Below are positions 1 to 64,000 of a stretch of 64,000 nt of DNA, piece by piece. Source of the DNA: an endosymbiont of Bathymodiolus septemdierum str. Myojin knoll (GTDB taxonomy: Bacteria > Pseudomonadota > Gammaproteobacteria > PS1 > Pseudothioglobaceae); contig NZ_AP013042.1 of assembly GCF_001547755.1 (NCBI RefSeq), positions 434,001 through 498,000 of the forward strand, in the 5' to 3' direction. Made by a program: the position numbers and the translations under genes. How positions within the stretch are numbered: the first letter of the stretch is position 1; each line of letters opens with the position of its first letter. The notes under the pieces were generated by a model. The model was not told the DNA's origin. It searched no databases and was given only the letters and a program-made list of their open reading frames with translations.

Positions 1-916
1 CAGTGTAAATAATGAATTCATTCACCAATCCTGCATCAACCATTGCACCAATCAAACCAGGCCCGGCTTCTAATAAAACACTGTTAATATCTTGCGCTGC
101 TAATTGCGACAAAATATCGCTTAAAACTAATTTTCCTGCATTATTGAGTTTGCTATTGGACATATTGAAAACTTGCGTTTCAGCGTCTGTCGAAAAAATA
201 TTAAGCGTCGTGTCTGTAATTTGATTCTTACCATCTACAACCACTCGCAAAGGCTTTACATTGACATCATTAAGACGCACTGTCATTGATGGATTGTCGG
301 CTAATACCGTACCAGAGCCCGTCATAATTGCCTGATGATTGGCGCGTAATTTTTGCACATCTAATCTTGCTGCTTCGCCTGTAATCCATTGACTTTCACC
401 CGATGACATTGCTGTTTTCCCATCAAGACTCATTGCGATTTTGCAAGTCACAAATGGTAAGCCAGTTGTCATTTTTTTGATAAAAGCACGGTTCAGATAT
501 TTGGCTTCACTTTCAAGTAAGCCAATTTTGACAACAATGCCCGCATCTTCCAACATTGCCACACCTTTACCACCCACTAGGGGATTGGGGTCAAGCATAG
601 CAATAATAACTTCTTTTGCGCCCGAGTCAATAATCGTTTGTGCACAAGGTGGTGTTTTTCCTTGATGTGAACAAGGCTCTAGAGTGACATACAAAGTAGC
701 ATCATTTGCTTGATGATTAATTTCTGCTAACGCATTGCTTTCCGCATGGGCTGCGCCGAATTTTTGATGGTAACCTTGCGCAATAATTTCGTCATTTTTT
801 GTAATAACGCAACCTACCATTGGATTTGACTGTACACCATATTGCCCCTTGCGAGCAAGTTTAAGTGCCAGCGACATAAATTGCGTCGCATTTGTTGAAA
901 AAGTTACCACAGTCAT
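1..916 (-). CDS. ribD: RibD, riboflavin-specific deaminase/reductase (partial, C-terminus off the left edge)
   Basis: Bifunctional cytosolic enzyme of riboflavin synthesis: deaminates the pyrimidine intermediate of GTP breakdown, then reduces its ribosyl side chain with NADPH. Translating the minus strand from the ATG at 916 gives a cytidine-deaminase-type domain with the zinc motif HAE near residue 50 and PCSHQGKTPPC near residue 75. The reductase domain follows (MSLDGKTA, then QWITG) and is still open at base 1. An in-frame TGA directly precedes the ATG, so no longer start is possible. It is divergent from recA with about 47 bp between them. Identification is firm; only the last part of the reductase domain is missing from the window. 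Confidence 0.93.
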   Translation of the reverse strand, partial: MTVVTFSTNATQFMSLALKLARKGQYGVQSNPMVGCVITKNDEIIAQGYHQKFGAAHAESNALAEINHQANDATLYVTLEPCSHQGKTPPCAQTIIDSGAKEVIIAMLDPNPLVGGKGVAMLEDAGIVVKIGLLESEAKYLNRAFIKKMTTGLPFVTCKIAMSLDGKTAMSSGESQWITGEAARLDVQKLRANHQAIMTGSGTVLADNPSMTVRLNDVNVKPLRVVVDGKNQITDTTLNIFSTDAETQVFNMSNSKLNNAGKLVLSDILSQLAAQDINSVLLEAGPGLIGAMVDAGLVNEFIIYT

Positions 917-963
917 TCAATTAATCGTAAAATTAAAGCCTTATTTTACCTCGGAGAAACCTC

Positions 964-1986
964 ATGAATGAACAGAAAAAACAAGCGCTAAAATCAGCGT
1001 TAGCTCAGATTGATAAACAATTTGGCAAAGGCTCGGTAATGTTCCTTGGTGATGATGAGGTGAATTCAGACATTGAAGCGGTTTCTACGGGCAGTTTGAG
1101 TTTGGATATTGCGCTTGGCATCGGTGGCTTGCCAAAAGGGCGAGTTATTGAAATTTACGGACCTGAATCTTCGGGTAAGACAACGCTAACTTTGCATGTG
1201 ATTGCAGAAATGCAAAAACTCGGTGGCACCGCTGCATTTATTGATGCAGAACATGCATTAGACCCACAATATGCCAAAAAATTGGGCGTCAATACCGATG
1301 AATTGCTGATTTCTCAGCCCGATACAGGTGAACAAGCATTGGAAATTACCGATATGTTGGTGCGTTCAGGTAGTGTTGATGTCGTGGTGATAGATTCTGT
1401 TGCCGCTTTGACGCCAAAGGCAGAAATCGAAGGTGAAATGGGTGCATCACATATGGGTTTGCAGGCGCGTTTGATGTCACAAGCGCTAAGGAAGCTAACC
1501 GCTAACATTAAGAAAACCAATACCATGGTTATTTTTATTAACCAATTAAGAATGAAAATTGGTGTAATGTTCGGTAATCCTGAAACGACAACAGGCGGTA
1601 ACGCCTTGAAATTTTACGCATCTGTACGCTTAGATATTCGTCGTATTGGTGCGATTAAAAAAGGTGATGAAATTATGGGTAATGAAACTCGGGTTAAAGT
1701 GCTAAAAAACAAAGTGGCACCACCGTTCAAACAAGCGGAATTCCAGATTCTTTATAACGAAGGTATTTCTCGTGAAAGTGAAATCATTGATTTGGGCGTT
1801 AAATATGAATTGGTGGATAAAGCCGGCGCTTGGTATAGCGTTGGTAGCGAAAGAATTGGACAGGGTAAAGATAAGGCGCGTGACTATTTGAAAGAGCATC
1901 CGGAAATGTGCGCCGACCTAGAAGAGAAAATCAAAGCAAAAGTGCTTAACCCGGAAGAAGTAAAGAAGGATAAAAACACTGAGTAA
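964..1986 (+). CDS. recA: RecA recombinase
   Basis: DNA-dependent ATPase that forms filaments on single-stranded DNA, drives strand exchange and triggers LexA self-cleavage. The 340-residue protein has Walker A GPESSGKT at residues 66-73, a Walker B region ending [10 protein letters not shown] near residue 140, and the DNA-binding loop region [21 protein letters not shown]. An acidic/lysine-rich tail closes the protein, as in other RecAs. A GGAG ribosome site lies just upstream of the ATG. recX follows immediately and probably overlaps the recA stop, the classical recA-recX order. No clear LexA box was identified upstream. Confidence 0.98.
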
Positions 1987-2389
1987 AACTGCTTACAATA
2001 GTGCATTAGGAATGCTCGCTAAACGCGAGCATTCTTGCATGGAATTACACACGAAACTCATTCAATGGTATAAAGAGGACGAGGTGACTGAGGCAATTGC
2101 CAAACTCACTCAAGAAAACTATCAATCCGATGAACGCTTTGCCAGTGAGTTTATCCAAATGCGCTTTAACCAAGGCAAAGGGCCAATTAAAATAGCCATC
2201 GACCTAAGGCAACGAGGTATTCATGATTTTGATTTGTCTGAATATGATTTCTTTGCTTTAGCAAAAAGCATTAGGGTTAGAAAATATGGGGAAGAACCCC
2301 CATCTGAGCGTAAAGAAAAAGCCAAACAGCAGCGTTTTTTACAATCCAGAGGGTTTGATTTTGAACAGATTAATTGTTCTTTTGATTAA
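1979..2389 (+). CDS. recX: RecX regulatory protein, probable CTG start
   Basis: RecX binds RecA filaments and limits their extension. The protein shows the helical RecX pattern ([11 protein letters not shown], then [22 protein letters not shown], and a C-terminal [10 protein letters not shown]). The first ATG in frame is at 2012, but that start would cut the first family helix. The frame stays open upstream and encodes [10 protein letters not shown], which aligns with the RecX N-terminus known from E. coli. The only plausible start there is CTG at 1979, eight bases after an AGGA motif inside recA and overlapping the recA stop. With this start the protein is about 136 residues. The conventional alternative is ATG 2012 (125 residues). 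Confidence 0.85.
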
Positions 2390-2409
2390 TGCCATTTTTT
2401 AAAAATAAA

Positions 2410-3447
2410 CTAAACAATCGGTAGGGCAATTTTGCTATTGTAATGGTGCCATTCGTAGCGAATGGGGTAGTTACGACGATAATCTTCGAAGTTGGCAATG
2501 TCGGTAATTGCTATCGTGTCTTTTTTGAAATTATAGATAGTGTTTAGGGTGTCTTTAAGGGTGTTTTCTTGGATGCTCAAGGTGCCTGGGTCAATAAGGT
2601 TGACAATGGATGCATCTTGTTGTTCGCCTAAGTAATTGCACAGAGACTGATAGACCATAAAACTGCCTTGAAATTTAGCGTCAACTGAGTGACCCGCAAT
2701 ATGGGGCGTTGCCCAGTAGGCGTTTTTTTGCAGGGAAAGATTGATGTTAGGCTCATTTTCCCAACAGTCGATAATGTTGGCTTTGGTTGGCGTAGTTTGC
2801 CAAATAGATTCGTCGATAACACCACCGCGGGCGGCGTTAAATAGAATGGTATTGTCGCTGATGTGGTGGAAATTGTCGGCATTAAGCAAGTGGTAAGAGG
2901 GGTGTTTACCGTCTTTAGTGAGCGGCGTGTGAAAGGTAACAATGTCAGCGCTGAGCGCAGTATTTAAATCAACGAAATCTGGCAAATCTTCTTGTTCTTG
3001 GCGAATTGGGTCGCTTGGTAGGGTAGTGATACCCATTAATTCTGCTTTGGCTTTAAGGCGTGAGCCGACATTGCCAACACCAATAATACCGAGTGTTTTT
3101 TTAGTGTAATCAAAGTTCAATTTATCCGCTAAATTAACGATGGCAGCGATAACGAATTCGGCAACTGCCATTGAATTACATCCTTGTGCTGAGAAAAAAG
3201 TAATGTTGTTGGCTTGCAAATATTCTTGGTCAACATGGTCTAATCCAGCGACGGTTGAACCAACGAATTTAACTTGACTGCCTTTGAGTAGCGTTTCATT
3301 AACTTGAGTGCGTGAGCGAACAATCAACACATCGGCATCACGCACAATATTAGCATCAATGCTACGCCCTGCAATGGCACTAATATCGCCAAAACTGCCA
3401 AATATTTTGTCGTATGCATAACATGCATCGTCAATGACTAATTTCAT
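2410..3447 (-). CDS. pdxB: Erythronate-4-phosphate dehydrogenase
   Basis: NAD-dependent 2-hydroxyacid dehydrogenase that oxidises 4-phosphoerythronate in the DXP-dependent route to pyridoxal phosphate. The 345-residue protein begins [17 protein letters not shown]. It has the nucleotide-binding motif [12 protein letters not shown] near residue 120, and the family segments [11 protein letters not shown] and ATPHIAGHS holding the catalytic Arg, Glu and His. The ATG at 3447 is preferred over a longer open frame to 3531 because it has an AAAGGA ribosome site and matches the family N-terminus. The C-terminal PdxB dimerisation domain is present but short compared with the E. coli protein (378 residues). 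The gene runs tail to tail with recX and head to tail with ung upstream. Confidence 0.93.
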
Positions 3448-3460
3448 TTTTATCCTTTTG

Positions 3461-4123
3461 TTACCAATCAATGGGTTTTTGTTTGTGTATTTTAAGATAG
3501 TCATTGGCTTTTGAAAAGTGTTTACAACCAAAAAATCCTTTGTGCGCTGAAAACGGGGAAGGATGGGTTGCGGTTAAAATTAAATGCTTATTAGCATCTA
3601 TGAGTTCAACTTTTTGCTGGGCATAACTGCCCCAAAGCATAAAAATAAGGTTTTCTTTTTCTTCGCTGAGCGTGTGGATGACGCCGTCGGTGAAATCAAT
3701 CCAGCCGCTATTAGCGTGTGATCCAGGGCTGTTTTTTTCTACGGTGAGGACGCTATTTAGCAGTAGCACACCTTGGGTTGCCCAGTGTTTAAGATTGCCA
3801 CTGTTATTAGCTGGGATGCCCAAATCTAACTCTAATTCTTGGTAAATGTTTCTAAGAGAGGGCGGGATTTTCATGCCATCAGCAACGGAGAAACTAAGAC
3901 CTTGCGCTTGCCCTTCGCTGTGATAAGGGTCTTGACCCAAGATGATAACCTTGACTTCGTTGAAAGGTGTCAGTTCAAAAGCTTTAAACCAGTTTTTTTG
4001 AGCGGGAAAAATGATTTTATTAGATTTCTTTTGTTGTGCTAAAAATGCCATTAATCGTCCTGCTGAATTGGTTTCCAGTAGGGCATTTATTTGAGGATGG
4101 TAGCCTATAAACTTGCCCACCAA
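3461..4123 (-). CDS. ung: Uracil-DNA glycosylase
   Basis: Excises uracil from DNA as the first step of base excision repair. The 220-residue protein has the family-1 water-activating motif GQDPYH at residues 63-68 and the DNA-intercalation motif [13 protein letters not shown] near residue 185. Length is normal for Ung. The ATG overlaps the end of the upstream thioredoxin-like gene by 19 bp, and pdxB follows after 13 bp, so the three minus-strand genes probably share a transcript. Confidence 0.96.
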
Positions 4124-4605
4124 AGTCTGATTTTGTAACCAAAAGTGGTAACATAGCCAACTTCAACGAATTGAATTCTGCCTTTGGTGTTAATGAAAAA
4201 ACTACTTGGGGTTGCACGAACGCCAAATAATCGGGCTAAGGAGCCAGAGTTGTCGTTGATGATGTTGTTAATTTGCATATTATGCTTTTCAGCGTAGACT
4301 TTAAGTTCAGCGTCGGTGCCAGATTGCATCGCAATATTGAGGACTTTATAGTCTTTGCTAAGGGCTTGAATGTTATCATTTTCCAATTGGCAGATGCCAC
4401 ACCAAGTTGCCCAAAAATGGATAAGGGTGGCTTGCTCGGGCAAGGGGTTACTATTGACAATATCGCCGTTGAGCGTCTGAGAGGTGAAACTTGGCACCAT
4501 GCCCACAGTTAAATCTTGTTGTTGGTACATACGAATGACAAAAATGGCTAAAATAACCATCATAAATTGCATGAGTGTTTTACGGCTTGGTCGTTTGATA
4601 TTCAT
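4105..4605 (-). CDS. ScsD-like membrane-anchored protein disulfide oxidoreductase
   Basis: Thioredoxin-fold protein of the TlpA/ScsD type, expected to act on thiols on the outer face of the inner membrane. Residues about 10-26 form a single N-terminal membrane anchor. The redox motif is FWATWCGICQLE with cysteines at 69 and 72. The cis-proline loop is VRATPSSFF, and the C-terminus ends in a hydrophobic segment ([15 protein letters not shown]) typical of ScsD-like proteins. It is 166 residues long and the first gene of the leftward ung-pdxB run. The specific substrate cannot be read from the sequence. Confidence 0.85.
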   Translation of the reverse strand: MNIKRPSRKTLMQFMMVILAIFVIRMYQQQDLTVGMVPSFTSQTLNGDIVNSNPLPEQATLIHFWATWCGICQLENDNIQALSKDYKVLNIAMQSGTDAELKVYAEKHNMQINNIINDNSGSLARLFGVRATPSSFFINTKGRIQFVEVGYVTTFGYKIRLWWASL

Positions 4606-4613
4606 AAGTAAGC

Positions 4614-4696
4614 ATTATAAAGGATACAGCACTGGAAAGACGGTGAAACGGGGCGGCATAAAGATACGCCGAACGATAAATTAGTGAAATTTATAG
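4614..4696 (+). pseudogene. Truncated duplicate of the tpm 5' end (left part)
   Basis: This stretch repeats the ribosome-site region and first codons of the intact tpm gene at 12175, with only scattered differences. It lacks 21 bp that include the start codon; the missing bases lie between two GGAT repeats, so slipped or recombinational deletion is likely. The copy is split by the insertion element at 4697-6081, and its remaining part (ATTGTTTGTAGTTAG) is at 6090-6104, where similarity ends at about codon 33. It is non-functional and marks the left border of the island. Confidence 0.85.
4689..4696. repeat. 8-bp target site duplication, left
   Basis: ATTTATAG directly precedes the insertion element and is repeated at 6082-6089 after it. 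Removing the element plus one copy restores a continuous tpm-like sequence, which proves this is the insertion site. The edge is uncertain by one base. Confidence 0.8.
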
Positions 4697-4697
4697 A

Positions 4698-4723
4698 GAC
4701 CCTGTAAACCAGATTGTGTAAAC
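4698..4723 (+). repeat. Left terminal inverted repeat of the IS256-family element
   Basis: 26 bp, identical to the reverse complement of 6056-6081. Confidence 0.9.
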
Positions 4724-4759
4724 CCTCATATTTTATAATCCCTAAAAAGGAGAAAAAAC

Positions 4760-6041
4760 ATGAGTAACGCAACACTAAGAAAAAACCAAAAGAACCAACT
4801 GAACAACACAGGCATTAACCAACAAAAACTCCGTGCTTTTGCTGGTGAGCTTGCCAAAGACATCCACACCCAAGATGACTTGGCAGACTTGTCTGCATCA
4901 TTGGTTAAGATGACCATAGAAGCGGCACTTGGTGCTGAGATGGAACATCACCTTGGCTATCCAAAATATGGACAAAATGGCAATGAATCTAATGCCAGTA
5001 ATAACGCTCGCAATGGCTACTACTCTAAAATTTGTTAAAGGTAATCATGGCGAAGTTTGAACTTTGCTATTCCAAGGGATCGCAATGCTAACTTTGAGCC
5101 TGCTATCATTGAGAAGGGTCAAACCAGATTAGGCGCTTTTGATAATCAAATATTAAGCCTGTATGCCAAAGGCATGAGCACCCGTGATATTGTCACAACC
5201 TTTAAAGAGATGTATGACGCTGACATCTCAGCAACGTTGGTGTCCAATGTAACACAAGCGGTTATTGCTCAAGCCACAGAGTGGCGTAATCGTCCATTGG
5301 ATGAGATTTACCCCATTGTTTATTTAGACGGTATTGTCATTAAAGTTAGGCAAGATAAACAAATCATTAAAAAGACCATGTACATTGCCCTAGGCGTTAA
5401 TCTTGAGGGTAAAAAAGAATGTCTTGGCTTATGGTTGTCCAAAAATGAATCTTCTAAGTTCTGGTTGGGCGTTCTTAACGATATTGCTAATCGTGGCGTA
5501 AAAGACATCCTGATCGCCTCAGTCGATGGGTTAACGGGATTCCCCGAAGCTATTAATGCCGTGTTCCCACAGGCTGATGTACAACTGTGTATTGTTCATA
5601 TGGTTCGCAACTCGCTTAAATATGTGGGCTATAAGGAACGTAAGAATGTTGCTAGTGATTTAAAGCAAATCTATCAGTCTATTACTGAAGAAGAAGCTTT
5701 ATTGGCGTTAGATGAGTTTGAGTATAAATGGGATACGCAGTTCCCAAGTATCGCCAAATCGTGGCGACGAAATTGGGATAAATGTTGCTACTCTATTTGC
5801 TTATCCTGAGGCAATCAGAAAGGCAATCTATACCACTAATGCCATTGAATCCTTAAACTCAGTGATTAGAAAATCTATCAAAAACAGAAAGATTTTTAAT
5901 CATGATAACTCTGCTTTTAAAGTGGTCTTTTTAGCCATTGAAGCAGCCAGTAAGAAATGGACAATGCCAATACGAAATTGGTCACAAGCAATGAATCAGT
6001 TTATAATCCTACATGAGGATAGATTAAAGGATTATGTCTGA
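4760..6041 (+). pseudogene. IS256-family (mutator-type) transposase, frameshifted
   Basis: The coding sequence matches an IS256-type DDE transposase in pieces: residues MSNATLRKN to NARNGYYSKI (4760-5035), then AIPRDRNANFEPAI to SWRRNWDK (about 5060-5780), then VATLFAYPEAIRKAIYTTNAIESLN to the end (6041). Between pieces one and two the sequence seems to carry three extra bases, mostly T, that put a stop in frame (5036-5090). Between pieces two and three one extra T near 5781 shifts the frame. Catalytic-region motifs are still readable (YLDGIVIKV, SVDGLTGFPEAI, and LDEFEYKW). Without the insertions a protein of roughly 420 residues would result. Degeneration is the simplest reading; sequencing error in T runs is the alternative. 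Confidence 0.88.
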
Positions 6042-6055
6042 TTTTTGAAAGAGGT

Positions 6056-6081
6056 GTTTACACAATCTGGTTTACAGGGTC
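6056..6081 (-). repeat. Right terminal inverted repeat of the IS256-family element
   Basis: Reverse complement of 4698-4723, identical over 26 bp. The second target-site copy (ATTTATAG) follows at 6082-6089, then the rest of the tpm fragment to 6104. Confidence 0.9.
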
Positions 6082-6120
6082 ATTTATAGATTGTTTGTAG
6101 TTAGCACAAAATTAATTACT

Positions 6121-6270
6121 TTAACCCTTTGATTTTCTGCTCTGCATGCCTGAAAATTTAATAAAGCGCTTTACCCAATCGCAATAAGTATTCTCAGTTT
6201 TGTAAGCATAATTCATCCGTCGCATTACTTCTCGCATTTGTTGAATAATCGGCTTGTTTTCTGTTATCAT
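6121..6270 (-). pseudogene. Remnant of an integron-type tyrosine recombinase (IntI-like, N-terminal 49 codons)
   Basis: The minus strand from ATG 6270 encodes 49 residues before TAA at 6121. The core, MRRMNYAYKTENTYCDW followed by VKRFIKFSG, fits the N-terminal SAM-like DNA-binding domain of integron integrases (pattern VR..R.YS.RTE..Y..W..RFI.FHG). The catalytic domain with the R-H-R-Y residues is absent: sequence after the stop runs within 20 bp into the tpm fragment, so the gene was cut by recombination. It points away from the cassettes to its right, exactly as intI does in integrons. The integrase is inactive. Confidence 0.8.
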
Positions 6271-6458
6271 AAATGCTAAATTAAATCTAAAGTCAAGTTA
6301 CTATTTTTTATTCTTCGTGGTTTTGAATAATTTTTTTACTTAGATATCGTATATCAAGTAAAAATCTATTTTAAACCTATAAAACGGTAAAAATATGAAA
6401 TATTTACATGTCTTTAGTTTTAATAGAGTATATAAGGGAATATGTCCTTATACTAATA
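6271..6458. other. AT-rich region between integrase remnant and first cassette (attI position)
   Basis: In an intact integron this stretch would hold attI and the cassette promoter. No gene is seen. It is very AT-rich, and I could not pick a convincing promoter. It ends at the core site GTTAGGC (6459-6465). Confidence 0.5.
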
Positions 6459-6465
6459 GTTAGGC
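6459..6465 (+). other. Integron core site (attI/cassette 1 junction)
   Basis: GTTAGGC fits the GTTRRRY crossover consensus. Its TTAGGC part is complementary to the GCCTAAC that opens the attC at the end of the same cassette (7269-7275), the signature of a cassette inserted as a circle. Confidence 0.75.
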
Positions 6466-6475
6466 GGACAAACTA

Positions 6476-6970
6476 ATGAATTACAAAAAACTAATACTAA
6501 TTTATTTTGTATTTTTCCTTTTTGGATGTGTTCCGCAATATAAATATGAATTAATAAAATATAAAAATAGTAGTACCTCTTCAGAACAAGCAAAAGCAAT
6601 TTGCAAACCAAGAGCGGAATTAGAAGCGATAAAAGCAAAAAATTACGCCAAAGACAAGATTGATAGAGAAAAAAATCGTGTAACTGGATACAATTGTAAT
6701 TCAAATATTAATACACAAACCAATTCAAATATAAATAGCTACGGATACAATTATGCCAATATCTCAAGCAGGAGTAACGGTTATGACTCAACAAACTGTA
6801 CTGCAAGAACTGCTGGATATGGAGGAGGATGGGCAGCTGGCGCCTTAGCTGCTATGAATAGTGCAGATATAAGAAATACTTACAATAATACAAAAGAGTC
6901 TGTGTTTAATGGTTGTTTGGCAGAATATGGTTATGGCGTTAAAAAAACCTGTATTAAAAATTGCAATTAG
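6476..6970 (+). CDS. Small lipoprotein of unknown function (cassette 1)
   Basis: A 164-residue protein with a lipoprotein signal peptide: charged start, hydrophobic LILIYFVFFL, then lipobox FFGC-like (LFGC) with Cys18. The mature part is rich in Asn, Tyr and Ser (NINTQTNSNINSYGYN), has a Gly/Ala patch (GYGGGWAAGALAA), and carries several cysteines, including CLAEYGYGVKKTCIKNC at the end. The start ATG is 11 bp after the cassette core site. No family was recognised. Cassette genes of this type are often unique; the extra cysteines suggest a disulfide-bonded, envelope-located protein (inference). Confidence 0.7.
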   Translation: MNYKKLILIYFVFFLFGCVPQYKYELIKYKNSSTSSEQAKAICKPRAELEAIKAKNYAKDKIDREKNRVTGYNCNSNINTQTNSNINSYGYNYANISSRSNGYDSTNCTARTAGYGGGWAAGALAAMNSADIRNTYNNTKESVFNGCLAEYGYGVKKTCIKNCN

Positions 6971-6980
6971 TGGGGTGGTT

Positions 6981-7274
6981 ATGTCTTATAGAATAGATTC
7001 AGAATGGAATGCCAAAAACGAATTAAAGTGCCTTGTTATATTTAAAAAGTTAGAGCAAGAGGGTTTTCCAAGAGGAAGACAGATGCCTTATTGCAGAGAA
7101 ATGGCTCAAAATACAAAATTAAGTGCGGAAAATATCAGCGCCAAAGTAGGCAACTTTAAATCTGTTGCAAAGATAAATAACAAATCTAACGCATCAATAA
7201 ATACAGTAGAAATTTATAATAATTATGGACATCTTTCTACCAACCAAATTGAGGAAGCATTAAAAAATGCCTAA
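6981..7274 (+). CDS. Hypothetical protein, second gene of cassette 1
   Basis: The 97-residue product begins MSYRIDSEWNAKNELKCL and has a GGGTGG ribosome-site-like stretch directly before its ATG. A longer in-frame start at 6909 would overlap the previous gene widely and is less likely. The protein is helical and basic, with a central segment RGRQMPYCREMAQNTKLS followed by ISAKVGNFKSV. This loosely resembles the N-terminal specificity-like segment found in front of some HNH/restriction-type nucleases (r..s..lA..t.ls..ni..kl.Nf.svd). No catalytic motif is present. Its stop codon lies inside the attC start, as is usual for cassettes. Confidence 0.65.
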   Translation: MSYRIDSEWNAKNELKCLVIFKKLEQEGFPRGRQMPYCREMAQNTKLSAENISAKVGNFKSVAKINNKSNASINTVEIYNNYGHLSTNQIEEALKNA

Positions 7275-7325
7275 CAAATCATTCCAGCCGACCGCTGACG
7301 CGTCGGCTGAATTCAAGCGTTATAC
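7269..7325 (+). repeat. attC recombination site of cassette 1
   Basis: It opens with the inverse core GCCTAAC (7269-7275) and ends with GTTATAC (7319-7325). In between, an imperfect palindrome with CAGCCGAC pairing to GTCGGCTG can fold into the hairpin recognised by integron integrases. Length is 57 bp, at the short end of attC sites. Confidence 0.85.
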
Positions 7326-7402
7326 GGCACAGAAAACAATATGGTGCCCCTTGTTGGATACTGGGAAAGAACAATCACTATTGAAATGATGAGGGATAAT
7401 TA

Positions 7403-8176
7403 TTGTTAAATATAACTGATAAGTCAGTAGTTTCTGAACATACCCAAGATCGGCATTCATTTAAGAAGGTAGAACTCAAGGGAGCAGAATTCCAAAATCT
7501 TATTGAAGAACTCATAGATATTTTGCCTGATTATTATATAGACCCTTTATCAATGGCTAGCACTCTTGAGCGTTTAGGTAAGCCTGCTGCTGCGGAAAAG
7601 CTCAGAATAAAACTCCCCAAAGTAACAAAAATTCGCTCTGGCGATATTGGAGAAATTCTCACAACAGATTATATTGATGAAAAAACAGTATTTTCTGTAC
7701 CAATAAAGAAATTGAGATGGAAAGATCACCGCAATATGGCAATGCGTGGTGATGATGTTATCGGGGTACTTATAAATCAAGAAAATCAAACAATAAAATT
7801 CCTCAAAGCCGAAGCTAAAAGCAATCAATCGTTAAGTCGTAATGTTTTGTCAAAGGCAAGGGATGAGCTTGATCTTGATGAGGGTCTACCAGCACCACAT
7901 GCTCTTGAATTTGTGGCAGAAAGACTTAGAGACACAGGCAACCAAACTTTGGCAAACCTTATTGAAAAAGCACAGCTCTCTGATGGAATTGGTAATAGTC
8001 AAGTTGAGCACCTACTTTTTACCTTTACTGCATCGAAGCCTGAGAAACTTCAAAAAGAAGCATTTGATGATTATAGCGGTAATATAAAGCAGTCCTCTGT
8101 TGGTTTTCAAGTTAGTAATCACCAAGAGCTTATTGGAAGTGTTTATCAGGGAGTGCTAGATGGCCTCGGCGATTGA
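7403..8176 (+). CDS. hamA: HamA, Hachiman anti-phage nuclease (DUF1837)
   Basis: First component of the Hachiman defence system, in which HamA is a nuclease-fold protein controlled by the HamB helicase. The 257-residue product has the DUF1837 core: SGDIGEI near residues 79-85, RGDDVIG near 115-121 and LKAEAKS near 134-140. Together these look like a PD-(D/E)XK-type active site (Asp, then Glu-X-Lys). The start is TTG at 7403 behind a GAGGGAT ribosome site; nearby ATGs are out of frame. hamB begins inside its last codons (17-bp overlap), so the two are translationally coupled. Family assignment is from the motifs and the hamB neighbour. Confidence 0.87.
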   Translation: MLNITDKSVVSEHTQDRHSFKKVELKGAEFQNLIEELIDILPDYYIDPLSMASTLERLGKPAAAEKLRIKLPKVTKIRSGDIGEILTTDYIDEKTVFSVPIKKLRWKDHRNMAMRGDDVIGVLINQENQTIKFLKAEAKSNQSLSRNVLSKARDELDLDEGLPAPHALEFVAERLRDTGNQTLANLIEKAQLSDGIGNSQVEHLLFTFTASKPEKLQKEAFDDYSGNIKQSSVGFQVSNHQELIGSVYQGVLDGLGD

Positions 8177-11100
8177 AGAGATAGAAAAAGCTATTCAGCA
8201 GGCAATAGCTACAGGTTTCAGAGGGCGATTACTTGAGCGGGGGTTAGCGCGTTCAATGATTTGGGTTGATGGTGAATTACCTGATGGTTCACCAAACTTT
8301 GCGCCAAGACTTAGTTATGATCTCCTGTCCTACGGTTATTCACTGTTATCTCTTGCTATTCGCCTCACAGAATTGAATGGTAACCCTGAGTTTGCCCGTG
8401 CCGCGTTTGAAAAAGCTGCCACAGCAATAACAGACGTTATACATAATGGAAATCCTGATGATCCAGAGAAAGGCTTTCATAAGGTGTTGGCAGCATCAAG
8501 TTATCATTTAGGGCGATTTTCTGCTAAAGCATTTTCATTGCTCAATCATAATATTGAAAATGAAAATTTGAGTCGAATAGAGAAAATGCTATCGTTACTC
8601 ATGTTAAGGCAATTTGCTGCGCTTGAAACTTCTGTATTAGCTTGGAAAGAATCAGGACTTGGCTCAGATAATTCCCTAGCTGAAAAGATAGACTTTGAAA
8701 TTGACCAACTCAATGGACAACTTGAGTCAGAGGATCGCCCAGAAGAATATGGAATAGCATCAATTGAGTTACCTATAATTGATTTGGCAATAACTGATAA
8801 TTATTATTCTGCAATTTATGAGTTTCTATTCGCACTAGAAATAGGGAACATTGCACTACTTGAAAGTGCTATTAATCGGATAGAAAATAGCTTGTCTATT
8901 ACTACAGAGCTTAACATGCTACCGCAATGGTGGGTTTTGAGAATAACCAAATACCTATTTCGTGATCTTTGGGAGTCCAGCTTTCATACGGTTCTTCCTG
9001 TTACTCCTGATCAGGAAAATAGTGAAGATTGGGCACTACTACGCTGGCTATTTATTGCTTCATTATTCAAACGTAATAAAGCTGAGATTGATCTTTGGCC
9101 ATCCCAGTTAGAGGGCGCTAGGCGAGCGGTTAATGATGTTGATGATCTTGTGGTTTCACTTCCAACTAGTGCGGGTAAAACGCGTATCGCAGAATTATGC
9201 ATTCTTCGATGTTTATCTATTGGAAAGCGCGTGCTCTTTATTACGCCGCTCAGGGCGTTGTCCGCTCAGACAGAGGCATCACTTCGTAAAACGTTTCTAC
9301 CGTTAGGTAAATCAGTTTCTTCGCTTTATGGCAGTATTGGAACAAGCGACTTTGAACAGAATGTCATAAAGTCAAAAGACATAGTAGTAGGGACGCCAGA
9401 AAAATTAGATTTTGCCTTAAGAAATGACCCTTCATTAATAGATGATGTTGGTCTCGTGGTTTTAGATGAAGGGCATATGATTGGTCTAAGCGAGCGGGAG
9501 ATAAGTTATGAAGTGCAAATTCAGCGACTATTAAAACGAGATGATGCTGAGCAAAGAAGAATTGTTTGCCTTTCAGCTATATTACCTGATGGCGATCAGT
9601 TAGAAGATTTTGTTGGCTGGTTGCGACGAGATAAGGAAGGCGGTGCTATACAATCTTTATGGCGACCTACAGATTTAAGATTTGGTGAGATTGTTTGGCA
9701 AGCAAATACTGGACGAATTAATTTTACTATTGGTGAAGAGAAACCATTTATCCCTAATTATATTCACCCCTTTATTCCGCCAGTTGGTAGAAGAAGCACA
9801 CCGTTTCCTAAAAATAAAAAAGAACTAACCTTGGCGGCGACTTGGAGGTTAGTTCAGGATAATCATACAGTCTTAATATATTGCCCAGAAAAACGGTCTG
9901 TTAATAGTTTTGCAAGAGATATTATAGATTTGCATAAGCGAGAGGCACTCGACTCAGTATTGTCTGTTCCGTTACAACAACTAGATTTAGCAATAGTGTT
10001 AGGAGATGAGTGGCTTGGTGATGGACATCCAATTGTTGAATGCTTAAAAATAGGTGTAGCTGTTCATCATGGCGCTCTTCCAACTCCTTTCAGGAAGGAA
10101 ATGGAAAAGTTGTTACGCGAAGGTATTTTGAAAGTTACAGTTTCATCCCCCACCCTTGCTCAAGGTCTGAATCTATCTGCGACTGCCGTTATTGTTTATT
10201 CATTAACACGTAATAAAAATATAATAGATGCATCTGAATTTAAAAATGTGATTGGTCGAGCTGGTCGAGCTTTTGTTGATACACATGGGTTAGTCCTCTA
10301 CCCAATATTTGAAAGACATGATTGGTTTCGGACTCAGTGGCGCAGGTTAGTAGAAGATACAAAGGCACGAAATATGGAGAGTGGTTTGGCTCTTCTTGTC
10401 ATCACTCTTGTAAGTCGAATAGCTCAGAGTATAGGGAACTCAGATATTAATGGGCTTCTTGAGTCAGATATTAATGGGCTTCTTGAGTCAGATATTAATG
10501 GGCTTCTTGAGTATGTTTTAAACAATACTCAAGCATGGGGATTTCCTAATGTTGCTAATGAGACCACAGAACAGATCAAGGCGCAAAAAATTGCATGGGA
10601 TAAGCATATAGTAAGCCTTGATACAGCTCTTCTAAGTATGTTAGGCGAGGAAGATGTTTCAATAATTGATATACCAAATGCACTTGATGCAATCCTTCAT
10701 TCTTCACTATGGCAAAGAAGTTTAAATCGTCATGATGAAGAGAAAAAAGGACTAAAAGGACTGTTTGATTCCGTATTAGCTCAACGAGCTAAATACATAT
10801 GGAATGTTACAACTACCTTTCAACGCAAAGGATACTTTCTTGCGGGAGTTGGGCTTGATACTGGTCAGAGGCTTGATGCTATATCTCCTCAAGCCAACGT
10901 ATTGCTTGTAAATGCGAACGGATATATATCTGCCAATGAGCAACAGTTAGCAATAGCTAGAATAATACAGTTGGCTGAATTAGTTTTTGATATTGCACCT
11001 TTTACCCCGCGTAATTTACCTGATGACTGGAGAGAAATCTTGGCAGTTTGGTTAAGAGGCGAAATTCTCACAGAGCATGAATTTAATGATATCAACGAAG

Positions 11101-11753
11101 CTCTGATGTTTATAGAGGATGGCTTAATCTACCGTCTACCTTGGGGATTAGAAGCTATTAGAGTTCGTGCGCAAGCCAATGAAGATGTTATTGGTGATAG
11201 TGCAACAATAGATGATTATGAAGTTGGGCTGGTAGTTCCTGCTATAGAAAATGGGACTTTAAATAGAAGTGCCGCACTGTTGATGCAAGCTGGGTTTAAC
11301 TCAAGAAAAGCTGCGATACATGCGGTCAGTTCAACAAACGCCTCTTTCACAACAGGCGTTCAATTAAAAGCATGGCTAAATTCTGTAGAGGTTTTTGACC
11401 TCGCTATTGAACCTGATTGGCCAACACCTGAAACTTCTAATTTATGGCGGGATTTTATAAAAGAGTATGATCCAAAACCGGAGACCACATGGAAATTGGC
11501 TAATTCAATAATATCTGTTGTTTGGATAAATAACTATAATCCCGTTGCTGGAAGATTTGTGAAGCTTCATAATCTTAAAAAAGGAAACACTCTAATACTA
11601 GGATCAGATGGTGAGCTAATAGGTAGTATTGCTAACTACCGATATAAATTACTCGACGGTGGCATTTATCGCTCTAGTATTCATAGTGATACCAGTTATA
11701 TTGATGTGAGATATTGGGGGGCGGAAGGTAGCCCTTTTGATTATCATGTTTAA
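8160..11753 (+). CDS. hamB: HamB, Hachiman superfamily-2 helicase
   Basis: Large helicase of the Hachiman defence system, thought to sense abnormal DNA and release HamA activity. The 1197-residue protein has Walker A LPTSAGKTR near residue 335, LRALSAQ (motif Ia), a Walker B of the form VVLDEGHMIG near 435, SAILPDG (motif III) near 471, and GRAGRAF (motif VI) near 699, a Ski2/Brr2-like helicase arrangement. A roughly 320-residue helical N-terminal domain precedes it, and a long C-terminal region of about 400 residues follows. Residues 761-784 are three exact copies of SDINGLLE. No frameshift is seen, so the system looks intact. Confidence 0.88.
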   Translation: MASAIEEIEKAIQQAIATGFRGRLLERGLARSMIWVDGELPDGSPNFAPRLSYDLLSYGYSLLSLAIRLTELNGNPEFARAAFEKAATAITDVIHNGNPDDPEKGFHKVLAASSYHLGRFSAKAFSLLNHNIENENLSRIEKMLSLLMLRQFAALETSVLAWKESGLGSDNSLAEKIDFEIDQLNGQLESEDRPEEYGIASIELPIIDLAITDNYYSAIYEFLFALEIGNIALLESAINRIENSLSITTELNMLPQWWVLRITKYLFRDLWESSFHTVLPVTPDQENSEDWALLRWLFIASLFKRNKAEIDLWPSQLEGARRAVNDVDDLVVSLPTSAGKTRIAELCILRCLSIGKRVLFITPLRALSAQTEASLRKTFLPLGKSVSSLYGSIGTSDFEQNVIKSKDIVVGTPEKLDFALRNDPSLIDDVGLVVLDEGHMIGLSEREISYEVQIQRLLKRDDAEQRRIVCLSAILPDGDQLEDFVGWLRRDKEGGAIQSLWRPTDLRFGEIVWQANTGRINFTIGEEKPFIPNYIHPFIPPVGRRSTPFPKNKKELTLAATWRLVQDNHTVLIYCPEKRSVNSFARDIIDLHKREALDSVLSVPLQQLDLAIVLGDEWLGDGHPIVECLKIGVAVHHGALPTPFRKEMEKLLREGILKVTVSSPTLAQGLNLSATAVIVYSLTRNKNIIDASEFKNVIGRAGRAFVDTHGLVLYPIFERHDWFRTQWRRLVEDTKARNMESGLALLVITLVSRIAQSIGNSDINGLLESDINGLLESDINGLLEYVLNNTQAWGFPNVANETTEQIKAQKIAWDKHIVSLDTALLSMLGEEDVSIIDIPNALDAILHSSLWQRSLNRHDEEKKGLKGLFDSVLAQRAKYIWNVTTTFQRKGYFLAGVGLDTGQRLDAISPQANVLLVNANGYISANEQQLAIARIIQLAELVFDIAPFTPRNLPDDWREILAVWLRGEILTEHEFNDINEALMFIEDGLIYRLPWGLEAIRVRAQANEDVIGDSATIDDYEVGLVVPAIENGTLNRSAALLMQAGFNSRKAAIHAVSSTNASFTTGVQLKAWLNSVEVFDLAIEPDWPTPETSNLWRDFIKEYDPKPETTWKLANSIISVVWINNYNPVAGRFVKLHNLKKGNTLILGSDGELIGSIANYRYKLLDGGIYRSSIHSDTSYIDVRYWGAEGSPFDYHV
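10440..10511 (+). repeat. 24-bp perfect tandem repeat (three copies) inside hamB
   Basis: Three identical 24-bp units encode SDINGLLE three times. A perfect in-frame repeat in an otherwise non-repetitive gene suggests recent slippage; copy number could vary between strains. Confidence 0.95.
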
Positions 11754-11760
11754 AATATAA

Positions 11761-11780
11761 TGAACCCAGAGAGGGGTTCA
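11761..11780 (+). terminator. Possible hairpin after hamB
   Basis: TGAACCC and GGGTTCA form a short hairpin 8 bp after the hamB stop. No T run follows, so it may protect the 3' end rather than act as an efficient intrinsic terminator. Confidence 0.35.
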
Positions 11781-11815
11781 ATCTACAATAAACTTTTAAG
11801 CATGGTAAAAGTGCC

Positions 11816-11901
11816 GTATAACAATCACATGCACTCGGATAGAAAAAAGCGCCACTCGTTCCTCGCTCTGCTTTTTCTGCCGGTGATGTGAGACGTTAGC
11901 T
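11816..11901 (+). repeat. attC recombination site of cassette 2
   Basis: It opens with GTATAAC and ends with GTTAGCT. The internal arms AGAAAAAAGC and GCTTTTTCT, and outer TCACAT with GATGTGA, pair into a long imperfect hairpin with unpaired bases, the classical 59-base-element layout. Length is 86 bp. Confidence 0.88.
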
Positions 11902-12155
11902 GCAAAATACGCGAGAACAATTAGGGTCAGAGAGTGATTTATACTAAAATAACACTTTTGTATCACCCAACTGTGTAAATATCACCATTTTTTAATCAAT
12001 GTTCCCATTAAATCTTGTTTTTAATTTATACTATCCAATGGCAATTGGATGCAGCCGTAGTGATGTTGTGACACACTCTAGATTACACAAACAAATCTAT
12101 GGGTCAGATAAGGGTTAAAATGAATGATGATTATTCATATTTATGCAAAGGTTTT
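11902..12155. other. Non-coding stretch between last attC and tpm; possible transposon relic
   Basis: No gene is seen. Two occurrences of GGGTCAG (TTAGGGTCAGAGAGTGATTT at 11921 and GGGTCAGATAAGGG near 12101) recall sequences that flank REP-type Y1 transposase genes in proteobacteria. This may be debris from such an element (weak inference). Confidence 0.3.
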
Positions 12156-12174
12156 ATTATAAAGGATAAAGAAA

Positions 12175-12825
12175 ATGACAGATTGGATACAGCGCTGGAA
12201 AGACGGTGAAACGGGGTGGCATAAAGACACGCCGAACGATAAATTGGTGAAGTTTATAGATTGCTTGCAGTTAGAACGGGCAGCGACGGTGCTAGTGCCG
12301 TTGTGCGGCAAGAGTCAGGATATGGTGTATTTACTGGAACAGGGGTACAAAGTGATTGGCGTGGAGTTGAGTGAAGTGGCAGTCACTGCATTTTTTCAAG
12401 AAAATGCAATGCCTTATACGGTGCAAGAGGCGAATAATTTCACGGTTTATAATGCACGAAATATCCGTATTTTTTGTGGTGATTTTTTTAACCTTGATTC
12501 AGGGCATTTAGGGATGACAAGTGCACTCTATGATAGGGGTGCATTGATTGCTCTACCTGAGGATTTAAGGGTTAAATATGCACAACATTTATACGATATA
12601 ATACCGAGCGGTTGCCGGATATTGTTGTTGACTTTAAATTATCCGCAATCGCAAATCAGTGGACCCCCTTTTGCCGTCGATGAAGCAGAGGTAAAATCAC
12701 TGTTTGAATGGTTTGAGTGTCAGCAGTTAGAGTGTTTTAATGACATTAAAAATGAACCTAAGTATCTACACGCAGGTGTGGATTTTATTGAAAGAGCAAC
12801 ATATTGTTTGCATAAAGAGGAATAA
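12175..12825 (+). CDS. tpm: Thiopurine S-methyltransferase
   Basis: SAM-dependent methyltransferase of the TPMT family. In bacteria it is linked to methylation of selenium, tellurium and thiol compounds. The 216-residue protein has family features: N-terminal WIQRWKDGETGWH, the SAM-binding VLVPLCGKSQDM at residues 39-50, GVELSEVAV, and a DRGALIALP segment. It is preceded by an AAGGATAAAG ribosome site. Its 5' end is duplicated at 4614-6104, so this is the ancestral copy beyond the right edge of the island. The next gene follows after 3 bp. Confidence 0.95.
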   Translation: MTDWIQRWKDGETGWHKDTPNDKLVKFIDCLQLERAATVLVPLCGKSQDMVYLLEQGYKVIGVELSEVAVTAFFQENAMPYTVQEANNFTVYNARNIRIFCGDFFNLDSGHLGMTSALYDRGALIALPEDLRVKYAQHLYDIIPSGCRILLLTLNYPQSQISGPPFAVDEAEVKSLFEWFECQQLECFNDIKNEPKYLHAGVDFIERATYCLHKEE

Positions 12826-12828
12826 AGA

Positions 12829-13149
12829 ATGGCTACAATGAAAGGTGAAGTAAGCAAGTTTGGCACGAAAGGATATGGTTTTATCGTTGGCGATGATGGT
12901 GAGCAGTATTTTGTGCATCAAAAGAATGTGTTTAATAAATCGCGCCTGAATACAGGTACGCGTGTGAAATTTAAGGCAGAAAACTCTGATAAAGGGTGGG
13001 TTGCGAATGAGGTTGAATTGGATGCTCATGCTAAATCATCTAATCCTAAATCAGCCTCTAAGCCGATGTCAGATGGTATGATTAAAGGGTTATTTTCGGT
13101 GTTGTTTATTGCGCAGGCTGTGGTTGTTTATAAAATATTTTTAAGTTAG
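12829..13149 (+). CDS. Cold-shock-domain protein with C-terminal membrane helix
   Basis: Residues 1-65 form a cold-shock domain: GYGFIVG at 16-22 and YFVHQ at 27-31 are the RNA-binding RNP1/RNP2 surface, in a slightly divergent form. A short Ser/Lys-rich linker follows, then one hydrophobic helix (GLFSVLFIAQAVVVYKIF) near residues 86-103. The 106-residue protein would hold a nucleic-acid-binding domain at the inner membrane, on the cytoplasmic side if the helix is a tail anchor. It is 3 bp downstream of tpm and 2 bp upstream of the next gene, so it is probably cotranscribed. Confidence 0.82.
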   Translation: MATMKGEVSKFGTKGYGFIVGDDGEQYFVHQKNVFNKSRLNTGTRVKFKAENSDKGWVANEVELDAHAKSSNPKSASKPMSDGMIKGLFSVLFIAQAVVVYKIFLS

Positions 13150-13151
13150 CA

Positions 13152-13754
13152 ATGAAGAAATTTTCGTTACTTTTATTGCCTTTGCTTCTATCGGGATGTT
13201 TCTCTTCGCCTGCGATTGAAGTCAGTAATATTTGCACCTTGATGGATGAAGAGGTAACTTGGTATCAAGGGGTGAAAGCCTCTGAGAAAAAATATGGCGC
13301 ACCTGCGTATGTGCAGTTGGCTATTATTTATCAGGAGTCTCGTTTTCAGTCAGATGCAAAGCCGCCTAGAGGTAAATTATTCGGTGTCATTCCATGGGCC
13401 AGGCCGAGTAGCTCTAAAGGGTTTGCGCAGGCTACAGAAGGGACTTGGGATTGGTATCAAAAGAGCACAAAAAATTATAACAGGTCGCGTACTAATTTTG
13501 TAGATGCAGCGGATTTTGTTGGTTGGTATATCAGTCAATCTAACAAGCGTTCTGGTGTTAGTAAGACAGACGCTTTTAATCAATATTTGGCTTATCATGA
13601 GGGGCATGGTGGGTTTAATCGTAAGACTCATTTGCGTAAAAATTGGCTTATTGGGGTAGCTAAAAAGGTTGAAAATAACGCCAAACGCTATAAAAAACAA
13701 CTCAAACAATGCAGAGCAAGATTGGATAAAAATAGAGCTTGGAGTTTCTTCTAA
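13152..13754 (+). CDS. Lytic-transglycosylase-like (SLT domain) lipoprotein
   Basis: 200 residues. A lipoprotein signal ends at the lipobox LLSGC with Cys16. The mature part has an SLT/lysozyme-like domain with catalytic-type Glu62 in YQESRF, and SKGFAQATEGTWDWYQ in the position of the usual substrate-groove motif. A later YLAYHEGHGG segment is also typical of this lipoprotein group. It likely cleaves peptidoglycan at the periplasmic face of the outer membrane. The stop overlaps the ATG of the Rieske gene by one base. Confidence 0.85.
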   Translation: MKKFSLLLLPLLLSGCFSSPAIEVSNICTLMDEEVTWYQGVKASEKKYGAPAYVQLAIIYQESRFQSDAKPPRGKLFGVIPWARPSSSKGFAQATEGTWDWYQKSTKNYNRSRTNFVDAADFVGWYISQSNKRSGVSKTDAFNQYLAYHEGHGGFNRKTHLRKNWLIGVAKKVENNAKRYKKQLKQCRARLDKNRAWSFF

Positions 13755-14050
13755 TGTGGGTTAAAGTATTGGACAATACACCAAAAGAAGGCACAATGGT
13801 TGAGGCAACTGTCGAAGATAAAAAGATATTTGTAACGATGAATAACGGTACGCTGTATGCAGCTGAAAATCGCTGTCCACATGAAGATATTGAATTGACT
13901 TTAGGCTGCTTAAAGGGTAACCGTGTTAAGTGCTCTTTGCACGGATACAGTTTTGATTTAACCACGGGCAACAGTTCAGAGGACGATGTTGATAATATGC
14001 GAACTTACGCCGTCAAACAAGAAAATAACGAAATATACATACAATTATGA
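13754..14050 (+). CDS. Rieske 2Fe-2S protein, small soluble type
   Basis: 98 residues comprising only a Rieske domain. The cluster ligands are visible as C41-P-H43 and C60-S-L-H63 within CPHEDIEL and KCSLHGYSFDL. There is no signal peptide or membrane helix, so it is a cytosolic ferredoxin-like subunit of the dioxygenase-ferredoxin/NirD kind. The ATG at 13754 overlaps the previous stop (TAATG), and the next gene overlaps its end by 4 bp. Translational coupling to the TrpD2-like gene suggests a shared function, which is not known. Confidence 0.85.
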   Translation: MWVKVLDNTPKEGTMVEATVEDKKIFVTMNNGTLYAAENRCPHEDIELTLGCLKGNRVKCSLHGYSFDLTTGNSSEDDVDNMRTYAVKQENNEIYIQL

Positions 14051-15108
14051 ATTCACAAGCGCTTTTAAAATCCATTATTCAACGCATTGCAACAGGTCCA
14101 GATCTAAGTAAAGATATTGTTTTTGAAGAGGCTAGAGATGGTATGCAAGCCATTTTGCGTGGTGAGATTGACGATGTACAATCAGCGATTTTCTTGATTG
14201 CTTTGCGCATGAAACGCGAAACAATGGAAGAAAACGAAGGCATTTTGGCAGCTATTCTTGCAGAAAGCGACAAACAACAGGTTAATGTTGATGATTTGGT
14301 GGACTTGGGTGACCCGTATAGTGGCTATAACCGCTCTATTCCTGTATCGTCATTCCTTCCGCCAGTATTGGCTGAGCTGGGTTTGCCAACAGTTATTCAC
14401 GCATTAGATAGCGTATCACCAAAATTTGGATTGACGCATCGTCATATTAATCAGGCACTAGGTTTGAGCCTTGACCATTCAACTGCTGAGGCGAAAAGTA
14501 GACTGGAAAATAAGGCAATTGGTTGGAGTTATATTGATCAAGCCAGTTATTGTAGTGGTTTACACGATTTGGTTTCCTTGCGTGACCGTGTTATTAAGCG
14601 CACAGTGATTAATACCGTAGAAACATTAATTGGACCTTTAAGGGGTAAATCTACACATTCAATTTTGGGCTATGTGCACAAACCTTATCCACCGATTTAC
14701 GCACACCTGGTTAATGCATCGGGTATGAATACTGCACTTTTAGTGCGCGGTGTTGAGGGCGGTGTAATTCCTTCTTTGCGACAAAAAGGTTTAATGGTGT
14801 CCTATAATGGCATTGAAGAAAAAGACCGTGTGGATATTGAGCCCAAATCTTTGGGTATTAAACAAGAAATGCGCGCGATATCCCTGCCCAAAGGTTTGAA
14901 TGTTGAAAACGATATTGAGGCGTTAGCAGAATATACCGTTTCACTCGGCAAGGCAGCGCTATCAGGGGAGCAGGGTATGTTTTATGATGGCTTAGTTTTG
15001 GCCAGTAGTTTAATTCTTTGGCATACCAAAAAAGCCGATTCGTTAATTGAAGCTGCGCAAATGACAAGGGAAGTTTTGGATTCGGGTAAAGCGTTAAATC
15101 GTTTATAA
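14047..15108 (+). CDS. Anthranilate phosphoribosyltransferase-like protein (TrpD2/YbiB type)
   Basis: 353 residues, with the helical N-terminal domain of the TrpD/thymidine-phosphorylase fold (LRGEIDDVQSAIFLIALRMK), then a C-terminal alpha/beta domain. The glycine-rich PRPP loop of true TrpD is replaced by DLGDPYSGYNRS, and the later motif is PKFGLTHRHINQALG. This is characteristic of TrpD2, a nucleic-acid-binding relative that does not make tryptophan. No trp genes are nearby. It is translationally coupled to the Rieske gene upstream. Confidence 0.8.
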   Translation: MNSQALLKSIIQRIATGPDLSKDIVFEEARDGMQAILRGEIDDVQSAIFLIALRMKRETMEENEGILAAILAESDKQQVNVDDLVDLGDPYSGYNRSIPVSSFLPPVLAELGLPTVIHALDSVSPKFGLTHRHINQALGLSLDHSTAEAKSRLENKAIGWSYIDQASYCSGLHDLVSLRDRVIKRTVINTVETLIGPLRGKSTHSILGYVHKPYPPIYAHLVNASGMNTALLVRGVEGGVIPSLRQKGLMVSYNGIEEKDRVDIEPKSLGIKQEMRAISLPKGLNVENDIEALAEYTVSLGKAALSGEQGMFYDGLVLASSLILWHTKKADSLIEAAQMTREVLDSGKALNRL

Positions 15109-15138
15109 TTGTATTTTTTAAAATAAAAATAAAATAAT

Positions 15139-15639
15139 ATGAATAATAAGATAAAAATTATCGTTAGTTGGATCATTGCTCTATGGGCATCAAATGTATT
15201 TCTTGGTTCGTTATTTTATAAATTTGATAGTAGTGCGTTAGAGCCACAATATATTTTTAATACCATTGGTGCTTGGCTTAGTAGCAGCGTAAATACCACG
15301 ATAGGTGAGTTGTTTTCTGAGTATGGTGCGATTTTAATTGGTTTGGCTGAGTTAGTAACTGCTTTGGTATTATTATCTCCGATTGTACTATGGAAACACA
15401 GAAAAAAACTTCATTGCATCGGCGGCTTAATGGCATCAATGGTGATGGCAGGGGCAGTTTTTTTCCATGTGTTCACCCCTTTAGGTTGGAATCCAACCTG
15501 GTCAGTGGTAAACGAGAGTGCTTGTCAGGCAGTCTTTATTGCGCCTAATTCGTGTGTAGATACTGGTCTGGCAAATGCTGCTTTATCAATCCTAATTTTA
15601 GGCATTGTTATGTTTTTCTTGAATAAAAAATCTAATTAA
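15139..15639 (+). CDS. Four-helix inner-membrane protein, unknown
   Basis: 166 residues with four predicted membrane helices (near residues 8-24, 62-82, 93-112 and 143-160). The layout resembles a small DoxX-like or DUF-type quinone-interacting membrane protein, but I see no diagnostic motif. A pair of cysteines lies in the loop before the last helix (ESACQAVFIAPNSC), probably periplasmic and disulfide-forming. It sits 15 bp before the decarboxylase gene, so it may belong to that cluster. Confidence 0.65.
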   Translation: MNNKIKIIVSWIIALWASNVFLGSLFYKFDSSALEPQYIFNTIGAWLSSSVNTTIGELFSEYGAILIGLAELVTALVLLSPIVLWKHRKKLHCIGGLMASMVMAGAVFFHVFTPLGWNPTWSVVNESACQAVFIAPNSCVDTGLANAALSILILGIVMFFLNKKSN

Positions 15640-15654
15640 TTTTTTTTATTTTTA

Positions 15655-17034
15655 ATGCAAGACAGTGAATTACTTGAAAAAATAGCGCAAGTACTTAAAC
15701 GCGAAAATCTAAATAATAATCGCTTAATTAACCACCAATCGGTGGTCGAATTAACTGAAATATTAGACTTAGACAAACAATCAACCCAAGATTGGGCGCA
15801 ATTGTTTGTTTGGGTGCAGCAATATTTGGATTATTCTCCCGACACCAGTCATATCGGATTTGCTAACCGTATGTGGTCAGGTGCTAATATGCCTTCAGTT
15901 TTAGGTGAAATTATTGCCGCGTTTAGCAATACTTCTGCCTGCACCTTTGAATCTGCACCTGTTGCCACCTTGATGGAGACTTATATGCTTAAGCAAATGC
16001 TTGAGATTGTAGGTTTTAAAAATGGCGAAGGGCAAATGACGACCGGATCAAGCAATGCCAATATGATTGCAATGATGGTGGCGCGTAATCAGACCTTAAA
16101 CTCAGTAAAAACACAAGGGTTATTTACTCAAAAACCTTTGTTTGCTTTTGTCAGTGAAGACGCGCACTATTCGCTAGACAAGGCGGCGAATATTTTAGGC
16201 ATTGGTACTGAGCACTTGATTAAAGTACCAACAAATAAAAATGCAAAAATGGATGTTTTGGCACTTGATAAAGCCATTCAAAAAGTTCAGAAAAATGGCG
16301 GCATTGCATTTTTTGTTTGTGCTACTTTGGGAACGACAGTGCGAGGGGCTTATGACGATATTGAAGCGTTGTTAAAACTGAAAAATAAACACCATTTTTG
16401 GCTACATGGTGATGGCGCCTGGGGCGGGGCAGCAATAATGAGCTCAGCATTAAAAACTAAATTTTTAAGCGGCATTGAACAGTTGGATTCGTTCACGATG
16501 GATTTTCATAAGATGCTTGGCAGTAGTCTAATGTGTAATTTTTTATTATTAAATCATCAAAATTTATTATCTTGTACTTGTGCAGATGGGGATAATAGTT
16601 ATATTTTTAGAGACAATGCAGTTGATTTGGGTGCCAGTTCACTGCAATGTGGTCGTCGTGTGGACAGTTTGAAATGGTTTTTAGATTGGAAATTCTACAA
16701 TAAGCAAGGATTTTCTGACAGAGTTGAGAGTTATTATCAATTGGCAAAATTTGCAGAGGACTTTATTGATAGAAGTGGTGAGTTAGAAACGGTGGAAAGA
16801 CGCAATTCATTTAATGTGTGTTTTCGTTTTAAAGCACAAAATTCCAACGCTTTTAATCAAAACTTACGCCATCAATTGTTAATAGAAGAGCAGGCGCTAT
16901 TTGCACTTGCTTATATAGGAGATAAACTGGTATTTAGATTGTTAATTAGCAATAATAATATTGATAAAGTGAAACTAACAGCATTGTTAAATCGTTTAAT
17001 TAAAGTAGGGAAGGTACTAGAAAAAAATGCTTAA
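15655..17034 (+). CDS. PLP-dependent decarboxylase resembling cysteine sulfinate/glutamate decarboxylase
   Basis: 459-residue group II decarboxylase. The PLP lysine is K286 in DFHKMLGS. HGDGAWGG at 251-258 holds the Asp that binds the pyridine nitrogen. LQCGRRVDSLKWFLDW at about 330-345, followed later by SFNVCFRF, closely matches the animal CSAD/GAD subgroup. With the downstream cysteine-dioxygenase-like gene (8-bp overlap), the natural substrate is probably cysteine sulfinate, giving hypotaurine. Glutamate or aspartate cannot be excluded from sequence. The enzyme is cytosolic. Confidence 0.85.
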   Translation: MQDSELLEKIAQVLKRENLNNNRLINHQSVVELTEILDLDKQSTQDWAQLFVWVQQYLDYSPDTSHIGFANRMWSGANMPSVLGEIIAAFSNTSACTFESAPVATLMETYMLKQMLEIVGFKNGEGQMTTGSSNANMIAMMVARNQTLNSVKTQGLFTQKPLFAFVSEDAHYSLDKAANILGIGTEHLIKVPTNKNAKMDVLALDKAIQKVQKNGGIAFFVCATLGTTVRGAYDDIEALLKLKNKHHFWLHGDGAWGGAAIMSSALKTKFLSGIEQLDSFTMDFHKMLGSSLMCNFLLLNHQNLLSCTCADGDNSYIFRDNAVDLGASSLQCGRRVDSLKWFLDWKFYNKQGFSDRVESYYQLAKFAEDFIDRSGELETVERRNSFNVCFRFKAQNSNAFNQNLRHQLLIEEQALFALAYIGDKLVFRLLISNNNIDKVKLTALLNRLIKVGKVLEKNA

Positions 17035-17515
17035 AAAAATTAAAAATTACGATTATGTGCATACAACGGATTTTGACTTTAAAGCCTTATGTAAATTATT
17101 AAGTCAAGAAAATTACGATTTGGCAGTTGAGAAAATCAAGGCTTTAGCAAAAGAAATACAGGTAAAAAATCTAGCGCTTGATAAAAGCAGTTACACGAGG
17201 AATGTTATTATTCATAATAACGATTGTTGGCTAGGGTTATTGCATTGGGATAAAGGTGCAACAACACGCATTCATGGTCATCCAGAGCAAGCTTTTTTGT
17301 ATGTGGTCGAAGGTGAATTGCGTTGTAAAAATTTTGATAAAAATCCATTAACCGAGCTTAAATCTAAAGGTTTAAGTGGTGGGGAATATCTTTATAGTAA
17401 GGGCGTAAAAGGCAAATTGGATAATTGTATTCATCAAATTAACGCAAAACAAAAAAGTATAAGTTTGCATTATTACTCAGACAACCCAATTAAAGGAGAA
17501 GTGTTTGACATTTAG
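17027..17515 (+). CDS. Cysteine-dioxygenase-like cupin (thiol dioxygenase)
   Basis: 162-residue single-domain cupin of the cysteine dioxygenase family. The non-haem iron ligands are H83 and H85 in TRIHGHPEQAF and H136 in NCIHQI. R59 in YTRNVII is where the family binds the substrate carboxylate, and SLHYYS near 146-151 matches the conserved C-terminal motif. The cysteine of the Cys-Tyr cofactor found in animal enzymes is not evident at its usual place, as in many bacterial forms. It would oxidise cysteine to cysteine sulfinate for the decarboxylase whose gene it overlaps. 3-mercaptopropionate is an alternative substrate. Confidence 0.82.
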   Translation: MLKKIKNYDYVHTTDFDFKALCKLLSQENYDLAVEKIKALAKEIQVKNLALDKSSYTRNVIIHNNDCWLGLLHWDKGATTRIHGHPEQAFLYVVEGELRCKNFDKNPLTELKSKGLSGGEYLYSKGVKGKLDNCIHQINAKQKSISLHYYSDNPIKGEVFDI

Positions 17516-18311
17516 GTTAATTTTCCACTATATTATTTGGTCAATCCGCTTAGGTATTCCTGCTTGGTATTATTTTCAAATTAACGCTGAGTGGTACAAC
17601 AAGAAAAAAGGATTTTATTCCAAAATTGATATGGATGCTCGTATTCCAAAAAAATGGCGTTTGGAGCAATATTATTTTGATAAAAATAATCCGCCTAGTG
17701 CGTTCCCCGTGTTTCTCAAACCTGAGTGGGGACAAAATTCTAATGGCATTATTAGAATTGATAATGAGCAAGAATTTTTAAATTTCAATCCAGCGAGTAG
17801 TAAAATCCCTTATATTTTGCAATATGCGGCACACGAAAAAAAAGAATATGAGGTTTTCTATATTCTCGATGCAGAAGACAAAACCCGTTTAAGTACGCTG
17901 AATATTGCTCAGTCAATTAACGGCTCAGATGAGCGTTACCCTGTTAATGGTATTAACAATAAAAATACGCTTTATCAAGATATTACCCAAGAATTTAGCG
18001 TAAAAGAATTGGATATTTTGCATGTGTATCTGCGAGAGTTGCCGTCTTTTCGTATTGCCAGAGTGGGACTTAGGGCAAACTCTAAAGAGGATTTACTTTT
18101 GGGCTTGTTTCATATTATTGAAATTAATTTATTTGCCCCATTTCCTATTCATTTATTGGATAATAGCGTTGCAAAAAAAACCAAATATAAATTTATTAAA
18201 GACAATATGAAGCACTTAGTCAAGGTCAGTAATACCACGCCTAAAGAGCACTTTAATCGTTTTGTTTTCTTTAAAAAAATTATCAAACATTACCAATCAA
18301 AATCCGAATAA
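17505..18311 (+). CDS. ATP-grasp-type protein, putative ligase
   Basis: 268 residues; start TTG at 17505 is supported by AAAGGAGAAG 7 bp upstream and overlaps the cupin gene by 11 bp. It begins with a hydrophobic stretch (LIFHYIIWSIRLGIPAWYY). Then come ATP-grasp features: VFLKPEWGQNSNGI (lysine plus flexible glycine loop), an ILQYAAHEKKEYEVFYI strand pair and a late HIIEINLFAPFP with the metal-binding Glu/Asn. It is shorter than a full D-Ala-D-Ala-ligase-like enzyme. The likely role is forming an amide bond to a small amine or amino acid (inference). Confidence 0.65.
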   Translation: MTFRLIFHYIIWSIRLGIPAWYYFQINAEWYNKKKGFYSKIDMDARIPKKWRLEQYYFDKNNPPSAFPVFLKPEWGQNSNGIIRIDNEQEFLNFNPASSKIPYILQYAAHEKKEYEVFYILDAEDKTRLSTLNIAQSINGSDERYPVNGINNKNTLYQDITQEFSVKELDILHVYLRELPSFRIARVGLRANSKEDLLLGLFHIIEINLFAPFPIHLLDNSVAKKTKYKFIKDNMKHLVKVSNTTPKEHFNRFVFFKKIIKHYQSKSE

Positions 18312-18313
18312 CA

Positions 18314-19213
18314 ATGCGATTATTACATCAGTTTTTATCGCGTTTTTTTCTATCAGGTTGTAGTGATTATAATCCACTCAAAGTCCGTCGTGCCTGCCGC
18401 TCAAAAGCACAGGCCAGGTTGGCATTTGCAGAAAATACATTGCCTTATGCGCAAGGTAGGACTTTTATTAATCCGTATTCGGCCTTTAAATTTTCTCAGC
18501 AACACGGTTTTCCTCTGGTTATTAAACCCAATGTTGGAGGCTTTTCTCGAGGTGCGTACTTCCCTATTGAAAATAAAACACAGTTATTGGCAGCGAGTAT
18601 CGGTGTTAAAAAATGGTGGCCAAATAGCATCATAGAAGAATATTTACTAGGTAAAAATTACCGTGTGGTAGTAACAAAATTTGGTATTATGTCGGTGCTT
18701 AGGCGTTACCCACCGTTTGTGCTTGGTGATGGAGTTCAGTCTATTAGGGCATTGATTGATGCGGAAAATACCACAAGACAAAAAATGAAATTAGCACCCG
18801 TTACTCAAGAAATCCCTAAAAATTTAGCCATTAAAAAACATTTAAAAGGGCAGGGGATGAATTTTTCCACAATCCCCAAAGTCAATCAAAAGGTTTATCT
18901 TCATCATAAAATTTCGCTTAAATTAGGCTCAAGTATTGAAGTCATTGACAAAGTCAAACTGACCGACAATAACAAGCAAGATTTAATTAAAATATTGAAT
19001 TTCTTTGATGCCAATATTTTAGGTATTGATGTTATTTGCAAACAAGGTATTGAAGTTGATTTTAATGCGCAACAGTGTATTTTTTTAGAGCTTAATTCTC
19101 GTCCATTTTTAAAAATGCACGATAACCCAAGGTATGGCAACAAACCCAAGGATTTAGATGATTTTTATCATAAATTAAACCAATTGGAAGTTATTGACAA
19201 TGAAAAATATTAG
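18314..19213 (+). CDS. ATP-grasp ligase, cyanophycin-synthetase-like
   Basis: 299 residues with the ATP-grasp pattern of cyanophycin synthetase/GshAB C-terminal domains: FPLVIKPNVGGFSRG (ATP lysine and glycine loop), IIEEYLLGKNYRVVV, LGDGVQSIRALIDAEN, and FLELNSRP with the Mg ligands. The segment VNQKVYLHHKISLKLGSS also follows the CphA order. The N- and C-terminal domains of CphA are absent, so it is a stand-alone grasp module. It sits 2 bp after the first ATP-grasp gene. It probably ligates an amino-acid carboxylate to an amine made by the upstream enzymes (inference). Confidence 0.78.
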   Translation: MRLLHQFLSRFFLSGCSDYNPLKVRRACRSKAQARLAFAENTLPYAQGRTFINPYSAFKFSQQHGFPLVIKPNVGGFSRGAYFPIENKTQLLAASIGVKKWWPNSIIEEYLLGKNYRVVVTKFGIMSVLRRYPPFVLGDGVQSIRALIDAENTTRQKMKLAPVTQEIPKNLAIKKHLKGQGMNFSTIPKVNQKVYLHHKISLKLGSSIEVIDKVKLTDNNKQDLIKILNFFDANILGIDVICKQGIEVDFNAQQCIFLELNSRPFLKMHDNPRYGNKPKDLDDFYHKLNQLEVIDNEKY

Positions 19214-19760
19214 CAAAAAAAAATTATTTTACGGTTTTATCGCGCTCAATATTGCTGCGCTAATTTATTTTTATTTTAGTGATTATAAAATTGATCCAAA
19301 AATGCTTAAAACACTTATAAACACCAAGTATTTTCTAGTTTCTTATGTGATTTATATTTTAATTTTGGTTGTCAGGGGATTAACCCTATTGCCAGGTACT
19401 GCTTTTTTACTTGCAGGTATTTATATTTTTTCTTTTACTCAGGTATTTTTTGCCATTCAAATCGCTATCATAGGCTATTGTCTGATTATTTATAACTTTG
19501 CGTATAAGTTAAATTTTAAAGTGCCTCAAAAAATACTGGACTATGAGCAAAAAATAAAAACTAAAGAAGTTCCTATTATTTTTGCCTTGTGTTTTATCCC
19601 AGGCATTTCAATCAATGTGTTGATTTATTTCTTGTCAATTATTGATATTAAACTTAAAAATATCTTAATTGGTATTATTGCCGGCACTTCAATTACTTCA
19701 GCAATTTACATCTCACTCATTACAGGTGTATACGAATCTGCAAATTACGCACTCAATTAA
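19200..19760 (+). CDS. TVP38/TMEM64-family (DedA-like) membrane protein
   Basis: About 186 residues with five or six hydrophobic segments. The SNARE-associated-domain signature LPGTAFLLAGIYIFSF lies near residue 65, and FALCFIPGISINVLIYFLS near residue 125. ATG 19200 is preferred over TTG 19194; it overlaps the end of the ATP-grasp gene by 14 bp. The family includes lipid scramblase-like and transport-associated proteins. Here it could handle export of the cluster's product (inference). It ends tail to tail with the YHS gene, overlapping by 8 bp. Confidence 0.75.
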   Translation: MKNISKKKLFYGFIALNIAALIYFYFSDYKIDPKMLKTLINTKYFLVSYVIYILILVVRGLTLLPGTAFLLAGIYIFSFTQVFFAIQIAIIGYCLIIYNFAYKLNFKVPQKILDYEQKIKTKEVPIIFALCFIPGISINVLIYFLSIIDIKLKNILIGIIAGTSITSAIYISLITGVYESANYALN

Positions 19761-20229
19761 GTGTTGTAAACTTATTTTTACCCAGCCAAAAATCATTCGC
19801 TTTACTGATAAAGCCTGGAATGTCTTTAATCCATCGGCTATTAGTCTCTTTATTGTAATTTAAGTAAAGCTTATTATCAACAATTGTCCAGATATTTGGG
19901 TCGCCATACACGCCTTCGCCATCAATACTCATGCGCCAAGCACAATGTCCGCCATATTGTGGCGCATATCGTTGCGGGTCAGTCTTAAATAATGCTAGAT
20001 TTTCTGCATTTTTAAAATGCCAAGTTTTCCCTTGATATTTAAATGAAAACTTAGAATTTCCTTTCGCAGGTTGATTTTCAGTGAAATAATTAACAGCATC
20101 ATAACCCTCAATAGCAAATTCATTACCCTCGCTGCCAACACCCCAAAAAGAATGTTTGGTGTAAACAAAGTCTAGTGACAATGCTTGCAAACTAAAAAGC
20201 GATAACGCTAACAATAGTATTTTTTTCAT
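19753..20229 (-). CDS. Exported YHS-domain protein
   Basis: 158 residues with a cleavable signal peptide (MKKILLLALSLFSLQAL). A YHS domain is recognisable as EGYDAVNYFTENQPAKGNSKF, then GKTWHFKNAENLALFKTDPQRYAPQYGGHCAW. Family members of this type are periplasmic and often lie near metal-stress or redox genes; the conserved Cys and His could bind a metal. It is encoded directly downstream of the anti-sigma factor on the same strand (22-bp gap), so it is probably part of the sigma/anti-sigma transcript. Confidence 0.82.
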   Translation of the reverse strand: MKKILLLALSLFSLQALSLDFVYTKHSFWGVGSEGNEFAIEGYDAVNYFTENQPAKGNSKFSFKYQGKTWHFKNAENLALFKTDPQRYAPQYGGHCAWRMSIDGEGVYGDPNIWTIVDNKLYLNYNKETNSRWIKDIPGFISKANDFWLGKNKFTTLN

Positions 20230-20251
20230 ATATTTTTCCTTTTTTTTATTT

Positions 20252-20860
20252 TTAAATTTCCCACTTATGTTGATAATCTATAATAGCAGGTGCAGAGGGT
20301 AATGGGTTGTTTTTATTTTCAAGTGAAATAATCATTTCTCCGCCATTGAGCATTGCTAAAATTTCTCCATTAATGCTAAAAGATTTTTTACCTGTTTCGG
20401 GCATCAGTCCAATAAGCAATGTTTTACTGCCTTTTTTAACCCATAATGTACAAGCATTTGCTTTATCAGTGTGTTGGTGCGTTGTGGCAGTGATGAATAT
20501 TTGTTGTTTTGACAAGTCAGTGTCAATGTCCCAACCTAAACTCGCATTTGCAGTTTGATTAAGTAAAGTAACACTAAGCAACAGGCTCAAACTGGCAAAA
20601 CCACTTAAGGCATAACGCCAAGATGTTAGCCAAGCCTTAAAGACACCAGTTTTATGAGGTTTTATTTGTCGATTAATATTTTTCCAAATTATTTGCGCAG
20701 ACTCTTTCTCTAGTGGCGCTTGTACATTTAGCCTACTTAAGTGTAATTGCCATTGTTGTAGCGCCCTTTTGAATGCGACAGTCTTTTTAATAGCCTGCTT
20801 TTCTTCTGTACTTAGCAAACCTAATGCGTACTGGAAAGCTAAAAAATTATCATCCATCAT
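20252..20860 (-). CDS. RskA-type anti-sigma factor
   Basis: 202 residues. The cytoplasmic N-terminal part (FQYALGLLSTEEKQAI, typical anti-sigma-K start) is followed by one membrane helix (residues about 70-88, YALSGFASLSLLLSVTLL). The periplasmic C-terminal domain (CTLWVKKGSKTLLIGLMPETGKKSFSI split across the RskA pattern) completes it. Its start overlaps the end of the ECF sigma gene by 11 bp, the standard paired arrangement. It should hold the sigma factor inactive at the membrane until an envelope or metal signal arrives. Confidence 0.86.
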   Translation of the reverse strand: MMDDNFLAFQYALGLLSTEEKQAIKKTVAFKRALQQWQLHLSRLNVQAPLEKESAQIIWKNINRQIKPHKTGVFKAWLTSWRYALSGFASLSLLLSVTLLNQTANASLGWDIDTDLSKQQIFITATTHQHTDKANACTLWVKKGSKTLLIGLMPETGKKSFSINGEILAMLNGGEMIISLENKNNPLPSAPAIIDYQHKWEI

Positions 20861-21311
20861 TTATCTCCATACATTTCTTAAGGGTTGGCATTGCTCTGCG
20901 CACCCATGTTTTAATGGTGCTTAATGGCACTTTGAATGTTTTTGCAATGTTTTCATAGGTTAAGCCTTTAAAATAAGACATTAGTAGAATATTCATAATT
21001 TCTGGTTTAAGCTGCTGTAGGCAGTTATTTAATTGCTGTTTGTTTTGTTGTTGCTCCATTTCATCTAAGAAATGTAATTGCTCATCACTAATAACAGATA
21101 ACTCAAAATCATCTTGAATAGGTAATTCACGCTTGCGTAAATAATCCAGTGCATGATTTCTGGCAATGGTTGACATCCAAGTCATGACACTGGCTTTTTC
21201 ATGTTGATAAGTTTCTATTTTGTGCCAAATTTTCACATACACCTCTTGTAGGCAATCTTCGCTTAATTCTCTTTTCTTTAATATACGAATAATGACACCA
21301 AAAAGTTGCAC
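20850..21311 (-). CDS. ECF-type RNA polymerase sigma factor; true N-terminus behind an A9 tract
   Basis: The open frame gives sigma region 2 (LSEDCLQEVYVKIW, then WMSTIARNHALDYLRKRE) and region 4 (LLMSYFKGLTYENIAKTFKVPLSTIKTWVRR). The only formal start in frame is GTG at 21311, which would remove the first helix of region 2. The frame remains open upstream (YFEQLKKIKGEKTFKKVYEL) but finds no ATG. The ATG at 21402 is one frame off, separated by a run of nine A (21390-21398 on the plus strand). A one-base slip there would give a normal length of about 183 residues. The gene is divergent from bufA, its probable target. Confidence 0.85.
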   Translation of the reverse strand: MQLFGVIIRILKKRELSEDCLQEVYVKIWHKIETYQHEKASVMTWMSTIARNHALDYLRKRELPIQDDFELSVISDEQLHFLDEMEQQQNKQQLNNCLQQLKPEIMNILLMSYFKGLTYENIAKTFKVPLSTIKTWVRRAMPTLKKCMEINDG

Positions 21312-21406
21312 ATTAGAGAGTTCGTAAACTTTTTTAAAAGTTTTCTCACCTTTTATTTTTTTTAATTGCTCAAAATAAATATCAATGGGTTTTTTTTTGC
21401 ATTTTA

Positions 21407-21435
21407 TGAAACTTATTTATATTTTGCAGCGTATA
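21407..21435 (+). promoter_or_regulatory. Possible ECF-sigma promoter for bufA
   Basis: TGAAAC (21407-21412), 17 bp, then CGTATA (21430-21435) resembles the -35 AAC and -10 CGT pattern of ECF promoters. It is placed about 33 bp before the bufA ATG and abuts the divergent sigma gene. The assignment is by eye only. Confidence 0.35.
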
Positions 21436-21468
21436 GTATAGTGTGATTGATTAACCTTATAAAAAATA

Positions 21469-21717
21469 ATGAATAAAATGAAAACACTAACCTTGGCAGG
21501 CCTTACTTTATTAGGCTCTAACTTTGTTGTTATGGATGTTAATGCAGCAGCTAAAGAAAAATGTTATGGTGTTGTTAAAGCGGGTCAAAATGATTGTGCC
21601 ACTAAAACCTCATCATGTGCAGGCTCTTCAAAAACAGACGGACAAACAGATGCTTTTATCGCTATGCCTAAAGGTTTGTGTGAGAAATTGGTAGGCGGCA
21701 GCTTAGTCTCTTCTTAA
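21469..21717 (+). CDS. bufA: BufA1-type bufferin precursor (DUF2282)
   Basis: 82-residue precursor of a ribosomally made, copper-binding peptide (bufferin). A signal peptide ends near NAAA. The short mature part keeps four cysteines, C32, C43, C50 and C71 ([21 protein letters not shown]), matching the DUF2282 family, and the C-terminal [14 protein letters not shown] is the family hallmark. BufB/BufC convert cysteines of such precursors to thiooxazoles. bufB and bufC lie 0.5 kb downstream. It starts at ATG 21469; ATG 21478 is an alternative. Confidence 0.88.
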
Positions 21718-21735
21718 ACTTTTTTAGACGCTAAA

Positions 21736-21774
21736 AAATCACAATTGAGTATTTAACTTGGCTGTGATTTTTTT
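21736..21774 (+). terminator. Hairpin with T run after bufA
   Basis: AAAAAATCACA pairs with TGTGATTTTTT across an 18-base loop, followed by T-rich sequence. It probably attenuates transcription between bufA and the enzyme genes, a usual way to make precursor in excess of modifying enzymes. Confidence 0.55.
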
Positions 21775-21780
21775 TATAAA

Positions 21781-22236
21781 ATGATAAAAATAATTAAAAA
21801 CTTTGTATTGGTATTTATTGCCCTAACTTCTTTTAGCGTGATGGCTGAATTTAACGCACTTTCTACTAAGCAAGTGCAAGAAAAAATGAGTCAAGGTGTT
21901 GCCGTGATTGATATTCGTAGGCAAGATGAATACGACAAATATGGGATTATCCCTGGCGCTCATAAACTTACTTTTTTTGACGGTAGGGGTAATCACAATG
22001 CACAAAAATGGTTGGCAGATTTTTCTAGCATTGTCAAAGGAAAAGACACGCCTTTCATTTTGGTTTGTGCGCACGCCAATCGAACCAAGGTTGTTGGAAA
22101 CTTCTTAAGCAACAAGGTTGGCTATAAAAATGTTTTTGAACTTGAAGGCGGTATTATTAATGGTTGGATTGATAAAGATTTGGCAACCACTAAAATTAAA
22201 GCGGGCACATCCAAACCTTGGTACAAACTTTGGTAA
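21781..22236 (+). CDS. Exported rhodanese-like sulfurtransferase
   Basis: 151 residues with a signal peptide (VLVFIALTSFSVMAEF). A single rhodanese domain follows: VAVIDIRRQDEYDKYGIIPGAH and the active-site loop CAHANRT with Cys96. It would transfer or carry sulfane sulfur in the periplasm. It lies between bufA and bufB, and its last codons overlap bufB's likely TTG start, so it is part of the bufferin operon. A thiol-handling enzyme here could keep bufferin cysteines or copper-thiol chemistry in order (inference). Confidence 0.85.
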   Translation: MIKIIKNFVLVFIALTSFSVMAEFNALSTKQVQEKMSQGVAVIDIRRQDEYDKYGIIPGAHKLTFFDGRGNHNAQKWLADFSSIVKGKDTPFILVCAHANRTKVVGNFLSNKVGYKNVFELEGGIINGWIDKDLATTKIKAGTSKPWYKLW

Positions 22237-23045
22237 TTAAAAATGTTGGCATTGGGCTTCGCCATCAACATTTGCAACAAGTGATTGATGAGCAGCCAGA
22301 TATCGATTGGTTTGAAGTACATAGTGAAAATTTCTTTTATGACAATCTTGCGACTTATCAGTTGGAACAAATTGCCGATAAATATCCATTAAGTTTTCAT
22401 GGTGTCGGACTTTCCTTGGGTTCGGCAGATACACTAAATCAACAACATTTGCAAAATCTTAAAAATGCTATTGAGCGTTTTAAACCGGATTTAATCTCTG
22501 ATCATCTTAGCTGGTCAAGTATTGATGGTCATTATCTAAACGACTTATTGCCTATGCCTTATAGCAAAGAGTCTCTACAGCACTTTGCTGATAAAATTAA
22601 ACAAACGCAGGATTTTTTGGGCAGGCAGATTCTGATTGAAAATCCATCCTCTTATCTACAATTTAAACATTCAAGCATTAGTGAGTGGGATTTTTTTGCG
22701 GCTCTGCCAGACTTGTCTGGTTGTGCCTTGCTATTAGATGTTAATAATATTTATGTGAGTTGTGTTAATCACAAGTATCAGCCTCAGGATTATTTAAATG
22801 CTATCAATGCTGATGATGTGGCAGAAATTCACTTGGCAGGGCATACTAAAAAAGTACTTGAAAATGGCACAATTTTGATTGACGATCATTCTAAAAAAAT
22901 CTCAAACGAGGTATGGTTACTCTATCGTAAAACTTTAGAAAAAATCGGAAATAAACCTACTTTGATTGAATGGGATAGCAATATTCCAAAATTATCTGTC
23001 TTGTTAAGTGAAGCAAATAAAGCACAAAGGTATTTAGATGCTTAA
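22230..23045 (+). CDS. bufB: BufB, DUF692 multinuclear iron oxygenase
   Basis: About 271 residues; TIM-barrel DUF692 enzyme (MbnB relative) that, with BufC, oxidises cysteines of the bufferin precursor using a multi-iron centre. The metal ligands can be traced: VHSENFF, SFHGVGLSLG, SDHLSW, IENPSSYL, LLDVNNIYVS, HLAGH, DDHS and LIEWD. There is no ATG near the conserved N-terminus (KNVGIGLRHQH). TTG at 22230 or 22218 is the start, overlapping the rhodanese gene. It overlaps bufC by 8 bp. Confidence 0.9.
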   Translation: MVIKNVGIGLRHQHLQQVIDEQPDIDWFEVHSENFFYDNLATYQLEQIADKYPLSFHGVGLSLGSADTLNQQHLQNLKNAIERFKPDLISDHLSWSSIDGHYLNDLLPMPYSKESLQHFADKIKQTQDFLGRQILIENPSSYLQFKHSSISEWDFFAALPDLSGCALLLDVNNIYVSCVNHKYQPQDYLNAINADDVAEIHLAGHTKKVLENGTILIDDHSKKISNEVWLLYRKTLEKIGNKPTLIEWDSNIPKLSVLLSEANKAQRYLDA

Positions 23046-23574
23046 AAAATTACAACAACAGTTTTATCAAGATGTGCTTATTCCAAATGGGGCTAAGAAC
23101 TATTTAAATGAGGGTAATTTTAATGGCAGTCATTTGATGCAAATCTACCATAATCAATATTTTTTGAGTCTAACCGAAGCCTTAGGAAAAACTTATAGTT
23201 GCGTTAAACGCTTGGTGGGCGAGGATTTTTTTAATCAAATTGCCAAAGAATTTATTTTAGTTAATCCTTCAAAAACAGGTAATATTATTGATTATGGTGA
23301 TAATTTTGCAGATTTTATTCAATCAAGCCCACAGTGCAAAACTGTGCCATATTTAGCAGATGTTGCTAAATTTGAAAGATGCTATGATCGTTGTTATTTC
23401 CTGGGTATTGTATTTTTTATGCATTCAGTGTACCCTATCACTAAGATTTGGCAACTCAATGAAAACAGTGAGCAACTTGATTTGAATAGCGGGGAAGAAT
23501 ATTTGAAGATTTATCGTCAAGACGGTGAAGTTTTGGTGGAAGAAGTAACACAACAACAATACAAGGAGAAGTAA
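23038..23574 (+). CDS. bufC: BufC, DUF2063 partner protein (short form)
   Basis: 178-residue partner of BufB that presents the precursor peptide. The DUF2063 N-terminal domain is clear (LQQQFYQDVLIPNG, then YHNQYFLSLTEALGKTYSCVKRLVGEDFF). The C-terminal winged part (YPITKIWQL, YLKIYRQDGEVLVEEV) is also clear. Between them the linker is very short, joining VAKFERCYDR directly to a hydrophobic stretch, so the protein is about 70 residues shorter than usual. It overlaps bufB by 8 bp and doxX by 1 bp. Confidence 0.82.
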   Translation: MLKKLQQQFYQDVLIPNGAKNYLNEGNFNGSHLMQIYHNQYFLSLTEALGKTYSCVKRLVGEDFFNQIAKEFILVNPSKTGNIIDYGDNFADFIQSSPQCKTVPYLADVAKFERCYDRCYFLGIVFFMHSVYPITKIWQLNENSEQLDLNSGEEYLKIYRQDGEVLVEEVTQQQYKEK

Positions 23575-24041
23575 TGACTAAATTAATTGATTTGTACAAT
23601 CGGACTTTTGTATATTTGTATAAATTCACAGATGATATTTTTAAACTTTTTTTACGCTTATATGTTGCAGATGTATTTTTTCGTGCAGGCTTAACCAAAC
23701 TTGGTAGCTGGGATTCAGAGTTGCCTTTTTTGTCATCAGGCGCACAATATTTATTTGAAAGTGAGTATAGCGTTCCTCTCATTCCCTGGGAATTGGCAGC
23801 CTATCTTGGCACGGCAGCAGAGTTGTTTTTGCCAATATTATTGCTATTGGGTTTGGCAACTCGTTTGAGCGCATTGGCTTTATTTGCTTTTAATATTGTT
23901 GCGGTTGTTTCGTATCCTATATTGTGGGAAGGTGGATTTTACGACCATAAGCTTTGGGGCGCGATGCTTTTGGTTGTTGTCATTTACGGGCAAGGAAAAA
24001 TATCGTTAGATAATATAATTTGCAGGAGAGTGTCAAAATGA
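23574..24041 (+). CDS. DoxX-family membrane protein
   Basis: 155 residues with four membrane helices and the family motifs LRLYVADVFFRAGLTKL and ELFLPILLLLGLATRLSALAL. DoxX proteins are common companions of DUF2282/DUF692/DUF2063 loci and may act as quinone-linked redox partners. Its start codon overlaps the bufC stop, and the next gene overlaps its end by 4 bp. Confidence 0.88.
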   Translation: MTKLIDLYNRTFVYLYKFTDDIFKLFLRLYVADVFFRAGLTKLGSWDSELPFLSSGAQYLFESEYSVPLIPWELAAYLGTAAELFLPILLLLGLATRLSALALFAFNIVAVVSYPILWEGGFYDHKLWGAMLLVVVIYGQGKISLDNIICRRVSK

Positions 24042-25561
24042 AAACAGAGACTGTGATAGAGATGTTTGAAACAGCAACCCCTGTTCTGGAGGCTTTGTCC
24101 ACGCTATTTGTTTTTGCGATTGGTTTATTTGTTCTACTTATTGTTATTGTTTTTATCTTTGATATTAGCCAAAGAAAGAATGCGGTTTTACGAAATTACC
24201 CTGTTATTGGGCATTTTCGCGGTATTTTTTCTAGTTTAGGTGAATTTTTTCGTCAATATTTCTTTGCGATGGACAGAGAAGAGATGCCATTTAACCGTGC
24301 AGAACGAGAATGGGTGCACAGGGCTGCGAATAATACCGATACCACAGTGGCTTTTGGCTCTAGCAAAAATTTAACCCCTGTGGGTACTGTAATTTTTGCC
24401 AATTGCCCTTTTCCAACCCTTGACGAAGATGCGACTGAAACTCGTCCAATTGCAATTGGCGAGGGATTTTGTCAAAATCCCTACACGGCAAAATCACTTT
24501 TTAATATCTCGGGTATGAGTTTTGGTGCGATTTCTAAACCTGCAGTTTTAGCATTGTCAAACGGCGCAAGAATGGCAGGTTGTTGGTATAACACAGGTGA
24601 AGGCGGGCTGTCACCTTATCATTTAGAGGGCGGCGGCGACATTGTTTTTCAAATAGGCACGGCAAAATATGGTGTGCGTGATTTAGAGGGTAATTTAAGT
24701 GATGAAAAATTAATCGAAATTGCTGAATATGAGCAGGTCAAAATGTTTGAAATTAAAATGAGTCAGGGTGCAAAACCTGGCAAAGGTGGTATTTTGCCAG
24801 GTGCCAAAGTGACCGAGCAAATCGCCCAAATTCGTGGCATTGACGCGGGAGAAGATTCTATTTCCCCTAATCGCCATTTGGATATAGCATCTACTGACGA
24901 CTTATTAAATATGATTAATCATGTGCGTAAGGTTACTGGCAAACCTACGGGTTTTAAGTCAGTGATTGGTGCGACGGATTGGCTGGATGATTTTTTCAAA
25001 GAGATTAACAAACGCGGCGAAGCATTAGCACCAGATTTTATTACCCTAGATAGTGGCGATGGTGGCACAGGAGCAGCGCCGATGCCATTGTTAGATAATG
25101 TCGGCTTGACGATTAAAGAAACCTTACCACTATTGGTTGATAAATTAGAGCAATACGGTTTAAAAAATCGCATTAAGGTTATTACCTCTGGCAAATTGAT
25201 TACCCCATCTGAAGTGGCTTGGGCGTTATGCGCAGGGGCGGATTTTATTACCAGTGCGCGTGGGTTTATGTTTTCAATTGGTTGCATTCAAGCATTAAAA
25301 TGCAATAAAAATACCTGTCCAACTGGCATTACCACACACAATAAACGCCTACAAAAAGGCTTAGACCCAGATAATAAAGCTACCAAAGTCGCTAACTATG
25401 TACATAATATGAATCACGCAGTTGAAGTTATTGCCCATTCTTGTGGCGTATCAGAGCCTAGAAAATTAAATCGCAATCATGTGCGTATTGTGCAAAATAA
25501 CGGCCGATCAATACCAATGAATGAACTTTATCCGTCGCAACATTTAGGGGGAACGGTATGA
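24038..25561 (+). CDS. Membrane-anchored FMN-binding glutamate-synthase-like protein
   Basis: 507 residues. One or two N-terminal membrane helices (LSTLFVFAIGLFVLLIVIV) precede a GltB-type (beta/alpha)8 synthase domain. Visible are the FMN-region YNTGEGGLSP, KMSQGAKPGKGG, DSGDGGTGAAP, SARGFMFSIGC, and the cysteines of a 3Fe-4S-like site in CNKNTCPTGI. There is no glutaminase domain, so it is not a classical glutamate synthase; substrates are unknown. ATG 24038 has AGGAGAG upstream and is preferred over TTG 24020. It overlaps the genes on both sides by 4 bp. Confidence 0.84.
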   Translation: MKTETVIEMFETATPVLEALSTLFVFAIGLFVLLIVIVFIFDISQRKNAVLRNYPVIGHFRGIFSSLGEFFRQYFFAMDREEMPFNRAEREWVHRAANNTDTTVAFGSSKNLTPVGTVIFANCPFPTLDEDATETRPIAIGEGFCQNPYTAKSLFNISGMSFGAISKPAVLALSNGARMAGCWYNTGEGGLSPYHLEGGGDIVFQIGTAKYGVRDLEGNLSDEKLIEIAEYEQVKMFEIKMSQGAKPGKGGILPGAKVTEQIAQIRGIDAGEDSISPNRHLDIASTDDLLNMINHVRKVTGKPTGFKSVIGATDWLDDFFKEINKRGEALAPDFITLDSGDGGTGAAPMPLLDNVGLTIKETLPLLVDKLEQYGLKNRIKVITSGKLITPSEVAWALCAGADFITSARGFMFSIGCIQALKCNKNTCPTGITTHNKRLQKGLDPDNKATKVANYVHNMNHAVEVIAHSCGVSEPRKLNRNHVRIVQNNGRSIPMNELYPSQHLGGTV

Positions 25562-27189
25562 AGGCATCCGATTTATTTGTTAAAGCCTTAGAAAACGAAG
25601 GCGTTGAATATATTTTTGGCATTCCTGGCGAGGAAAATCTAGATTTTTTAGATTCTTTGCAAGGCTCAAGTATTAAATTTATTTTAACCAGACATGAGCA
25701 AGGGGCGGCCTTTATGGCGGCCACTTATGGCAGAATGACAGGGAAAACAGGTGTGTGTCTAGCCACTTTAGGTCCTGGCGCTACTAATTTTGTTACCTGC
25801 GCAGCTTATGCACAACTTGGTGCTATGCCAATGCTGATGATTACGGGACAAAAACCAATTAACTCAAGCAAGCAAGGGCGTTTTCAAATTGTTGATATAG
25901 TGCGTATGATGGAGCCATTGACTAAATCTACCAAACAAATTGTGAATGGCAGTATGATTCCATCATTAGTGCGTGATGCCTTTCGTTTGGCTGAAGAGGA
26001 AAGACCAGGGGCAGTACATTTAGAATTACCCGAAGATGTGGCAGCTGAAGAAGTTGATAATTGGCATATTTTTCCTGTGCATGAAATTCGTCGCCCTGAT
26101 GCCGATAAGCAGGCTTTGAATGATGCTATGCAAATGATTAAACTTGCTAAACGCCCATTAATATTAATGGGTGCGGGTGCCAATCGTAAAAAAGTGTTTG
26201 AGCCGTTAAAGTGCTTTATTGATAAATCGGGCATTCCTTTTTTTAATACACAAATGGGTAAAGGGGCGGTGAGTTGTGAAAATCCATTATTTTTAGGAAC
26301 GGCTGCCTTATCAGATTCTGATGTATTGCACCGAGTGATAAACATGGCTGATTTAATCATTAACATTGGTCATGATGTGGTGGAAAAACCACCATTTTTT
26401 ATGCACGAAGGTGGCACTAAAGTTATTCATGTTAACTTTAATTCAGCACAAGTAGATGAAGTGTATTTTCCACAATTAGAAGTAATTGGCGATATTGCCA
26501 CCAGTATTAGTGCGCTAAGTAGACTTTTGCCAGAAGCATTGGACAATGATGTCGCTAATTTGCTTAAAAAGCGTGAAGAAATCAAGCGTGTTATTCATGA
26601 AATGGATACAAATGATTGTTATCCTTTGCTACCACAGCGCATTGTTGCTGATGTACGCCGTGCACTTGATAAGGATGCAATTATTGCCCTGGATAATGGT
26701 ATGTATAAAATTTGGTTTGCAAGGCATTATCACACCTATATGCCCAATACGGTTTTACTTGATAACGCCTTAGCAACGATGGGTGCAGGTCTACCAAGTG
26801 CAATGGCATGCGCTTTAATTTATCCAAATAGACAGGTAATGGCCATCTGCGGTGACGGTGGGTTTATGATGAATTCTCAAGAAATAGAAACCGCAGTGCG
26901 TCTTAATTTGAATTTAGTTGTATTGATTATAACCGATCGTGCGTATGGAATGATTCGTTGGAAACAAAAGGGACAGGGCTTAAAAGATTTTGGGTTGAAA
27001 TACAATAATCCTGATTTTGTTAAATACGCGGATAGTTATGGTGCAATAGGGCATAAAATACAAAGCGCAGATGAGTTTGTGCCATTGATTCAATCTTGCT
27101 TTAAGCAAGGTGGCGTGCATATTATTGATGTTCCGATTGATTACCGAGAAAATAAAAAGCTTTTCCCTAAACAACTACAAAATATATAG
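25558..27189 (+). CDS. Acetolactate-synthase-like ThDP enzyme
   Basis: 543 residues of the IlvB/ThDP-dependent family. The catalytic Glu47 is in TRHEQGAAFMAATYGR. The central FAD/nucleotide-fold domain and the ThDP/Mg motif GDGGFMMNSQEIETAVRLN near residue 433 are present. There is no regulatory small-subunit gene nearby, and the neighbours are a GltB-like enzyme and an aldehyde dehydrogenase. A catabolic 2-oxoacid or sulfoacetaldehyde-type reaction is therefore as likely as branched-chain amino-acid synthesis. The start overlaps the previous stop by 4 bp. Confidence 0.83.
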   Translation: MKASDLFVKALENEGVEYIFGIPGEENLDFLDSLQGSSIKFILTRHEQGAAFMAATYGRMTGKTGVCLATLGPGATNFVTCAAYAQLGAMPMLMITGQKPINSSKQGRFQIVDIVRMMEPLTKSTKQIVNGSMIPSLVRDAFRLAEEERPGAVHLELPEDVAAEEVDNWHIFPVHEIRRPDADKQALNDAMQMIKLAKRPLILMGAGANRKKVFEPLKCFIDKSGIPFFNTQMGKGAVSCENPLFLGTAALSDSDVLHRVINMADLIINIGHDVVEKPPFFMHEGGTKVIHVNFNSAQVDEVYFPQLEVIGDIATSISALSRLLPEALDNDVANLLKKREEIKRVIHEMDTNDCYPLLPQRIVADVRRALDKDAIIALDNGMYKIWFARHYHTYMPNTVLLDNALATMGAGLPSAMACALIYPNRQVMAICGDGGFMMNSQEIETAVRLNLNLVVLIITDRAYGMIRWKQKGQGLKDFGLKYNNPDFVKYADSYGAIGHKIQSADEFVPLIQSCFKQGGVHIIDVPIDYRENKKLFPKQLQNI

Positions 27190-27198
27190 GCGTTTATT

Positions 27199-28575
27199 AT
27201 GAAACAATTAATTGTTAAACAGGCTTATACTGATGCGATATTGGCTGAACTTACAATGCACAACGCCGAACAGGTAACGGCAATGTTGGCAACAGCCAGT
27301 GCTTTAGATAAAAACGGTTGTTTGCCCACATATAAGCGTATTCAGATTTTGCAAAAATTGGCAGATTTAATAAAAAATGAAGAGGAATATTTTGCGCGCT
27401 TAATTGCCAATGAAGGTGGCAAACCAATTAAAGATGCACGGGTAGAAGTTGCCCGTGCTATTGATGGTGTGCATTTGGCAATCTCAGCTATTCGTGATAT
27501 TAAAGGTGCAGAAATACCAATGGATTTAACCCCTGCAGGTGCAGGTAGAAAAGCTTTTACCAGTATGGAGCCAATTGGCGTGGTGGTTGCTATTAGTGCT
27601 TTTAATCACCCTCTAAATTTAGCCATTCATCAGATTATTCCTGCTATTGCCACAGGTTGTCCCATTATTATCAAACCTGCCAGTTTGACGCCATTATGCA
27701 CGCTACGCCTATCCAAGTTGATTGAGCAAGCAGGTCTACCGGTAGGTTGGGTGCAAGTGGCATTATTAGACAACGAAAATGCAGAAAAATTAGTAACCGA
27801 TCCACGAGTGGCGTTTTTTAGTTTTATCGGTTCTGCAAAAGTAGGTTGGTATCTTAAATCAAAACTTGCGCCTGGTGTTCGTTGCGCCTTAGAGCATGGT
27901 GGAGTGGCGCCCTTAATTTTTGATGATTATCAGGATATAGACGGTTTTGTAAATGGCGTGGTAAAAGCCAGTATGTATCACTCTGGACAGGTCTGCGTTT
28001 CTGTGCAACGCGTTTATATTCCAAGCGTTAGAGCAGAAGAGATAGCACAAAAAATTGCCGCTGTTGCCAACCAACAAGTTGTTGGCGATGCAATTAATGA
28101 AGACAGTGACTTAGGGCCTTTAATCGCACCCAAAGAGGTGGATAGGGTAGAATCATGGGTAAATGAGGCTGTTGCTCAGGGTGCACGAGTAGTAACTGGA
28201 GGTCGGCGCATCAATAAAATCACTTATGAGCCAACAGTGCTGCTTAATCCAGCAAAAGATGCCAAAGTTTCAACGCAAGAAATATTTGCCCCTGTGGTTT
28301 GTGTATATGCTTATGATGATATCAATGAAGCGATTGAAGCGGCTAATAGTTTGGATGTGTCTTTCCAAGCTGCTGTATTTAGCGATAATCTCTCTCTTGC
28401 CATGGATGTGGCTGATAAATTAGAAGCCTCGGCAGTGATGATTAATGATTACACCACGTTTAGAGTAGATTGGATGCCATTTGCAGGTCGCAAGCACTCA
28501 GGCTATGGCATTGGCGGTATTGGCTATACCATGCGTGATATGCTTGAGCATAAAATGATTGTTATTAAATCTTAA
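27199..28575 (+). CDS. Aldehyde dehydrogenase family protein
   Basis: 458 residues of the NAD(P)-dependent aldehyde dehydrogenase superfamily. The oxyanion/cofactor segment is SAFNHPLNLAIHQI. The general base Glu is in ALEHGGVAP (usually LELGG). The nucleophile Cys is in YHSGQVCVSVQR, and the C-terminal MPFAGRKHSGYG is typical. The subgroup resembles lactaldehyde, phosphonoacetaldehyde or sulfoaldehyde dehydrogenases rather than betaine aldehyde dehydrogenase, but the substrate is uncertain. Nine bp separate it from the ThDP enzyme gene, suggesting the product of one is the substrate of the other. An incomplete attC follows its stop. Confidence 0.87.
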   Translation: MKQLIVKQAYTDAILAELTMHNAEQVTAMLATASALDKNGCLPTYKRIQILQKLADLIKNEEEYFARLIANEGGKPIKDARVEVARAIDGVHLAISAIRDIKGAEIPMDLTPAGAGRKAFTSMEPIGVVVAISAFNHPLNLAIHQIIPAIATGCPIIIKPASLTPLCTLRLSKLIEQAGLPVGWVQVALLDNENAEKLVTDPRVAFFSFIGSAKVGWYLKSKLAPGVRCALEHGGVAPLIFDDYQDIDGFVNGVVKASMYHSGQVCVSVQRVYIPSVRAEEIAQKIAAVANQQVVGDAINEDSDLGPLIAPKEVDRVESWVNEAVAQGARVVTGGRRINKITYEPTVLLNPAKDAKVSTQEIFAPVVCVYAYDDINEAIEAANSLDVSFQAAVFSDNLSLAMDVADKLEASAVMINDYTTFRVDWMPFAGRKHSGYGIGGIGYTMRDMLEHKMIVIKS

Positions 28576-28582
28576 TTTAAAT

Positions 28583-28632
28583 AAATCATTCCAGCCGAGC
28601 GCTTACGCGTCAGATGATTTTAGGCGTTATGT
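28583..28632 (+). repeat. Partial attC site downstream of the aldehyde dehydrogenase gene
   Basis: AAATCAT (28583) pairs with ATGATTT, and the site ends in GGCGTTATGT. It shares AAATCATTCCAGCCGA with the attC at 7269. The leading inverse core (RYYYAAC) is missing, so it is a truncated site left after rearrangement. Confidence 0.65.
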
Positions 28633-29168
28633 GTAAAAATTCTCACCACTTGCCCTGCGTGTAAGCAAGGTTTAGCACGGTATGAAAATTCAACAGGGGT
28701 TAATACATTGGTCTCTCTTAATCTTTTCATTTTGGACTTTCCGTTCATTTTTTTGTATTGCCAAAAAAACGAACCAAAAAAAGGCAACCCTTATTCCGCA
28801 TTTTATTTTTACTAAACTTGTTTGCTAAAACTTTTAAACTCGCTACGCTCAAACAAAAAAGTTTTTTAACGCAAACGGCGTTAAGAAAAAATTAAAAATG
28901 CTTCATCAAGGGAACGCATTAGAGCTTCGTTGTTGGTGTATGTGAAAATCAAAAGCAGGGTAAAAAATAATAATTACAAATATACCTTGTATAATATATA
29001 AAAAATACAGGATTAATTCATAATAAGGATTAAGTATATCTTTATGAAAATATTGATAATATTAAACAATAATTTATATATTAATATATTTTTAGGTTTA
29101 TTACACAATATATTCAATTTTTAATGAAATACATATGTTTATTAACGAATTGTGGTAATAATAAATAG
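28633..29168. other. Non-coding AT-rich stretch with a repeat-like segment
   Basis: I see no supported gene. The part from about 28730 to 28930 (TTTTTTTGTATTGCCAAAA, then AACGAACCAAAAAAAGGC) looks like a dispersed intergenic element with inverted-repeat character. The part from 28970 to 29168 is almost pure A/T and may hold the promoter of the next cassette. Confidence 0.35.
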
Positions 29169-29627
29169 TTAGCTCAAAAAAAGGAAAAACAATATGCCTC
29201 GTAAGTTAAAAGGAAGAGATGGTATAGCCATTACCATTCCAGATGGTGGTCATGGTTTGCAAGGTCGTGATGGTCATATGGCTGCCATTCCAAAAGGAGG
29301 CCGTGGGTTACAGGGAAGAGATGGCAGGATGGTTGCTATCCGCACTGGAGGGCGTGGCTTACAAGGCCGTGATGGTCGTATGGCTGCCATTCCAAAAGGA
29401 GGCCGTGGGTTACAAGGACGTGACGGCAGGATGGTTGCCATTCCTGCTGGCGGGCGTGGACTGCAAGGTCGTGATGGACGAATGGTTGCTATTGGCAAGG
29501 GGAAACATGGTGTCCAAGATACAAATGGACGTGTACGTGTTAAGAGCTAACAAGGCCTGCAGTTGACCCAGCAATACGCCGTTTCGCTTCGCTGCACGTC
29601 GCATCGCAGGTCAACTGAGTTTAAGCG
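29169..29627 (+). mobile_element. Integron gene cassette 3 (459 bp) with 17-residue-repeat gene
   Basis: It starts at the crossover of GTTAGCTC (29168-29175) and ends at that of GTTATACGCC (29627). The end attC opens with GAGCTAAC (29544-29551), the exact reverse complement of the start, proving a single cassette unit. Confidence 0.82.
29194..29550 (+). CDS. Protein made entirely of 17-residue tandem repeats, unknown function
   Basis: The 118-residue product consists of seven consecutive 17-residue units with consensus GGRGLQGRDGRMVAIPK. The first and last units are more divergent. It is very basic and rich in Gly and Arg, with no signal peptide and no membrane segment. At DNA level the 51-bp units are similar but not identical, so the repeat is not brand new. 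The start ATG has AAAGGAAAAAC upstream, and the stop codon lies within the attC. I know no family for it. A fibrous or nucleic-acid-binding role is conceivable from composition only. Confidence 0.78.
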   Translation: MPRKLKGRDGIAITIPDGGHGLQGRDGHMAAIPKGGRGLQGRDGRMVAIRTGGRGLQGRDGRMAAIPKGGRGLQGRDGRMVAIPAGGRGLQGRDGRMVAIGKGKHGVQDTNGRVRVKS

Positions 29628-29633
29628 TTATAC
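29546..29633 (+). repeat. attC recombination site of cassette 3
   Basis: It opens with GCTAAC and ends with GCGTTATAC. Arms GCAGTTGACC and GGTCAACTG pair, with a further inner pairing around TTCGCTTCG. Length and layout are typical of attC. It contains the stop codon of the repeat gene. Confidence 0.87.
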
Positions 29634-29686
29634 GCCTAATTAAAATTATGGGTAAAATTTAGATTTTAAATAAAGAGGATAAAAAA

Positions 29687-30091
29687 ATGTTAAAAAATAT
29701 AATTATCAGTGTTATTGTATTGGTGAATATGTTGATTGTTGGCTGTGTATCTCAACCAATAAATAATAATTCACAACAGGGCGATAGAGTTACAGTAGGC
29801 ACAGTACAAAAAGAAATTAAAGTTGGTATGAGTGCTGCCTCTGTTGCTTCTGTACTTGGTAGTCCGAATATTGTAACATCAGGTGACAACGGTGGAGAGG
29901 TTTGGATTTATGACAAAATATCCTCAAATGCGAGTTATTCAAGTAGTGATGCTTATGCAACGATATTACTAATTGGCGGTAGTGAATCAAGCTCTAATGT
30001 TTCTAGTTCTCAAAGAACATTAACCATTATTATTAAATTTGATACCAATAAAAAAGTATCTAGTTTTAAATATCACACTTCTAGATTTTAA
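29687..30091 (+). CDS. Small lipoprotein, SmpA/OmlA (BamE)-like fold
   Basis: 134 residues with a lipobox VGC at Cys20 after a hydrophobic signal (IIISVIVLVNMLIVGC). The mature part has the BamE-like pattern VQKEIKVGMSAASVASVLGSP followed by GGEVWIYDKI. That describes a small outer-membrane lipoprotein with an alpha-alpha-beta fold. It has its own GAGGAT ribosome site and is the first of three lipoprotein genes in a row. It starts 60 bp after the cassette-3 attC, so it may be the content of a further cassette whose attC is lost. Confidence 0.75.
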   Translation: MLKNIIISVIVLVNMLIVGCVSQPINNNSQQGDRVTVGTVQKEIKVGMSAASVASVLGSPNIVTSGDNGGEVWIYDKISSNASYSSSDAYATILLIGGSESSSNVSSSQRTLTIIIKFDTNKKVSSFKYHTSRF

Positions 30092-30110
30092 TATTTATTG
30101 GAGATAAATT

Positions 30111-30626
30111 ATGCGTTTTAAATTATATGTAGTTATTCTATTTTCTCTATTTATCACATCGTGTGGCACAATACCAAAGGACGCTTTAAGGCTTACACAA
30201 AAAAGTTTAGAACTGCGACAAATGCAGCAAAAAGAATACGACAATGTTACAGAAAAACATATGTTGATTGCTTCTGCTAATGTTTTACAAGACATTGGTT
30301 TCATCATCAAAGAAAGTGAGCAGGATTTAGGATTGTTGATAGCAGAAAAAATCAGAGATGCAACTAACACTGGTCAAGTGATAATGGCTATATTGTTAGG
30401 TACTCCAATGGATACACATCAAAAAATTAGAGTATCCTTAATTACTAGAATTAAAAATAATAATTCTATTTTAGTTCGTGCAAGTTTTCAGAGGATAGTG
30501 TTTAGTGATACACAATACCAAAGGGACGTACCCACTACAATGGAGTACATAAAAGATAAGAAAATTTATCAAGACTTTTATACTAAGTTAGATAAAGCTA
30601 TATTTTTAGCAAAACAAGGAATTTAA
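30111..30626 (+). CDS. Lipoprotein, paralogue A of a pair
   Basis: 171 residues with lipobox TSC (Cys18, LFITSCGTIP). The mature part contains LELRQMQQKEYDNVTE, then LQDIGFIIKESEQDLGLLIAEK and a C-terminal KKIYQDFYTKLDKAIFL. The same order of motifs occurs in the next gene (YDNISK, LQDLGFVIDKADS, PKIYQDFFVSLDKGMFL), so the two are diverged paralogues. This pattern is found in envelope lipoproteins of unknown function. A GGAGAT ribosome site is present. Confidence 0.75.
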   Translation: MRFKLYVVILFSLFITSCGTIPKDALRLTQKSLELRQMQQKEYDNVTEKHMLIASANVLQDIGFIIKESEQDLGLLIAEKIRDATNTGQVIMAILLGTPMDTHQKIRVSLITRIKNNNSILVRASFQRIVFSDTQYQRDVPTTMEYIKDKKIYQDFYTKLDKAIFLAKQGI

Positions 30627-30627
30627 C

Positions 30628-31050
30628 ATGAATATCAAAAAACTATTACTTTTAAGCGTTATAACTTCATCTTTTTTATTGACTGGCTGCGTTAGTTCTA
30701 CCGCTCAAATTATCAATTCAGAATCAGAGTCACAGTTAAAAGTTCGTTCATATCAAACTAAAACTTACGATAATATTTCAAAAGTCAAAGCAATTAGAGG
30801 TACAATAGCAGTATTACAAGATTTAGGTTTTGTCATTGATAAAGCAGATTCATTAACTGGAACTGTATCTGGTACAAAATTAGATGGCTATAAGGTAGTC
30901 ATGAGTATTACCATAAGACAAATACAAAAATCAGTAAAAGTAAGGGCTAATGCACAATATGGTGTTAAAGCAATTAAAGACCCTAAAATATATCAAGACT
31001 TTTTTGTATCTTTAGATAAAGGCATGTTTTTAGAGAAAAATACACTATAA
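30628..31050 (+). CDS. Lipoprotein, paralogue B of a pair
   Basis: 140 residues with lipobox LTGC (Cys20). It is a shorter paralogue of the preceding gene, one base away, sharing the YDNIS, LQDLGFVID and KIYQDFF-LDKGMFL motifs. The pair plus the BamE-like gene form one likely transcript. Its stop is immediately followed by the msbA-derived repeat, so downstream sequence was joined here by recombination. Confidence 0.75.
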   Translation: MNIKKLLLLSVITSSFLLTGCVSSTAQIINSESESQLKVRSYQTKTYDNISKVKAIRGTIAVLQDLGFVIDKADSLTGTVSGTKLDGYKVVMSITIRQIQKSVKVRANAQYGVKAIKDPKIYQDFFVSLDKGMFLEKNTL

Positions 31051-31051
31051 A

Positions 31052-31208
31052 TGAAAAATAGGGACGCTACCTTTTTAACTAAATTGGTGCTGGTAAAGTG
31101 AGGCGTATTCGCCATTTGCATCGAGCAACTCTTGGCGTGAACCTTGCTCAATAATCCTGCCTTGTCGCAGCACGACAATCTTGTCTGCTTTTTTAACGGT
31201 GCTAAGGC
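31052..31208 (-). pseudogene. Duplicated 3' end of msbA (157 bp)
   Basis: This is a near-exact copy of 31641-31797 (three differences by eye), encoding the last part of the ABC ATPase ([19 protein letters not shown] and on to the stop). Upstream coding sequence is absent, so it is a fragment. With the genuine msbA end it forms direct repeats around the 31288-31566 gene. Confidence 0.9.
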
Positions 31209-31287
31209 AATAAAAGGGTAGCGCCCCCTTCTTCTCTTTTGACGTTTTGTGTATAATAGATTTTCTTATATTATAGAGATAACAAAG

Positions 31288-31566
31288 ATGGCAAAGAAAG
31301 AATCTAAAACGACTGAAGTAGCGCAATCAATTGATTTAATACAGGAAACTTATGTTGATGGCACAGCAAGTATCACTATTCGTCAAAATGTTGCGAAGAT
31401 TGATTTTTACCAAGCCTCTCCAGTGGTGAATGAAGACAGCTCCGGAGAGCAAAAAGAATTCCGTAAGGTTTCTCATCGTTTGATTTTACCAGTGGCTGGT
31501 TTGGCTGAGATACATGGAATCTTAAGTAAAATTATCAAAGAAAGCCAAAAAGACAATAAAGAGTAA
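31288..31566 (+). CDS. Small conserved-looking protein of unknown function (DUF3467-like pattern)
   Basis: 92 residues beginning [17 protein letters not shown]. The body, [19 protein letters not shown], then [20 protein letters not shown], is a beta-rich pattern reminiscent of DUF3467 proteins (S..EF.iDF...P...sR.i..p...k.l...l). The match is weak. It lies between two copies of the msbA 3' end, suggesting it was inserted next to msbA. ATG 31288 is preferred to a longer start at 31249. Confidence 0.65.
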
Positions 31567-31640
31567 TTCTTTATTTTTTTTTTGCATCTAAAAAAACCTT
31601 AACTGATAATATTGCTACTAATGCCAATATTTTCAAAAAT

Positions 31641-31797
31641 TGAAAAATAGGGACGCTACCTTTTTAACTAAATTGGTGCTGGTAAAGTGAGGCGTATTCG
31701 CCATTTGCATCGAGCAACTCTTGGTGTGAACCTTGCTCAATAATCCTGCCTTGTTGCAGCACGACAATCTTGTCGGCTTTTTTAACGGTGCTAAGGC
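31641..31797 (-). repeat. Genuine msbA 3' end, partner of the direct repeat at 31052
   Basis: Same-orientation repeat of 31052-31208, 154 of 157 bases identical by eye. Distance between copies is about 430 bp. Confidence 0.9.
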
Positions 31798-33400
31798 GGT
31801 GGGCAATAATAATTGTGGTGCGGTTTTTTTGCATTTCATCGATAGCCGCTTGAACTTTTTGCTCGGTGGCAGAGTCTAATGCGGAAGTGGCTTCGTCTAG
31901 AATTAGAATTGGGCTATCTTTGGCGATTGCTCTGGCAATCGCTAAGCGTTGCCTTTGTCCGCCAGAGAGAGATACGCCGTCTTCACCGATTTGTGCGTCA
32001 AATTTTTCGCTCAATGCTTGAATAAAGTCATAGGCATTGGACACTTTGGCGGCATTCTCAATTCTATCATTACTCATTGTATCTACTTGACCTAGGGCAA
32101 TATTGCCCTTAACGCTGTCATTAAACAGGCGTACATTTTGATCAACAAAAGCGATTTGTGAGCGTAACGAATCTAGCTCAAATTCATTGATATTAATACC
32201 ATCAATGGCAATAGAGCCAGAATTGATGGAATAAAATTTTGCTAATAATTGAATAATCGTGCTCTTGCCACTGCCTGTAGCACCAACAATTGCAACGGTT
32301 TCCCCAGCTTTAATATCTAAGTCAATATGCGATAGGACTTGATGCTTGTCGCTGTAAGCAAAGCAAACATTTTTAAAACTAATGTTGCCTTTTGTATCTT
32401 TTAGTTGTATTTTACCTGTGTTGCTTTCTTCTTTTTCATCCATCAATCCAAACACACTTTCACCTGCAGCCATCGCCCCCTGCAAGGGTTTGTTGATGTT
32501 AATCAAACTTTTTGCAGGTTTGACCAACATCCCCATCGCTGTAAAGTAAGACAAAAATGCACCAGCACTCATTTGTAAATAAGTGGCAGAAAAATACACG
32601 ACAGTGCTTAACGATAAGCCAATCAAAATATTCACTACTACTATATTCAATGCACTGGTCATATCCACCTTAAAGCGTTGCTGACGGATATTTTTAATCA
32701 ATTCGCCAAATTTAGTGCGTTCTTGCGCTTGTGCTTGATAAATTTTCACCAAAGAATTGCCCGAGATATTTTCATCCAGTAAGTGTGTCATATTGCCCAT
32801 TGACTGTTGCACTTGCGTGTTAGAAGCGCGCATACGATTTGATGACAGTTTGACAATGAGATAAACCAACGGCAAAAATACCAGTAAACTCAGGCTCAAT
32901 TCCCAACTTTTGTAAAATAAATAACCAATTAAAATAATCACAAACACTGAAGATTTGATAAGACTCAGCCAAATTATCGAAGCCGCAGATGCAATCTGCT
33001 CTACATCGTAAGTTAATTTTGATAATACCTTACCTGTTGTATTTTTATCAAAATAGAGCTTAGGCATCCTCAGCAACTTTGCAAACATATCCTCACGCAA
33101 GTCCATAATCACTTTATTAGACACCCAAGAACTTGCCGCCGTAGAAGTTAGTGCTAATAATGAACTGATCACAATGACAATTAACAGTATGCCTGCATAC
33201 AGTAATGCTGTATCGTTGTTACGATCTCCTGCAAATAAATCATCCACAATTCGCCCTGTGATTTCAGGAATTGAAGTTTCCAGCGCCGTTGCAAGTACCA
33301 TCAACAATGAGGTAAATATTAATTTACCCAGGTGATTTTTTAGATATGCATATAGTTTAGTAATAAAGTTTTTGTAACCCATTGGGCGAATTTTACCCAT
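31664..33400 (-). CDS. msbA: MsbA-type lipid A/phospholipid ABC exporter
   Basis: 578-residue half-transporter: six membrane helices in the first about 310 residues, then the ATPase domain. The latter shows Walker A VGATGSGKST, signature SLSGGQRQRLAIARAIA, Walker B ILILDEATSALD and the switch His in IIIAHRLSTV. MsbA flips lipid A core across the inner membrane. The start may be ATG 33400 or ATG 33382 (MGYKNF); neither has a strong ribosome site. The 3' end is duplicated at 31052. It is divergent from pyrG. Confidence 0.92.
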   Translation of the reverse strand: MGKIRPMGYKNFITKLYAYLKNHLGKLIFTSLLMVLATALETSIPEITGRIVDDLFAGDRNNDTALLYAGILLIVIVISSLLALTSTAASSWVSNKVIMDLREDMFAKLLRMPKLYFDKNTTGKVLSKLTYDVEQIASAASIIWLSLIKSSVFVIILIGYLFYKSWELSLSLLVFLPLVYLIVKLSSNRMRASNTQVQQSMGNMTHLLDENISGNSLVKIYQAQAQERTKFGELIKNIRQQRFKVDMTSALNIVVVNILIGLSLSTVVYFSATYLQMSAGAFLSYFTAMGMLVKPAKSLININKPLQGAMAAGESVFGLMDEKEESNTGKIQLKDTKGNISFKNVCFAYSDKHQVLSHIDLDIKAGETVAIVGATGSGKSTIIQLLAKFYSINSGSIAIDGININEFELDSLRSQIAFVDQNVRLFNDSVKGNIALGQVDTMSNDRIENAAKVSNAYDFIQALSEKFDAQIGEDGVSLSGGQRQRLAIARAIAKDSPILILDEATSALDSATEQKVQAAIDEMQKNRTTIIIAHRLSTVKKADKIVVLQQGRIIEQGSHQELLDANGEYASLYQHQFS

Positions 33401-33408
33401 TTGATTGA

Positions 33409-35111
<1,703 letters not shown>

Positions 35112-35112
<1 letters not shown>

Positions 35113-35441
35113 TGTTTCAAGAGGCACTTGATAATTTTGCTGTAGATGGATTTACTCACGCATTCAAAGATGCATTTAAGTTATTGCCCGTAGGTGATTT
35201 GCCGTTAAGTGTTTGTTGTCAACACAGTGGTAATATTGACGAGAATTCTATTGTTGTTACTATTCTATCCAGTGCAGAAACCGAGAAAATTGTGCAATTA
35301 AAAATTGGCATATTTTTTCAAGAAGTGCTTGTAGGCTGTGCGTGTAGTGATGACTCATCACAGGCAATGATTTATGAAAATGGGTATTGTGAATTAACAG
35401 CAGAAATTAACAAGACAACTGCACTTATTTCTTTTTCTTAA
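35112..35441 (+). CDS. Hypothetical protein downstream of pyrG
   Basis: 109 residues beginning at GTG 35112, overlapping the pyrG stop by one base. The acidic sequence contains a core like VTILSSAETEKIVQLKIGIFF, then VLVGCACSDDSSQAM, and three cysteines, but no recognised domain. The layout suggests a small alpha/beta protein with translation coupled to pyrG. The 3' end overlaps the converging der gene by 17 bp. Confidence 0.7.
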
Positions 35442-36825
35442 TAAACTTCATTAAGCGACGCTTTTTGGCAATCTGCCTGGCGTTCAATTCATTTTTTTTG
35501 CCTTTAAATGGATTGTCACCACTCTTATATTCAATCCTCATTGGCGTATTGGTCAAACCCAAGGCGTTAATAAAGAAATTTTTTAAATAACGGTCATACG
35601 CATTTGGAACACTTTGCAAGTGGTTACCGTGAAAAGTCAAAGTTGGTGGAAAAGTGTCGGTTTGATTGACATATTTAATTTTCAAGCGTCTACCTTTCAC
35701 TGGCGGTGGCTGATGTCCAGCGTTGGCTTTTTCTAATATTTTATTAAGTTCAGGTGTTGCAAAATTAGTCCCCGCATTGGTGTAAGCCTTGATGATTGGC
35801 GCAAATAATTTGCCCACGCCCGATCCATGTAATGCAGAGATATAATGCACAGAAGCGTAATTGACAAAGGATAATTTCACTTCTAATTTGCGTTTAACTT
35901 CCTGCTTTTGATACTCATCTAAGCCATCCCATTTATTAATTACAATTAATAATGCCCTGCCTTTCTCGCCAATCATACCTAATAAAGTAGCATCCTGTTC
36001 CGTTACCCCTTCACTGGCGTCAAGCACCAATATCACAACATGAGAACGGTCCAAGGCTTCGCGAGCTTTAATGATTGAGAAAATTTCAATCTTCTCGTGG
36101 GTAGAGCGTTTACGACGAATGCCCGCAGTATCAATCAAAGTATATTCCTGACCTTCGCGTTCGAATGGGATATAAATACTGTCACGAGTTGTGCCAGGTA
36201 GGTCGATGGCTAAAACGCGCTCTTCACCTAAGATACGGTTAATCAAAGTTGATTTCCCTACATTTGGTCTACCTAAAACAGCAACAGCAATACCTTCAAT
36301 TTCCTCCTCTTCCACTTCAATATTCTCTTCTTTTGGAAATTTTGGCAGGGTGTAATCAATCAAATCACCAATTCCCTGACTGTGTTCTGCGGAAATAAGT
36401 TGTGGATCACCCATGCCTAATTCGTAAAATTCTGATGCCAGAGTAGGATCTAAACCCTCTGCTTTATTGCAGACTAGGATAACTTCTTTTTTGAGTTTTC
36501 TAAGTTGTGCGGCGATTTCTCGGTCTAAACCGATGACGCCATCACGAGCACTGACGATAAAATAAATAATATCAGACTCTTCTAATGCATTAAGTACCTG
36601 CGTTTGAATGCCGCTATCAATGATATTATCTTGCTTGGTCAAGCCACCTGTGTCAATAATTGTGGCTTGCGTTTGCGTCTCTTCGTCAAACATCACCTCT
36701 GCATATTGACGGTCACGCGTTAAACCTTCAAAGTCAGATACCAAGGCTTGACGCGAATTGCTTAAGCGATTAAAGAGTGTAGACTTGCCGACATTAGGAC
36801 GCCCAACAAGAGAAATAATGGGCAT
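35425..36825 (-). CDS. der: Ribosome assembly GTPase Der (EngA)
   Basis: 466 residues with two GTPase domains in tandem, each with a P-loop GRPNVGKST (near residues 7 and 187), DTGG or DTAG switch motifs, and NKAE / NKWD guanine-specificity motifs. The KH-like C-terminal domain follows (RLKIKYVNQTDTFPPT). It acts in 50S subunit maturation. The C-terminus is basic (NARQIAKKRRLMKF). It follows the yfgM-like gene directly; bamB, often found between them, is absent. Confidence 0.96.
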   Translation of the reverse strand: MPIISLVGRPNVGKSTLFNRLSNSRQALVSDFEGLTRDRQYAEVMFDEETQTQATIIDTGGLTKQDNIIDSGIQTQVLNALEESDIIYFIVSARDGVIGLDREIAAQLRKLKKEVILVCNKAEGLDPTLASEFYELGMGDPQLISAEHSQGIGDLIDYTLPKFPKEENIEVEEEEIEGIAVAVLGRPNVGKSTLINRILGEERVLAIDLPGTTRDSIYIPFEREGQEYTLIDTAGIRRKRSTHEKIEIFSIIKAREALDRSHVVILVLDASEGVTEQDATLLGMIGEKGRALLIVINKWDGLDEYQKQEVKRKLEVKLSFVNYASVHYISALHGSGVGKLFAPIIKAYTNAGTNFATPELNKILEKANAGHQPPPVKGRRLKIKYVNQTDTFPPTLTFHGNHLQSVPNAYDRYLKNFFINALGLTNTPMRIEYKSGDNPFKGKKNELNARQIAKKRRLMKFIKKKK

Positions 36826-37434
36826 TTAATTTAAATCTTTGAGTTTGATTGTAATTAAATTAATTAACGCTGAGCCAGTTGGCAATTGTGTTAAAGCTGC
36901 TTGATAATGTTTTTTGGCGTTCGTTATATCATTTTTAGAAAAATAAATATCCCCTTTGATATTGTCATACATGGCGCCAAAGATTAAATCAATATTGTTA
37001 CCTAATATTGCAAGTGCTTCATCTGTTTTATTCATTTCTAAATAAACGCTGGCTGCTCTCATTTTAGCGATGTGTTTTAAAAATTTATTCTCACTTTCGG
37101 TTAATGGCAATAAGTGTGCAATTGCACTTTGATAATCGCCTTTTGTTACGGCTTGTTTTGCTAGCAGTAATTCTGCTTCTTGTGTGTAAGTACCACTCGC
37201 TTTTAATGCGCTTAATGCTTTGGTGTTATCTGGATTTGCAACGACAGACAAGTAATTAGCACGCGATTCAAGTGCTTTTTTATATTGTTCAGTTTCATAA
37301 TAATTAAAACCCCAAATGCCACCCAAACCTAAAGCAACACCGATAATGATATGTGGTAAATTTTCTTTTAGCCACTTTTTAATCTGTTCCGCTTGTTCTT
37401 CTTCAGTTTTACTTACTTCAATAAAATTTTTCAT
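36826..37434 (-). CDS. yfgM: YfgM-like ancillary SecYEG translocon/chaperone protein
   Basis: 202 residues. A cytoplasmic start (MKNFIEVSKTEEEQAEQIKKW), one membrane helix (HIIIGVALGLGGIWGFNYY) and periplasmic TPR-like helices match the YfgM/DUF2133 family, linked to periplasmic chaperone traffic at the translocon. ATG 37434 is the family start. It lies 4 bp from hisS upstream and is directly adjacent to der, the common gammaproteobacterial hisS-yfgM-der order. Confidence 0.87.
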   Translation of the reverse strand: MKNFIEVSKTEEEQAEQIKKWLKENLPHIIIGVALGLGGIWGFNYYETEQYKKALESRANYLSVVANPDNTKALSALKASGTYTQEAELLLAKQAVTKGDYQSAIAHLLPLTESENKFLKHIAKMRAASVYLEMNKTDEALAILGNNIDLIFGAMYDNIKGDIYFSKNDITNAKKHYQAALTQLPTGSALINLITIKLKDLN

Positions 37435-37438
37435 ATTG

Positions 37439-38701
37439 TTATCCTTTAAAATATTGTATCGCATCATCAAGACTCATTGTCTGTTGTTCGCCTTGACCTT
37501 TAAGTGGTTTGATGGACACTTGATTGTTATTAATTTCTTCTTCGCCTAAAATAATCGCAAAATCTGCACCTGCCTTATTGGCTTTTTTAAACTGAGATTT
37601 AAAACTGCCCATACTGATGTCATTATAGAGGATTATCCCGGGTAATGCTTGATGGAGTTGTCGAGAAATTTGTATAGATTTGAGTTGCGCAGCATCACCA
37701 AGTGCTACTATATAAATAGACTCGGTGGTTTTACCAATAGACAAACCTTGTGTTTGTATGAGTAAAATCAAACGCTCTAAACCTAAAGCAAAACCCACGG
37801 CAGGACAGCCATTACCCCCCATTTGCTCTACCAATCCATCATAGCGACCACCCGCACAAATCGTTCCTTGTGCGCCTAAATCTGTCGTTGTCCATTCAAA
37901 TACCGTACGGTTGTAGTAATCTAAGCCACGCACCAAACGGGCATTGATGACATAAGGAATGTCAAGGCAATCTAAGTAAGTTTTGAATGTTTCAAAATGT
38001 TGTGTTGAGGCTTCATCCAAATGGTCCATTAATTTAGGCGCAGATTCAATTAACGCCTGCATGTCGTTATTCTTAGAGTCTAAAATTCTCAAAGGATTGG
38101 TCTTTAAACGGCGGGTAGAGTCTTCGTCTAGTTGGTCTTTATGTTGCATGAAATATTCGACCAAAATCCCGCGATAATTTGCTCGTGCTTCAGTAGACCC
38201 TAAGGTATTGATTTCTAATTGTACATTTTTTAAGCCTAAATTCTGCCAAAGTGAATGTGTAATCGCAATCAATTCTGCATCACACTTTGCAGTATCCGCA
38301 CCAAAAACCTCTGCACCGATTTGATGAAATTGACGATAGCGACCTTTTTGCGGGCGCTCGTGTCGAAACATTGCCCCTTGATAAAATACCTTTTGAATAC
38401 CTTCTCTCGGTAAATTATGTTCAATCATACAGCGCACCACACCTGCTGTATTTTCAGGTCGGAGGCTTAATAAGTCGCCATTTGAATCCGCCCAAGTGTA
38501 CATTTCTTTTTCAACAATGTCTGTTACCTTACCAATTGCACGATGAAAGGTTTCGGTTTTCTCAACGATAGGTGTGCGTATATTTTTGTAACCATAAGCA
38601 AGAAGCAAATCAAAAATGGTTTTCTCCAGTGATAACCATAGATTAGAATCGTTCGGAAGTAAATCGTTCATTCCACGAATGGCGTTGATTTTGTTATTCA
38701 T
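37439..38701 (-). CDS. hisS: Histidyl-tRNA synthetase
   Basis: 420-residue class II aminoacyl-tRNA synthetase. Motif 2 lies around FRHERPQKGRYRQFHQIG, histidine-specific segments are LVRGLDYYNRTVFEW and AGGRYDGLVEQMGG, and motif 3 is GFALGLERL. A C-terminal anticodon-binding domain follows. The family start MNNKINAIRGMNDLLP is normal. First gene of the hisS-yfgM-der unit. Confidence 0.97.
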   Translation of the reverse strand: MNNKINAIRGMNDLLPNDSNLWLSLEKTIFDLLLAYGYKNIRTPIVEKTETFHRAIGKVTDIVEKEMYTWADSNGDLLSLRPENTAGVVRCMIEHNLPREGIQKVFYQGAMFRHERPQKGRYRQFHQIGAEVFGADTAKCDAELIAITHSLWQNLGLKNVQLEINTLGSTEARANYRGILVEYFMQHKDQLDEDSTRRLKTNPLRILDSKNNDMQALIESAPKLMDHLDEASTQHFETFKTYLDCLDIPYVINARLVRGLDYYNRTVFEWTTTDLGAQGTICAGGRYDGLVEQMGGNGCPAVGFALGLERLILLIQTQGLSIGKTTESIYIVALGDAAQLKSIQISRQLHQALPGIILYNDISMGSFKSQFKKANKAGADFAIILGEEEINNNQVSIKPLKGQGEQQTMSLDDAIQYFKG

Positions 38702-38783
38702 TGGTTATGATGGATATAAAATTAAAATTGAGGTTTATTTTACCATTGGAGACCTTTGCATAAATATAAATAATCAAAACCAC

Positions 38784-38804
38784 AAACTAAGCCCGGCTTA
38801 GTTT
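38784..38804 (-). terminator. Inverted repeat, possible terminator of the 38820-39722 gene
   Basis: AAACTAAGCC and GGCTTAGTTT form a 10-bp perfect stem just past the stop of the minus-strand nucleotidase gene. The downstream T content is moderate. Confidence 0.5.
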
Positions 38805-38819
38805 GTTTAAAGTGGAGCG

Positions 38820-39722
38820 TTATTCATTAGTAATGCCGTTTGGCACATGTCCTGTGGAGACATATTGAGCAGCGGATTTACAATGACTATGTTGGTCGTC
38901 AAAGAAAATATCAGCGCCAAATTCTTTAAGGAATTTGCCTTTATCCAACCCCCCTAGAAAGAAAGATTCGTCAATACGAATGCCCCAGGAGCGCATGGTG
39001 TGAATGACGCGTTTGTGTGAGGGGGCGCCTCTGGCGGTAGCAAGTGCGGTTCTGATTGGATTGTCTTCTTCTGGAAAAGAAGATTGAATGTCGTGCAATG
39101 ATTTTAAGAAAGATTTGAATGGACCTGATTTGAGTTCAACATCGGCAAATTTTTCTTCATTTTCTGAAAAAGCTTTGATGCCACTTTCTTGATAAACTTT
39201 TTCAGCTTCATCAGAAAATAAAACTGCATCGCCGTCAAAGGCAATTCTTAGTTGAGTTTTGTGCGCATTTTTAGAACTGGTGCCAATAATAGAGGCGGCA
39301 GCAAAGCCAGATTTTATGGCTTTTTGCACATCTTCATAATGACTGGATAAAAATAAATCTGCTTCAAAGGCATCTAGCAGAGAGTGCGTTGGCTCACCAC
39401 GGGTAAAAGCCGCTCGTTCAATGTTTAATCCGTAATGTTCAATTGAGTTAAAAATGCGCAAACCAGTATCAGCACTATTACGAGAAAGTAAAATTACATC
39501 AATAGGTGTTTTTTGGCTATTCAGTGAGAGTAGTTTTTTCACCATCGTAAAGCCAACTCCAGGTTTTAACACCATAGTTTCATTTTCTTGCTGATGTTTG
39601 GCGTAGGCTTTCACACCTTTTTCTTTAAAAATTTTATGTGATTCATCTAAATCAAATAACGCTCTTGATGAAATTGCAACGACTAATTTACCTTTTGCGT
39701 TGGCATTTACACTGTCTGCCAT
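38820..39722 (-). CDS. Cytosolic 5'-nucleotidase (cN-I-like family)
   Basis: 300 residues of the 5'-nucleotidase family PF06189. The motifs are LVVAISSRALFDLDESH, VILLSRNSADTGLRIFNSI, RIAFDGDAVLFSDEAE (HAD-like aspartates) and a C-terminal DIFFDDQHSHC. It would hydrolyse nucleoside monophosphates in the cytosol. ATG 39722 has a GGA ribosome site; the open frame to 39761 is an extension. Confidence 0.88.
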   Translation of the reverse strand: MADSVNANAKGKLVVAISSRALFDLDESHKIFKEKGVKAYAKHQQENETMVLKPGVGFTMVKKLLSLNSQKTPIDVILLSRNSADTGLRIFNSIEHYGLNIERAAFTRGEPTHSLLDAFEADLFLSSHYEDVQKAIKSGFAAASIIGTSSKNAHKTQLRIAFDGDAVLFSDEAEKVYQESGIKAFSENEEKFADVELKSGPFKSFLKSLHDIQSSFPEEDNPIRTALATARGAPSHKRVIHTMRSWGIRIDESFFLGGLDKGKFLKEFGADIFFDDQHSHCKSAAQYVSTGHVPNGITNE

Positions 39723-39795
39723 AATTTTCCTTTGTATGTATTTAAACAATAATCCAACCACTTTTCAATAAAAGTATTTAACTCCCATTGTATAT

Positions 39796-40149
39796 TCATA
39801 TCATTGCATATGGATGCGAACTATTCAGCGTGGTTTCGTTACACACTGATAACACTTCCAATAATTTTGCATCAAAAAATATCTTGAATTTAATATCAGG
39901 GCGATTAACTTCACCCAAAATATGAGTAAGGATAAAAGTACCGGTATAAGGCGTTCTTTCTTCAACCAACAAATGTAAGTCTTGCATACTATCATGGCGA
40001 ATTATGCGGTTATTTGTTACTTCTTTTAGAGTCGGTATTAGTTTTAAAATCTTATGATAATTTAACTCAAACAACGCTGACACATCTGAATAACGCTTCG
40101 GATTGTGTTGCGTATATAATGATTTTAAAAAATTATCTTCTATACCCAT
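39796..40149 (-). CDS. DUF1249 protein (YqiB-like)
   Basis: 117 residues matching the DUF1249 family: YSDVSALFELNYHKILKLIP, then LHLLVEERTPYTGTFILTH and HPYAMI near the end. Function is unknown. In gammaproteobacteria it is typically next to cpdA, as here, and the two genes overlap by 10 bp. Confidence 0.85.
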   Translation of the reverse strand: MGIEDNFLKSLYTQHNPKRYSDVSALFELNYHKILKLIPTLKEVTNNRIIRHDSMQDLHLLVEERTPYTGTFILTHILGEVNRPDIKFKIFFDAKLLEVLSVCNETTLNSSHPYAMI

Positions 40150-40844
40150 TGCGTTTCATAGTCCAAGTGTCCGCTATCGCTTAGCGTGTAATAATTAAAG
40201 CCAATGCGTTTTTCATCGGTAAATTGCATTGCCGTTGAAGGGCAGGCGATAATTTTTATGCCTTGTCTATTAAATTCTGCCGATTCGTGCACATGCCCAA
40301 ACAATACAGCTCGTATTTTAGCGTATTTGTTCAAAACTGCGAATAAATCCTGCGGATTTTTCAAAGAAAGTGTGTCATCCCAAGTGCTGTTCATCGGTAC
40401 GACAGGGTGGTGTAGCATTACAATAATGTATTTGGCAGTTGACAGGCTCAGTCGTTTGTTTAATTTAGTTAGAGTATTTACTGTGAGATAGCCACTGGTT
40501 TTATCTTTTTGCACAGAATCAACGCTGATAATATCCCACGCACCAAGCGATATTTTTTTAAATAAATTCTGTGCAAAAACATCGTTAAGTTTATCCGAAT
40601 CATGGTTACCACCAATGACAAAAATGTCACTGCGTATAGGCGATAAAAGGGCTTTTAATTTTTCATAAGATTTTGTTGTGCCATGATGTGTTAGATCCCC
40701 ACTGATAAAAACAGCCTCACTTTCCACAGTGGTGATTTCTTTAACAACCTGTGCTAAATTTTGATGCGTATCAACACCCATCGACTTTGCAGTGTCGTCA
40801 ATATGACAATCGCTTATTTGAACAAAATTATGCACCACGAACAA
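40140..40844 (-). CDS. cpdA: CpdA-like 3',5'-cyclic-AMP phosphodiesterase (metallophosphoesterase)
   Basis: 234 residues with the class III phosphodiesterase metal motifs in order: QISDCHID, FISGDLTHHG, IGGNHDSD, MLHHPVV, FGHVHESAE. It hydrolyses cAMP in members of this group. It overlaps alr upstream by 17 bp and the DUF1249 gene downstream by 10 bp. Substrate assignment rests on family and neighbourhood. Confidence 0.86.
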   Translation of the reverse strand: MFVVHNFVQISDCHIDDTAKSMGVDTHQNLAQVVKEITTVESEAVFISGDLTHHGTTKSYEKLKALLSPIRSDIFVIGGNHDSDKLNDVFAQNLFKKISLGAWDIISVDSVQKDKTSGYLTVNTLTKLNKRLSLSTAKYIIVMLHHPVVPMNSTWDDTLSLKNPQDLFAVLNKYAKIRAVLFGHVHESAEFNRQGIKIIACPSTAMQFTDEKRIGFNYYTLSDSGHLDYETQWV

Positions 40845-41874
40845 ACGCCACGCGATTACTCACACCTGTCAATAATTCATAACTAATGGTGTCGCTATGT
40901 GTTGCTACCGTTTCCACGCGCAGTTTTTCATCCCCCCATAAAATCGCTGTATCGCCTATTACAACTTTCACATCGTTAACATTTATCATAATCATATCCA
41001 TTGACACGCGCCCAACTAACGGACAAAGTGTGTTGTTAATTAAAACAGGGGTGCCATTTTTAGCGTGGCGAGGGTAACCATCGCCATAGCCAATACCAAT
41101 GATTGCGATTGTTGTTGCTTTATCCGCTGTCCAAGTTGCACCATAACCAACCGATTCACCCGTTTGAATGGTTTTAACCGAGATAACCGGCGCGGATAGT
41201 TGCATCACGGGCTGTAAGTCAAAATCATTATCAGAAAATGGCGATGCGCCATACAGCATAATGCCTGGACGCACAAAATCAAAATGCGTGTCTGGATTGG
41301 ATAAAATCGCCGCAGAGTTCGCCATAGAGCGATTATTGGTATTGTTGGTTAATCGTTCAAAGGTCTTGAGTTGTTTTTGATTCATTGGATTTACCAACGC
41401 ATCAGCGCAGGCAAAATGACTCATTACAGATTCAATGCTAATCAATGGGTTACTTTCAAAATCAAGCAAACACTGTTGATACTCATCTTGTGACAAACCC
41501 AATCTGTGCATCCCCGTATCAATTTTCACCCAAACACGAATTGCCTTATCATACTTAGCAATCAAAGATATTTGCAATCTATGATGCAACACAATCTGAC
41601 AGTCCAAATCAATCGCCTGTTGTAATTCTTGAGAAGAATGAACGCCTGACAATAAAAGAATAGGGCGGTCGGTTATTCGGCGTAATTTTTGCACTTCTGC
41701 CAATTCGCTGACTGCCAAGATATCCGCCCCTTCAATCAAAGGCATTACCAAGTTTAAATGGTGCCCATAGGCGTTAGCCTTCACCATTGCCACGATTTTT
41801 GCAGATGATTTTCTCTTAACAACGGATAGGTTGTGTGTCAGCGCAGATTGAGAAATGACTGCAACAGCGGACAT
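40828..41874 (-). CDS. alr: Alanine racemase
   Basis: 348 residues. The PLP lysine lies in MVKANAYGHHLN near residue 33, and the catalytic tyrosine in VGYGATW near 245. The conserved VKIDTGMHRLG and RPGIMLYGASPF are also present. It converts L-alanine to D-alanine for peptidoglycan. It is 3 bp after dnaB, a frequent gammaproteobacterial pairing. Confidence 0.96.
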   Translation of the reverse strand: MSAVAVISQSALTHNLSVVKRKSSAKIVAMVKANAYGHHLNLVMPLIEGADILAVSELAEVQKLRRITDRPILLLSGVHSSQELQQAIDLDCQIVLHHRLQISLIAKYDKAIRVWVKIDTGMHRLGLSQDEYQQCLLDFESNPLISIESVMSHFACADALVNPMNQKQLKTFERLTNNTNNRSMANSAAILSNPDTHFDFVRPGIMLYGASPFSDNDFDLQPVMQLSAPVISVKTIQTGESVGYGATWTADKATTIAIIGIGYGDGYPRHAKNGTPVLINNTLCPLVGRVSMDMIMINVNDVKVVIGDTAILWGDEKLRVETVATHSDTISYELLTGVSNRVAFVRGA

Positions 41875-41877
41875 GAT

Positions 41878-43350
41878 TTAGAAGGCCTCTGTCTCGAAAT
41901 TAGGTGTGTCACCGTCTTCAAAATTAGGCACATTGTGTGCATCTGCGGCTTCTATCTGATATTCATTAGGTGCATATTGCATTTGTGAATCATTTGCTAA
42001 GTTCTCAAAGCGTGTATATTGCCCAATCCATGCCAGTTTAATATTACCCGTTTCGCCATTACGATGCTTAGCAATCATCAAATCCGCCTTACCTACTTCT
42101 TCGGGGTTGGAGTAGGTTTCATCGTGATATTGCTCATCGCGATAAACAAATGCAATAATATCCGCATCCTGCTCAATCGAACCCGATTCACGCAAGTCCG
42201 ACATTTGCGGCATACGACCCTTGTTCGCTTTAGGGCGTCCTTCAACGCCACGATTTAACTGCGACAGAGCAATTACAGGCACATCGATTTCTTTGGCAAG
42301 TGCTTTGAGTGAACGAGAAATTTCAGAGATTTCTTGCACCCTATTCTCACTCTTGCCGTGTACCGTCATCAATTGTAGGTAATCCACCATAATAAGGGAC
42401 AAATTAGGATATTGTCTTTTAGCTCGGCGTGCTTTCGCACGAATTTCTGTCGGTGTAATAGAGGGTGTTTCATCAATCAAAATGTTATTTTTATCAAGTG
42501 CCGTAACCGCATGACTAAAACTGTTCCAATCGGTTTCCGTCATTTCACCCTTGCGGATTTTCTTGCTATCAATATGCCCAAATGAAGAAATCATTCTCAA
42601 TACCAATGCTTCAGTTGGCATTTCCAATGAAAATACCAAGACAGGTTTACCTTGTTCTATTGCGACATTACCCACAACATTCATTGCAAACGCTGTCTTG
42701 CCCATCGAAGGACGACCAGCAATGATGATTAAATCACCATTCTGTAAGCCCGAGGTTTTTTCGTCTAAGTCGGTAAAACCTGTTTCCAGCCCTGTGATTG
42801 AGCCTTGACTTTCTGCCCATTCCTGCACTTGGTTAGCAATATTTTTAGTGATGTCTTTGACATTTACGACATCTTGTTTGCCACGGGTAATTTGTTCGGC
42901 AATCTTAAAGATTTTTCTTTCAGATAAATCAATCAATTCTTGGACTTCAATGTCTTTCGGTTGATAAGCCGCATTGGCAATTTCTTGACTGACTATAATT
43001 AACTGACGGTAAACAGATAACTCTCGTACATGTTGCGCGTAAGTTTTAACATTGCTAACACTCGGTGTGCTTTCAGCGATTTGTGCTAAGTATTCAAAGC
43101 CACCAGCAGTTTCTTCATCACCTGTCTTTTTAAGTCTTTCTTTAACCGTTAAAATATCTGCAGGTTCGCCGTGTTCTAAGAGTATATGAATTGCATTAAA
43201 AATAGCACGATGAGAAGGTCGATAAAAATCATCTGCCGTCAATACATCTGCCACATCATCCCAAGCATCATTATGCATTAGTAAGCCACCTAGTACAGAT
43301 TGCTCTGATTCTAGTGAATTTGGCGGTACTTTAATGTTTTCAATGTCCAT
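41878..43350 (-). CDS. dnaB: Replicative DNA helicase DnaB
   Basis: 490 residues. The N-terminal DnaB domain (PPNSLESEQSVLGGLLMHN) is followed by the RecA-like helicase domain with Walker A AGRPSMGKTAFA near residue 210, Walker B SLIMVDYLQLM and the SQLNRGVEGRPK loop. The C-terminal tail (ADAHNVPNFEDGDTPNFETEA) is acidic. No intein is present. It sits between rplI and alr. Confidence 0.97.
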   Translation of the reverse strand: MDIENIKVPPNSLESEQSVLGGLLMHNDAWDDVADVLTADDFYRPSHRAIFNAIHILLEHGEPADILTVKERLKKTGDEETAGGFEYLAQIAESTPSVSNVKTYAQHVRELSVYRQLIIVSQEIANAAYQPKDIEVQELIDLSERKIFKIAEQITRGKQDVVNVKDITKNIANQVQEWAESQGSITGLETGFTDLDEKTSGLQNGDLIIIAGRPSMGKTAFAMNVVGNVAIEQGKPVLVFSLEMPTEALVLRMISSFGHIDSKKIRKGEMTETDWNSFSHAVTALDKNNILIDETPSITPTEIRAKARRAKRQYPNLSLIMVDYLQLMTVHGKSENRVQEISEISRSLKALAKEIDVPVIALSQLNRGVEGRPKANKGRMPQMSDLRESGSIEQDADIIAFVYRDEQYHDETYSNPEEVGKADLMIAKHRNGETGNIKLAWIGQYTRFENLANDSQMQYAPNEYQIEAADAHNVPNFEDGDTPNFETEAF

Positions 43351-43378
43351 AATGCTTAATAAGTATTGCTTTTGAGGT

Positions 43379-43408
43379 AAAAAAACCCTCGCAAGAGGGT
43401 TTTTTATT
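43379..43408 (-). terminator. Intrinsic terminator between rplI and dnaB
   Basis: AAAACCCTC GCAA GAGGGTTTT with T-rich flanks on both strands, lying after the rplI stop in the minus direction, so the ribosomal-protein operon ends here. Confidence 0.8.
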
Positions 43409-43429
43409 TTAACTTATTTTTGTTGCTTT

Positions 43430-43885
43430 TTACTGCTCTTCTTCCGAAGCCTTGACAATTACTTTAACAGCAACGCTGATATTAGTGTGTAGTGTAACGC
43501 TAACTTCATATTCGCCAACATGGTGAATCGCCTCTGACATATTAATGTTGCGCTTTTCAACTTCATGACCTGTTGCTGCCAAACTGGTAACGATGTTCAT
43601 TGTTGTAACAGAGCCGAATAATTTACCTTCGTCACTCGCATTTACAGTCAATGTACAAACCACGCCTTCCATTGCTGCCGCTTTTTCTGTTGCTACTTTA
43701 ACGGTTTCTGCTTCTTTCGCTTGTAAGTCTGCTTTAATAACTTCAAACTCAGCTAAATTTGCCGCCGTTGCTGGCTTTACCTTACCTTGTGGAATTAGAA
43801 AGTTACGCGCATAGCCTGCTTTCACATTAGCCGTGTCGCCTAGACCACCTAATTTACCAATTGTTTCTAATAAAATTACTTGCAT
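43430..43885 (-). CDS. rplI: 50S ribosomal protein L9
   Basis: 151 residues starting MQVILLETIGKLGGLGD with the L9 signature GDTANVKAGYARNFLIP. A long connecting helix (ADLQAKEAETVKVATEKAA) leads to the C-terminal domain (GKLFGSVTTMNIV). Last gene of rpsF-rpsR-rplI, followed by a terminator. Confidence 0.97.
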   Translation of the reverse strand: MQVILLETIGKLGGLGDTANVKAGYARNFLIPQGKVKPATAANLAEFEVIKADLQAKEAETVKVATEKAAAMEGVVCTLTVNASDEGKLFGSVTTMNIVTSLAATGHEVEKRNINMSEAIHHVGEYEVSVTLHTNISVAVKVIVKASEEEQ

Positions 43886-43893
43886 AATAACTC

Positions 43894-44148
43894 CTATTTT
43901 TTATGTTTGTCAGTGTAAGGAATCAATGCTAAAAATCTAGCGCGTTTGATTGCAGTCGTTAATTGACGCTGGAATTTAGCGCTAGTCCCTGTCATTCTTG
44001 ATGGGGTAATCTTGCCACCTTCGTCAATGTTTTTTAACAAAACATCTACTTCTTTATAGTCAATCTCTTTAACACCTTCTGCTGTGAAGCGGCAAAAAGT
44101 GTTGATCTTAATTTGAGGTCTGCGTTTTCTCTTCTGTTGCTTAGCCAT
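43894..44148 (-). CDS. rpsR: 30S ribosomal protein S18
   Basis: 84 residues with the S18 core [21 protein letters not shown] split over the known motif, and [19 protein letters not shown] with LIPYTDKHK at the end. Eight bp separate it from rpsF and rplI on each side. priB, present between rpsF and rpsR in many gammaproteobacteria, is absent. Confidence 0.97.
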
Positions 44149-44156
44149 AATATCTC

Positions 44157-44507
44157 CTATTTCCTCTCTTTTCTTTCTTTATCAGCGTCTTTAGCCGTCA
44201 TCATAATTGAAGGTTCAGTGATTGCAGTCTTTCTAGAAATGATTAAATTTCTAAGGATAGCGTCATTGAAACGGAAATTATAATTCAACTTATCAAGCGT
44301 TTCTTGATTGCATTCGATGTTTAACATCACATAATGCGCCTTATAGATTTTGTTGATTGGATAAGCCAGGTGCTTACGACCCCAGTCTTCTTCGCGATGA
44401 ATGTTACCGCCATCAGCAGTAATCATTTCTTTGTATTTGTCCATCATTGTACCAACCTGTGTAGATTGATCAGGATGCACAATTAGTGTAATCTCATAGT
44501 GTCTCAT
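44157..44507 (-). CDS. rpsF: 30S ribosomal protein S6
   Basis: 116 residues from [15 protein letters not shown] with the S6 signatures [14 protein letters not shown] and [14 protein letters not shown] 44507 with a GGAGAAAAC ribosome site is the family start; an upstream in-frame start at 44564 is not needed. First gene of the ribosomal-protein operon. Confidence 0.96.
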
Positions 44508-44668
44508 GAGTGTTTTCTCCTTGTGGTTATTATAAAAAAAGCTTGCTAGGATGGACCCAGTCAAGCAAGGGAACAGATATTATACACTTTTTATATGGAT
44601 TAACTGCCAAATTTTTGATAAATTAGCGTATATTTTGAGTCTTGAATCAATATTAGTGATATTAAATT

Positions 44669-45346
44669 ATGTCAATAACAGACTGGCACGAAAACGACAG
44701 GCCGAGGGAGAAACTGATTAAGTTTGGGGCTAAGAGTTTGACGGATGCAGAATTGTTGGCAATATTTTTAAGGGTAGGGGTTAAGGGTAAAAGTGCAGTA
44801 GAATTGGCGCAAGAATTGATTAATCAATTCGGGTCTTTGAATAATTTATTAATGGCAAGCGAGGAAGAATTTTGCCAAGGTAAGGGTCTGGGGGTGGCAA
44901 AATATGCAGGGCTTCAAGGGGTGCTAGAGATGGCAAAACGGCATTTTGAATCAGGGCTAAAGAAGGGCGATGTGTTTACCAATCCAGAACAGATTGCAAA
45001 TTATTTACATTTACATATTGGTAATTCAAGCCGAGAGACTTTTGCGGTGATGTTGTTAGACCAAAAACATCATCTGATTGAATTGGTGTCGTTGTTTACG
45101 GGGACGGTTAATCAGGCAAGTGTGCATCCACGAGAGGTATTAAAATTGGTACTAATGAAGAATGCGTCAGCGGTGGTATTGGCGCACAACCATCCATCGG
45201 GCGACCCAATGCCGTCGCAGGCGGATATTGATATTACACAGAAAATCAGGCAGGCATTGGCACTGATTGATGTTCGGATGCTGGATCATATTATCATTGG
45301 TAATAAAGGGCAATTTGAGAGTTTGGCGCAAAGTGGCAATATCTGA
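44669..45346 (+). CDS. radC: RadC-family JAB/MPN-domain protein
   Basis: 225 residues. An N-terminal helix-hairpin-helix-like part ([21 protein letters not shown]) is followed by the RadC domain with the metal-binding HPREVLK and [15 protein letters not shown] motifs. Despite its name its role in repair is unproven. Its last base is shared with the mtgA start (TGATG). Confidence 0.93.
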
Positions 45347-45984
45347 TGAAGTGGTTCAGTCGATTAATGGTACTTGGGGTAGTGGTTTTTGTTGTTTACG
45401 CATACCAACTTCATACGCTAGTTAAGGTTGAATTTTCAAAACCGCTTGATGCGACTAATTCTAATTTGGCATTAAAAAATCACCCAACTGCATTAATTAA
45501 TATGTTGTTAATTGTGGAGGATCAATCATTTTTTAAGCATAATGGCGTGGATTTTACGGAGATTGCAAGAGTTATTCGTGATTATTGGGTTGATGGAAAA
45601 AAAATTCGCGGGGCAAGTACAATTACGCAGCAGTTGATTAAAAATACCTTATTGACACACGAAAGAACACTTGGTAGAAAGACAAAGGAGGCGTTGTTGG
45701 CGCTGTTGTTAGAGTTGTCTTTTGATAAAGAAACGATTTTAAATCGATATATGAACAGCGTGTATTTAGGGCAGTATGGTAATAACGAAGTACACGGTTT
45801 TCAGCGGGCATCACAGTTTTATTTTAACAAGAAATTAAATAAATTGTCACTTGAAGGTTTAGCAACTTTAGTGGCATTATTAAAAGGACCGAGTTATTAT
45901 CATCCAATCAAGCATCCTAGTCGTTTAGTTAAGCGTAGGAATTTGGTGTTACATTTGTACAATAAGTATAAAATAGCTAAATGA
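45346..45984 (+). CDS. mtgA: Monofunctional peptidoglycan glycosyltransferase
   Basis: 212 residues. One N-terminal membrane helix (LMVLGVVVFVVYAYQL) is followed by a GT51 domain with catalytic-type Glu in LLIVEDQSFFKHNG, the motif RGASTITQQLIKNTLL, and LELSFDKETILNRYMNSVYLG. It polymerises lipid II glycan chains in the periplasm. It overlaps tsaB by 4 bp. Confidence 0.94.
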   Translation: MKWFSRLMVLGVVVFVVYAYQLHTLVKVEFSKPLDATNSNLALKNHPTALINMLLIVEDQSFFKHNGVDFTEIARVIRDYWVDGKKIRGASTITQQLIKNTLLTHERTLGRKTKEALLALLLELSFDKETILNRYMNSVYLGQYGNNEVHGFQRASQFYFNKKLNKLSLEGLATLVALLKGPSYYHPIKHPSRLVKRRNLVLHLYNKYKIAK

Positions 45985-46631
45985 AAAATATACTTGCCAT
46001 CGATACCTGTACTGAAGTGTGCTCTGTTAGCCTTTATACGCAAGGGAAAATAATTTCTCGATTTGTCAAAGATGTGGCAAAAAGTTCGAGTTTGGTGTTA
46101 CCGTTGTGTGATGAGGTGTTTACGCAGGCAGGGGTGTCGGTGGCAGATTTGGAGGCGATTGTTTACACGCAAGGACCAGGTGCGTTTACAGGTGTACGGG
46201 TGTGCGTCAGCGTGGTGCAGGGGATATCTTTGGCGCACGCTATACCGACAATGGGTTTTTCGACGCTGGAAGTGGTGGGCTTTGGTGCATCGCAGAAATA
46301 CCAGACAGATAAAATTGCTGTGGCGTTGGATGCACGAATGAGTGAGGTGTATTGGGGCGTGTATGAACAGGGTGTTTTAACAGAGGAACGCCTGGCAAAA
46401 CCTAATGAAGTTGATGTTTTGAGTGGGGATTTTATTGGCGTTGGAGCAGGCTGGGGTGCTTATCAAGATACTTTGGTTGAGCGGACGGGGGTTGAGAATT
46501 TTGTGGCAGATTTTTACCCTAAATCGGAGAATTTAATAACTTTGTATATCAATAAAAAATCAAGTGCTAGTGATGAATTACCCTTGCCGATTTATTTGCG
46601 TAACAATGTCGCTAAAAAGTCATTAAAATAA
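45981..46631 (+). CDS. tsaB: TsaB, tRNA threonylcarbamoyladenosine complex subunit
   Basis: 216 residues of the TsaB/YeaZ family: ILAIDTCTEVCSVSLY at the start, IVYTQGPGAFTGVRV and GISLAHAIPTMGFSTLE. It is the scaffold that activates TsaD in t6A37 formation. It overlaps mtgA by 4 bp. Confidence 0.94.
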   Translation: MKNILAIDTCTEVCSVSLYTQGKIISRFVKDVAKSSSLVLPLCDEVFTQAGVSVADLEAIVYTQGPGAFTGVRVCVSVVQGISLAHAIPTMGFSTLEVVGFGASQKYQTDKIAVALDARMSEVYWGVYEQGVLTEERLAKPNEVDVLSGDFIGVGAGWGAYQDTLVERTGVENFVADFYPKSENLITLYINKKSSASDELPLPIYLRNNVAKKSLK

Positions 46632-46657
46632 TCTATTTTTAGGTAACGCATATAATT

Positions 46658-47392
46658 ATGTGGAAATGGATACAGGCATTTGCCTCACCTCGCAATTTTT
46701 ATCAAACCAGTGCAAAAATTATCCCTTGGATGATGGTACCGTTTATCGCTTTGTCATTACTGGGCTTGTATTGGGGCTTGGTGCTGTCGCCGTCAGACTA
46801 TCAACAGGGTGAGAGTGTGCGGATTATGTATGTGCATGTGCCAGCAGCGTGGATGAGTTTATTTATTTATATTGTGATGGCAGTTTCAGGGGCAATTGGG
46901 CTGATTTGGCAGATTAAATTGGCGCATGTGGTGGCAAAAGTGTCGGCACCGATTGGTGCAGTGTTTACACTGTTGGCGTTAATTACGGGCAGTGTTTGGG
47001 GTAAGCCGATGTGGGGTACTTGGTGGGTTTGGGATGCGCGGTTGACTTCTGAGTTGATTTTGTTGTTCTTATATTTGGCCTATATCTCGTTGAATAATGC
47101 TTTTGACAATCCAAAAACGGCGTCTAAGGCATCCGCAATTTTGGCGATTGTTGGTTTGGTAAATATTCCGATTATTTACTATTCGGTAGAATGGTGGAAT
47201 AGCTTGCATCAAGGTTCATCTATCAGTGTTAATAAAATCTCAATGCAGATTGATATGTTTATTGCGTTGATGTTGATTAGTTTTGCCTTTAAATTTTTAT
47301 ACGCTGCGTTGGTACTGATGCGTGCAAGGGACGAAGTGCTGGTACAAGAACAGAATTCTCGTTGGGTGAAAGAAGTGATAGGAGATCAGTGA
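46658..47392 (+). CDS. ccmC: CcmC haem transporter/handler for cytochrome c maturation
   Basis: 244 residues, six membrane helices, with the tryptophan-rich WWD motif GTWWVWDARLTSELIL and flanking haem-ligand histidines (YVHVPAAW, SLHQGSS). It loads haem onto CcmE. It shares a base with the ccmD start. ccmA and ccmB are not upstream in this window. Confidence 0.96.
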   Translation: MWKWIQAFASPRNFYQTSAKIIPWMMVPFIALSLLGLYWGLVLSPSDYQQGESVRIMYVHVPAAWMSLFIYIVMAVSGAIGLIWQIKLAHVVAKVSAPIGAVFTLLALITGSVWGKPMWGTWWVWDARLTSELILLFLYLAYISLNNAFDNPKTASKASAILAIVGLVNIPIIYYSVEWWNSLHQGSSISVNKISMQIDMFIALMLISFAFKFLYAALVLMRARDEVLVQEQNSRWVKEVIGDQ

Positions 47393-47544
47393 TGGATTTT
47401 TTAATGTTTGATAAATATACAACTTATATATGGGTATCGTATGGGCTGACTTTTGCAATGGTGGCGTTTTTGTTTATTAGCGCTAAGTCCAATCACACTC
47501 GCGTGGTCAATCAATTACGCGTTAAATATGCAAGGGGTAAATAA
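47392..47544 (+). CDS. ccmD: CcmD, small membrane subunit of haem export
   Basis: 50 residues: MDFLMFDKYTTYIWVSYG, one membrane helix (LTFAMVAFLFISA) and a basic tail. Matches CcmD in size and layout. It overlaps ccmC and ccmE by one base each. Confidence 0.88.
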   Translation: MDFLMFDKYTTYIWVSYGLTFAMVAFLFISAKSNHTRVVNQLRVKYARGK

Positions 47545-47969
47545 TGACTAAAAGACAAAATAGAATGGCGTTGGTAGCAATGTTGGTAGCAGGTGCAGTA
47601 CTTGCAGTTACGCTGTTGTTTCAGGCACTTGGTAGCAATACTAATTATTTTTATTCACCGACGGAAGTAGCAGAAGGCAAGGCGCCGATTGGCAAGAGTT
47701 TCCGTTTGGGCGGTTTGGTGGCAGTGGGTAGTTTCAAACGCGAGGATTTAAAATCTACTTTTAATGTAACCGATAATAAACATCAATTTACTATTCAATA
47801 TACAGGCATCTTGCCAGATTTATTTAGAGAGGGGCAGGGGATTATTACTACAGGTTCTTTGCAAGGTGATATTTTTGTGGCAACGGAAGTGCTGGCAAAA
47901 CATGACGAAAATTATATGCCACCAGAAGTCGCGGATGCCTTAGAAAAAGCCAAAGGGAGTCAAAAATAA
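47544..47969 (+). CDS. ccmE: CcmE haem chaperone
   Basis: 141 residues. An N-terminal membrane anchor (MALVAMLVAGAVLAVTLLF) is followed by the OB-fold periplasmic domain. The covalent haem-binding His is in VLAKHDENYMPPEV, with the Tyr of the conserved HDENY motif. It shares a base with ccmD and with the next gene. Confidence 0.96.
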   Translation: MTKRQNRMALVAMLVAGAVLAVTLLFQALGSNTNYFYSPTEVAEGKAPIGKSFRLGGLVAVGSFKREDLKSTFNVTDNKHQFTIQYTGILPDLFREGQGIITTGSLQGDIFVATEVLAKHDENYMPPEVADALEKAKGSQK

Positions 47970-48490
47970 TGGGTAAGTTTTTACCTTTGGTTATTTTTGT
48001 CGTCTTGGCGTGGTTTTTATATGACGGTTTAGGGCGAGATACTAAGAAAATTCCATCGCCATTAATTGGTAAAACTTTCCCAAATCTTATGGTGGAAGAT
48101 TTTCAAACGGGTAATAAATACAATCTACACGATAGATTAAAAGGCAAAGTGTCTTTGGTGAATGTATGGGCGTCTTGGTGTGTAACTTGTAGGGCAGAAC
48201 ATCAAATGCTGAAAGACATTGCTAGGATGAGTAGCGTGCAGATGGTGGGCATTAACTACAAAGATACCAAGAAAGAAGGTAAGCGTTTTTTAAAGATACT
48301 AGGCAATCCCTTTGACTTTATTGTGTTTGATGATAAGGGAGAATTGGGTTTAGAATTGGGCGTGTATGCAACACCCGAGACTTTTTTAGTGGATAAAAAC
48401 GGCGTGATTCAGTTTAAGCGAATTGGCGAGCTAACCCCAAGGATTTGGCAAACTAAAATTTTGCCGTTGATTAATCAATTACAGAAATAA
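47969..48490 (+). CDS. ccmG: CcmG/DsbE thiol-disulfide oxidoreductase
   Basis: 173 residues. A membrane anchor (LVIFVVLAWFLYDGL) is followed by a thioredoxin domain with WASWCVTCRAEHQ and the family GINYKDTKKEGKRFL insert, then YATPETFLVDKNG (cis-Pro). It keeps apocytochrome CxxCH thiols reduced. In the canonical order ccmF lies between ccmE and ccmG, but here the genes are directly adjacent. ccmH is also absent downstream. Confidence 0.94.
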   Translation: MGKFLPLVIFVVLAWFLYDGLGRDTKKIPSPLIGKTFPNLMVEDFQTGNKYNLHDRLKGKVSLVNVWASWCVTCRAEHQMLKDIARMSSVQMVGINYKDTKKEGKRFLKILGNPFDFIVFDDKGELGLELGVYATPETFLVDKNGVIQFKRIGELTPRIWQTKILPLINQLQK

Positions 48491-48510
48491 TATTTTTTTC
48501 TAAAAGCCTC

Positions 48511-48538
48511 TTGACAGTAAGGATTTTTGCGGGATAAT
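48511..48538 (+). promoter_or_regulatory. Sigma-70 promoter of hupB
   Basis: TTGACA (48511-48516), 16 bp, then GATAAT (48533-48538), about 38 bp before the hupB ATG. A near-consensus promoter. Confidence 0.65.
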
Positions 48539-48575
48539 TGCTTTTTTTAAAACAGTTTACATAAATAGGAGTAAG

Positions 48576-48851
48576 ATGATGAATAAATCAGATTTAATTG
48601 ATGCAATTGCATCAGCGACAGATCTTTCTAAAGCAGATGCAGGTCGTGCATTAAACGCAACAACAGACGCAATCTCAGGTGCTTTATCAAAAGGCGACAG
48701 TGTTGCCATTACTGGGTTTGGTAGTTTCTTAGTGAGAGACCGTGCAGCACGTACAGGTCGTAACCCACAAACAGGTGCAACGATTCAAATTAAAGCCTCT
48801 AAAAACCCCGCCTTTAAAGCAGGAAAAGCGTTAAAAGAAGCTGTAAATTAA
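48576..48851 (+). CDS. hupB: HU-type DNA-binding protein
   Basis: 90-91 residues (ATG 48576 or 48579). The HU/IHF signature is [21 protein letters not shown], with the flanking arm residues NP and an N-terminal [19 protein letters not shown] nucleoid-bending histone-like protein. It stands before two tRNA genes and ppiD, a neighbourhood known from other gammaproteobacteria. Confidence 0.95.
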
Positions 48852-48907
48852 TTTTTTCATTACACTATAATATACCGATTGCTTAATTAAGCAATTAATG
48901 ATTTTTT

Positions 48908-48983
48908 GGGCGCTTAGCTCAGTTGGTAGAGCATCGCCCTTACAAGGCGAGGGTCACAAGTTCAAGTCTTGTAGCGCCCACCA
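48908..48983 (+). tRNA. tRNA-Val (anticodon TAC)
   Basis: 76 nt, CCA encoded. Acceptor GGGCGCT pairs with AGCGCCC; D-loop AGTTGGTAGA; anticodon stem TCGCC/GGCGA around the loop CTTACAA; T-arm ACAAG TTCAAGT CTTGT. All arms are intact. Confidence 0.97.
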
Positions 48984-48989
48984 AAAAAT

Positions 48990-49066
48990 GGAGCGGTAGC
49001 TCAGTTGGTTAGAGTGCCTGCCTGTCACGCAGGACGTCGCGGGTTCGAATCCCGTCCGCTCCGCCA
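48990..49066 (+). tRNA. tRNA-Asp (anticodon GTC)
   Basis: 77 nt, CCA encoded. Acceptor GGAGCGG pairs with CCGCTCC; anticodon stem CCTGC/GCAGG around CTGTCAC; T-arm GCGGG TTCGAAT CCCGT. Six bp after tRNA-Val, so they share a transcript. Its 3' two-thirds are duplicated downstream. Confidence 0.97.
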
Positions 49067-49072
49067 TTTTTG

Positions 49073-49099
49073 AACCCACCGAAAGGTGGGTTTTTTTTT
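49073..49099 (+). terminator. Intrinsic terminator of the tRNA operon
   Basis: AACCCACC GAAA GGTGGG followed by nine T. The GAAA tetraloop and T run make a strong terminator. Confidence 0.92.
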
Positions 49100-49141
49100 A
49101 CTCATTCAAAAAATATAGACATGATATTCTGGCACAATTTA

Positions 49142-49238
49142 GGTTAGAGTGCCTGCTATTGCCTTTATTACGCAGGACGTCGCGGGTTCGAATCCCGTCC
49201 GCTCCGCCATTTTTGAACCCACCGAAAGGTGGGTTTTT
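49142..49238 (+). pseudogene. Duplicated 3' part of tRNA-Asp plus its terminator
   Basis: This repeats the tRNA-Asp gene from the D-arm (GGTTAGAGTGCCTGC) through CCA and the terminator hairpin. The five bases CTGTC of the anticodon loop are replaced by 13 bases (TATTGCCTTTATT). The acceptor 5' strand is absent, so no functional tRNA can form. It probably marks an old attachment site or recombination scar. Confidence 0.88.
49216..49238 (+). terminator. Second copy of the tRNA terminator
   Basis: Same AACCCACC GAAA GGTGGG hairpin with a shorter T run, part of the duplication. Confidence 0.8.
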
Positions 49239-49336
49239 GTTAGTCCAAATTTTTTTTATGTTTATTTGTATTAATAGTAAAATATTTGGGCTTTTCGTTT
49301 ATAATTTAAGACTTTAAAATTTTATGAGATTTATCT

Positions 49337-51181
49337 ATGTTGGGCTCTATTAGAGAAAAAATTAAAGGCTGGGTTGCCTATGTTGTTATTGCTTTAATCA
49401 TTGTGCCGTTCGCTTTATTCGGTGTCAGTGAATATCTCACAGGTTCGTCAAATATTGTGGTTGCTAATATTGATGGAGATGAAATCTCTAAAGAGGTTTT
49501 TTTATCGGAGTTTGAAACTCGTAAAAGACGCTTGCAAGAGGAACTGGGTGAGCGATATACGGCTGAAATTAATCAGTCGGTTAAAATGAAAACCATTAAT
49601 GGGATAATTAATAGACGCTTATTGAAAAAATTGTCAGATAAGTTAGGGTATGTAACTACGCAGCGTGAATTACAGATATTTATTCAAACAAATGATGCAT
49701 TCAAAGTGGATGGTAAGTTTTCTGTAGATAGATACAAGCAATTACTTAGGTTAAGCGGGTTTTCTGATACAGAATACGAAGCCTCGCAAACGAACGAGTT
49801 AACACAAAGTCAAATTAATTTTAATTTCTTAGATTCTGCATTTGTTACGCAGTCGGTTTTGAAACGCCTACAATTATTAAACGACCAGCAACGACAGTTT
49901 GACTACCTTACATTGAGCGTCAAGGAGCACTCTAAAGAGGTAGAGGTGGATCTTAAGAGTGTAAAAGAATTTTATAAAGCGCAAAAACAAGCATTTTTTG
50001 AACCACAAAAAGTAAAGGTTGATTTTGTTGAGTTGTCATTTAAAGAGGTGGCTAAGGGCATCAAAGTGAGTGACGATGAGTTGTTTAATTTTTATGAAGA
50101 CGAACAAGCGCGCTTTACTATCGAAGAAGAACGACAGGCTCAGCATATTTTGGTTGAAAGTGAGGCACTGGCAAACACCATCGTTGCAGAACTTAAAGCG
50201 GGCGCTGATTTTACTAAGTTAGCAGCCAAGTACTCGATAGATACTGGCTCAAAAGATAAAGGTGGTGACCTAGGTTTGTTTGGCAAAGGCGTTATGGTGC
50301 CAGAGTTTGAGGCTGAAGCATTTAGCATGAAAGTGGGTGAAACCAGTGCGCCAGTGAAGACTGATTTTGGTTATCATATTATTAGATTGACTAAAGTGCA
50401 AGCGGAGGCAGTGAAGTCATTTAAGTCGGTGCGTAGTGAGCTAAAAAAACTTTATACCGAGCGCGCTGCACAAAAGTTGATGTATAAATTGACCGATGAT
50501 TTTAGTAATTTGGCATACGAAGTAAGCTTGGAAGAGTTGGCAGATCAGATGGATTTAAAACTTAAAACTTCTATTTTCTTTTCGCAAGATAGCAAAAATT
50601 ATAATGCTAAATTTGTGGCAGTGGCTTATAGCGATGCAGTATTGAATAAAAATGAGAATTCTGCACCAATTGAAATAGACAAAGATAAACTTGTCGTGTT
50701 AAGAATAAACAATAAAATTGCACAAAGACAAAAAACTTTTAAAGAAGTAAAGGCAGAGATTACTAAATATCTCAAGAGTTTGCTGGCAAAGGCTTTTATT
50801 GATGATGTGGCAAATAAAATTTCGATTGCGCTGAATAAGGGTGACAGCAAAACGGCAGAGCAATTAATCAAGAGCAATAAACTTAAGTGGAAGAAAGTAG
50901 GTTGGATTGGTAGAGACTCTAAGAAAGTGGATGCTAATGTTATTGACGGTGTGTTCGCCCTACCAAAGCCGAGTAAAGGTAAAAAGGCAATATATACAGC
51001 AATAAGCACGGACCAAGAGGCGATTGTTTTAAAGTTGCTTGCAGTTAAAACACCTAAAAGCACCTCAAGTGCGTTACTGGAAAATGTGTTGTTAAATTTT
51101 GAGTCTGAAGAAGTGTTTAGGAGTATTTTGATGACTTTGCGTAAGGATACGGATATAGAAATCTTTGCGGATAACCTCTAA
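49337..51181 (+). CDS. ppiD: PpiD-type periplasmic folding chaperone
   Basis: 614 residues. A single N-terminal membrane helix (WVAYVVIALIIVPFALFGV), a SurA-N-like chaperone domain and a parvulin-type PPIase domain (ERQAQHILVESE, then GGDLGLFGKGVMVPEFEAEAF split by the family pattern, and FGYHIIRL), then a long C-terminal chaperone part. It is anchored in the inner membrane near SecYEG and assists exported proteins. The hupB-tRNA-ppiD order supports the name. Confidence 0.93.
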   Translation: MLGSIREKIKGWVAYVVIALIIVPFALFGVSEYLTGSSNIVVANIDGDEISKEVFLSEFETRKRRLQEELGERYTAEINQSVKMKTINGIINRRLLKKLSDKLGYVTTQRELQIFIQTNDAFKVDGKFSVDRYKQLLRLSGFSDTEYEASQTNELTQSQINFNFLDSAFVTQSVLKRLQLLNDQQRQFDYLTLSVKEHSKEVEVDLKSVKEFYKAQKQAFFEPQKVKVDFVELSFKEVAKGIKVSDDELFNFYEDEQARFTIEEERQAQHILVESEALANTIVAELKAGADFTKLAAKYSIDTGSKDKGGDLGLFGKGVMVPEFEAEAFSMKVGETSAPVKTDFGYHIIRLTKVQAEAVKSFKSVRSELKKLYTERAAQKLMYKLTDDFSNLAYEVSLEELADQMDLKLKTSIFFSQDSKNYNAKFVAVAYSDAVLNKNENSAPIEIDKDKLVVLRINNKIAQRQKTFKEVKAEITKYLKSLLAKAFIDDVANKISIALNKGDSKTAEQLIKSNKLKWKKVGWIGRDSKKVDANVIDGVFALPKPSKGKKAIYTAISTDQEAIVLKLLAVKTPKSTSSALLENVLLNFESEEVFRSILMTLRKDTDIEIFADNL

Positions 51182-51204
51182 AGATTTTATTTAATTGATA
51201 GACA

Positions 51205-51236
51205 ACAAAAAACCCTTCGATGCAGGGTTTTTTTTG
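51205..51236. terminator. Bidirectional terminator between ppiD and fabI
   Basis: AAAAAACCCT TCGATGC AGGGTTTTTTTT lies between two converging genes and has A/T runs on both sides. Confidence 0.82.
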
Positions 51237-51255
51237 TTTTTAGTGCTAAATGTTA

Positions 51256-52038
51256 TTACTCAGGACCTTTGTCGTAGAAGTTGTAACCTGAATCGATATA
51301 AGTGATTTCGCCAGTGATACCTGATGCCAAATCAGAGCATAAGAACGCAGCGGCATTGCCCACTTCTTCGGTGGTAACATTGCGTTTTAGGGCAGAAGAG
51401 TCTGCTGCATAATCTAATAATTTACCGAAGTCCTTAATACCTGACGCCGCTAAAGTTTTGATTGGACCTGCGGATACTGCGTTTACACGAATGCCCTTTG
51501 AAGGTCCCATCGCTGCTGCCATATAACGCACATTGGCCTCAAGTGAGGCTTTGGCAACGCCCATCACATTATAGTTAGGAATAGCACGGATGGCGCCCAA
51601 GTAACTAACAGTAAGCAGGGCACCGTTTTCATTTAGCATTGGGCTTGCAGCCTTGGCTAATGCAGTAAAACTGTAAGAGCTGATGTCGTGAGCGGTGGCA
51701 AAGTTTTCACGGGTGGTGGCTTCAACATAATTACCATCTAGGGCTTCGCGTGGGGCAAAAGCGACAGAATGAACTAAGATATCAAAGTTATCCCAATGGG
51801 TTTTGAGTTCGCTAAAAGTTTCTTCAATGCCACTGTCAGTGCCTACATCACAAGGGATGACGATGTCTGAGTGACAAACAACGGCACACTTGTCCACGCG
51901 TTTTTTCAGTTTTTCGTTTTGATAAGTCAGTGCAATTTCGCAACCTTGTTTCGCCATTGCTTCGGCAATCCCCCATGCAATTGAACGGTTAGAGGCAACG
52001 CCTACAATTAATGCTTTTTTTCCTGTTAAAAATCCCAT
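51256..52038 (-). CDS. fabI: Enoyl-ACP reductase FabI
   Basis: 260-residue NADH-dependent short-chain reductase completing each fatty-acid elongation round. The FabI cofactor motif is [18 protein letters not shown], with [10 protein letters not shown] and the catalytic [12 protein letters not shown] (Tyr and Lys six residues apart). ATG 52038 (MGFLTGKK) is the family start; the frame is open to 52065. Confidence 0.96.
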
Positions 52039-52097
52039 AATAATCTCAATAATATAAAGAGACAAATTATAATGGTAATTTTCCCTGAGTGAAAATT

Positions 52098-53558
52098 ATG
52101 TTGGATATTTTATTAACACCGATTAAGGCGATGCGATTACGCTATGTGCCATTGCTTTTGATTTATTTCGCTTATGGTAGTAGTTTTTTTACTGCAATTG
52201 CAGAGAGTTTTTGGGTCAAAGACAGTTTGAATATGACTGCGGCAGATTTGGCAGAGTTGGGTATTTGGCTGAGTGTACCATGGACAGTGAAGATGATTTT
52301 TGGCTCATTGGTAGACAGCGTTTTGGTTTTTGGCTCTAATCGAAAATCCTATGTGTATATTGGGGCTTTGCTGATTACTGTCAGTTCCTTATTGATGATT
52401 GCGGTGGTGGGCGACTACGAATTTGTTGTACAATTTTCTAAAAAATCGGTATATATTGTTGCCAGTGTCATTGCTGTCATCGGTTTTGTAATGCAGGATG
52501 TGGTGGCAGATACGATGAGTACCGAGGTGGTGGGTAAGTCCCAAACCGAAGCCCAAATCCATCAAGAGCTGGCAACCATTCAAGTGTTAGCGCGGTTATC
52601 TCTAGGTTTTGCAATTTTTATCACTGGTTGGATTGGCGGTGAGTTGGCAAGTGTGTTTAAGGATAATCGTGAAATGGTGTTTATTATTGCTTTATTTATA
52701 CCGATACTATCAATTATCGGGGTAACATTGGTTAATCTGAATCCTGTGGCAGTGTCGCCGATTAATAAACGCGTGTTATTTGGTGGCTTGATTTTTGCAT
52801 TATTCGTGGTATTAATAGGTTATTCTGAGGTGCCTTATTCACAAGAAATCGTGTTCGTTATTTCTATTAGCATCGTCTTATATTTACTCAATGATTTGAT
52901 TGGTGACTTGAGTGAAAATGCGATTCGTCATATTAAAATGGCAATGATTATTATCTTTGTTTATCGGGCAATGCCGTCGGTAGGCGTTTCTTTACAGTGG
53001 TGGCAAATTGATGTATTGGGTTTTGATGAATCGTTTTTTGCCAAATTGTCGGCAATTGGCGGCGGTATTGCTTTGGCAGGGATGTGGTTTAGCGCCAAAT
53101 TTATTGTTAAACGGGATATTGCTGAAGTATTAATATTTTTAACCATTATTGGTACATTATTGTCACTGCCTATTTTGGGCATGTATTACGATTTACACAT
53201 TTGGCTAGGTGTGGAAGCCCGTACTGTGGCGTTGGTAGATACTGCGCTGGCATCACCTTTTAACTATATTGCACAAGTGCTAATGTTAACCTTAGTGGCA
53301 ATTTATGCACCTGAAGGCAAAAAAGGCACTTGGTTTGCACTCATGGCATCATTGATGAATATCGCCTTATCGGCGGGTGGCTTATTAACGAAATATTTGA
53401 ATAAAATCTTTATTGTTAGTCGTGAAATTGTTACCGATGGCGTGGTCACGACGACGCAAGATTATTCACAACTTGGCGACTTGTTATGGATAGTGACTTT
53501 GGCAGGTTTTATCATTCCAATCATCGTTATTGTTAAATACAACCCGAGTAAAGCATGA
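52098..53558 (+). CDS. BT1-family (folate-biopterin transporter-like) major facilitator protein
   Basis: About 486 residues, 12 predicted membrane helices. Near the N-terminus YVPLLLIYFAYGSSFF, then LSVPWTVKMIFGSLVDS and GSNRKSYVYIGALL follow the BT1 pattern (PW.iK...G..sD...i.G.rRr.Y). Substrate in bacteria is uncertain; folates or pterins are the family precedent. ATG 52098 is preferred over GTG 52089. It overlaps lspA by 4 bp and is divergent from fabI. Confidence 0.78.
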   Translation: MLDILLTPIKAMRLRYVPLLLIYFAYGSSFFTAIAESFWVKDSLNMTAADLAELGIWLSVPWTVKMIFGSLVDSVLVFGSNRKSYVYIGALLITVSSLLMIAVVGDYEFVVQFSKKSVYIVASVIAVIGFVMQDVVADTMSTEVVGKSQTEAQIHQELATIQVLARLSLGFAIFITGWIGGELASVFKDNREMVFIIALFIPILSIIGVTLVNLNPVAVSPINKRVLFGGLIFALFVVLIGYSEVPYSQEIVFVISISIVLYLLNDLIGDLSENAIRHIKMAMIIIFVYRAMPSVGVSLQWWQIDVLGFDESFFAKLSAIGGGIALAGMWFSAKFIVKRDIAEVLIFLTIIGTLLSLPILGMYYDLHIWLGVEARTVALVDTALASPFNYIAQVLMLTLVAIYAPEGKKGTWFALMASLMNIALSAGGLLTKYLNKIFIVSREIVTDGVVTTTQDYSQLGDLLWIVTLAGFIIPIIVIVKYNPSKA

Positions 53559-54013
53559 CACTCAGTAAATATTATGGCATCGCCATCACTCTAATTTTAC
53601 TTGACCAATTGAGTAAAATTTTTGTAGCAAACACGATGGAATTTCAAAGCAGCATTATTGTCACCGAATTTTTCAGTTGGCATCATGTGCGTAATTATGG
53701 CGCGGCATTTAGTTTCTTAGCTGACCAAGGTGGATGGCAGAGGTATTTCTTTGCTGGTCTTTCTTTTATTGCTAGCATTGCTTTGATTGTTTGGATGAAA
53801 AAAACATCGTCAACCAAGAAATTTGAATTACTTGCACTTAGTCTCATTTTGGCAGGTGCTGTGGGCAATTTGATTGATAGAGTTGTTTATGGTTTCGTGA
53901 TTGATTTTATTGATTTACATTATCAAGATTTTTATTGGCCAGTGTTTAATGTTGCTGACATTACCATTAGTGTTGGTGTGGCGTTGCTATTATTATCTGA
54001 ATTTAAAAAATAA
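53555..54013 (+). CDS. lspA: Lipoprotein signal peptidase (signal peptidase II)
   Basis: 152 residues, four membrane helices. The catalytic aspartates lie in AGAVGNLIDRV and FNVADITISVGV. The substrate-groove motif NYGAAFSFL is also present. It cleaves prolipoproteins such as the many lipoproteins in this window. It overlaps the BT1 gene by 4 bp; the STAND-like gene starts 13 bp later. Confidence 0.96.
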   Translation: MTLSKYYGIAITLILLDQLSKIFVANTMEFQSSIIVTEFFSWHHVRNYGAAFSFLADQGGWQRYFFAGLSFIASIALIVWMKKTSSTKKFELLALSLILAGAVGNLIDRVVYGFVIDFIDLHYQDFYWPVFNVADITISVGVALLLLSEFKK

Positions 54014-54026
54014 GGAAACTGAATTT

Positions 54027-56336
54027 ATGAGCATGCAAAAAGATCAAATTGCCGAGGCGCTTGTTAATGAATTTATTACACTTTGGAAAGAAGAGAGAGG
54101 GGTCGCTAAACAGAATTTAATTAAAAAGACTTACGAAGAGCTAGGGCTTCCAAAAATTATTATTCGCATAGCTATAAATTTATTAGAGGCGGCTATTAAA
54201 TCTCACTTAGAGGACAATAAAAACGCACTTATTAAAAAGGCAAAGGATTACCCGTCTATTCAGCGTTTATTATGCTGGTTTTTAACAAAAATAAAAGGAG
54301 AGGTGCCAGCAGATAAATTGGATGACTTAAATACGAAAGATTTTTTTGACGCCTTGCAAGATTTAGAAAATAGTATTACTCAAAACCTTTCTTGGAATCC
54401 AATATTAACATTTGATACACCAACTAAAAACATTGAAGAGGATATTATTAAGCAACTACATGCCCACAATAAATACCATACCTATATTGGCAGAGAAAAA
54501 AGCAAAAACATATTGCAAACCTTTTTAGAACAAGACGCGGCGTTTTCATGGATGGGGATTGTTGGCGATGCAGGCAGTGGCAAGACGCGTTTTGCTCATG
54601 AATTTGGTCAAATTGCACAACAGCAATATTGGCGTGTTGGATTTTTAGGAAAAAGCAGTCTGCAATCTTTAGAACAATTACAGAACTGGCAACCTATTAG
54701 ACCAACACTCATTTTTATTGATTACGCCAAAGATCATGTGGATGAGGTGCAGAGATTGCTCAACGCTTTAGCGACTAAATCATGGGATGATGGTGTGCTG
54801 GTGCGTTTAGTGTTGATTGATAGATCTGGCTTTAAAGTTACAGCGGATAACCAAATTGAAGATCATATAAACGCTCGGCGTTTTACCGATTTTAAAGGTC
54901 TGGTGGAGTCGGATAATTTAGTGTTAACTCCATTAGAAGATAACGATATTAGGAGGTTAATTAGGCAATTTGAAGGCATTAATGTTGAGCAAGTACTTAA
55001 AAAAGTTAAGCAGAAACACTATCAAGCAAAACCATTGTATATTTTGCTTTTGTGCATTCAAAAAGAACAAGGGGAGCAGGCAGACATAGAAGATATTTTG
55101 GCGCATTTACTCAAGAGACAAGGTCGATTGCCTTGGGACACTGAGAACGATGACAATGCTGTTGAAGTTTCGCAAGCCATTCAAATTGCCACCTTGTTTG
55201 GAGAATTTACATCTCAAGATTTTTCAGCTATTCAGGTTAATCCCACTGAAAATAGTAAGAAACAGAAAATTATGAAGGCCGCTGCTATCATCACCAAACA
55301 GGAAGACGACGTATTAAAACCTTTAGAGCCTGATTTACTAGGTGAGTATTTTGCACTCGCATTGATGGATTTTTTAAGCAAACAAGGCTTATCGCTTGAC
55401 TCAACTTTATTTGAAAAAGACTTGAATTATTACGAGGCGTGTATTAAGCGTTGTCATGATGATTTTCCAGAAAAATTAAAGGCGTTGCGTAGCTACCTAA
55501 TTGATCCATTGAAAGATGACACGGTAAAACAAGATATAGAAGCATATCTCGAGCCTAATGCGGATACATTATTTGAAAAGCATTTGAATGCTGTACTAAC
55601 AAATAATTTTGAAGAAGCACGCAAAGTGTTTGAGCAATTAACAACCCTAGCCAAAGACTACCCCAACAATCAAGAGATGCAGTTAGCCCTTGCCAAGGCT
55701 GCGTTTAATTGGCTAAGTGGTTTAAATAAGAATCCAGCAGACTTTAAAGAAGCGCGCAAAGTGTTTGAGCAATTAACAACCCTAGCCAAAGACCACCCTA
55801 ACAATCAAGAGATGCAGTTAGCCCTTGCCAAGGCTGCAGTTAATTGGCTAAGTGGTTTAAGTGAGAATCCTAAAGAAGCGCGCAAAGTGTTTGAGCAATC
55901 AACAACCCTAGCCAAAGACCACCCTAACAATCAAGAGATGCAGTTAGAACTTGCTAAGGCTGCAGTTAATTGGCTAAGTGGTTTAAGTGAGAATCCAGCA
56001 GACTTTAAAGAAGCGCGCAAAGTGTTTGAGCAATTAACAACCCTAGCCAAAGACCACTCTAACAATCAAGAGATGCAGTTAGAACTTGCCAAGGCTGCGT
56101 TTAATTGGTTAATTGATTTGTTGAATAATGATTCAACGGCATTTGTTAGTGAAATTAAGCAAACACAGCTAGTTTTACAGAATGTTTTACAGGGTTTAGT
56201 GCAACAAGTTGACTCTTTTAAGCCAGGATTTGCACAAGAAGTGTGGAATGTGTGTCGTTCTTTTGAGAAAATAGAGTCTCTTAAAGAAATCGTTAAAGCC
56301 CTGCAACGAGCTATTCAAGCGCATTTTTCATCATGA
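54027..56336 (+). CDS. STAND-like P-loop NTPase with C-terminal tandem repeats, possible defence protein
   Basis: 769 residues. Residues 1-150 are a helical N-terminal part without a recognised effector. Then comes a P-loop NTPase core: YIGREKSKNIL, Walker A GDAGSGKTRFAHEF near 180-193 and Walker B LIFIDYAKDHVDEV near 228. A winged-helix-like region follows. Residues about 530-705 hold four TPR-like repeats of 45 residues (one of 42), almost identical in DNA (EARKVFEQLTTLAKDHPNNQ and so on). This sensor-NTPase-repeat layout is that of STAND proteins, many of which act in phage defence. ATG 54027 has AAGGA upstream; the stop overlaps the thiO start by 4 bp. Confidence 0.75.
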   Translation: MSMQKDQIAEALVNEFITLWKEERGVAKQNLIKKTYEELGLPKIIIRIAINLLEAAIKSHLEDNKNALIKKAKDYPSIQRLLCWFLTKIKGEVPADKLDDLNTKDFFDALQDLENSITQNLSWNPILTFDTPTKNIEEDIIKQLHAHNKYHTYIGREKSKNILQTFLEQDAAFSWMGIVGDAGSGKTRFAHEFGQIAQQQYWRVGFLGKSSLQSLEQLQNWQPIRPTLIFIDYAKDHVDEVQRLLNALATKSWDDGVLVRLVLIDRSGFKVTADNQIEDHINARRFTDFKGLVESDNLVLTPLEDNDIRRLIRQFEGINVEQVLKKVKQKHYQAKPLYILLLCIQKEQGEQADIEDILAHLLKRQGRLPWDTENDDNAVEVSQAIQIATLFGEFTSQDFSAIQVNPTENSKKQKIMKAAAIITKQEDDVLKPLEPDLLGEYFALALMDFLSKQGLSLDSTLFEKDLNYYEACIKRCHDDFPEKLKALRSYLIDPLKDDTVKQDIEAYLEPNADTLFEKHLNAVLTNNFEEARKVFEQLTTLAKDYPNNQEMQLALAKAAFNWLSGLNKNPADFKEARKVFEQLTTLAKDHPNNQEMQLALAKAAVNWLSGLSENPKEARKVFEQSTTLAKDHPNNQEMQLELAKAAVNWLSGLSENPADFKEARKVFEQLTTLAKDHSNNQEMQLELAKAAFNWLIDLLNNDSTAFVSEIKQTQLVLQNVLQGLVQQVDSFKPGFAQEVWNVCRSFEKIESLKEIVKALQRAIQAHFSS
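55614..56142 (+). repeat. Four near-identical tandem repeats (135/126 bp) in the STAND-like gene
   Basis: Units begin at 55614, 55749, 55875 and 56010 (GAAGCGCGCAAAGTGTTTGA). Unit two lacks nine bases encoding ADF. Differences between units are few, so expansion is recent or the copies are homogenised. Confidence 0.93.
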
Positions 56337-57316
56337 GTGATTGCATCATCATCGGCGGCGGTGTGATTGGAATGATGAGTGCACGCACTTTAGCGATGTC
56401 GGGGGCGAGTGTTAGATTGATTGACCAACGAGCCTGTGGTAAGGAATCTTCGTGGGCAGGGGGCGGCATTATCAGTCCGCTGTATCCGTGGATGTATAGC
56501 GATATGGTGAATGAATTGAGTATGGCATCCCAGGTAGTTTATGAGGAACTGTGTGCGACTTTACTTGAGGAAACGGGGATTGATACCGAGTATGTGCGTT
56601 CTGGGTTGCTGATGATGGATGAATACGACAGGTATGAGGCGATTGATTGGATGGCTGTGCATAAAGTACACGCTGAAAAACACCCTAAAGGGACACTGTT
56701 TACCGATGTAGCGCAGGTGCGTAATCCGCGATTGTTAAGGGCACTTAAGGCTGATATTTTAAAACGCGGTGTGGAAATTGTCGAATTTACCAAAGTCGAT
56801 GAATTGATTGTTGAAAATAATACTGTGCTTGGTGTTAAGACTGAGAATAAAGCCTATTATGCGGATAATACCGTTATTTGTGGCGGCGCCTGGAGCTCTG
56901 AATTATTAGAGGCTAAAAACGAGATGTATCCCGTTAAGGGGCAGATGATTGTGATTCGCTCTAAACCTGACACGCTTGCGCATATTGTACTTGATAAAGG
57001 CAGGTATCTGATTCCAAGAAAAGATGGGCGTATTTTGATTGGCTCTACCACTGAAAATGTTGGTTTTGACAGAAGTTTGAGTGACGAAGTGGGACTTGAG
57101 TTGCTTAGATTTGCCACAGAGCGATTTCCAGAATTACAAGGCGCAAGTATTGAACATCATTGGTCGGGTTTTAGACCAGCGAGTAAATCGGGAGTAGTTA
57201 TTAAAAAAGATGAAAAATTGGATGGTTTGTTTATCAATACTGGACATCTTCGTAATGGCTTAAATATGGCGCCTGAGAGCGCTAAAAGGATAGCTGAGTT
57301 GATAAAAAAATGTTAA
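56333..57316 (+). CDS. thiO: Glycine oxidase ThiO (FAD-dependent amino-acid oxidase)
   Basis: 327 residues of the DAO family. The FAD-binding IIGGGVIGMMSARTLAMSG leads the N-terminus, SSWAGGGIISPLYPW and VICGGAWSSELL follow, and the C-terminus is HLRNGLNMAPESA. It oxidises glycine to the dehydroglycine used for the thiazole of thiamine. Other thi genes are not in the window. It overlaps the STAND-like gene by 4 bp and recJ by 7 bp. Confidence 0.92.
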   Translation: MSDCIIIGGGVIGMMSARTLAMSGASVRLIDQRACGKESSWAGGGIISPLYPWMYSDMVNELSMASQVVYEELCATLLEETGIDTEYVRSGLLMMDEYDRYEAIDWMAVHKVHAEKHPKGTLFTDVAQVRNPRLLRALKADILKRGVEIVEFTKVDELIVENNTVLGVKTENKAYYADNTVICGGAWSSELLEAKNEMYPVKGQMIVIRSKPDTLAHIVLDKGRYLIPRKDGRILIGSTTENVGFDRSLSDEVGLELLRFATERFPELQGASIEHHWSGFRPASKSGVVIKKDEKLDGLFINTGHLRNGLNMAPESAKRIAELIKKC

Positions 57317-58998
57317 CACGAAAAATAGATGAGGCTTTATTTGAATCATATTCAGATGATATTCCTTTAATTCTAAAAAAAATTTACGCCGCTCGTGGTG
57401 TGGCAGAATCACAATTAACTTTATCCTTGGCTAAATTAATTACCCCCAATTTTGAGCAATTACCCGCTGCCAACACGATACTTACACAAGCTTTAAATGA
57501 ACAAAAACGCATTTTAATTATTGGTGATTTTGACTGTGATGGTGCTACAGCATCAGTACTTGCTGTGAAATCTCTACGCTTAATGGGGGCAAAATATGCA
57601 GATTTTTTAGTGCCAAATCGCATCGAACACGGCTACGGACTTAGCCCTGAAATCGTTAAATTAGCCATTAAAGAAAAACAACCCGATTTGATTATCACTG
57701 TGGATAACGGCATCTCCAGTTTTGATGGGGTTGCATTGGCAAAAAAACAAGGTATCAAAGTTATTATTACCGACCATCATTTGCCCAGTGAATTCGTGCC
57801 AGAAGCCGATGCGATTATCAATCCGAATCTTAAAAATTGTGATTTTCCAAGTAAAAATTTAGCAGGAGTTGGCGTCTGTTTTTATTTATTTTCATCGCTA
57901 AAAACCCATTTACTAAAGCAAGATTATTTTACCAATAATAATATTCCAGTACCTGATTTACGCACTGTCTTAGATTTGGTTGCGCTCGGCACGGTGGCGG
58001 ATGTCGTCAAGTTAGATCAAAATAACCGTATTTTAATTGCAGAGGGTATTCAGCGTATTCGTGGTAAATTATGTTCACCTGGTATTTTGGCATTGTTAGA
58101 AGTTTCCAATCGCAAAGCTGAAACCTTGCAGGCCTCTGACCTGGGTTTTTCCGTAGGGCCGAGGCTGAATGCCGCAGGGCGCTTGAGTGATATTTCTCGT
58201 GGCATAAAATGTTTGCTCACGGATGATATGAATGACGCAAGGCGTTATGCCAATGAACTTGAAGAATTTAATCAAACTCGTCGAGCCAAACAAGCTGATA
58301 TGCAAGAAGAAGCACAAGCCATCATCGATGCGCAAGATGAGCAATCGGGAAAATTTGCTATCTGTCTATTTAGCGAAGAATGGCACGAAGGCATTGTTGG
58401 TATTGTCGCTGGTAAACTCAAAGAGGACTATCATTGTCCAGTTGCTGTTTTCGCTCAATCTGGCAACGATTTAAAAGGCTCAATCCGCTCTATTCCCAGT
58501 GTACATATTAAAGATTTACTAGATTTGGTTGATAGGAGGCACCCTGATTTAATCCTCAAGTTTGGCGGACACGCAATGGCAGCAGGACTTAGCATTAAGC
58601 CAGAGAATTTTGATAAATTCCAGCAAGAATTTTCAAATGCCATTCAATCCCACTTAAACAACGAAATCCCGAAAGTAGAATTACTCACCGACGGTAAACT
58701 TAATGCGTCTGATATCACACTTAAAAATGCACAATTAATTGCTGACTCTGGTCCGTGGGGGCAAGGCTTTGAAGAGCCTGTGTTTTTTGGTAATTTTGAA
58801 ATCGTTGAACAAAGAGTGGTTGGCGAAAAACACCTAAAACTACGCCTAAAACCCACCAATGGCACCACCATCATCGACGCTATCGCATTTTTCCAATCCC
58901 CCCTTGAGAGTAAAAAATCAACCGTTGCTTATAAGTTATCTATTAACGAATGGCGCGGTAGTACTTCCCTGCAATTAATGGTTGAGCAAGTTAATTAA
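57310..58998 (+). CDS. recJ: Single-stranded-DNA exonuclease RecJ
   Basis: 562 residues with the DHH-family motifs ILIIGDFDCDGATAS, ITVDNGISSFDG, ITDHHLP and GVGVCFYLF, and the DHHA1 part KFGGHAMAAGLSI. A C-terminal OB-like domain follows. It degrades single strands 5' to 3' in recombination and mismatch repair. Shorter than the E. coli protein (577) but complete. It overlaps thiO by 7 bp. Confidence 0.96.
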   Translation: MLTRKIDEALFESYSDDIPLILKKIYAARGVAESQLTLSLAKLITPNFEQLPAANTILTQALNEQKRILIIGDFDCDGATASVLAVKSLRLMGAKYADFLVPNRIEHGYGLSPEIVKLAIKEKQPDLIITVDNGISSFDGVALAKKQGIKVIITDHHLPSEFVPEADAIINPNLKNCDFPSKNLAGVGVCFYLFSSLKTHLLKQDYFTNNNIPVPDLRTVLDLVALGTVADVVKLDQNNRILIAEGIQRIRGKLCSPGILALLEVSNRKAETLQASDLGFSVGPRLNAAGRLSDISRGIKCLLTDDMNDARRYANELEEFNQTRRAKQADMQEEAQAIIDAQDEQSGKFAICLFSEEWHEGIVGIVAGKLKEDYHCPVAVFAQSGNDLKGSIRSIPSVHIKDLLDLVDRRHPDLILKFGGHAMAAGLSIKPENFDKFQQEFSNAIQSHLNNEIPKVELLTDGKLNASDITLKNAQLIADSGPWGQGFEEPVFFGNFEIVEQRVVGEKHLKLRLKPTNGTTIIDAIAFFQSPLESKKSTVAYKLSINEWRGSTSLQLMVEQVN

Positions 58999-59046
58999 AC
59001 GCTAAGATTGACGGTGTATGCGCGCACAAATACGGCGATTTCTATT

Positions 59047-60042
59047 TTAGCGTGCCAAATATGGTCTGATTGAATTGGGTAATAAACCTAATATAATCTT
59101 CCTACTTTGATGCCAATAGATTGATAATAAAAGCAACATGGTGCCGATTAATACACCAGTTAAAGCAAAATTATAGCCAATATCACCATAAATTTTTAGA
59201 ATGTTTGAGATTGCATATAAAACATATATCAAAGAAGAAACCATAAAAGCACGCCTATCAATAGCGATAGACAATAAACTCATAAAAATGTATAAGACAA
59301 CAACGCTGATTAAAACACCGATGCCTGAATCGCCATCTAGTAAACCAATCATTTTAAAAACAGGATGGATAATTAAGGGGGCCGAGACTAAATGCAGCCA
59401 AAAAGCAACATCAGATTTGTGTGTAACTCTGTCAATATCGGCATAATCCCAAAACATAGCCCACATAAAAGTCATCACCCCAAAAGTCAATATAATTGGC
59501 GTTAGATAATTTTCCGTTGCAGGAAAAATGGAAAGGATAAGTGCGATTAAAAATCCGATCAGCGAGACTGCGCCAACAGCAATGGTAATTGGCACTTTAA
59601 AACGCAACCAATGTAGATAAGCACCCAATGTTGACGAGGAAGCGGCAATGGCAAAGGCTATTTTATCGACAGTTGGAAATGACAGTAAATTGATACACAG
59701 GGAAAATATACCACCAATAAAAGCAATGAGTAGCACAATAGCGGGTAACGACATTTTTTTATTGCGGATAAAAATTTCACTCAGCCCCCATGCCAGTATT
59801 GGAAATGCAATATAACCACTGTTATCTTGCATGCTGTTTAGCCACCATCCTACGGAAAATAACAGTAACAAGCAGGCGATAACAACAAAAATATCGTTAA
59901 AACTACTGATTAACTTGAAATTCTCTTCGTCAACACGATTGGTATTTTTGCTGGCAGCGGTAAATTGTCTAAAATTGTCAACCGCTGATTGGTTAAAAAT
60001 ATCTTGTTTAATGGCGTCGTTTAAATCTTCTTCTGTGTACAT
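59047..60042 (-). CDS. Multi-spanning membrane protein, unknown (DUF4401/DUF2157-like layout)
   Basis: 331 residues. A soluble N-terminal segment (about 50 residues, MYTEEDLNDAIKQDIFNQS) is followed by nine or ten membrane helices. The layout, with a short SHOCT/DUF2157-like leader then many helices, suggests a DUF2157-type protein, but I see no decisive motif. It stands alone on the minus strand between recJ and thrS. Confidence 0.7.
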   Translation of the reverse strand: MYTEEDLNDAIKQDIFNQSAVDNFRQFTAASKNTNRVDEENFKLISSFNDIFVVIACLLLLFSVGWWLNSMQDNSGYIAFPILAWGLSEIFIRNKKMSLPAIVLLIAFIGGIFSLCINLLSFPTVDKIAFAIAASSSTLGAYLHWLRFKVPITIAVGAVSLIGFLIALILSIFPATENYLTPIILTFGVMTFMWAMFWDYADIDRVTHKSDVAFWLHLVSAPLIIHPVFKMIGLLDGDSGIGVLISVVVLYIFMSLLSIAIDRRAFMVSSLIYVLYAISNILKIYGDIGYNFALTGVLIGTMLLLLSIYWHQSRKIILGLLPNSIRPYLAR

Positions 60043-60248
60043 AATTTTTTTTTGTAATTTAGTAAAATTATATACTTAATTTAGTTTCATATGACAACAT
60101 AAAAGATTTACAAAATAATTTTGTGTTTATTACATTATTGTATCGAATTATATATTTGAATTGACACTCATGACGGTTGCGCACAGCGCGCATAAAATCT
60201 CAATAATAAGGTAAAATAGACTCTTTTTTATTTTTCCGAAATTTATTC

Positions 60249-62141
60249 ATGCCGATTATCACTTTACCAGACGGAACGCAAAAATCTTTCGACCAAGCGG
60301 TTAGTGTCTTTGAGGTGGCTAAGTCGATTGGTTCGGGGTTAGCTAAGGCAACGCTTGCGGGTAAGGTCAATGATGAGTTGGTAGATGCGTCGCATATCAT
60401 TGAGGCGGACAGTTCGTTGTCGATTATTACCGATAAAGATGCAGAGGGTTTAGAGGTTATTCGTCATTCGACGGCACATTTATTGGCACAAGCCACGCAA
60501 ATGCTCTATCCAGAGGCGCAGGTGACGATTGGACCGGTGATTAATGACGGTTTCTTTTACGATTTTGCTTATAAAGATGGTTTCTCAGAGGCTGATTTAG
60601 CCAAGATTGAGAAAAATATGAATAAGCTGGTGAAACAAAACTTGAAAATTGAACGCTCTGAGATGTCACGAGATGAGGCAGTGGCGTTTTTTAAAGACAA
60701 AGGCGAGCATTATAAGGCGGAAATTATTGAGTCTATTCCAGCTGATCAGTCGTTGTCATTATATAAACAGGGCGATTTTATTGATTTGTGTCGTGGACCA
60801 CATGTACCAAGCACGGCAAAATTAAAAGCCTTTAAATTAATGAAATTGGCAGGTGCTTATTGGCGCGGTGATTCTAATAATGAAATGTTACAACGCGTGT
60901 ATGGCACGGCTTGGGCGAATAAAGAAGATTTGGCGACGCACTTGCACCGATTAGAAGAAGCAGAAAAGCGCGACCATCGTAAAATTGGAAAAACACAAGA
61001 TTTATTTCACATGCAAGAAGAAGCGCCAGGTATGGTTTTTTGGCATGAGAAAGGCTGGACTTTGTATCAAATTGTTGAGCAGTATATGCGCGGCGTGTTT
61101 CGAGATAATGACTATAAGGAAGTACATACCCCGCAGTTGATTGACAGAAGTTTGTGGGAAAAATCGGGTCATTGGGATAAGTTTGGCGATGCGATGTTTA
61201 CCACCAGTAGTGAGAATCGTGATTATGCAGTGAAGCCGATGAATTGCCCGGCGCATATTCAGATTTTTAATCAAGGTTTGAAGTCGTATCGTGATTTACC
61301 GTTGCGTCTGGCAGAGTTTGGCTCTTGTCATCGCAATGAGCCGTCTGGCACGCTACACGGTATTATGCGGGTGCGTAATTTTGTGCAAGATGACGGGCAT
61401 ATTTTTTGTAGTAATGAGCAAATTCAAGCGGAAGTATCAGACTTTATTGATTTAACTTTTAAAGTCTACGAGCATTTTGGCTTTGAAAATGTGGACCTTA
61501 AATTATCTACTCGTCCTGAAAAGCGTGTTGGTTCTGATGAAGTTTGGGATAGGGCGGAGGCAGCATTAGCAGAGGCCTTAGATGCGAAAGGCATTAAATG
61601 GGAATTGCAAGAAGGCGAGGGTGCATTTTATGGACCTAAAATTGAATTTGTGTTGAAGGATTGCCTGGATAGAGAGTGGCAGTGTGGTACTTTACAGGTT
61701 GATTTTTCAATGCCAGAGCGATTAGATGCATCGTTTATTGCCGAAGATGGTTCAAAGCAAACGCCAGTGATGTTGCATCGTGCAATCGTTGGTTCGCTAG
61801 AGCGATTTGTCGGTATTTTGATTGAACATTATGAGGGTGCATTTCCCGCTTGGTTGGCGCCTGTTCAGGCGGTTGTTTTGAATATTTCTGAAAAGCAGAC
61901 CGATTTTACTGTTGAAATAGAGAAAAAATTAAAAAAACAAGGGCTTAGAGTGATTTCGGACTTGCGTAATGAGAAGATAGGCTTTAAAATACGCGAACAT
62001 TCTATGCAACGATTCCCTTATTTATTGGTTATTGGTGATAGAGAAATGCAAAATAACGAAATTTCAGTACGCAAACGCGGTGGCGAAGACCTTGGGTCAA
62101 TGTCAATTGAAGCGTTTGTTAAATTAGTAACAGAGGAATAA
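60249..62141 (+). CDS. thrS: Threonyl-tRNA synthetase
   Basis: 630 residues. A TGS domain ([17 protein letters not shown]), the editing domain with [10 protein letters not shown] and [10 protein letters not shown] (zinc/water-binding His and Cys), and the class II core with [40 protein letters not shown], and a C-terminal anticodon domain. First gene of thrS-infC-rpmI-rplT-pheS. An autoregulatory operator before the gene, as in E. coli, was not assessed. Confidence 0.97.
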
Positions 62142-62143
62142 TT

Positions 62144-62668
62144 ATTAAAAAACCAAATAGAATACGAATTAATAACGATATTAAAGTTTCGAAAGTTCGT
62201 GTCATTGATAGTAAAGGCGAACAGGCTGGTGTATTAAGTACCAGTCAAGCATTAGAAATGGCAGTGGCTGCTAAACTTGATTTGGTTGAAGTATCACCGA
62301 ATGCAGAGCCACCTGTTTGCAAAATAATGGATTTTGGTAAATATCGGTACGAGCAAAAGAAACAACTGAGTGACCAAAAAAGAAAACAAAAGAAAAACAC
62401 CGTTAAAACCATTAAATATCGCCCGGGTACAGAAGAGGGTGATTACCAAATAAAAATGAGAAATTTGGTCAAGTTTTTAGATAATGGCGATAAGGTTAAA
62501 GTCAGTATTTGGTTCCGTGGACGCGAAATGCAGCACAGAGAATTAGGTATGGAAATGCTTGATAGAATTGAGAAAGATACAGAAGAATTTGCCAATGTAG
62601 AGCAAAAGGCAAAGATGGAGGGTCGCCAGCTAGGCATGATGCTGGCCCCCAAATCAAAGAAAAAATAA
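62144..62668 (+). CDS. infC: Translation initiation factor IF-3, ATT start
   Basis: 174 residues when read from the ATT at 62144 (IKKPNRIRINNDIKVSKVRV), which restores the complete N-terminal IF3 domain. GAGGA lies 6 bp before it and overlaps the thrS end. The next ATG in frame (62258) would lose about 38 residues. The remainder has KLDLVEVSPNAEPPVCKIMD and GDKVKVSIWFRGREMQH. The rare start is conserved in enterobacteria, where it lets IF3 repress its own translation. Confidence 0.94.
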   Translation: MKKPNRIRINNDIKVSKVRVIDSKGEQAGVLSTSQALEMAVAAKLDLVEVSPNAEPPVCKIMDFGKYRYEQKKQLSDQKRKQKKNTVKTIKYRPGTEEGDYQIKMRNLVKFLDNGDKVKVSIWFRGREMQHRELGMEMLDRIEKDTEEFANVEQKAKMEGRQLGMMLAPKSKKK

Positions 62669-62743
62669 GCGCTGCTTATTTTAGTTGTTTAATCGTTACT
62701 TATTAAGGGTAACTTATATGTCCAAGAGGACAAGGAGAAAATT

Positions 62744-62941
62744 ATGCCGAAGTTAAAAACCAATAGAGGCGCTGCAAAGCGCTTTAAAAAGACTGCCAGT
62801 GGTGGTTACAAATGTAAACACTCTCACCTGCGTCATATTTTGACCAAGAAGAGTACTTCTAGAAAGCGTAGCTTGCGTTCACCAGACATGGTCGAGAAAG
62901 TCGATGTCCCAATGGTTCGCAAAATGTTACCGTATAGTTAA
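62744..62941 (+). CDS. rpmI: 50S ribosomal protein L35
   Basis: 65 residues, [20 protein letters not shown], with the family C-terminus [21 protein letters not shown] in two parts. A GGAG ribosome site precedes it. Standard position between infC and rplT. Confidence 0.97.
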
Positions 62942-62960
62942 TCAATAGGAGTATAAGAAA

Positions 62961-63317
62961 ATGGCAAGAGTATCAAGAGGTGTGCAAGCGCACGCAAAAC
63001 ATAAGAAAATTTTAAAGAAAGCCAAAGGCTACTACGGCGCTAGATCAAAAGTCTATCGTGTTGCTAAGCAAGCGGTTATCAAAGCAGGTCAATATGCGTA
63101 TCGTGACCGTCGTCAAAAGCGTCGTCAGTTTCGTAGGTTGTGGATTGTTCGTATTAACGCTGAAGCGCGTAACAATGGTTTAAGCTATTCAAGAATGATT
63201 GACGGTCTGAATAAAGCAGGTATTGAAATTGACCGCAAAGTTTTATCAGATATAGCAATTTTTGACAAAGCAGCGTTCGCACAGATTGCAGAGCAAGCGA
63301 AAGTAGCTTTGGCATAA
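62961..63317 (+). CDS. rplT: 50S ribosomal protein L20
   Basis: 118 residues: [38 protein letters not shown] and the C-terminal [20 protein letters not shown] match L20. In E. coli L20 also represses rpmI-rplT translation. AGGAG ribosome site, 19 bp after rpmI. Confidence 0.97.
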
Positions 63318-63365
63318 ATAATGTTAGAATAGAACTTTAGATAATAAGAAAAAAGGAGCAGGCGT

Positions 63366-63842
63366 ATGAAAAATAAGGTTATTTTATTAATGTTAGTTGT
63401 ATTTTTGACATCTTGTCAATCTTCAACAAATCGTTTTACGCAAGATGAGAGGGGTGCAAATACTTATTCTTCTACTGAAACTGGTCAATTATCTAGCGTA
63501 TTGGAAGGCAATATTATTTCTATTAAGCAAGTTCGATTATCAGGTTCTAAAGGTATGGGTTCTGGTATTGGCACAGCGTTAGGGGCTGTAACTGGCGCTA
63601 GTGTAGTCGGTAGTGATGATAGTGATAAGGCCGCAGGCGCCATTATTGGTGGTTTGTTGGGTGCAATGGCAGGTAGAGCAATTGAGGAAAACGCCACGGC
63701 TGACACTGGATTTGAATTTTTAGTTAAATTAAGTAGTGATGTAATCAAAGCTTTTGTACAAAAATCTAAGCAAGGATTGAGAGTTGGTGATCAGGTGTAT
63801 GTACTTTATGGTAATGGCACAGCGCGTTTAACGCGTAAATAA
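63366..63842 (+). CDS. Glycine-zipper outer-membrane lipoprotein (SlyB-like)
   Basis: 158 residues. Lipobox LTSC (Cys17) after the signal MKNKVILLMLVVFL. A glycine-zipper region (GSGIGTALGAVTGAS, then AAGAIIGGLLGAMAGRAIE) is flanked by soluble beta segments (GNIISIKQVRL, LRVGDQVYVLYGNGTARL), the SlyB/Pcp layout. It sits between rplT and pheS, an unusual place for an envelope gene, with its own AAAAGGAG ribosome site. Confidence 0.83.
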   Translation: MKNKVILLMLVVFLTSCQSSTNRFTQDERGANTYSSTETGQLSSVLEGNIISIKQVRLSGSKGMGSGIGTALGAVTGASVVGSDDSDKAAGAIIGGLLGAMAGRAIEENATADTGFEFLVKLSSDVIKAFVQKSKQGLRVGDQVYVLYGNGTARLTRK

Positions 63843-63852
63843 TTGACTCACA

Positions 63853-64000
63853 GTGATAGATGATATCCTCAGTAGAGCAAAAGACTCTATTGAAAAAGCA
63901 CAAAGTTTAGGTGAACTTGAGGATTTAAGAGTTGCATTCTTAGGTAAGAAAGGTGAACTGACGGCTCTTCTTAAAGGACTTGGGCAGTTGAGTGCGCAGG
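63853..64000 (+). CDS. pheS: Phenylalanyl-tRNA synthetase alpha subunit (partial, runs off the right edge)
   Basis: The frame from GTG 63853 gives IDDILSRAKDSIEKAQSLG then LEDLRVAFLGKKGELTALLKG, the N-terminal coiled-coil of PheS with the conserved FLGKKGELT segment. Position after rplT supports it. The start has no strong ribosome site; about 49 codons are in the window. Confidence 0.88.
   Translation, partial: MIDDILSRAKDSIEKAQSLGELEDLRVAFLGKKGELTALLKGLGQLSAQ

What the first reader, a model, noticed from the sequence alone, without database searches (positions are those of the whole stretch)
7320..11895. Complete Hachiman anti-phage system packaged as one 4.6-kb integron cassette
hamA (DUF1837 nuclease) and hamB (helicase) fill a unit whose two ends are a matched core/attC pair. 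Defence systems in integron cassettes are a recent theme. A two-gene, 4.6-kb cassette is very large, since most cassettes hold one gene of under 1 kb. Both frames are open and their active-site motifs are intact, so the cassette could be functional and transferable.
Basis: partly seen in the sequence, partly recalled or inferred. Interest (0 to 1): 0.85.

Follow-up and report, generated by a model that had tools for sequence, protein, structure and literature searches.

The report
Hachiman phage defence as integron cassette
An apparently intact two-gene bacterial antivirus system (Hachiman) sits inside one unusually long mobile gene cassette, next to the remains of a broken gene-capture machine, and the same cassette with the same two ends occurs in a cassette array of an unrelated marine bacterium.

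Summary
Window 7320-11895 is one 4,576-bp unit: a G|TTATACGGCAC core on the left, hamA, hamB, and an attC on the right whose R'' box is the exact reverse complement of that core. HMMs call both genes Hachiman at very high scores, and the residues needed for defence in ECOR31 (HamA E138/K140, HamB D431) are kept. Amphritea (L014) has a third copy with a decayed attC.

Another cassette (6460-7319) precedes it; before that lie an attI and the first ~48 codons of a truncated intI, alignable to intact integrons of the same genus. The site is empty in relatives; HamA is in 1 of 83 genomes of the family. A complete IntI lies 739 kb away and could act in trans.

Weak points: no promoter is evident, and a 24-bp triplication adds 16 aa to this HamB alone. 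Defence cassettes are known since 2025; I found no report of a Hachiman cassette. Protection and excision are untested.

The parts
7320..11895 (+). Hachiman integron cassette (4,576 bp), left core G|TTATAC to right core G|TTAGCT
   Evidence: matching ends; homology to L011 ends at these points
7403..8176 (+). hamA, nuclease, DUF1837/HamA, 257 aa, TTG start; E137 and K139 equal ECOR31 E138/K140
8160..11753 (+). hamB, Ski2-like DEAD helicase, 1197 aa; DEGH D436 equals ECOR31 D431
11816..11901 (+). attC of the Hachiman cassette (R'' GTATAAC ... R' GTTAGCT); bottom strand folds to a long bulged hairpin, -16.6 kcal/mol
7269..7325 (+). attC of the preceding cassette, 90-94% identical to attCs near other integrons of the genus
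6460..7319 (+). cassette 1 of the array: two small ORFs (6476-6970 and 6909-7274), no known family
   Evidence: core ATAG|TTAGGC matches R'' GCCTAAC; no Pfam or NCBIfam hit
6271..6459 (-). attI region of the relic integron; conserved TATAAGGACATATT(T/C)CCTTATAT block beside the core
   Evidence: alignment A1 with integrons of the genus
6121..6270 (-). intI remnant: first ~48 codons, then stop
   Evidence: TIGR02249 positions 1-40, E 1.9e-6; translation
10440..10512 (+). 24-bp x3 perfect tandem repeat in hamB (SDINGLLE x3); relatives have one copy
4622..6108 (.). duplicated 5' fragment of the tpmt gene (complete copy at 12175), interrupted by an IS256/Mutator-family IS (4697-6081, 8-bp duplication ATTTATAG) with a frameshifted transposase

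Best explanation
This is a complete Hachiman system that was captured as one integron cassette at the attI of a chromosomal integron whose own integrase gene was later truncated. Probable sequence of events: (1) a circular cassette with its own attC was integrated by an IntI into the array at this attI (inferred; the end structure and the L011 comparison are shown); (2) intI was cut after ~48 codons (shown), freezing the array; an IS256-family element entered the flanking tpmt fragment (shown, order unknown). If expressed, HamB patrols DNA and, on loading a free 3' single-stranded end made during phage replication or DNA damage, hydrolyses ATP and releases or activates HamA, which degrades phage and host DNA and aborts the infection (mechanism transferred from ECOR31 HamAB, PMC12278908; not tested here). 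The cassette could still be excised by the complete IntI encoded 739 kb away on the same chromosome (inferred).
For: HMM scores; ECOR31 HamA/HamB are the best PDB hits, with E138/K140 and D431 conserved; pairwise dN/dS 0.11-0.27 (HamA) and 0.13-0.20 (HamB) within the clade of close relatives; end-matched core/attC pair, 0 of 1480 shuffles; same cassette with the same ends in L011 within an array of other cassettes and with unrelated flanks; a third copy in L014; relic intI and attI; empty site in relatives, and HamA in 1 of 83 family genomes; complete IntI, TIGR02249 398.9 bits against a cut-off of 265, with a two-cassette array.
Against: No sigma-70-like promoter was found in the 83-bp leader, and the system is second in the array behind a dead platform, so it may be silent. 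HamB carries a 16-aa insertion found in no relative compared. The dN/dS values describe the clade, not this copy. Bottom-strand folding of the attC is only marginally more stable than the top strand, and excision of long cassettes is less frequent in some tests (PMC5371416).
Confidence: 0.75

Rival explanations
1. A genuine Hachiman cassette, but a stored and silent, or slowly decaying, copy: no promoter reaches it and the HamB repeat expansion impairs it, so it gives no protection at present.
For: Array position 2 behind a relic integron; no recognisable promoter in the leader; 16-aa insertion unique to this HamB; cassettes far from the Pc promoter are often unexpressed (PMC12409362).
Against: Both frames are open over 1454 codons and all mapped catalytic residues are kept; the insertion is in frame; some integron cassettes are expressed from internal promoters (PMC12409362).
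Confidence: 0.22
2. Not an integron cassette: an ordinary Hachiman locus, moved by other means, with attC-like inverted repeats at its ends by chance.
For: Kangiellaceae L012 and Thiomicrorhabdus L013 carry close HamA/HamB relatives without attC-like ends.
Against: Exactly matching core and attC (0 of 1480 shuffles); homology with L011 ends at both predicted cut points; adjacent attC array in L011; relic intI and attI next to it.
Confidence: 0.02

Closest known systems
Hachiman HamAB of E. coli ECOR31 (PDB 8VX9; PMC12278908)
   Same: two genes hamA-hamB; full-length homology; E138/K140 and D431 equivalents conserved
   Different: no integron setting reported in that paper; the window's HamB has a 16-aa repeat insertion
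Defence cassettes of sedentary chromosomal integrons in Vibrio (Darracq 2025, Getz 2025; read only through the review PMC12409362)
   Same: anti-phage genes kept as attC-bounded cassettes, often presumed silent
   Different: those are described as streamlined to small size; here a full-size two-gene, 4.6-kb system in a two-cassette array with a dead integrase
Bacteriophage-resistance cassettes of mobile integrons (Kieffer 2025; read only through the review)
   Same: defence system as a cassette
   Different: this one is chromosomal, with no transposon or plasmid seen around it
Hachiman on Vibrio parahaemolyticus plasmid pHLA (L124)
   Same: nearest outgroup found, 62-64% aa identity
   Different: no matching attC ends; next to Avs1 and an ISNCY transposase

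Membership tests
Hachiman | HamA (DUF1837) nuclease | tested here: met
   PADLOC 8e-98, Pfam PF08878 over cut-off
Hachiman | HamB Ski2-like helicase directly downstream | tested here: met
   1660 bits, 17-bp overlap
Hachiman | Catalytic E/K in HamA and D of DEGH in HamB | tested here: met
   E137/K139 and D436 aligned to E138/K140 and D431
Hachiman | Protects against phage / degrades DNA on damage | not testable with these tools
   needs expression and plaque assay
Integron gene cassette | attC with R''/R' and L''/L' boxes, single-strand hairpin | tested here: met
Integron gene cassette | Left core complementary to R'' of its own attC (circular form closes) | tested here: met
   GTTATACGGCAC / GTGCCGTATAAC
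Integron gene cassette | Same unit with the same ends in another array | tested here: met
   L011, homology window 7316-11898
Integron gene cassette | IntI-dependent excision/integration | not testable with these tools
   needs a recombination assay
Complete integron at this locus | full-length intI beside attI | tested here: not met
   only ~48 N-terminal codons remain
Sedentary chromosomal integron (large array) | more than 20 cassettes (as given in PMC12409362) | tested here: not met
   two cassettes here; other attCs are scattered in the genome
Mobile integron | carried by a transposon or plasmid | tested here: not met
   chromosomal contig of 1.47 Mb; only a neighbouring IS

The most novel reading that the evidence does not exclude
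A full-size nuclease-helicase defence system that travels between orders of marine gammaproteobacteria as a single integron cassette, is now parked in a dead integron, and can be recalled in trans by a second, intact integron integrase 739 kb away that already holds another candidate defence cassette (HEC-08): a split defence library in a small (1.47-Mb) genome.
Probability: 0.3. Interest if true: 0.65.

Novelty: new member of a known kind. Interest (0 to 1): 0.55.

Why it matters
It extends the recent finding that integrons store antiphage systems to a complete, full-size, two-gene helicase-nuclease system, in a lineage far from the vibrios, with direct evidence that the unit moved with its own ends. 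It bears on the proposed small-size limit for defence cassettes (median cassette CDS in chromosomal integrons 362 bp, PMC5371416) and offers a case where storage in a dead integron and recall in trans can be tested separately.

Tried and rejected
A first, stricter attC screen missed even the known site, because it allowed only one bulge in a 10-bp stem; it was replaced. The idea that the array entered a random secondary site was dropped once the intI remnant and attI homology appeared. The idea that the cassette's attC type is wholly foreign was weakened by a similar, degenerate attC elsewhere in the genome. A transfer route through phages was not supported: only one distant (42%) HamA in viral contigs. 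The Darracq, Getz and Kieffer papers were not held; an annotated record of the host genome was not found.

Full report
WHAT WAS CHECKED. The unit claimed at 7320-11895 is present exactly there. The sequence reads ...TGAATTCAAGCG|TTATACGGCACAG at the left and ...TGATGTGAGACG|TTAGCTGCAAA at the right. Between them lie hamA (7403-8176, 257 aa) and hamB (8160-11753, 1197 aa), both open. The right end is an attC of 86 bp (11816-11901) whose R'' box GTGCCGTATAAC is the exact reverse complement of the left core GTTATACGGCAC, which is what circularisation of a cassette requires. The left-hand attC (7269-7325, 57 bp) belongs to the previous cassette. A two-part search of my own (attC-like site after hamB plus identical 7-nt core before hamA) found only the window and L011 among 74 Hachiman loci, and none in 1480 mononucleotide shuffles.

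IDENTITY OF THE GENES. PADLOC models give HamA 8e-98 and HamB 1660 bits; Pfam agrees. In the PDB the best hits are ECOR31 HamA and HamB. The residues whose mutation abolished defence in that system, HamA E138/K140 and HamB D431 (PMC12278908), align with E137/K139 and D436 here. Against the nearest relatives (84-88% aa for HamA, 83-88% for HamB), pairwise dN/dS is 0.11-0.27 for HamA and 0.13-0.20 for HamB, so the clade has been under purifying selection. This does not prove that this copy works.

THE SAME CASSETTE ELSEWHERE. One scan of GTDB species genomes returned four close HamA relatives and then a gap to 54% identity. In L011 (gammaproteobacterium NORP60) the DNA homology runs from window 7316 to 11898 at 86.9% identity and stops there on both sides. 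The copy is the last of several attC-bounded cassettes (one search detects attCs at 5435-5515, 6528-6596, 6692-6757 and 12358-12444 of L011; by eye also about 7412-7520 and 7829-7925). In L014 (Amphritea) the leader, both genes and attC are present, homology again ends at 11898, and another cassette follows; its attC has mutations in the stem and folds poorly. In L012 (Kangiellaceae) and L013 (Thiomicrorhabdus, hamB cut by a transposase-like sequence) the genes have no cassette ends. A HamB tree puts the window with L011, L012 and L014 with strong support (96/99) and the plasmid copy L124 outside them; the order within the four is unresolved. These hosts belong to different orders while the window's own family lacks the system, in line with horizontal transfer.

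THE SETTING. The array has two cassettes: 6460-7319 (two small ORFs of no known family) and the Hachiman cassette. Left of the first core, window 6136-6461 aligns with the intI-attI regions of same-genus integrons L136, L138 and L153, ending at the core. The intI part is only MITENKPIIQQMREVMRRMNYAYKTENTYCDWVKRFIKFSGMQSRKSKG followed by a stop (TIGR02249 positions 1-40). So this is a relic integron. Beyond it lies a 93%-identical fragment of the start of the tpmt gene, split by an IS256/Mutator-family element with an ATTTATAG duplication and a frameshifted transposase. In eight of nine same-genus genomes whose tpmt locus was fetched, the thioredoxin-like gene (4105-4605) and tpmt lie side by side with nothing of this insertion between them (in the ninth, L133, the thioredoxin-like gene was not seen). 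HamA occurs in 1 of 83 genomes of the family. The insertion is therefore specific to this lineage.

AN INTEGRASE IN TRANS. The same chromosome encodes a full-length integron integrase (G000:1184588-1185550, TIGR02249 398.9 bits, cut-off 265) with two cassettes: a DUF805 protein, and a 363-aa protein that matches PADLOC HEC-08, a candidate defence family (6.9e-101). More attC sites of the genus type are scattered over the chromosome. Whether this IntI accepts the Hachiman attC is not known.

HOW IT PROBABLY WORKS. Shown: gene identity, conserved catalytic residues, cassette ends, shared ends in another host, relic integrase. Inferred: capture by IntI, expression, abortive defence by DNA-end sensing (HamB) and DNA degradation (HamA) as in ECOR31. 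Doubts: no promoter-like site in the leader on the coding strand; second position in a frozen array; a 24-bp perfect triplication (10440-10512) that adds 16 aa to this HamB only.

AGAINST WHAT IS KNOWN. [quoted passage not shown] Xanthomonas integrons hold 12 kinds of defence system (PMC12444791). No held paper found by three searches describes a Hachiman cassette, but the primary papers were not available, so priority cannot be claimed. Median CDS length in chromosomal-integron cassettes is 362 bp (PMC5371416), so 4,576 bp with two genes is an extreme case; the same paper saw excision with inserts of about 3 kb, less often for some site pairs.

VERDICT. It is a new member of a known kind (defence cassette; Hachiman), made more interesting by its size, the shared ends in an unrelated host, and the dead-integron setting with an intact integrase elsewhere.

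Noticed in passing
window 29169-29627: Another isolated integron cassette: core AATAAATAG|TTAGCT matches attC R'' AGCTAAC (29545-29633); ORF 29194-29550 encodes a repetitive 118-aa protein. The bases before the core equal the attI core of the intact integron (AATAAATAG|TT).
   Followed up: partly
L121:4701-7551 (G000:1182700-1185550): Complete chromosomal integron with a DUF805 cassette and a cassette encoding a HEC-08 (candidate defence) protein.
   Followed up: partly
L157:6738-6828 (G000:1164737-1164827): Degenerate attC of the Hachiman cassette's type (77% identical, R' lost) directly after a type I methylase gene (hsdM), near a PrrC-like and a PDC-S05 (RhuM-like) gene: possibly a second defence unit that once had cassette ends.
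   Followed up: partly
window 10440-10512: 24-bp x3 perfect in-frame tandem repeat in hamB, absent from all relatives compared; copy number could vary between strains.
   Followed up: partly
window 12125-12152: 28-bp sequence repeated at several other loci of the genus (L126, L139, L140, L150) and loosely at window 38752 (-); unexplained.
   Followed up: no
window 4622-6108 and 12155-12280: Duplicated 5' end of tpmt flanking the whole insertion, suggesting that it arose with a duplication or by homologous recombination.
   Followed up: partly
G000:10186, 526294, 885997, 1462801 (L158-L161): Single scattered attC-like sites of the genus type, each preceded by an ORF of no known Pfam family: lone cassettes dispersed over the chromosome.
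   Followed up: partly
whole genome G000: 1.47-Mb gammaproteobacterial chromosome; from memory its size and content resemble the sulfur-oxidising gill symbionts of Bathymodiolus mussels, but this was not verified.
   Followed up: no
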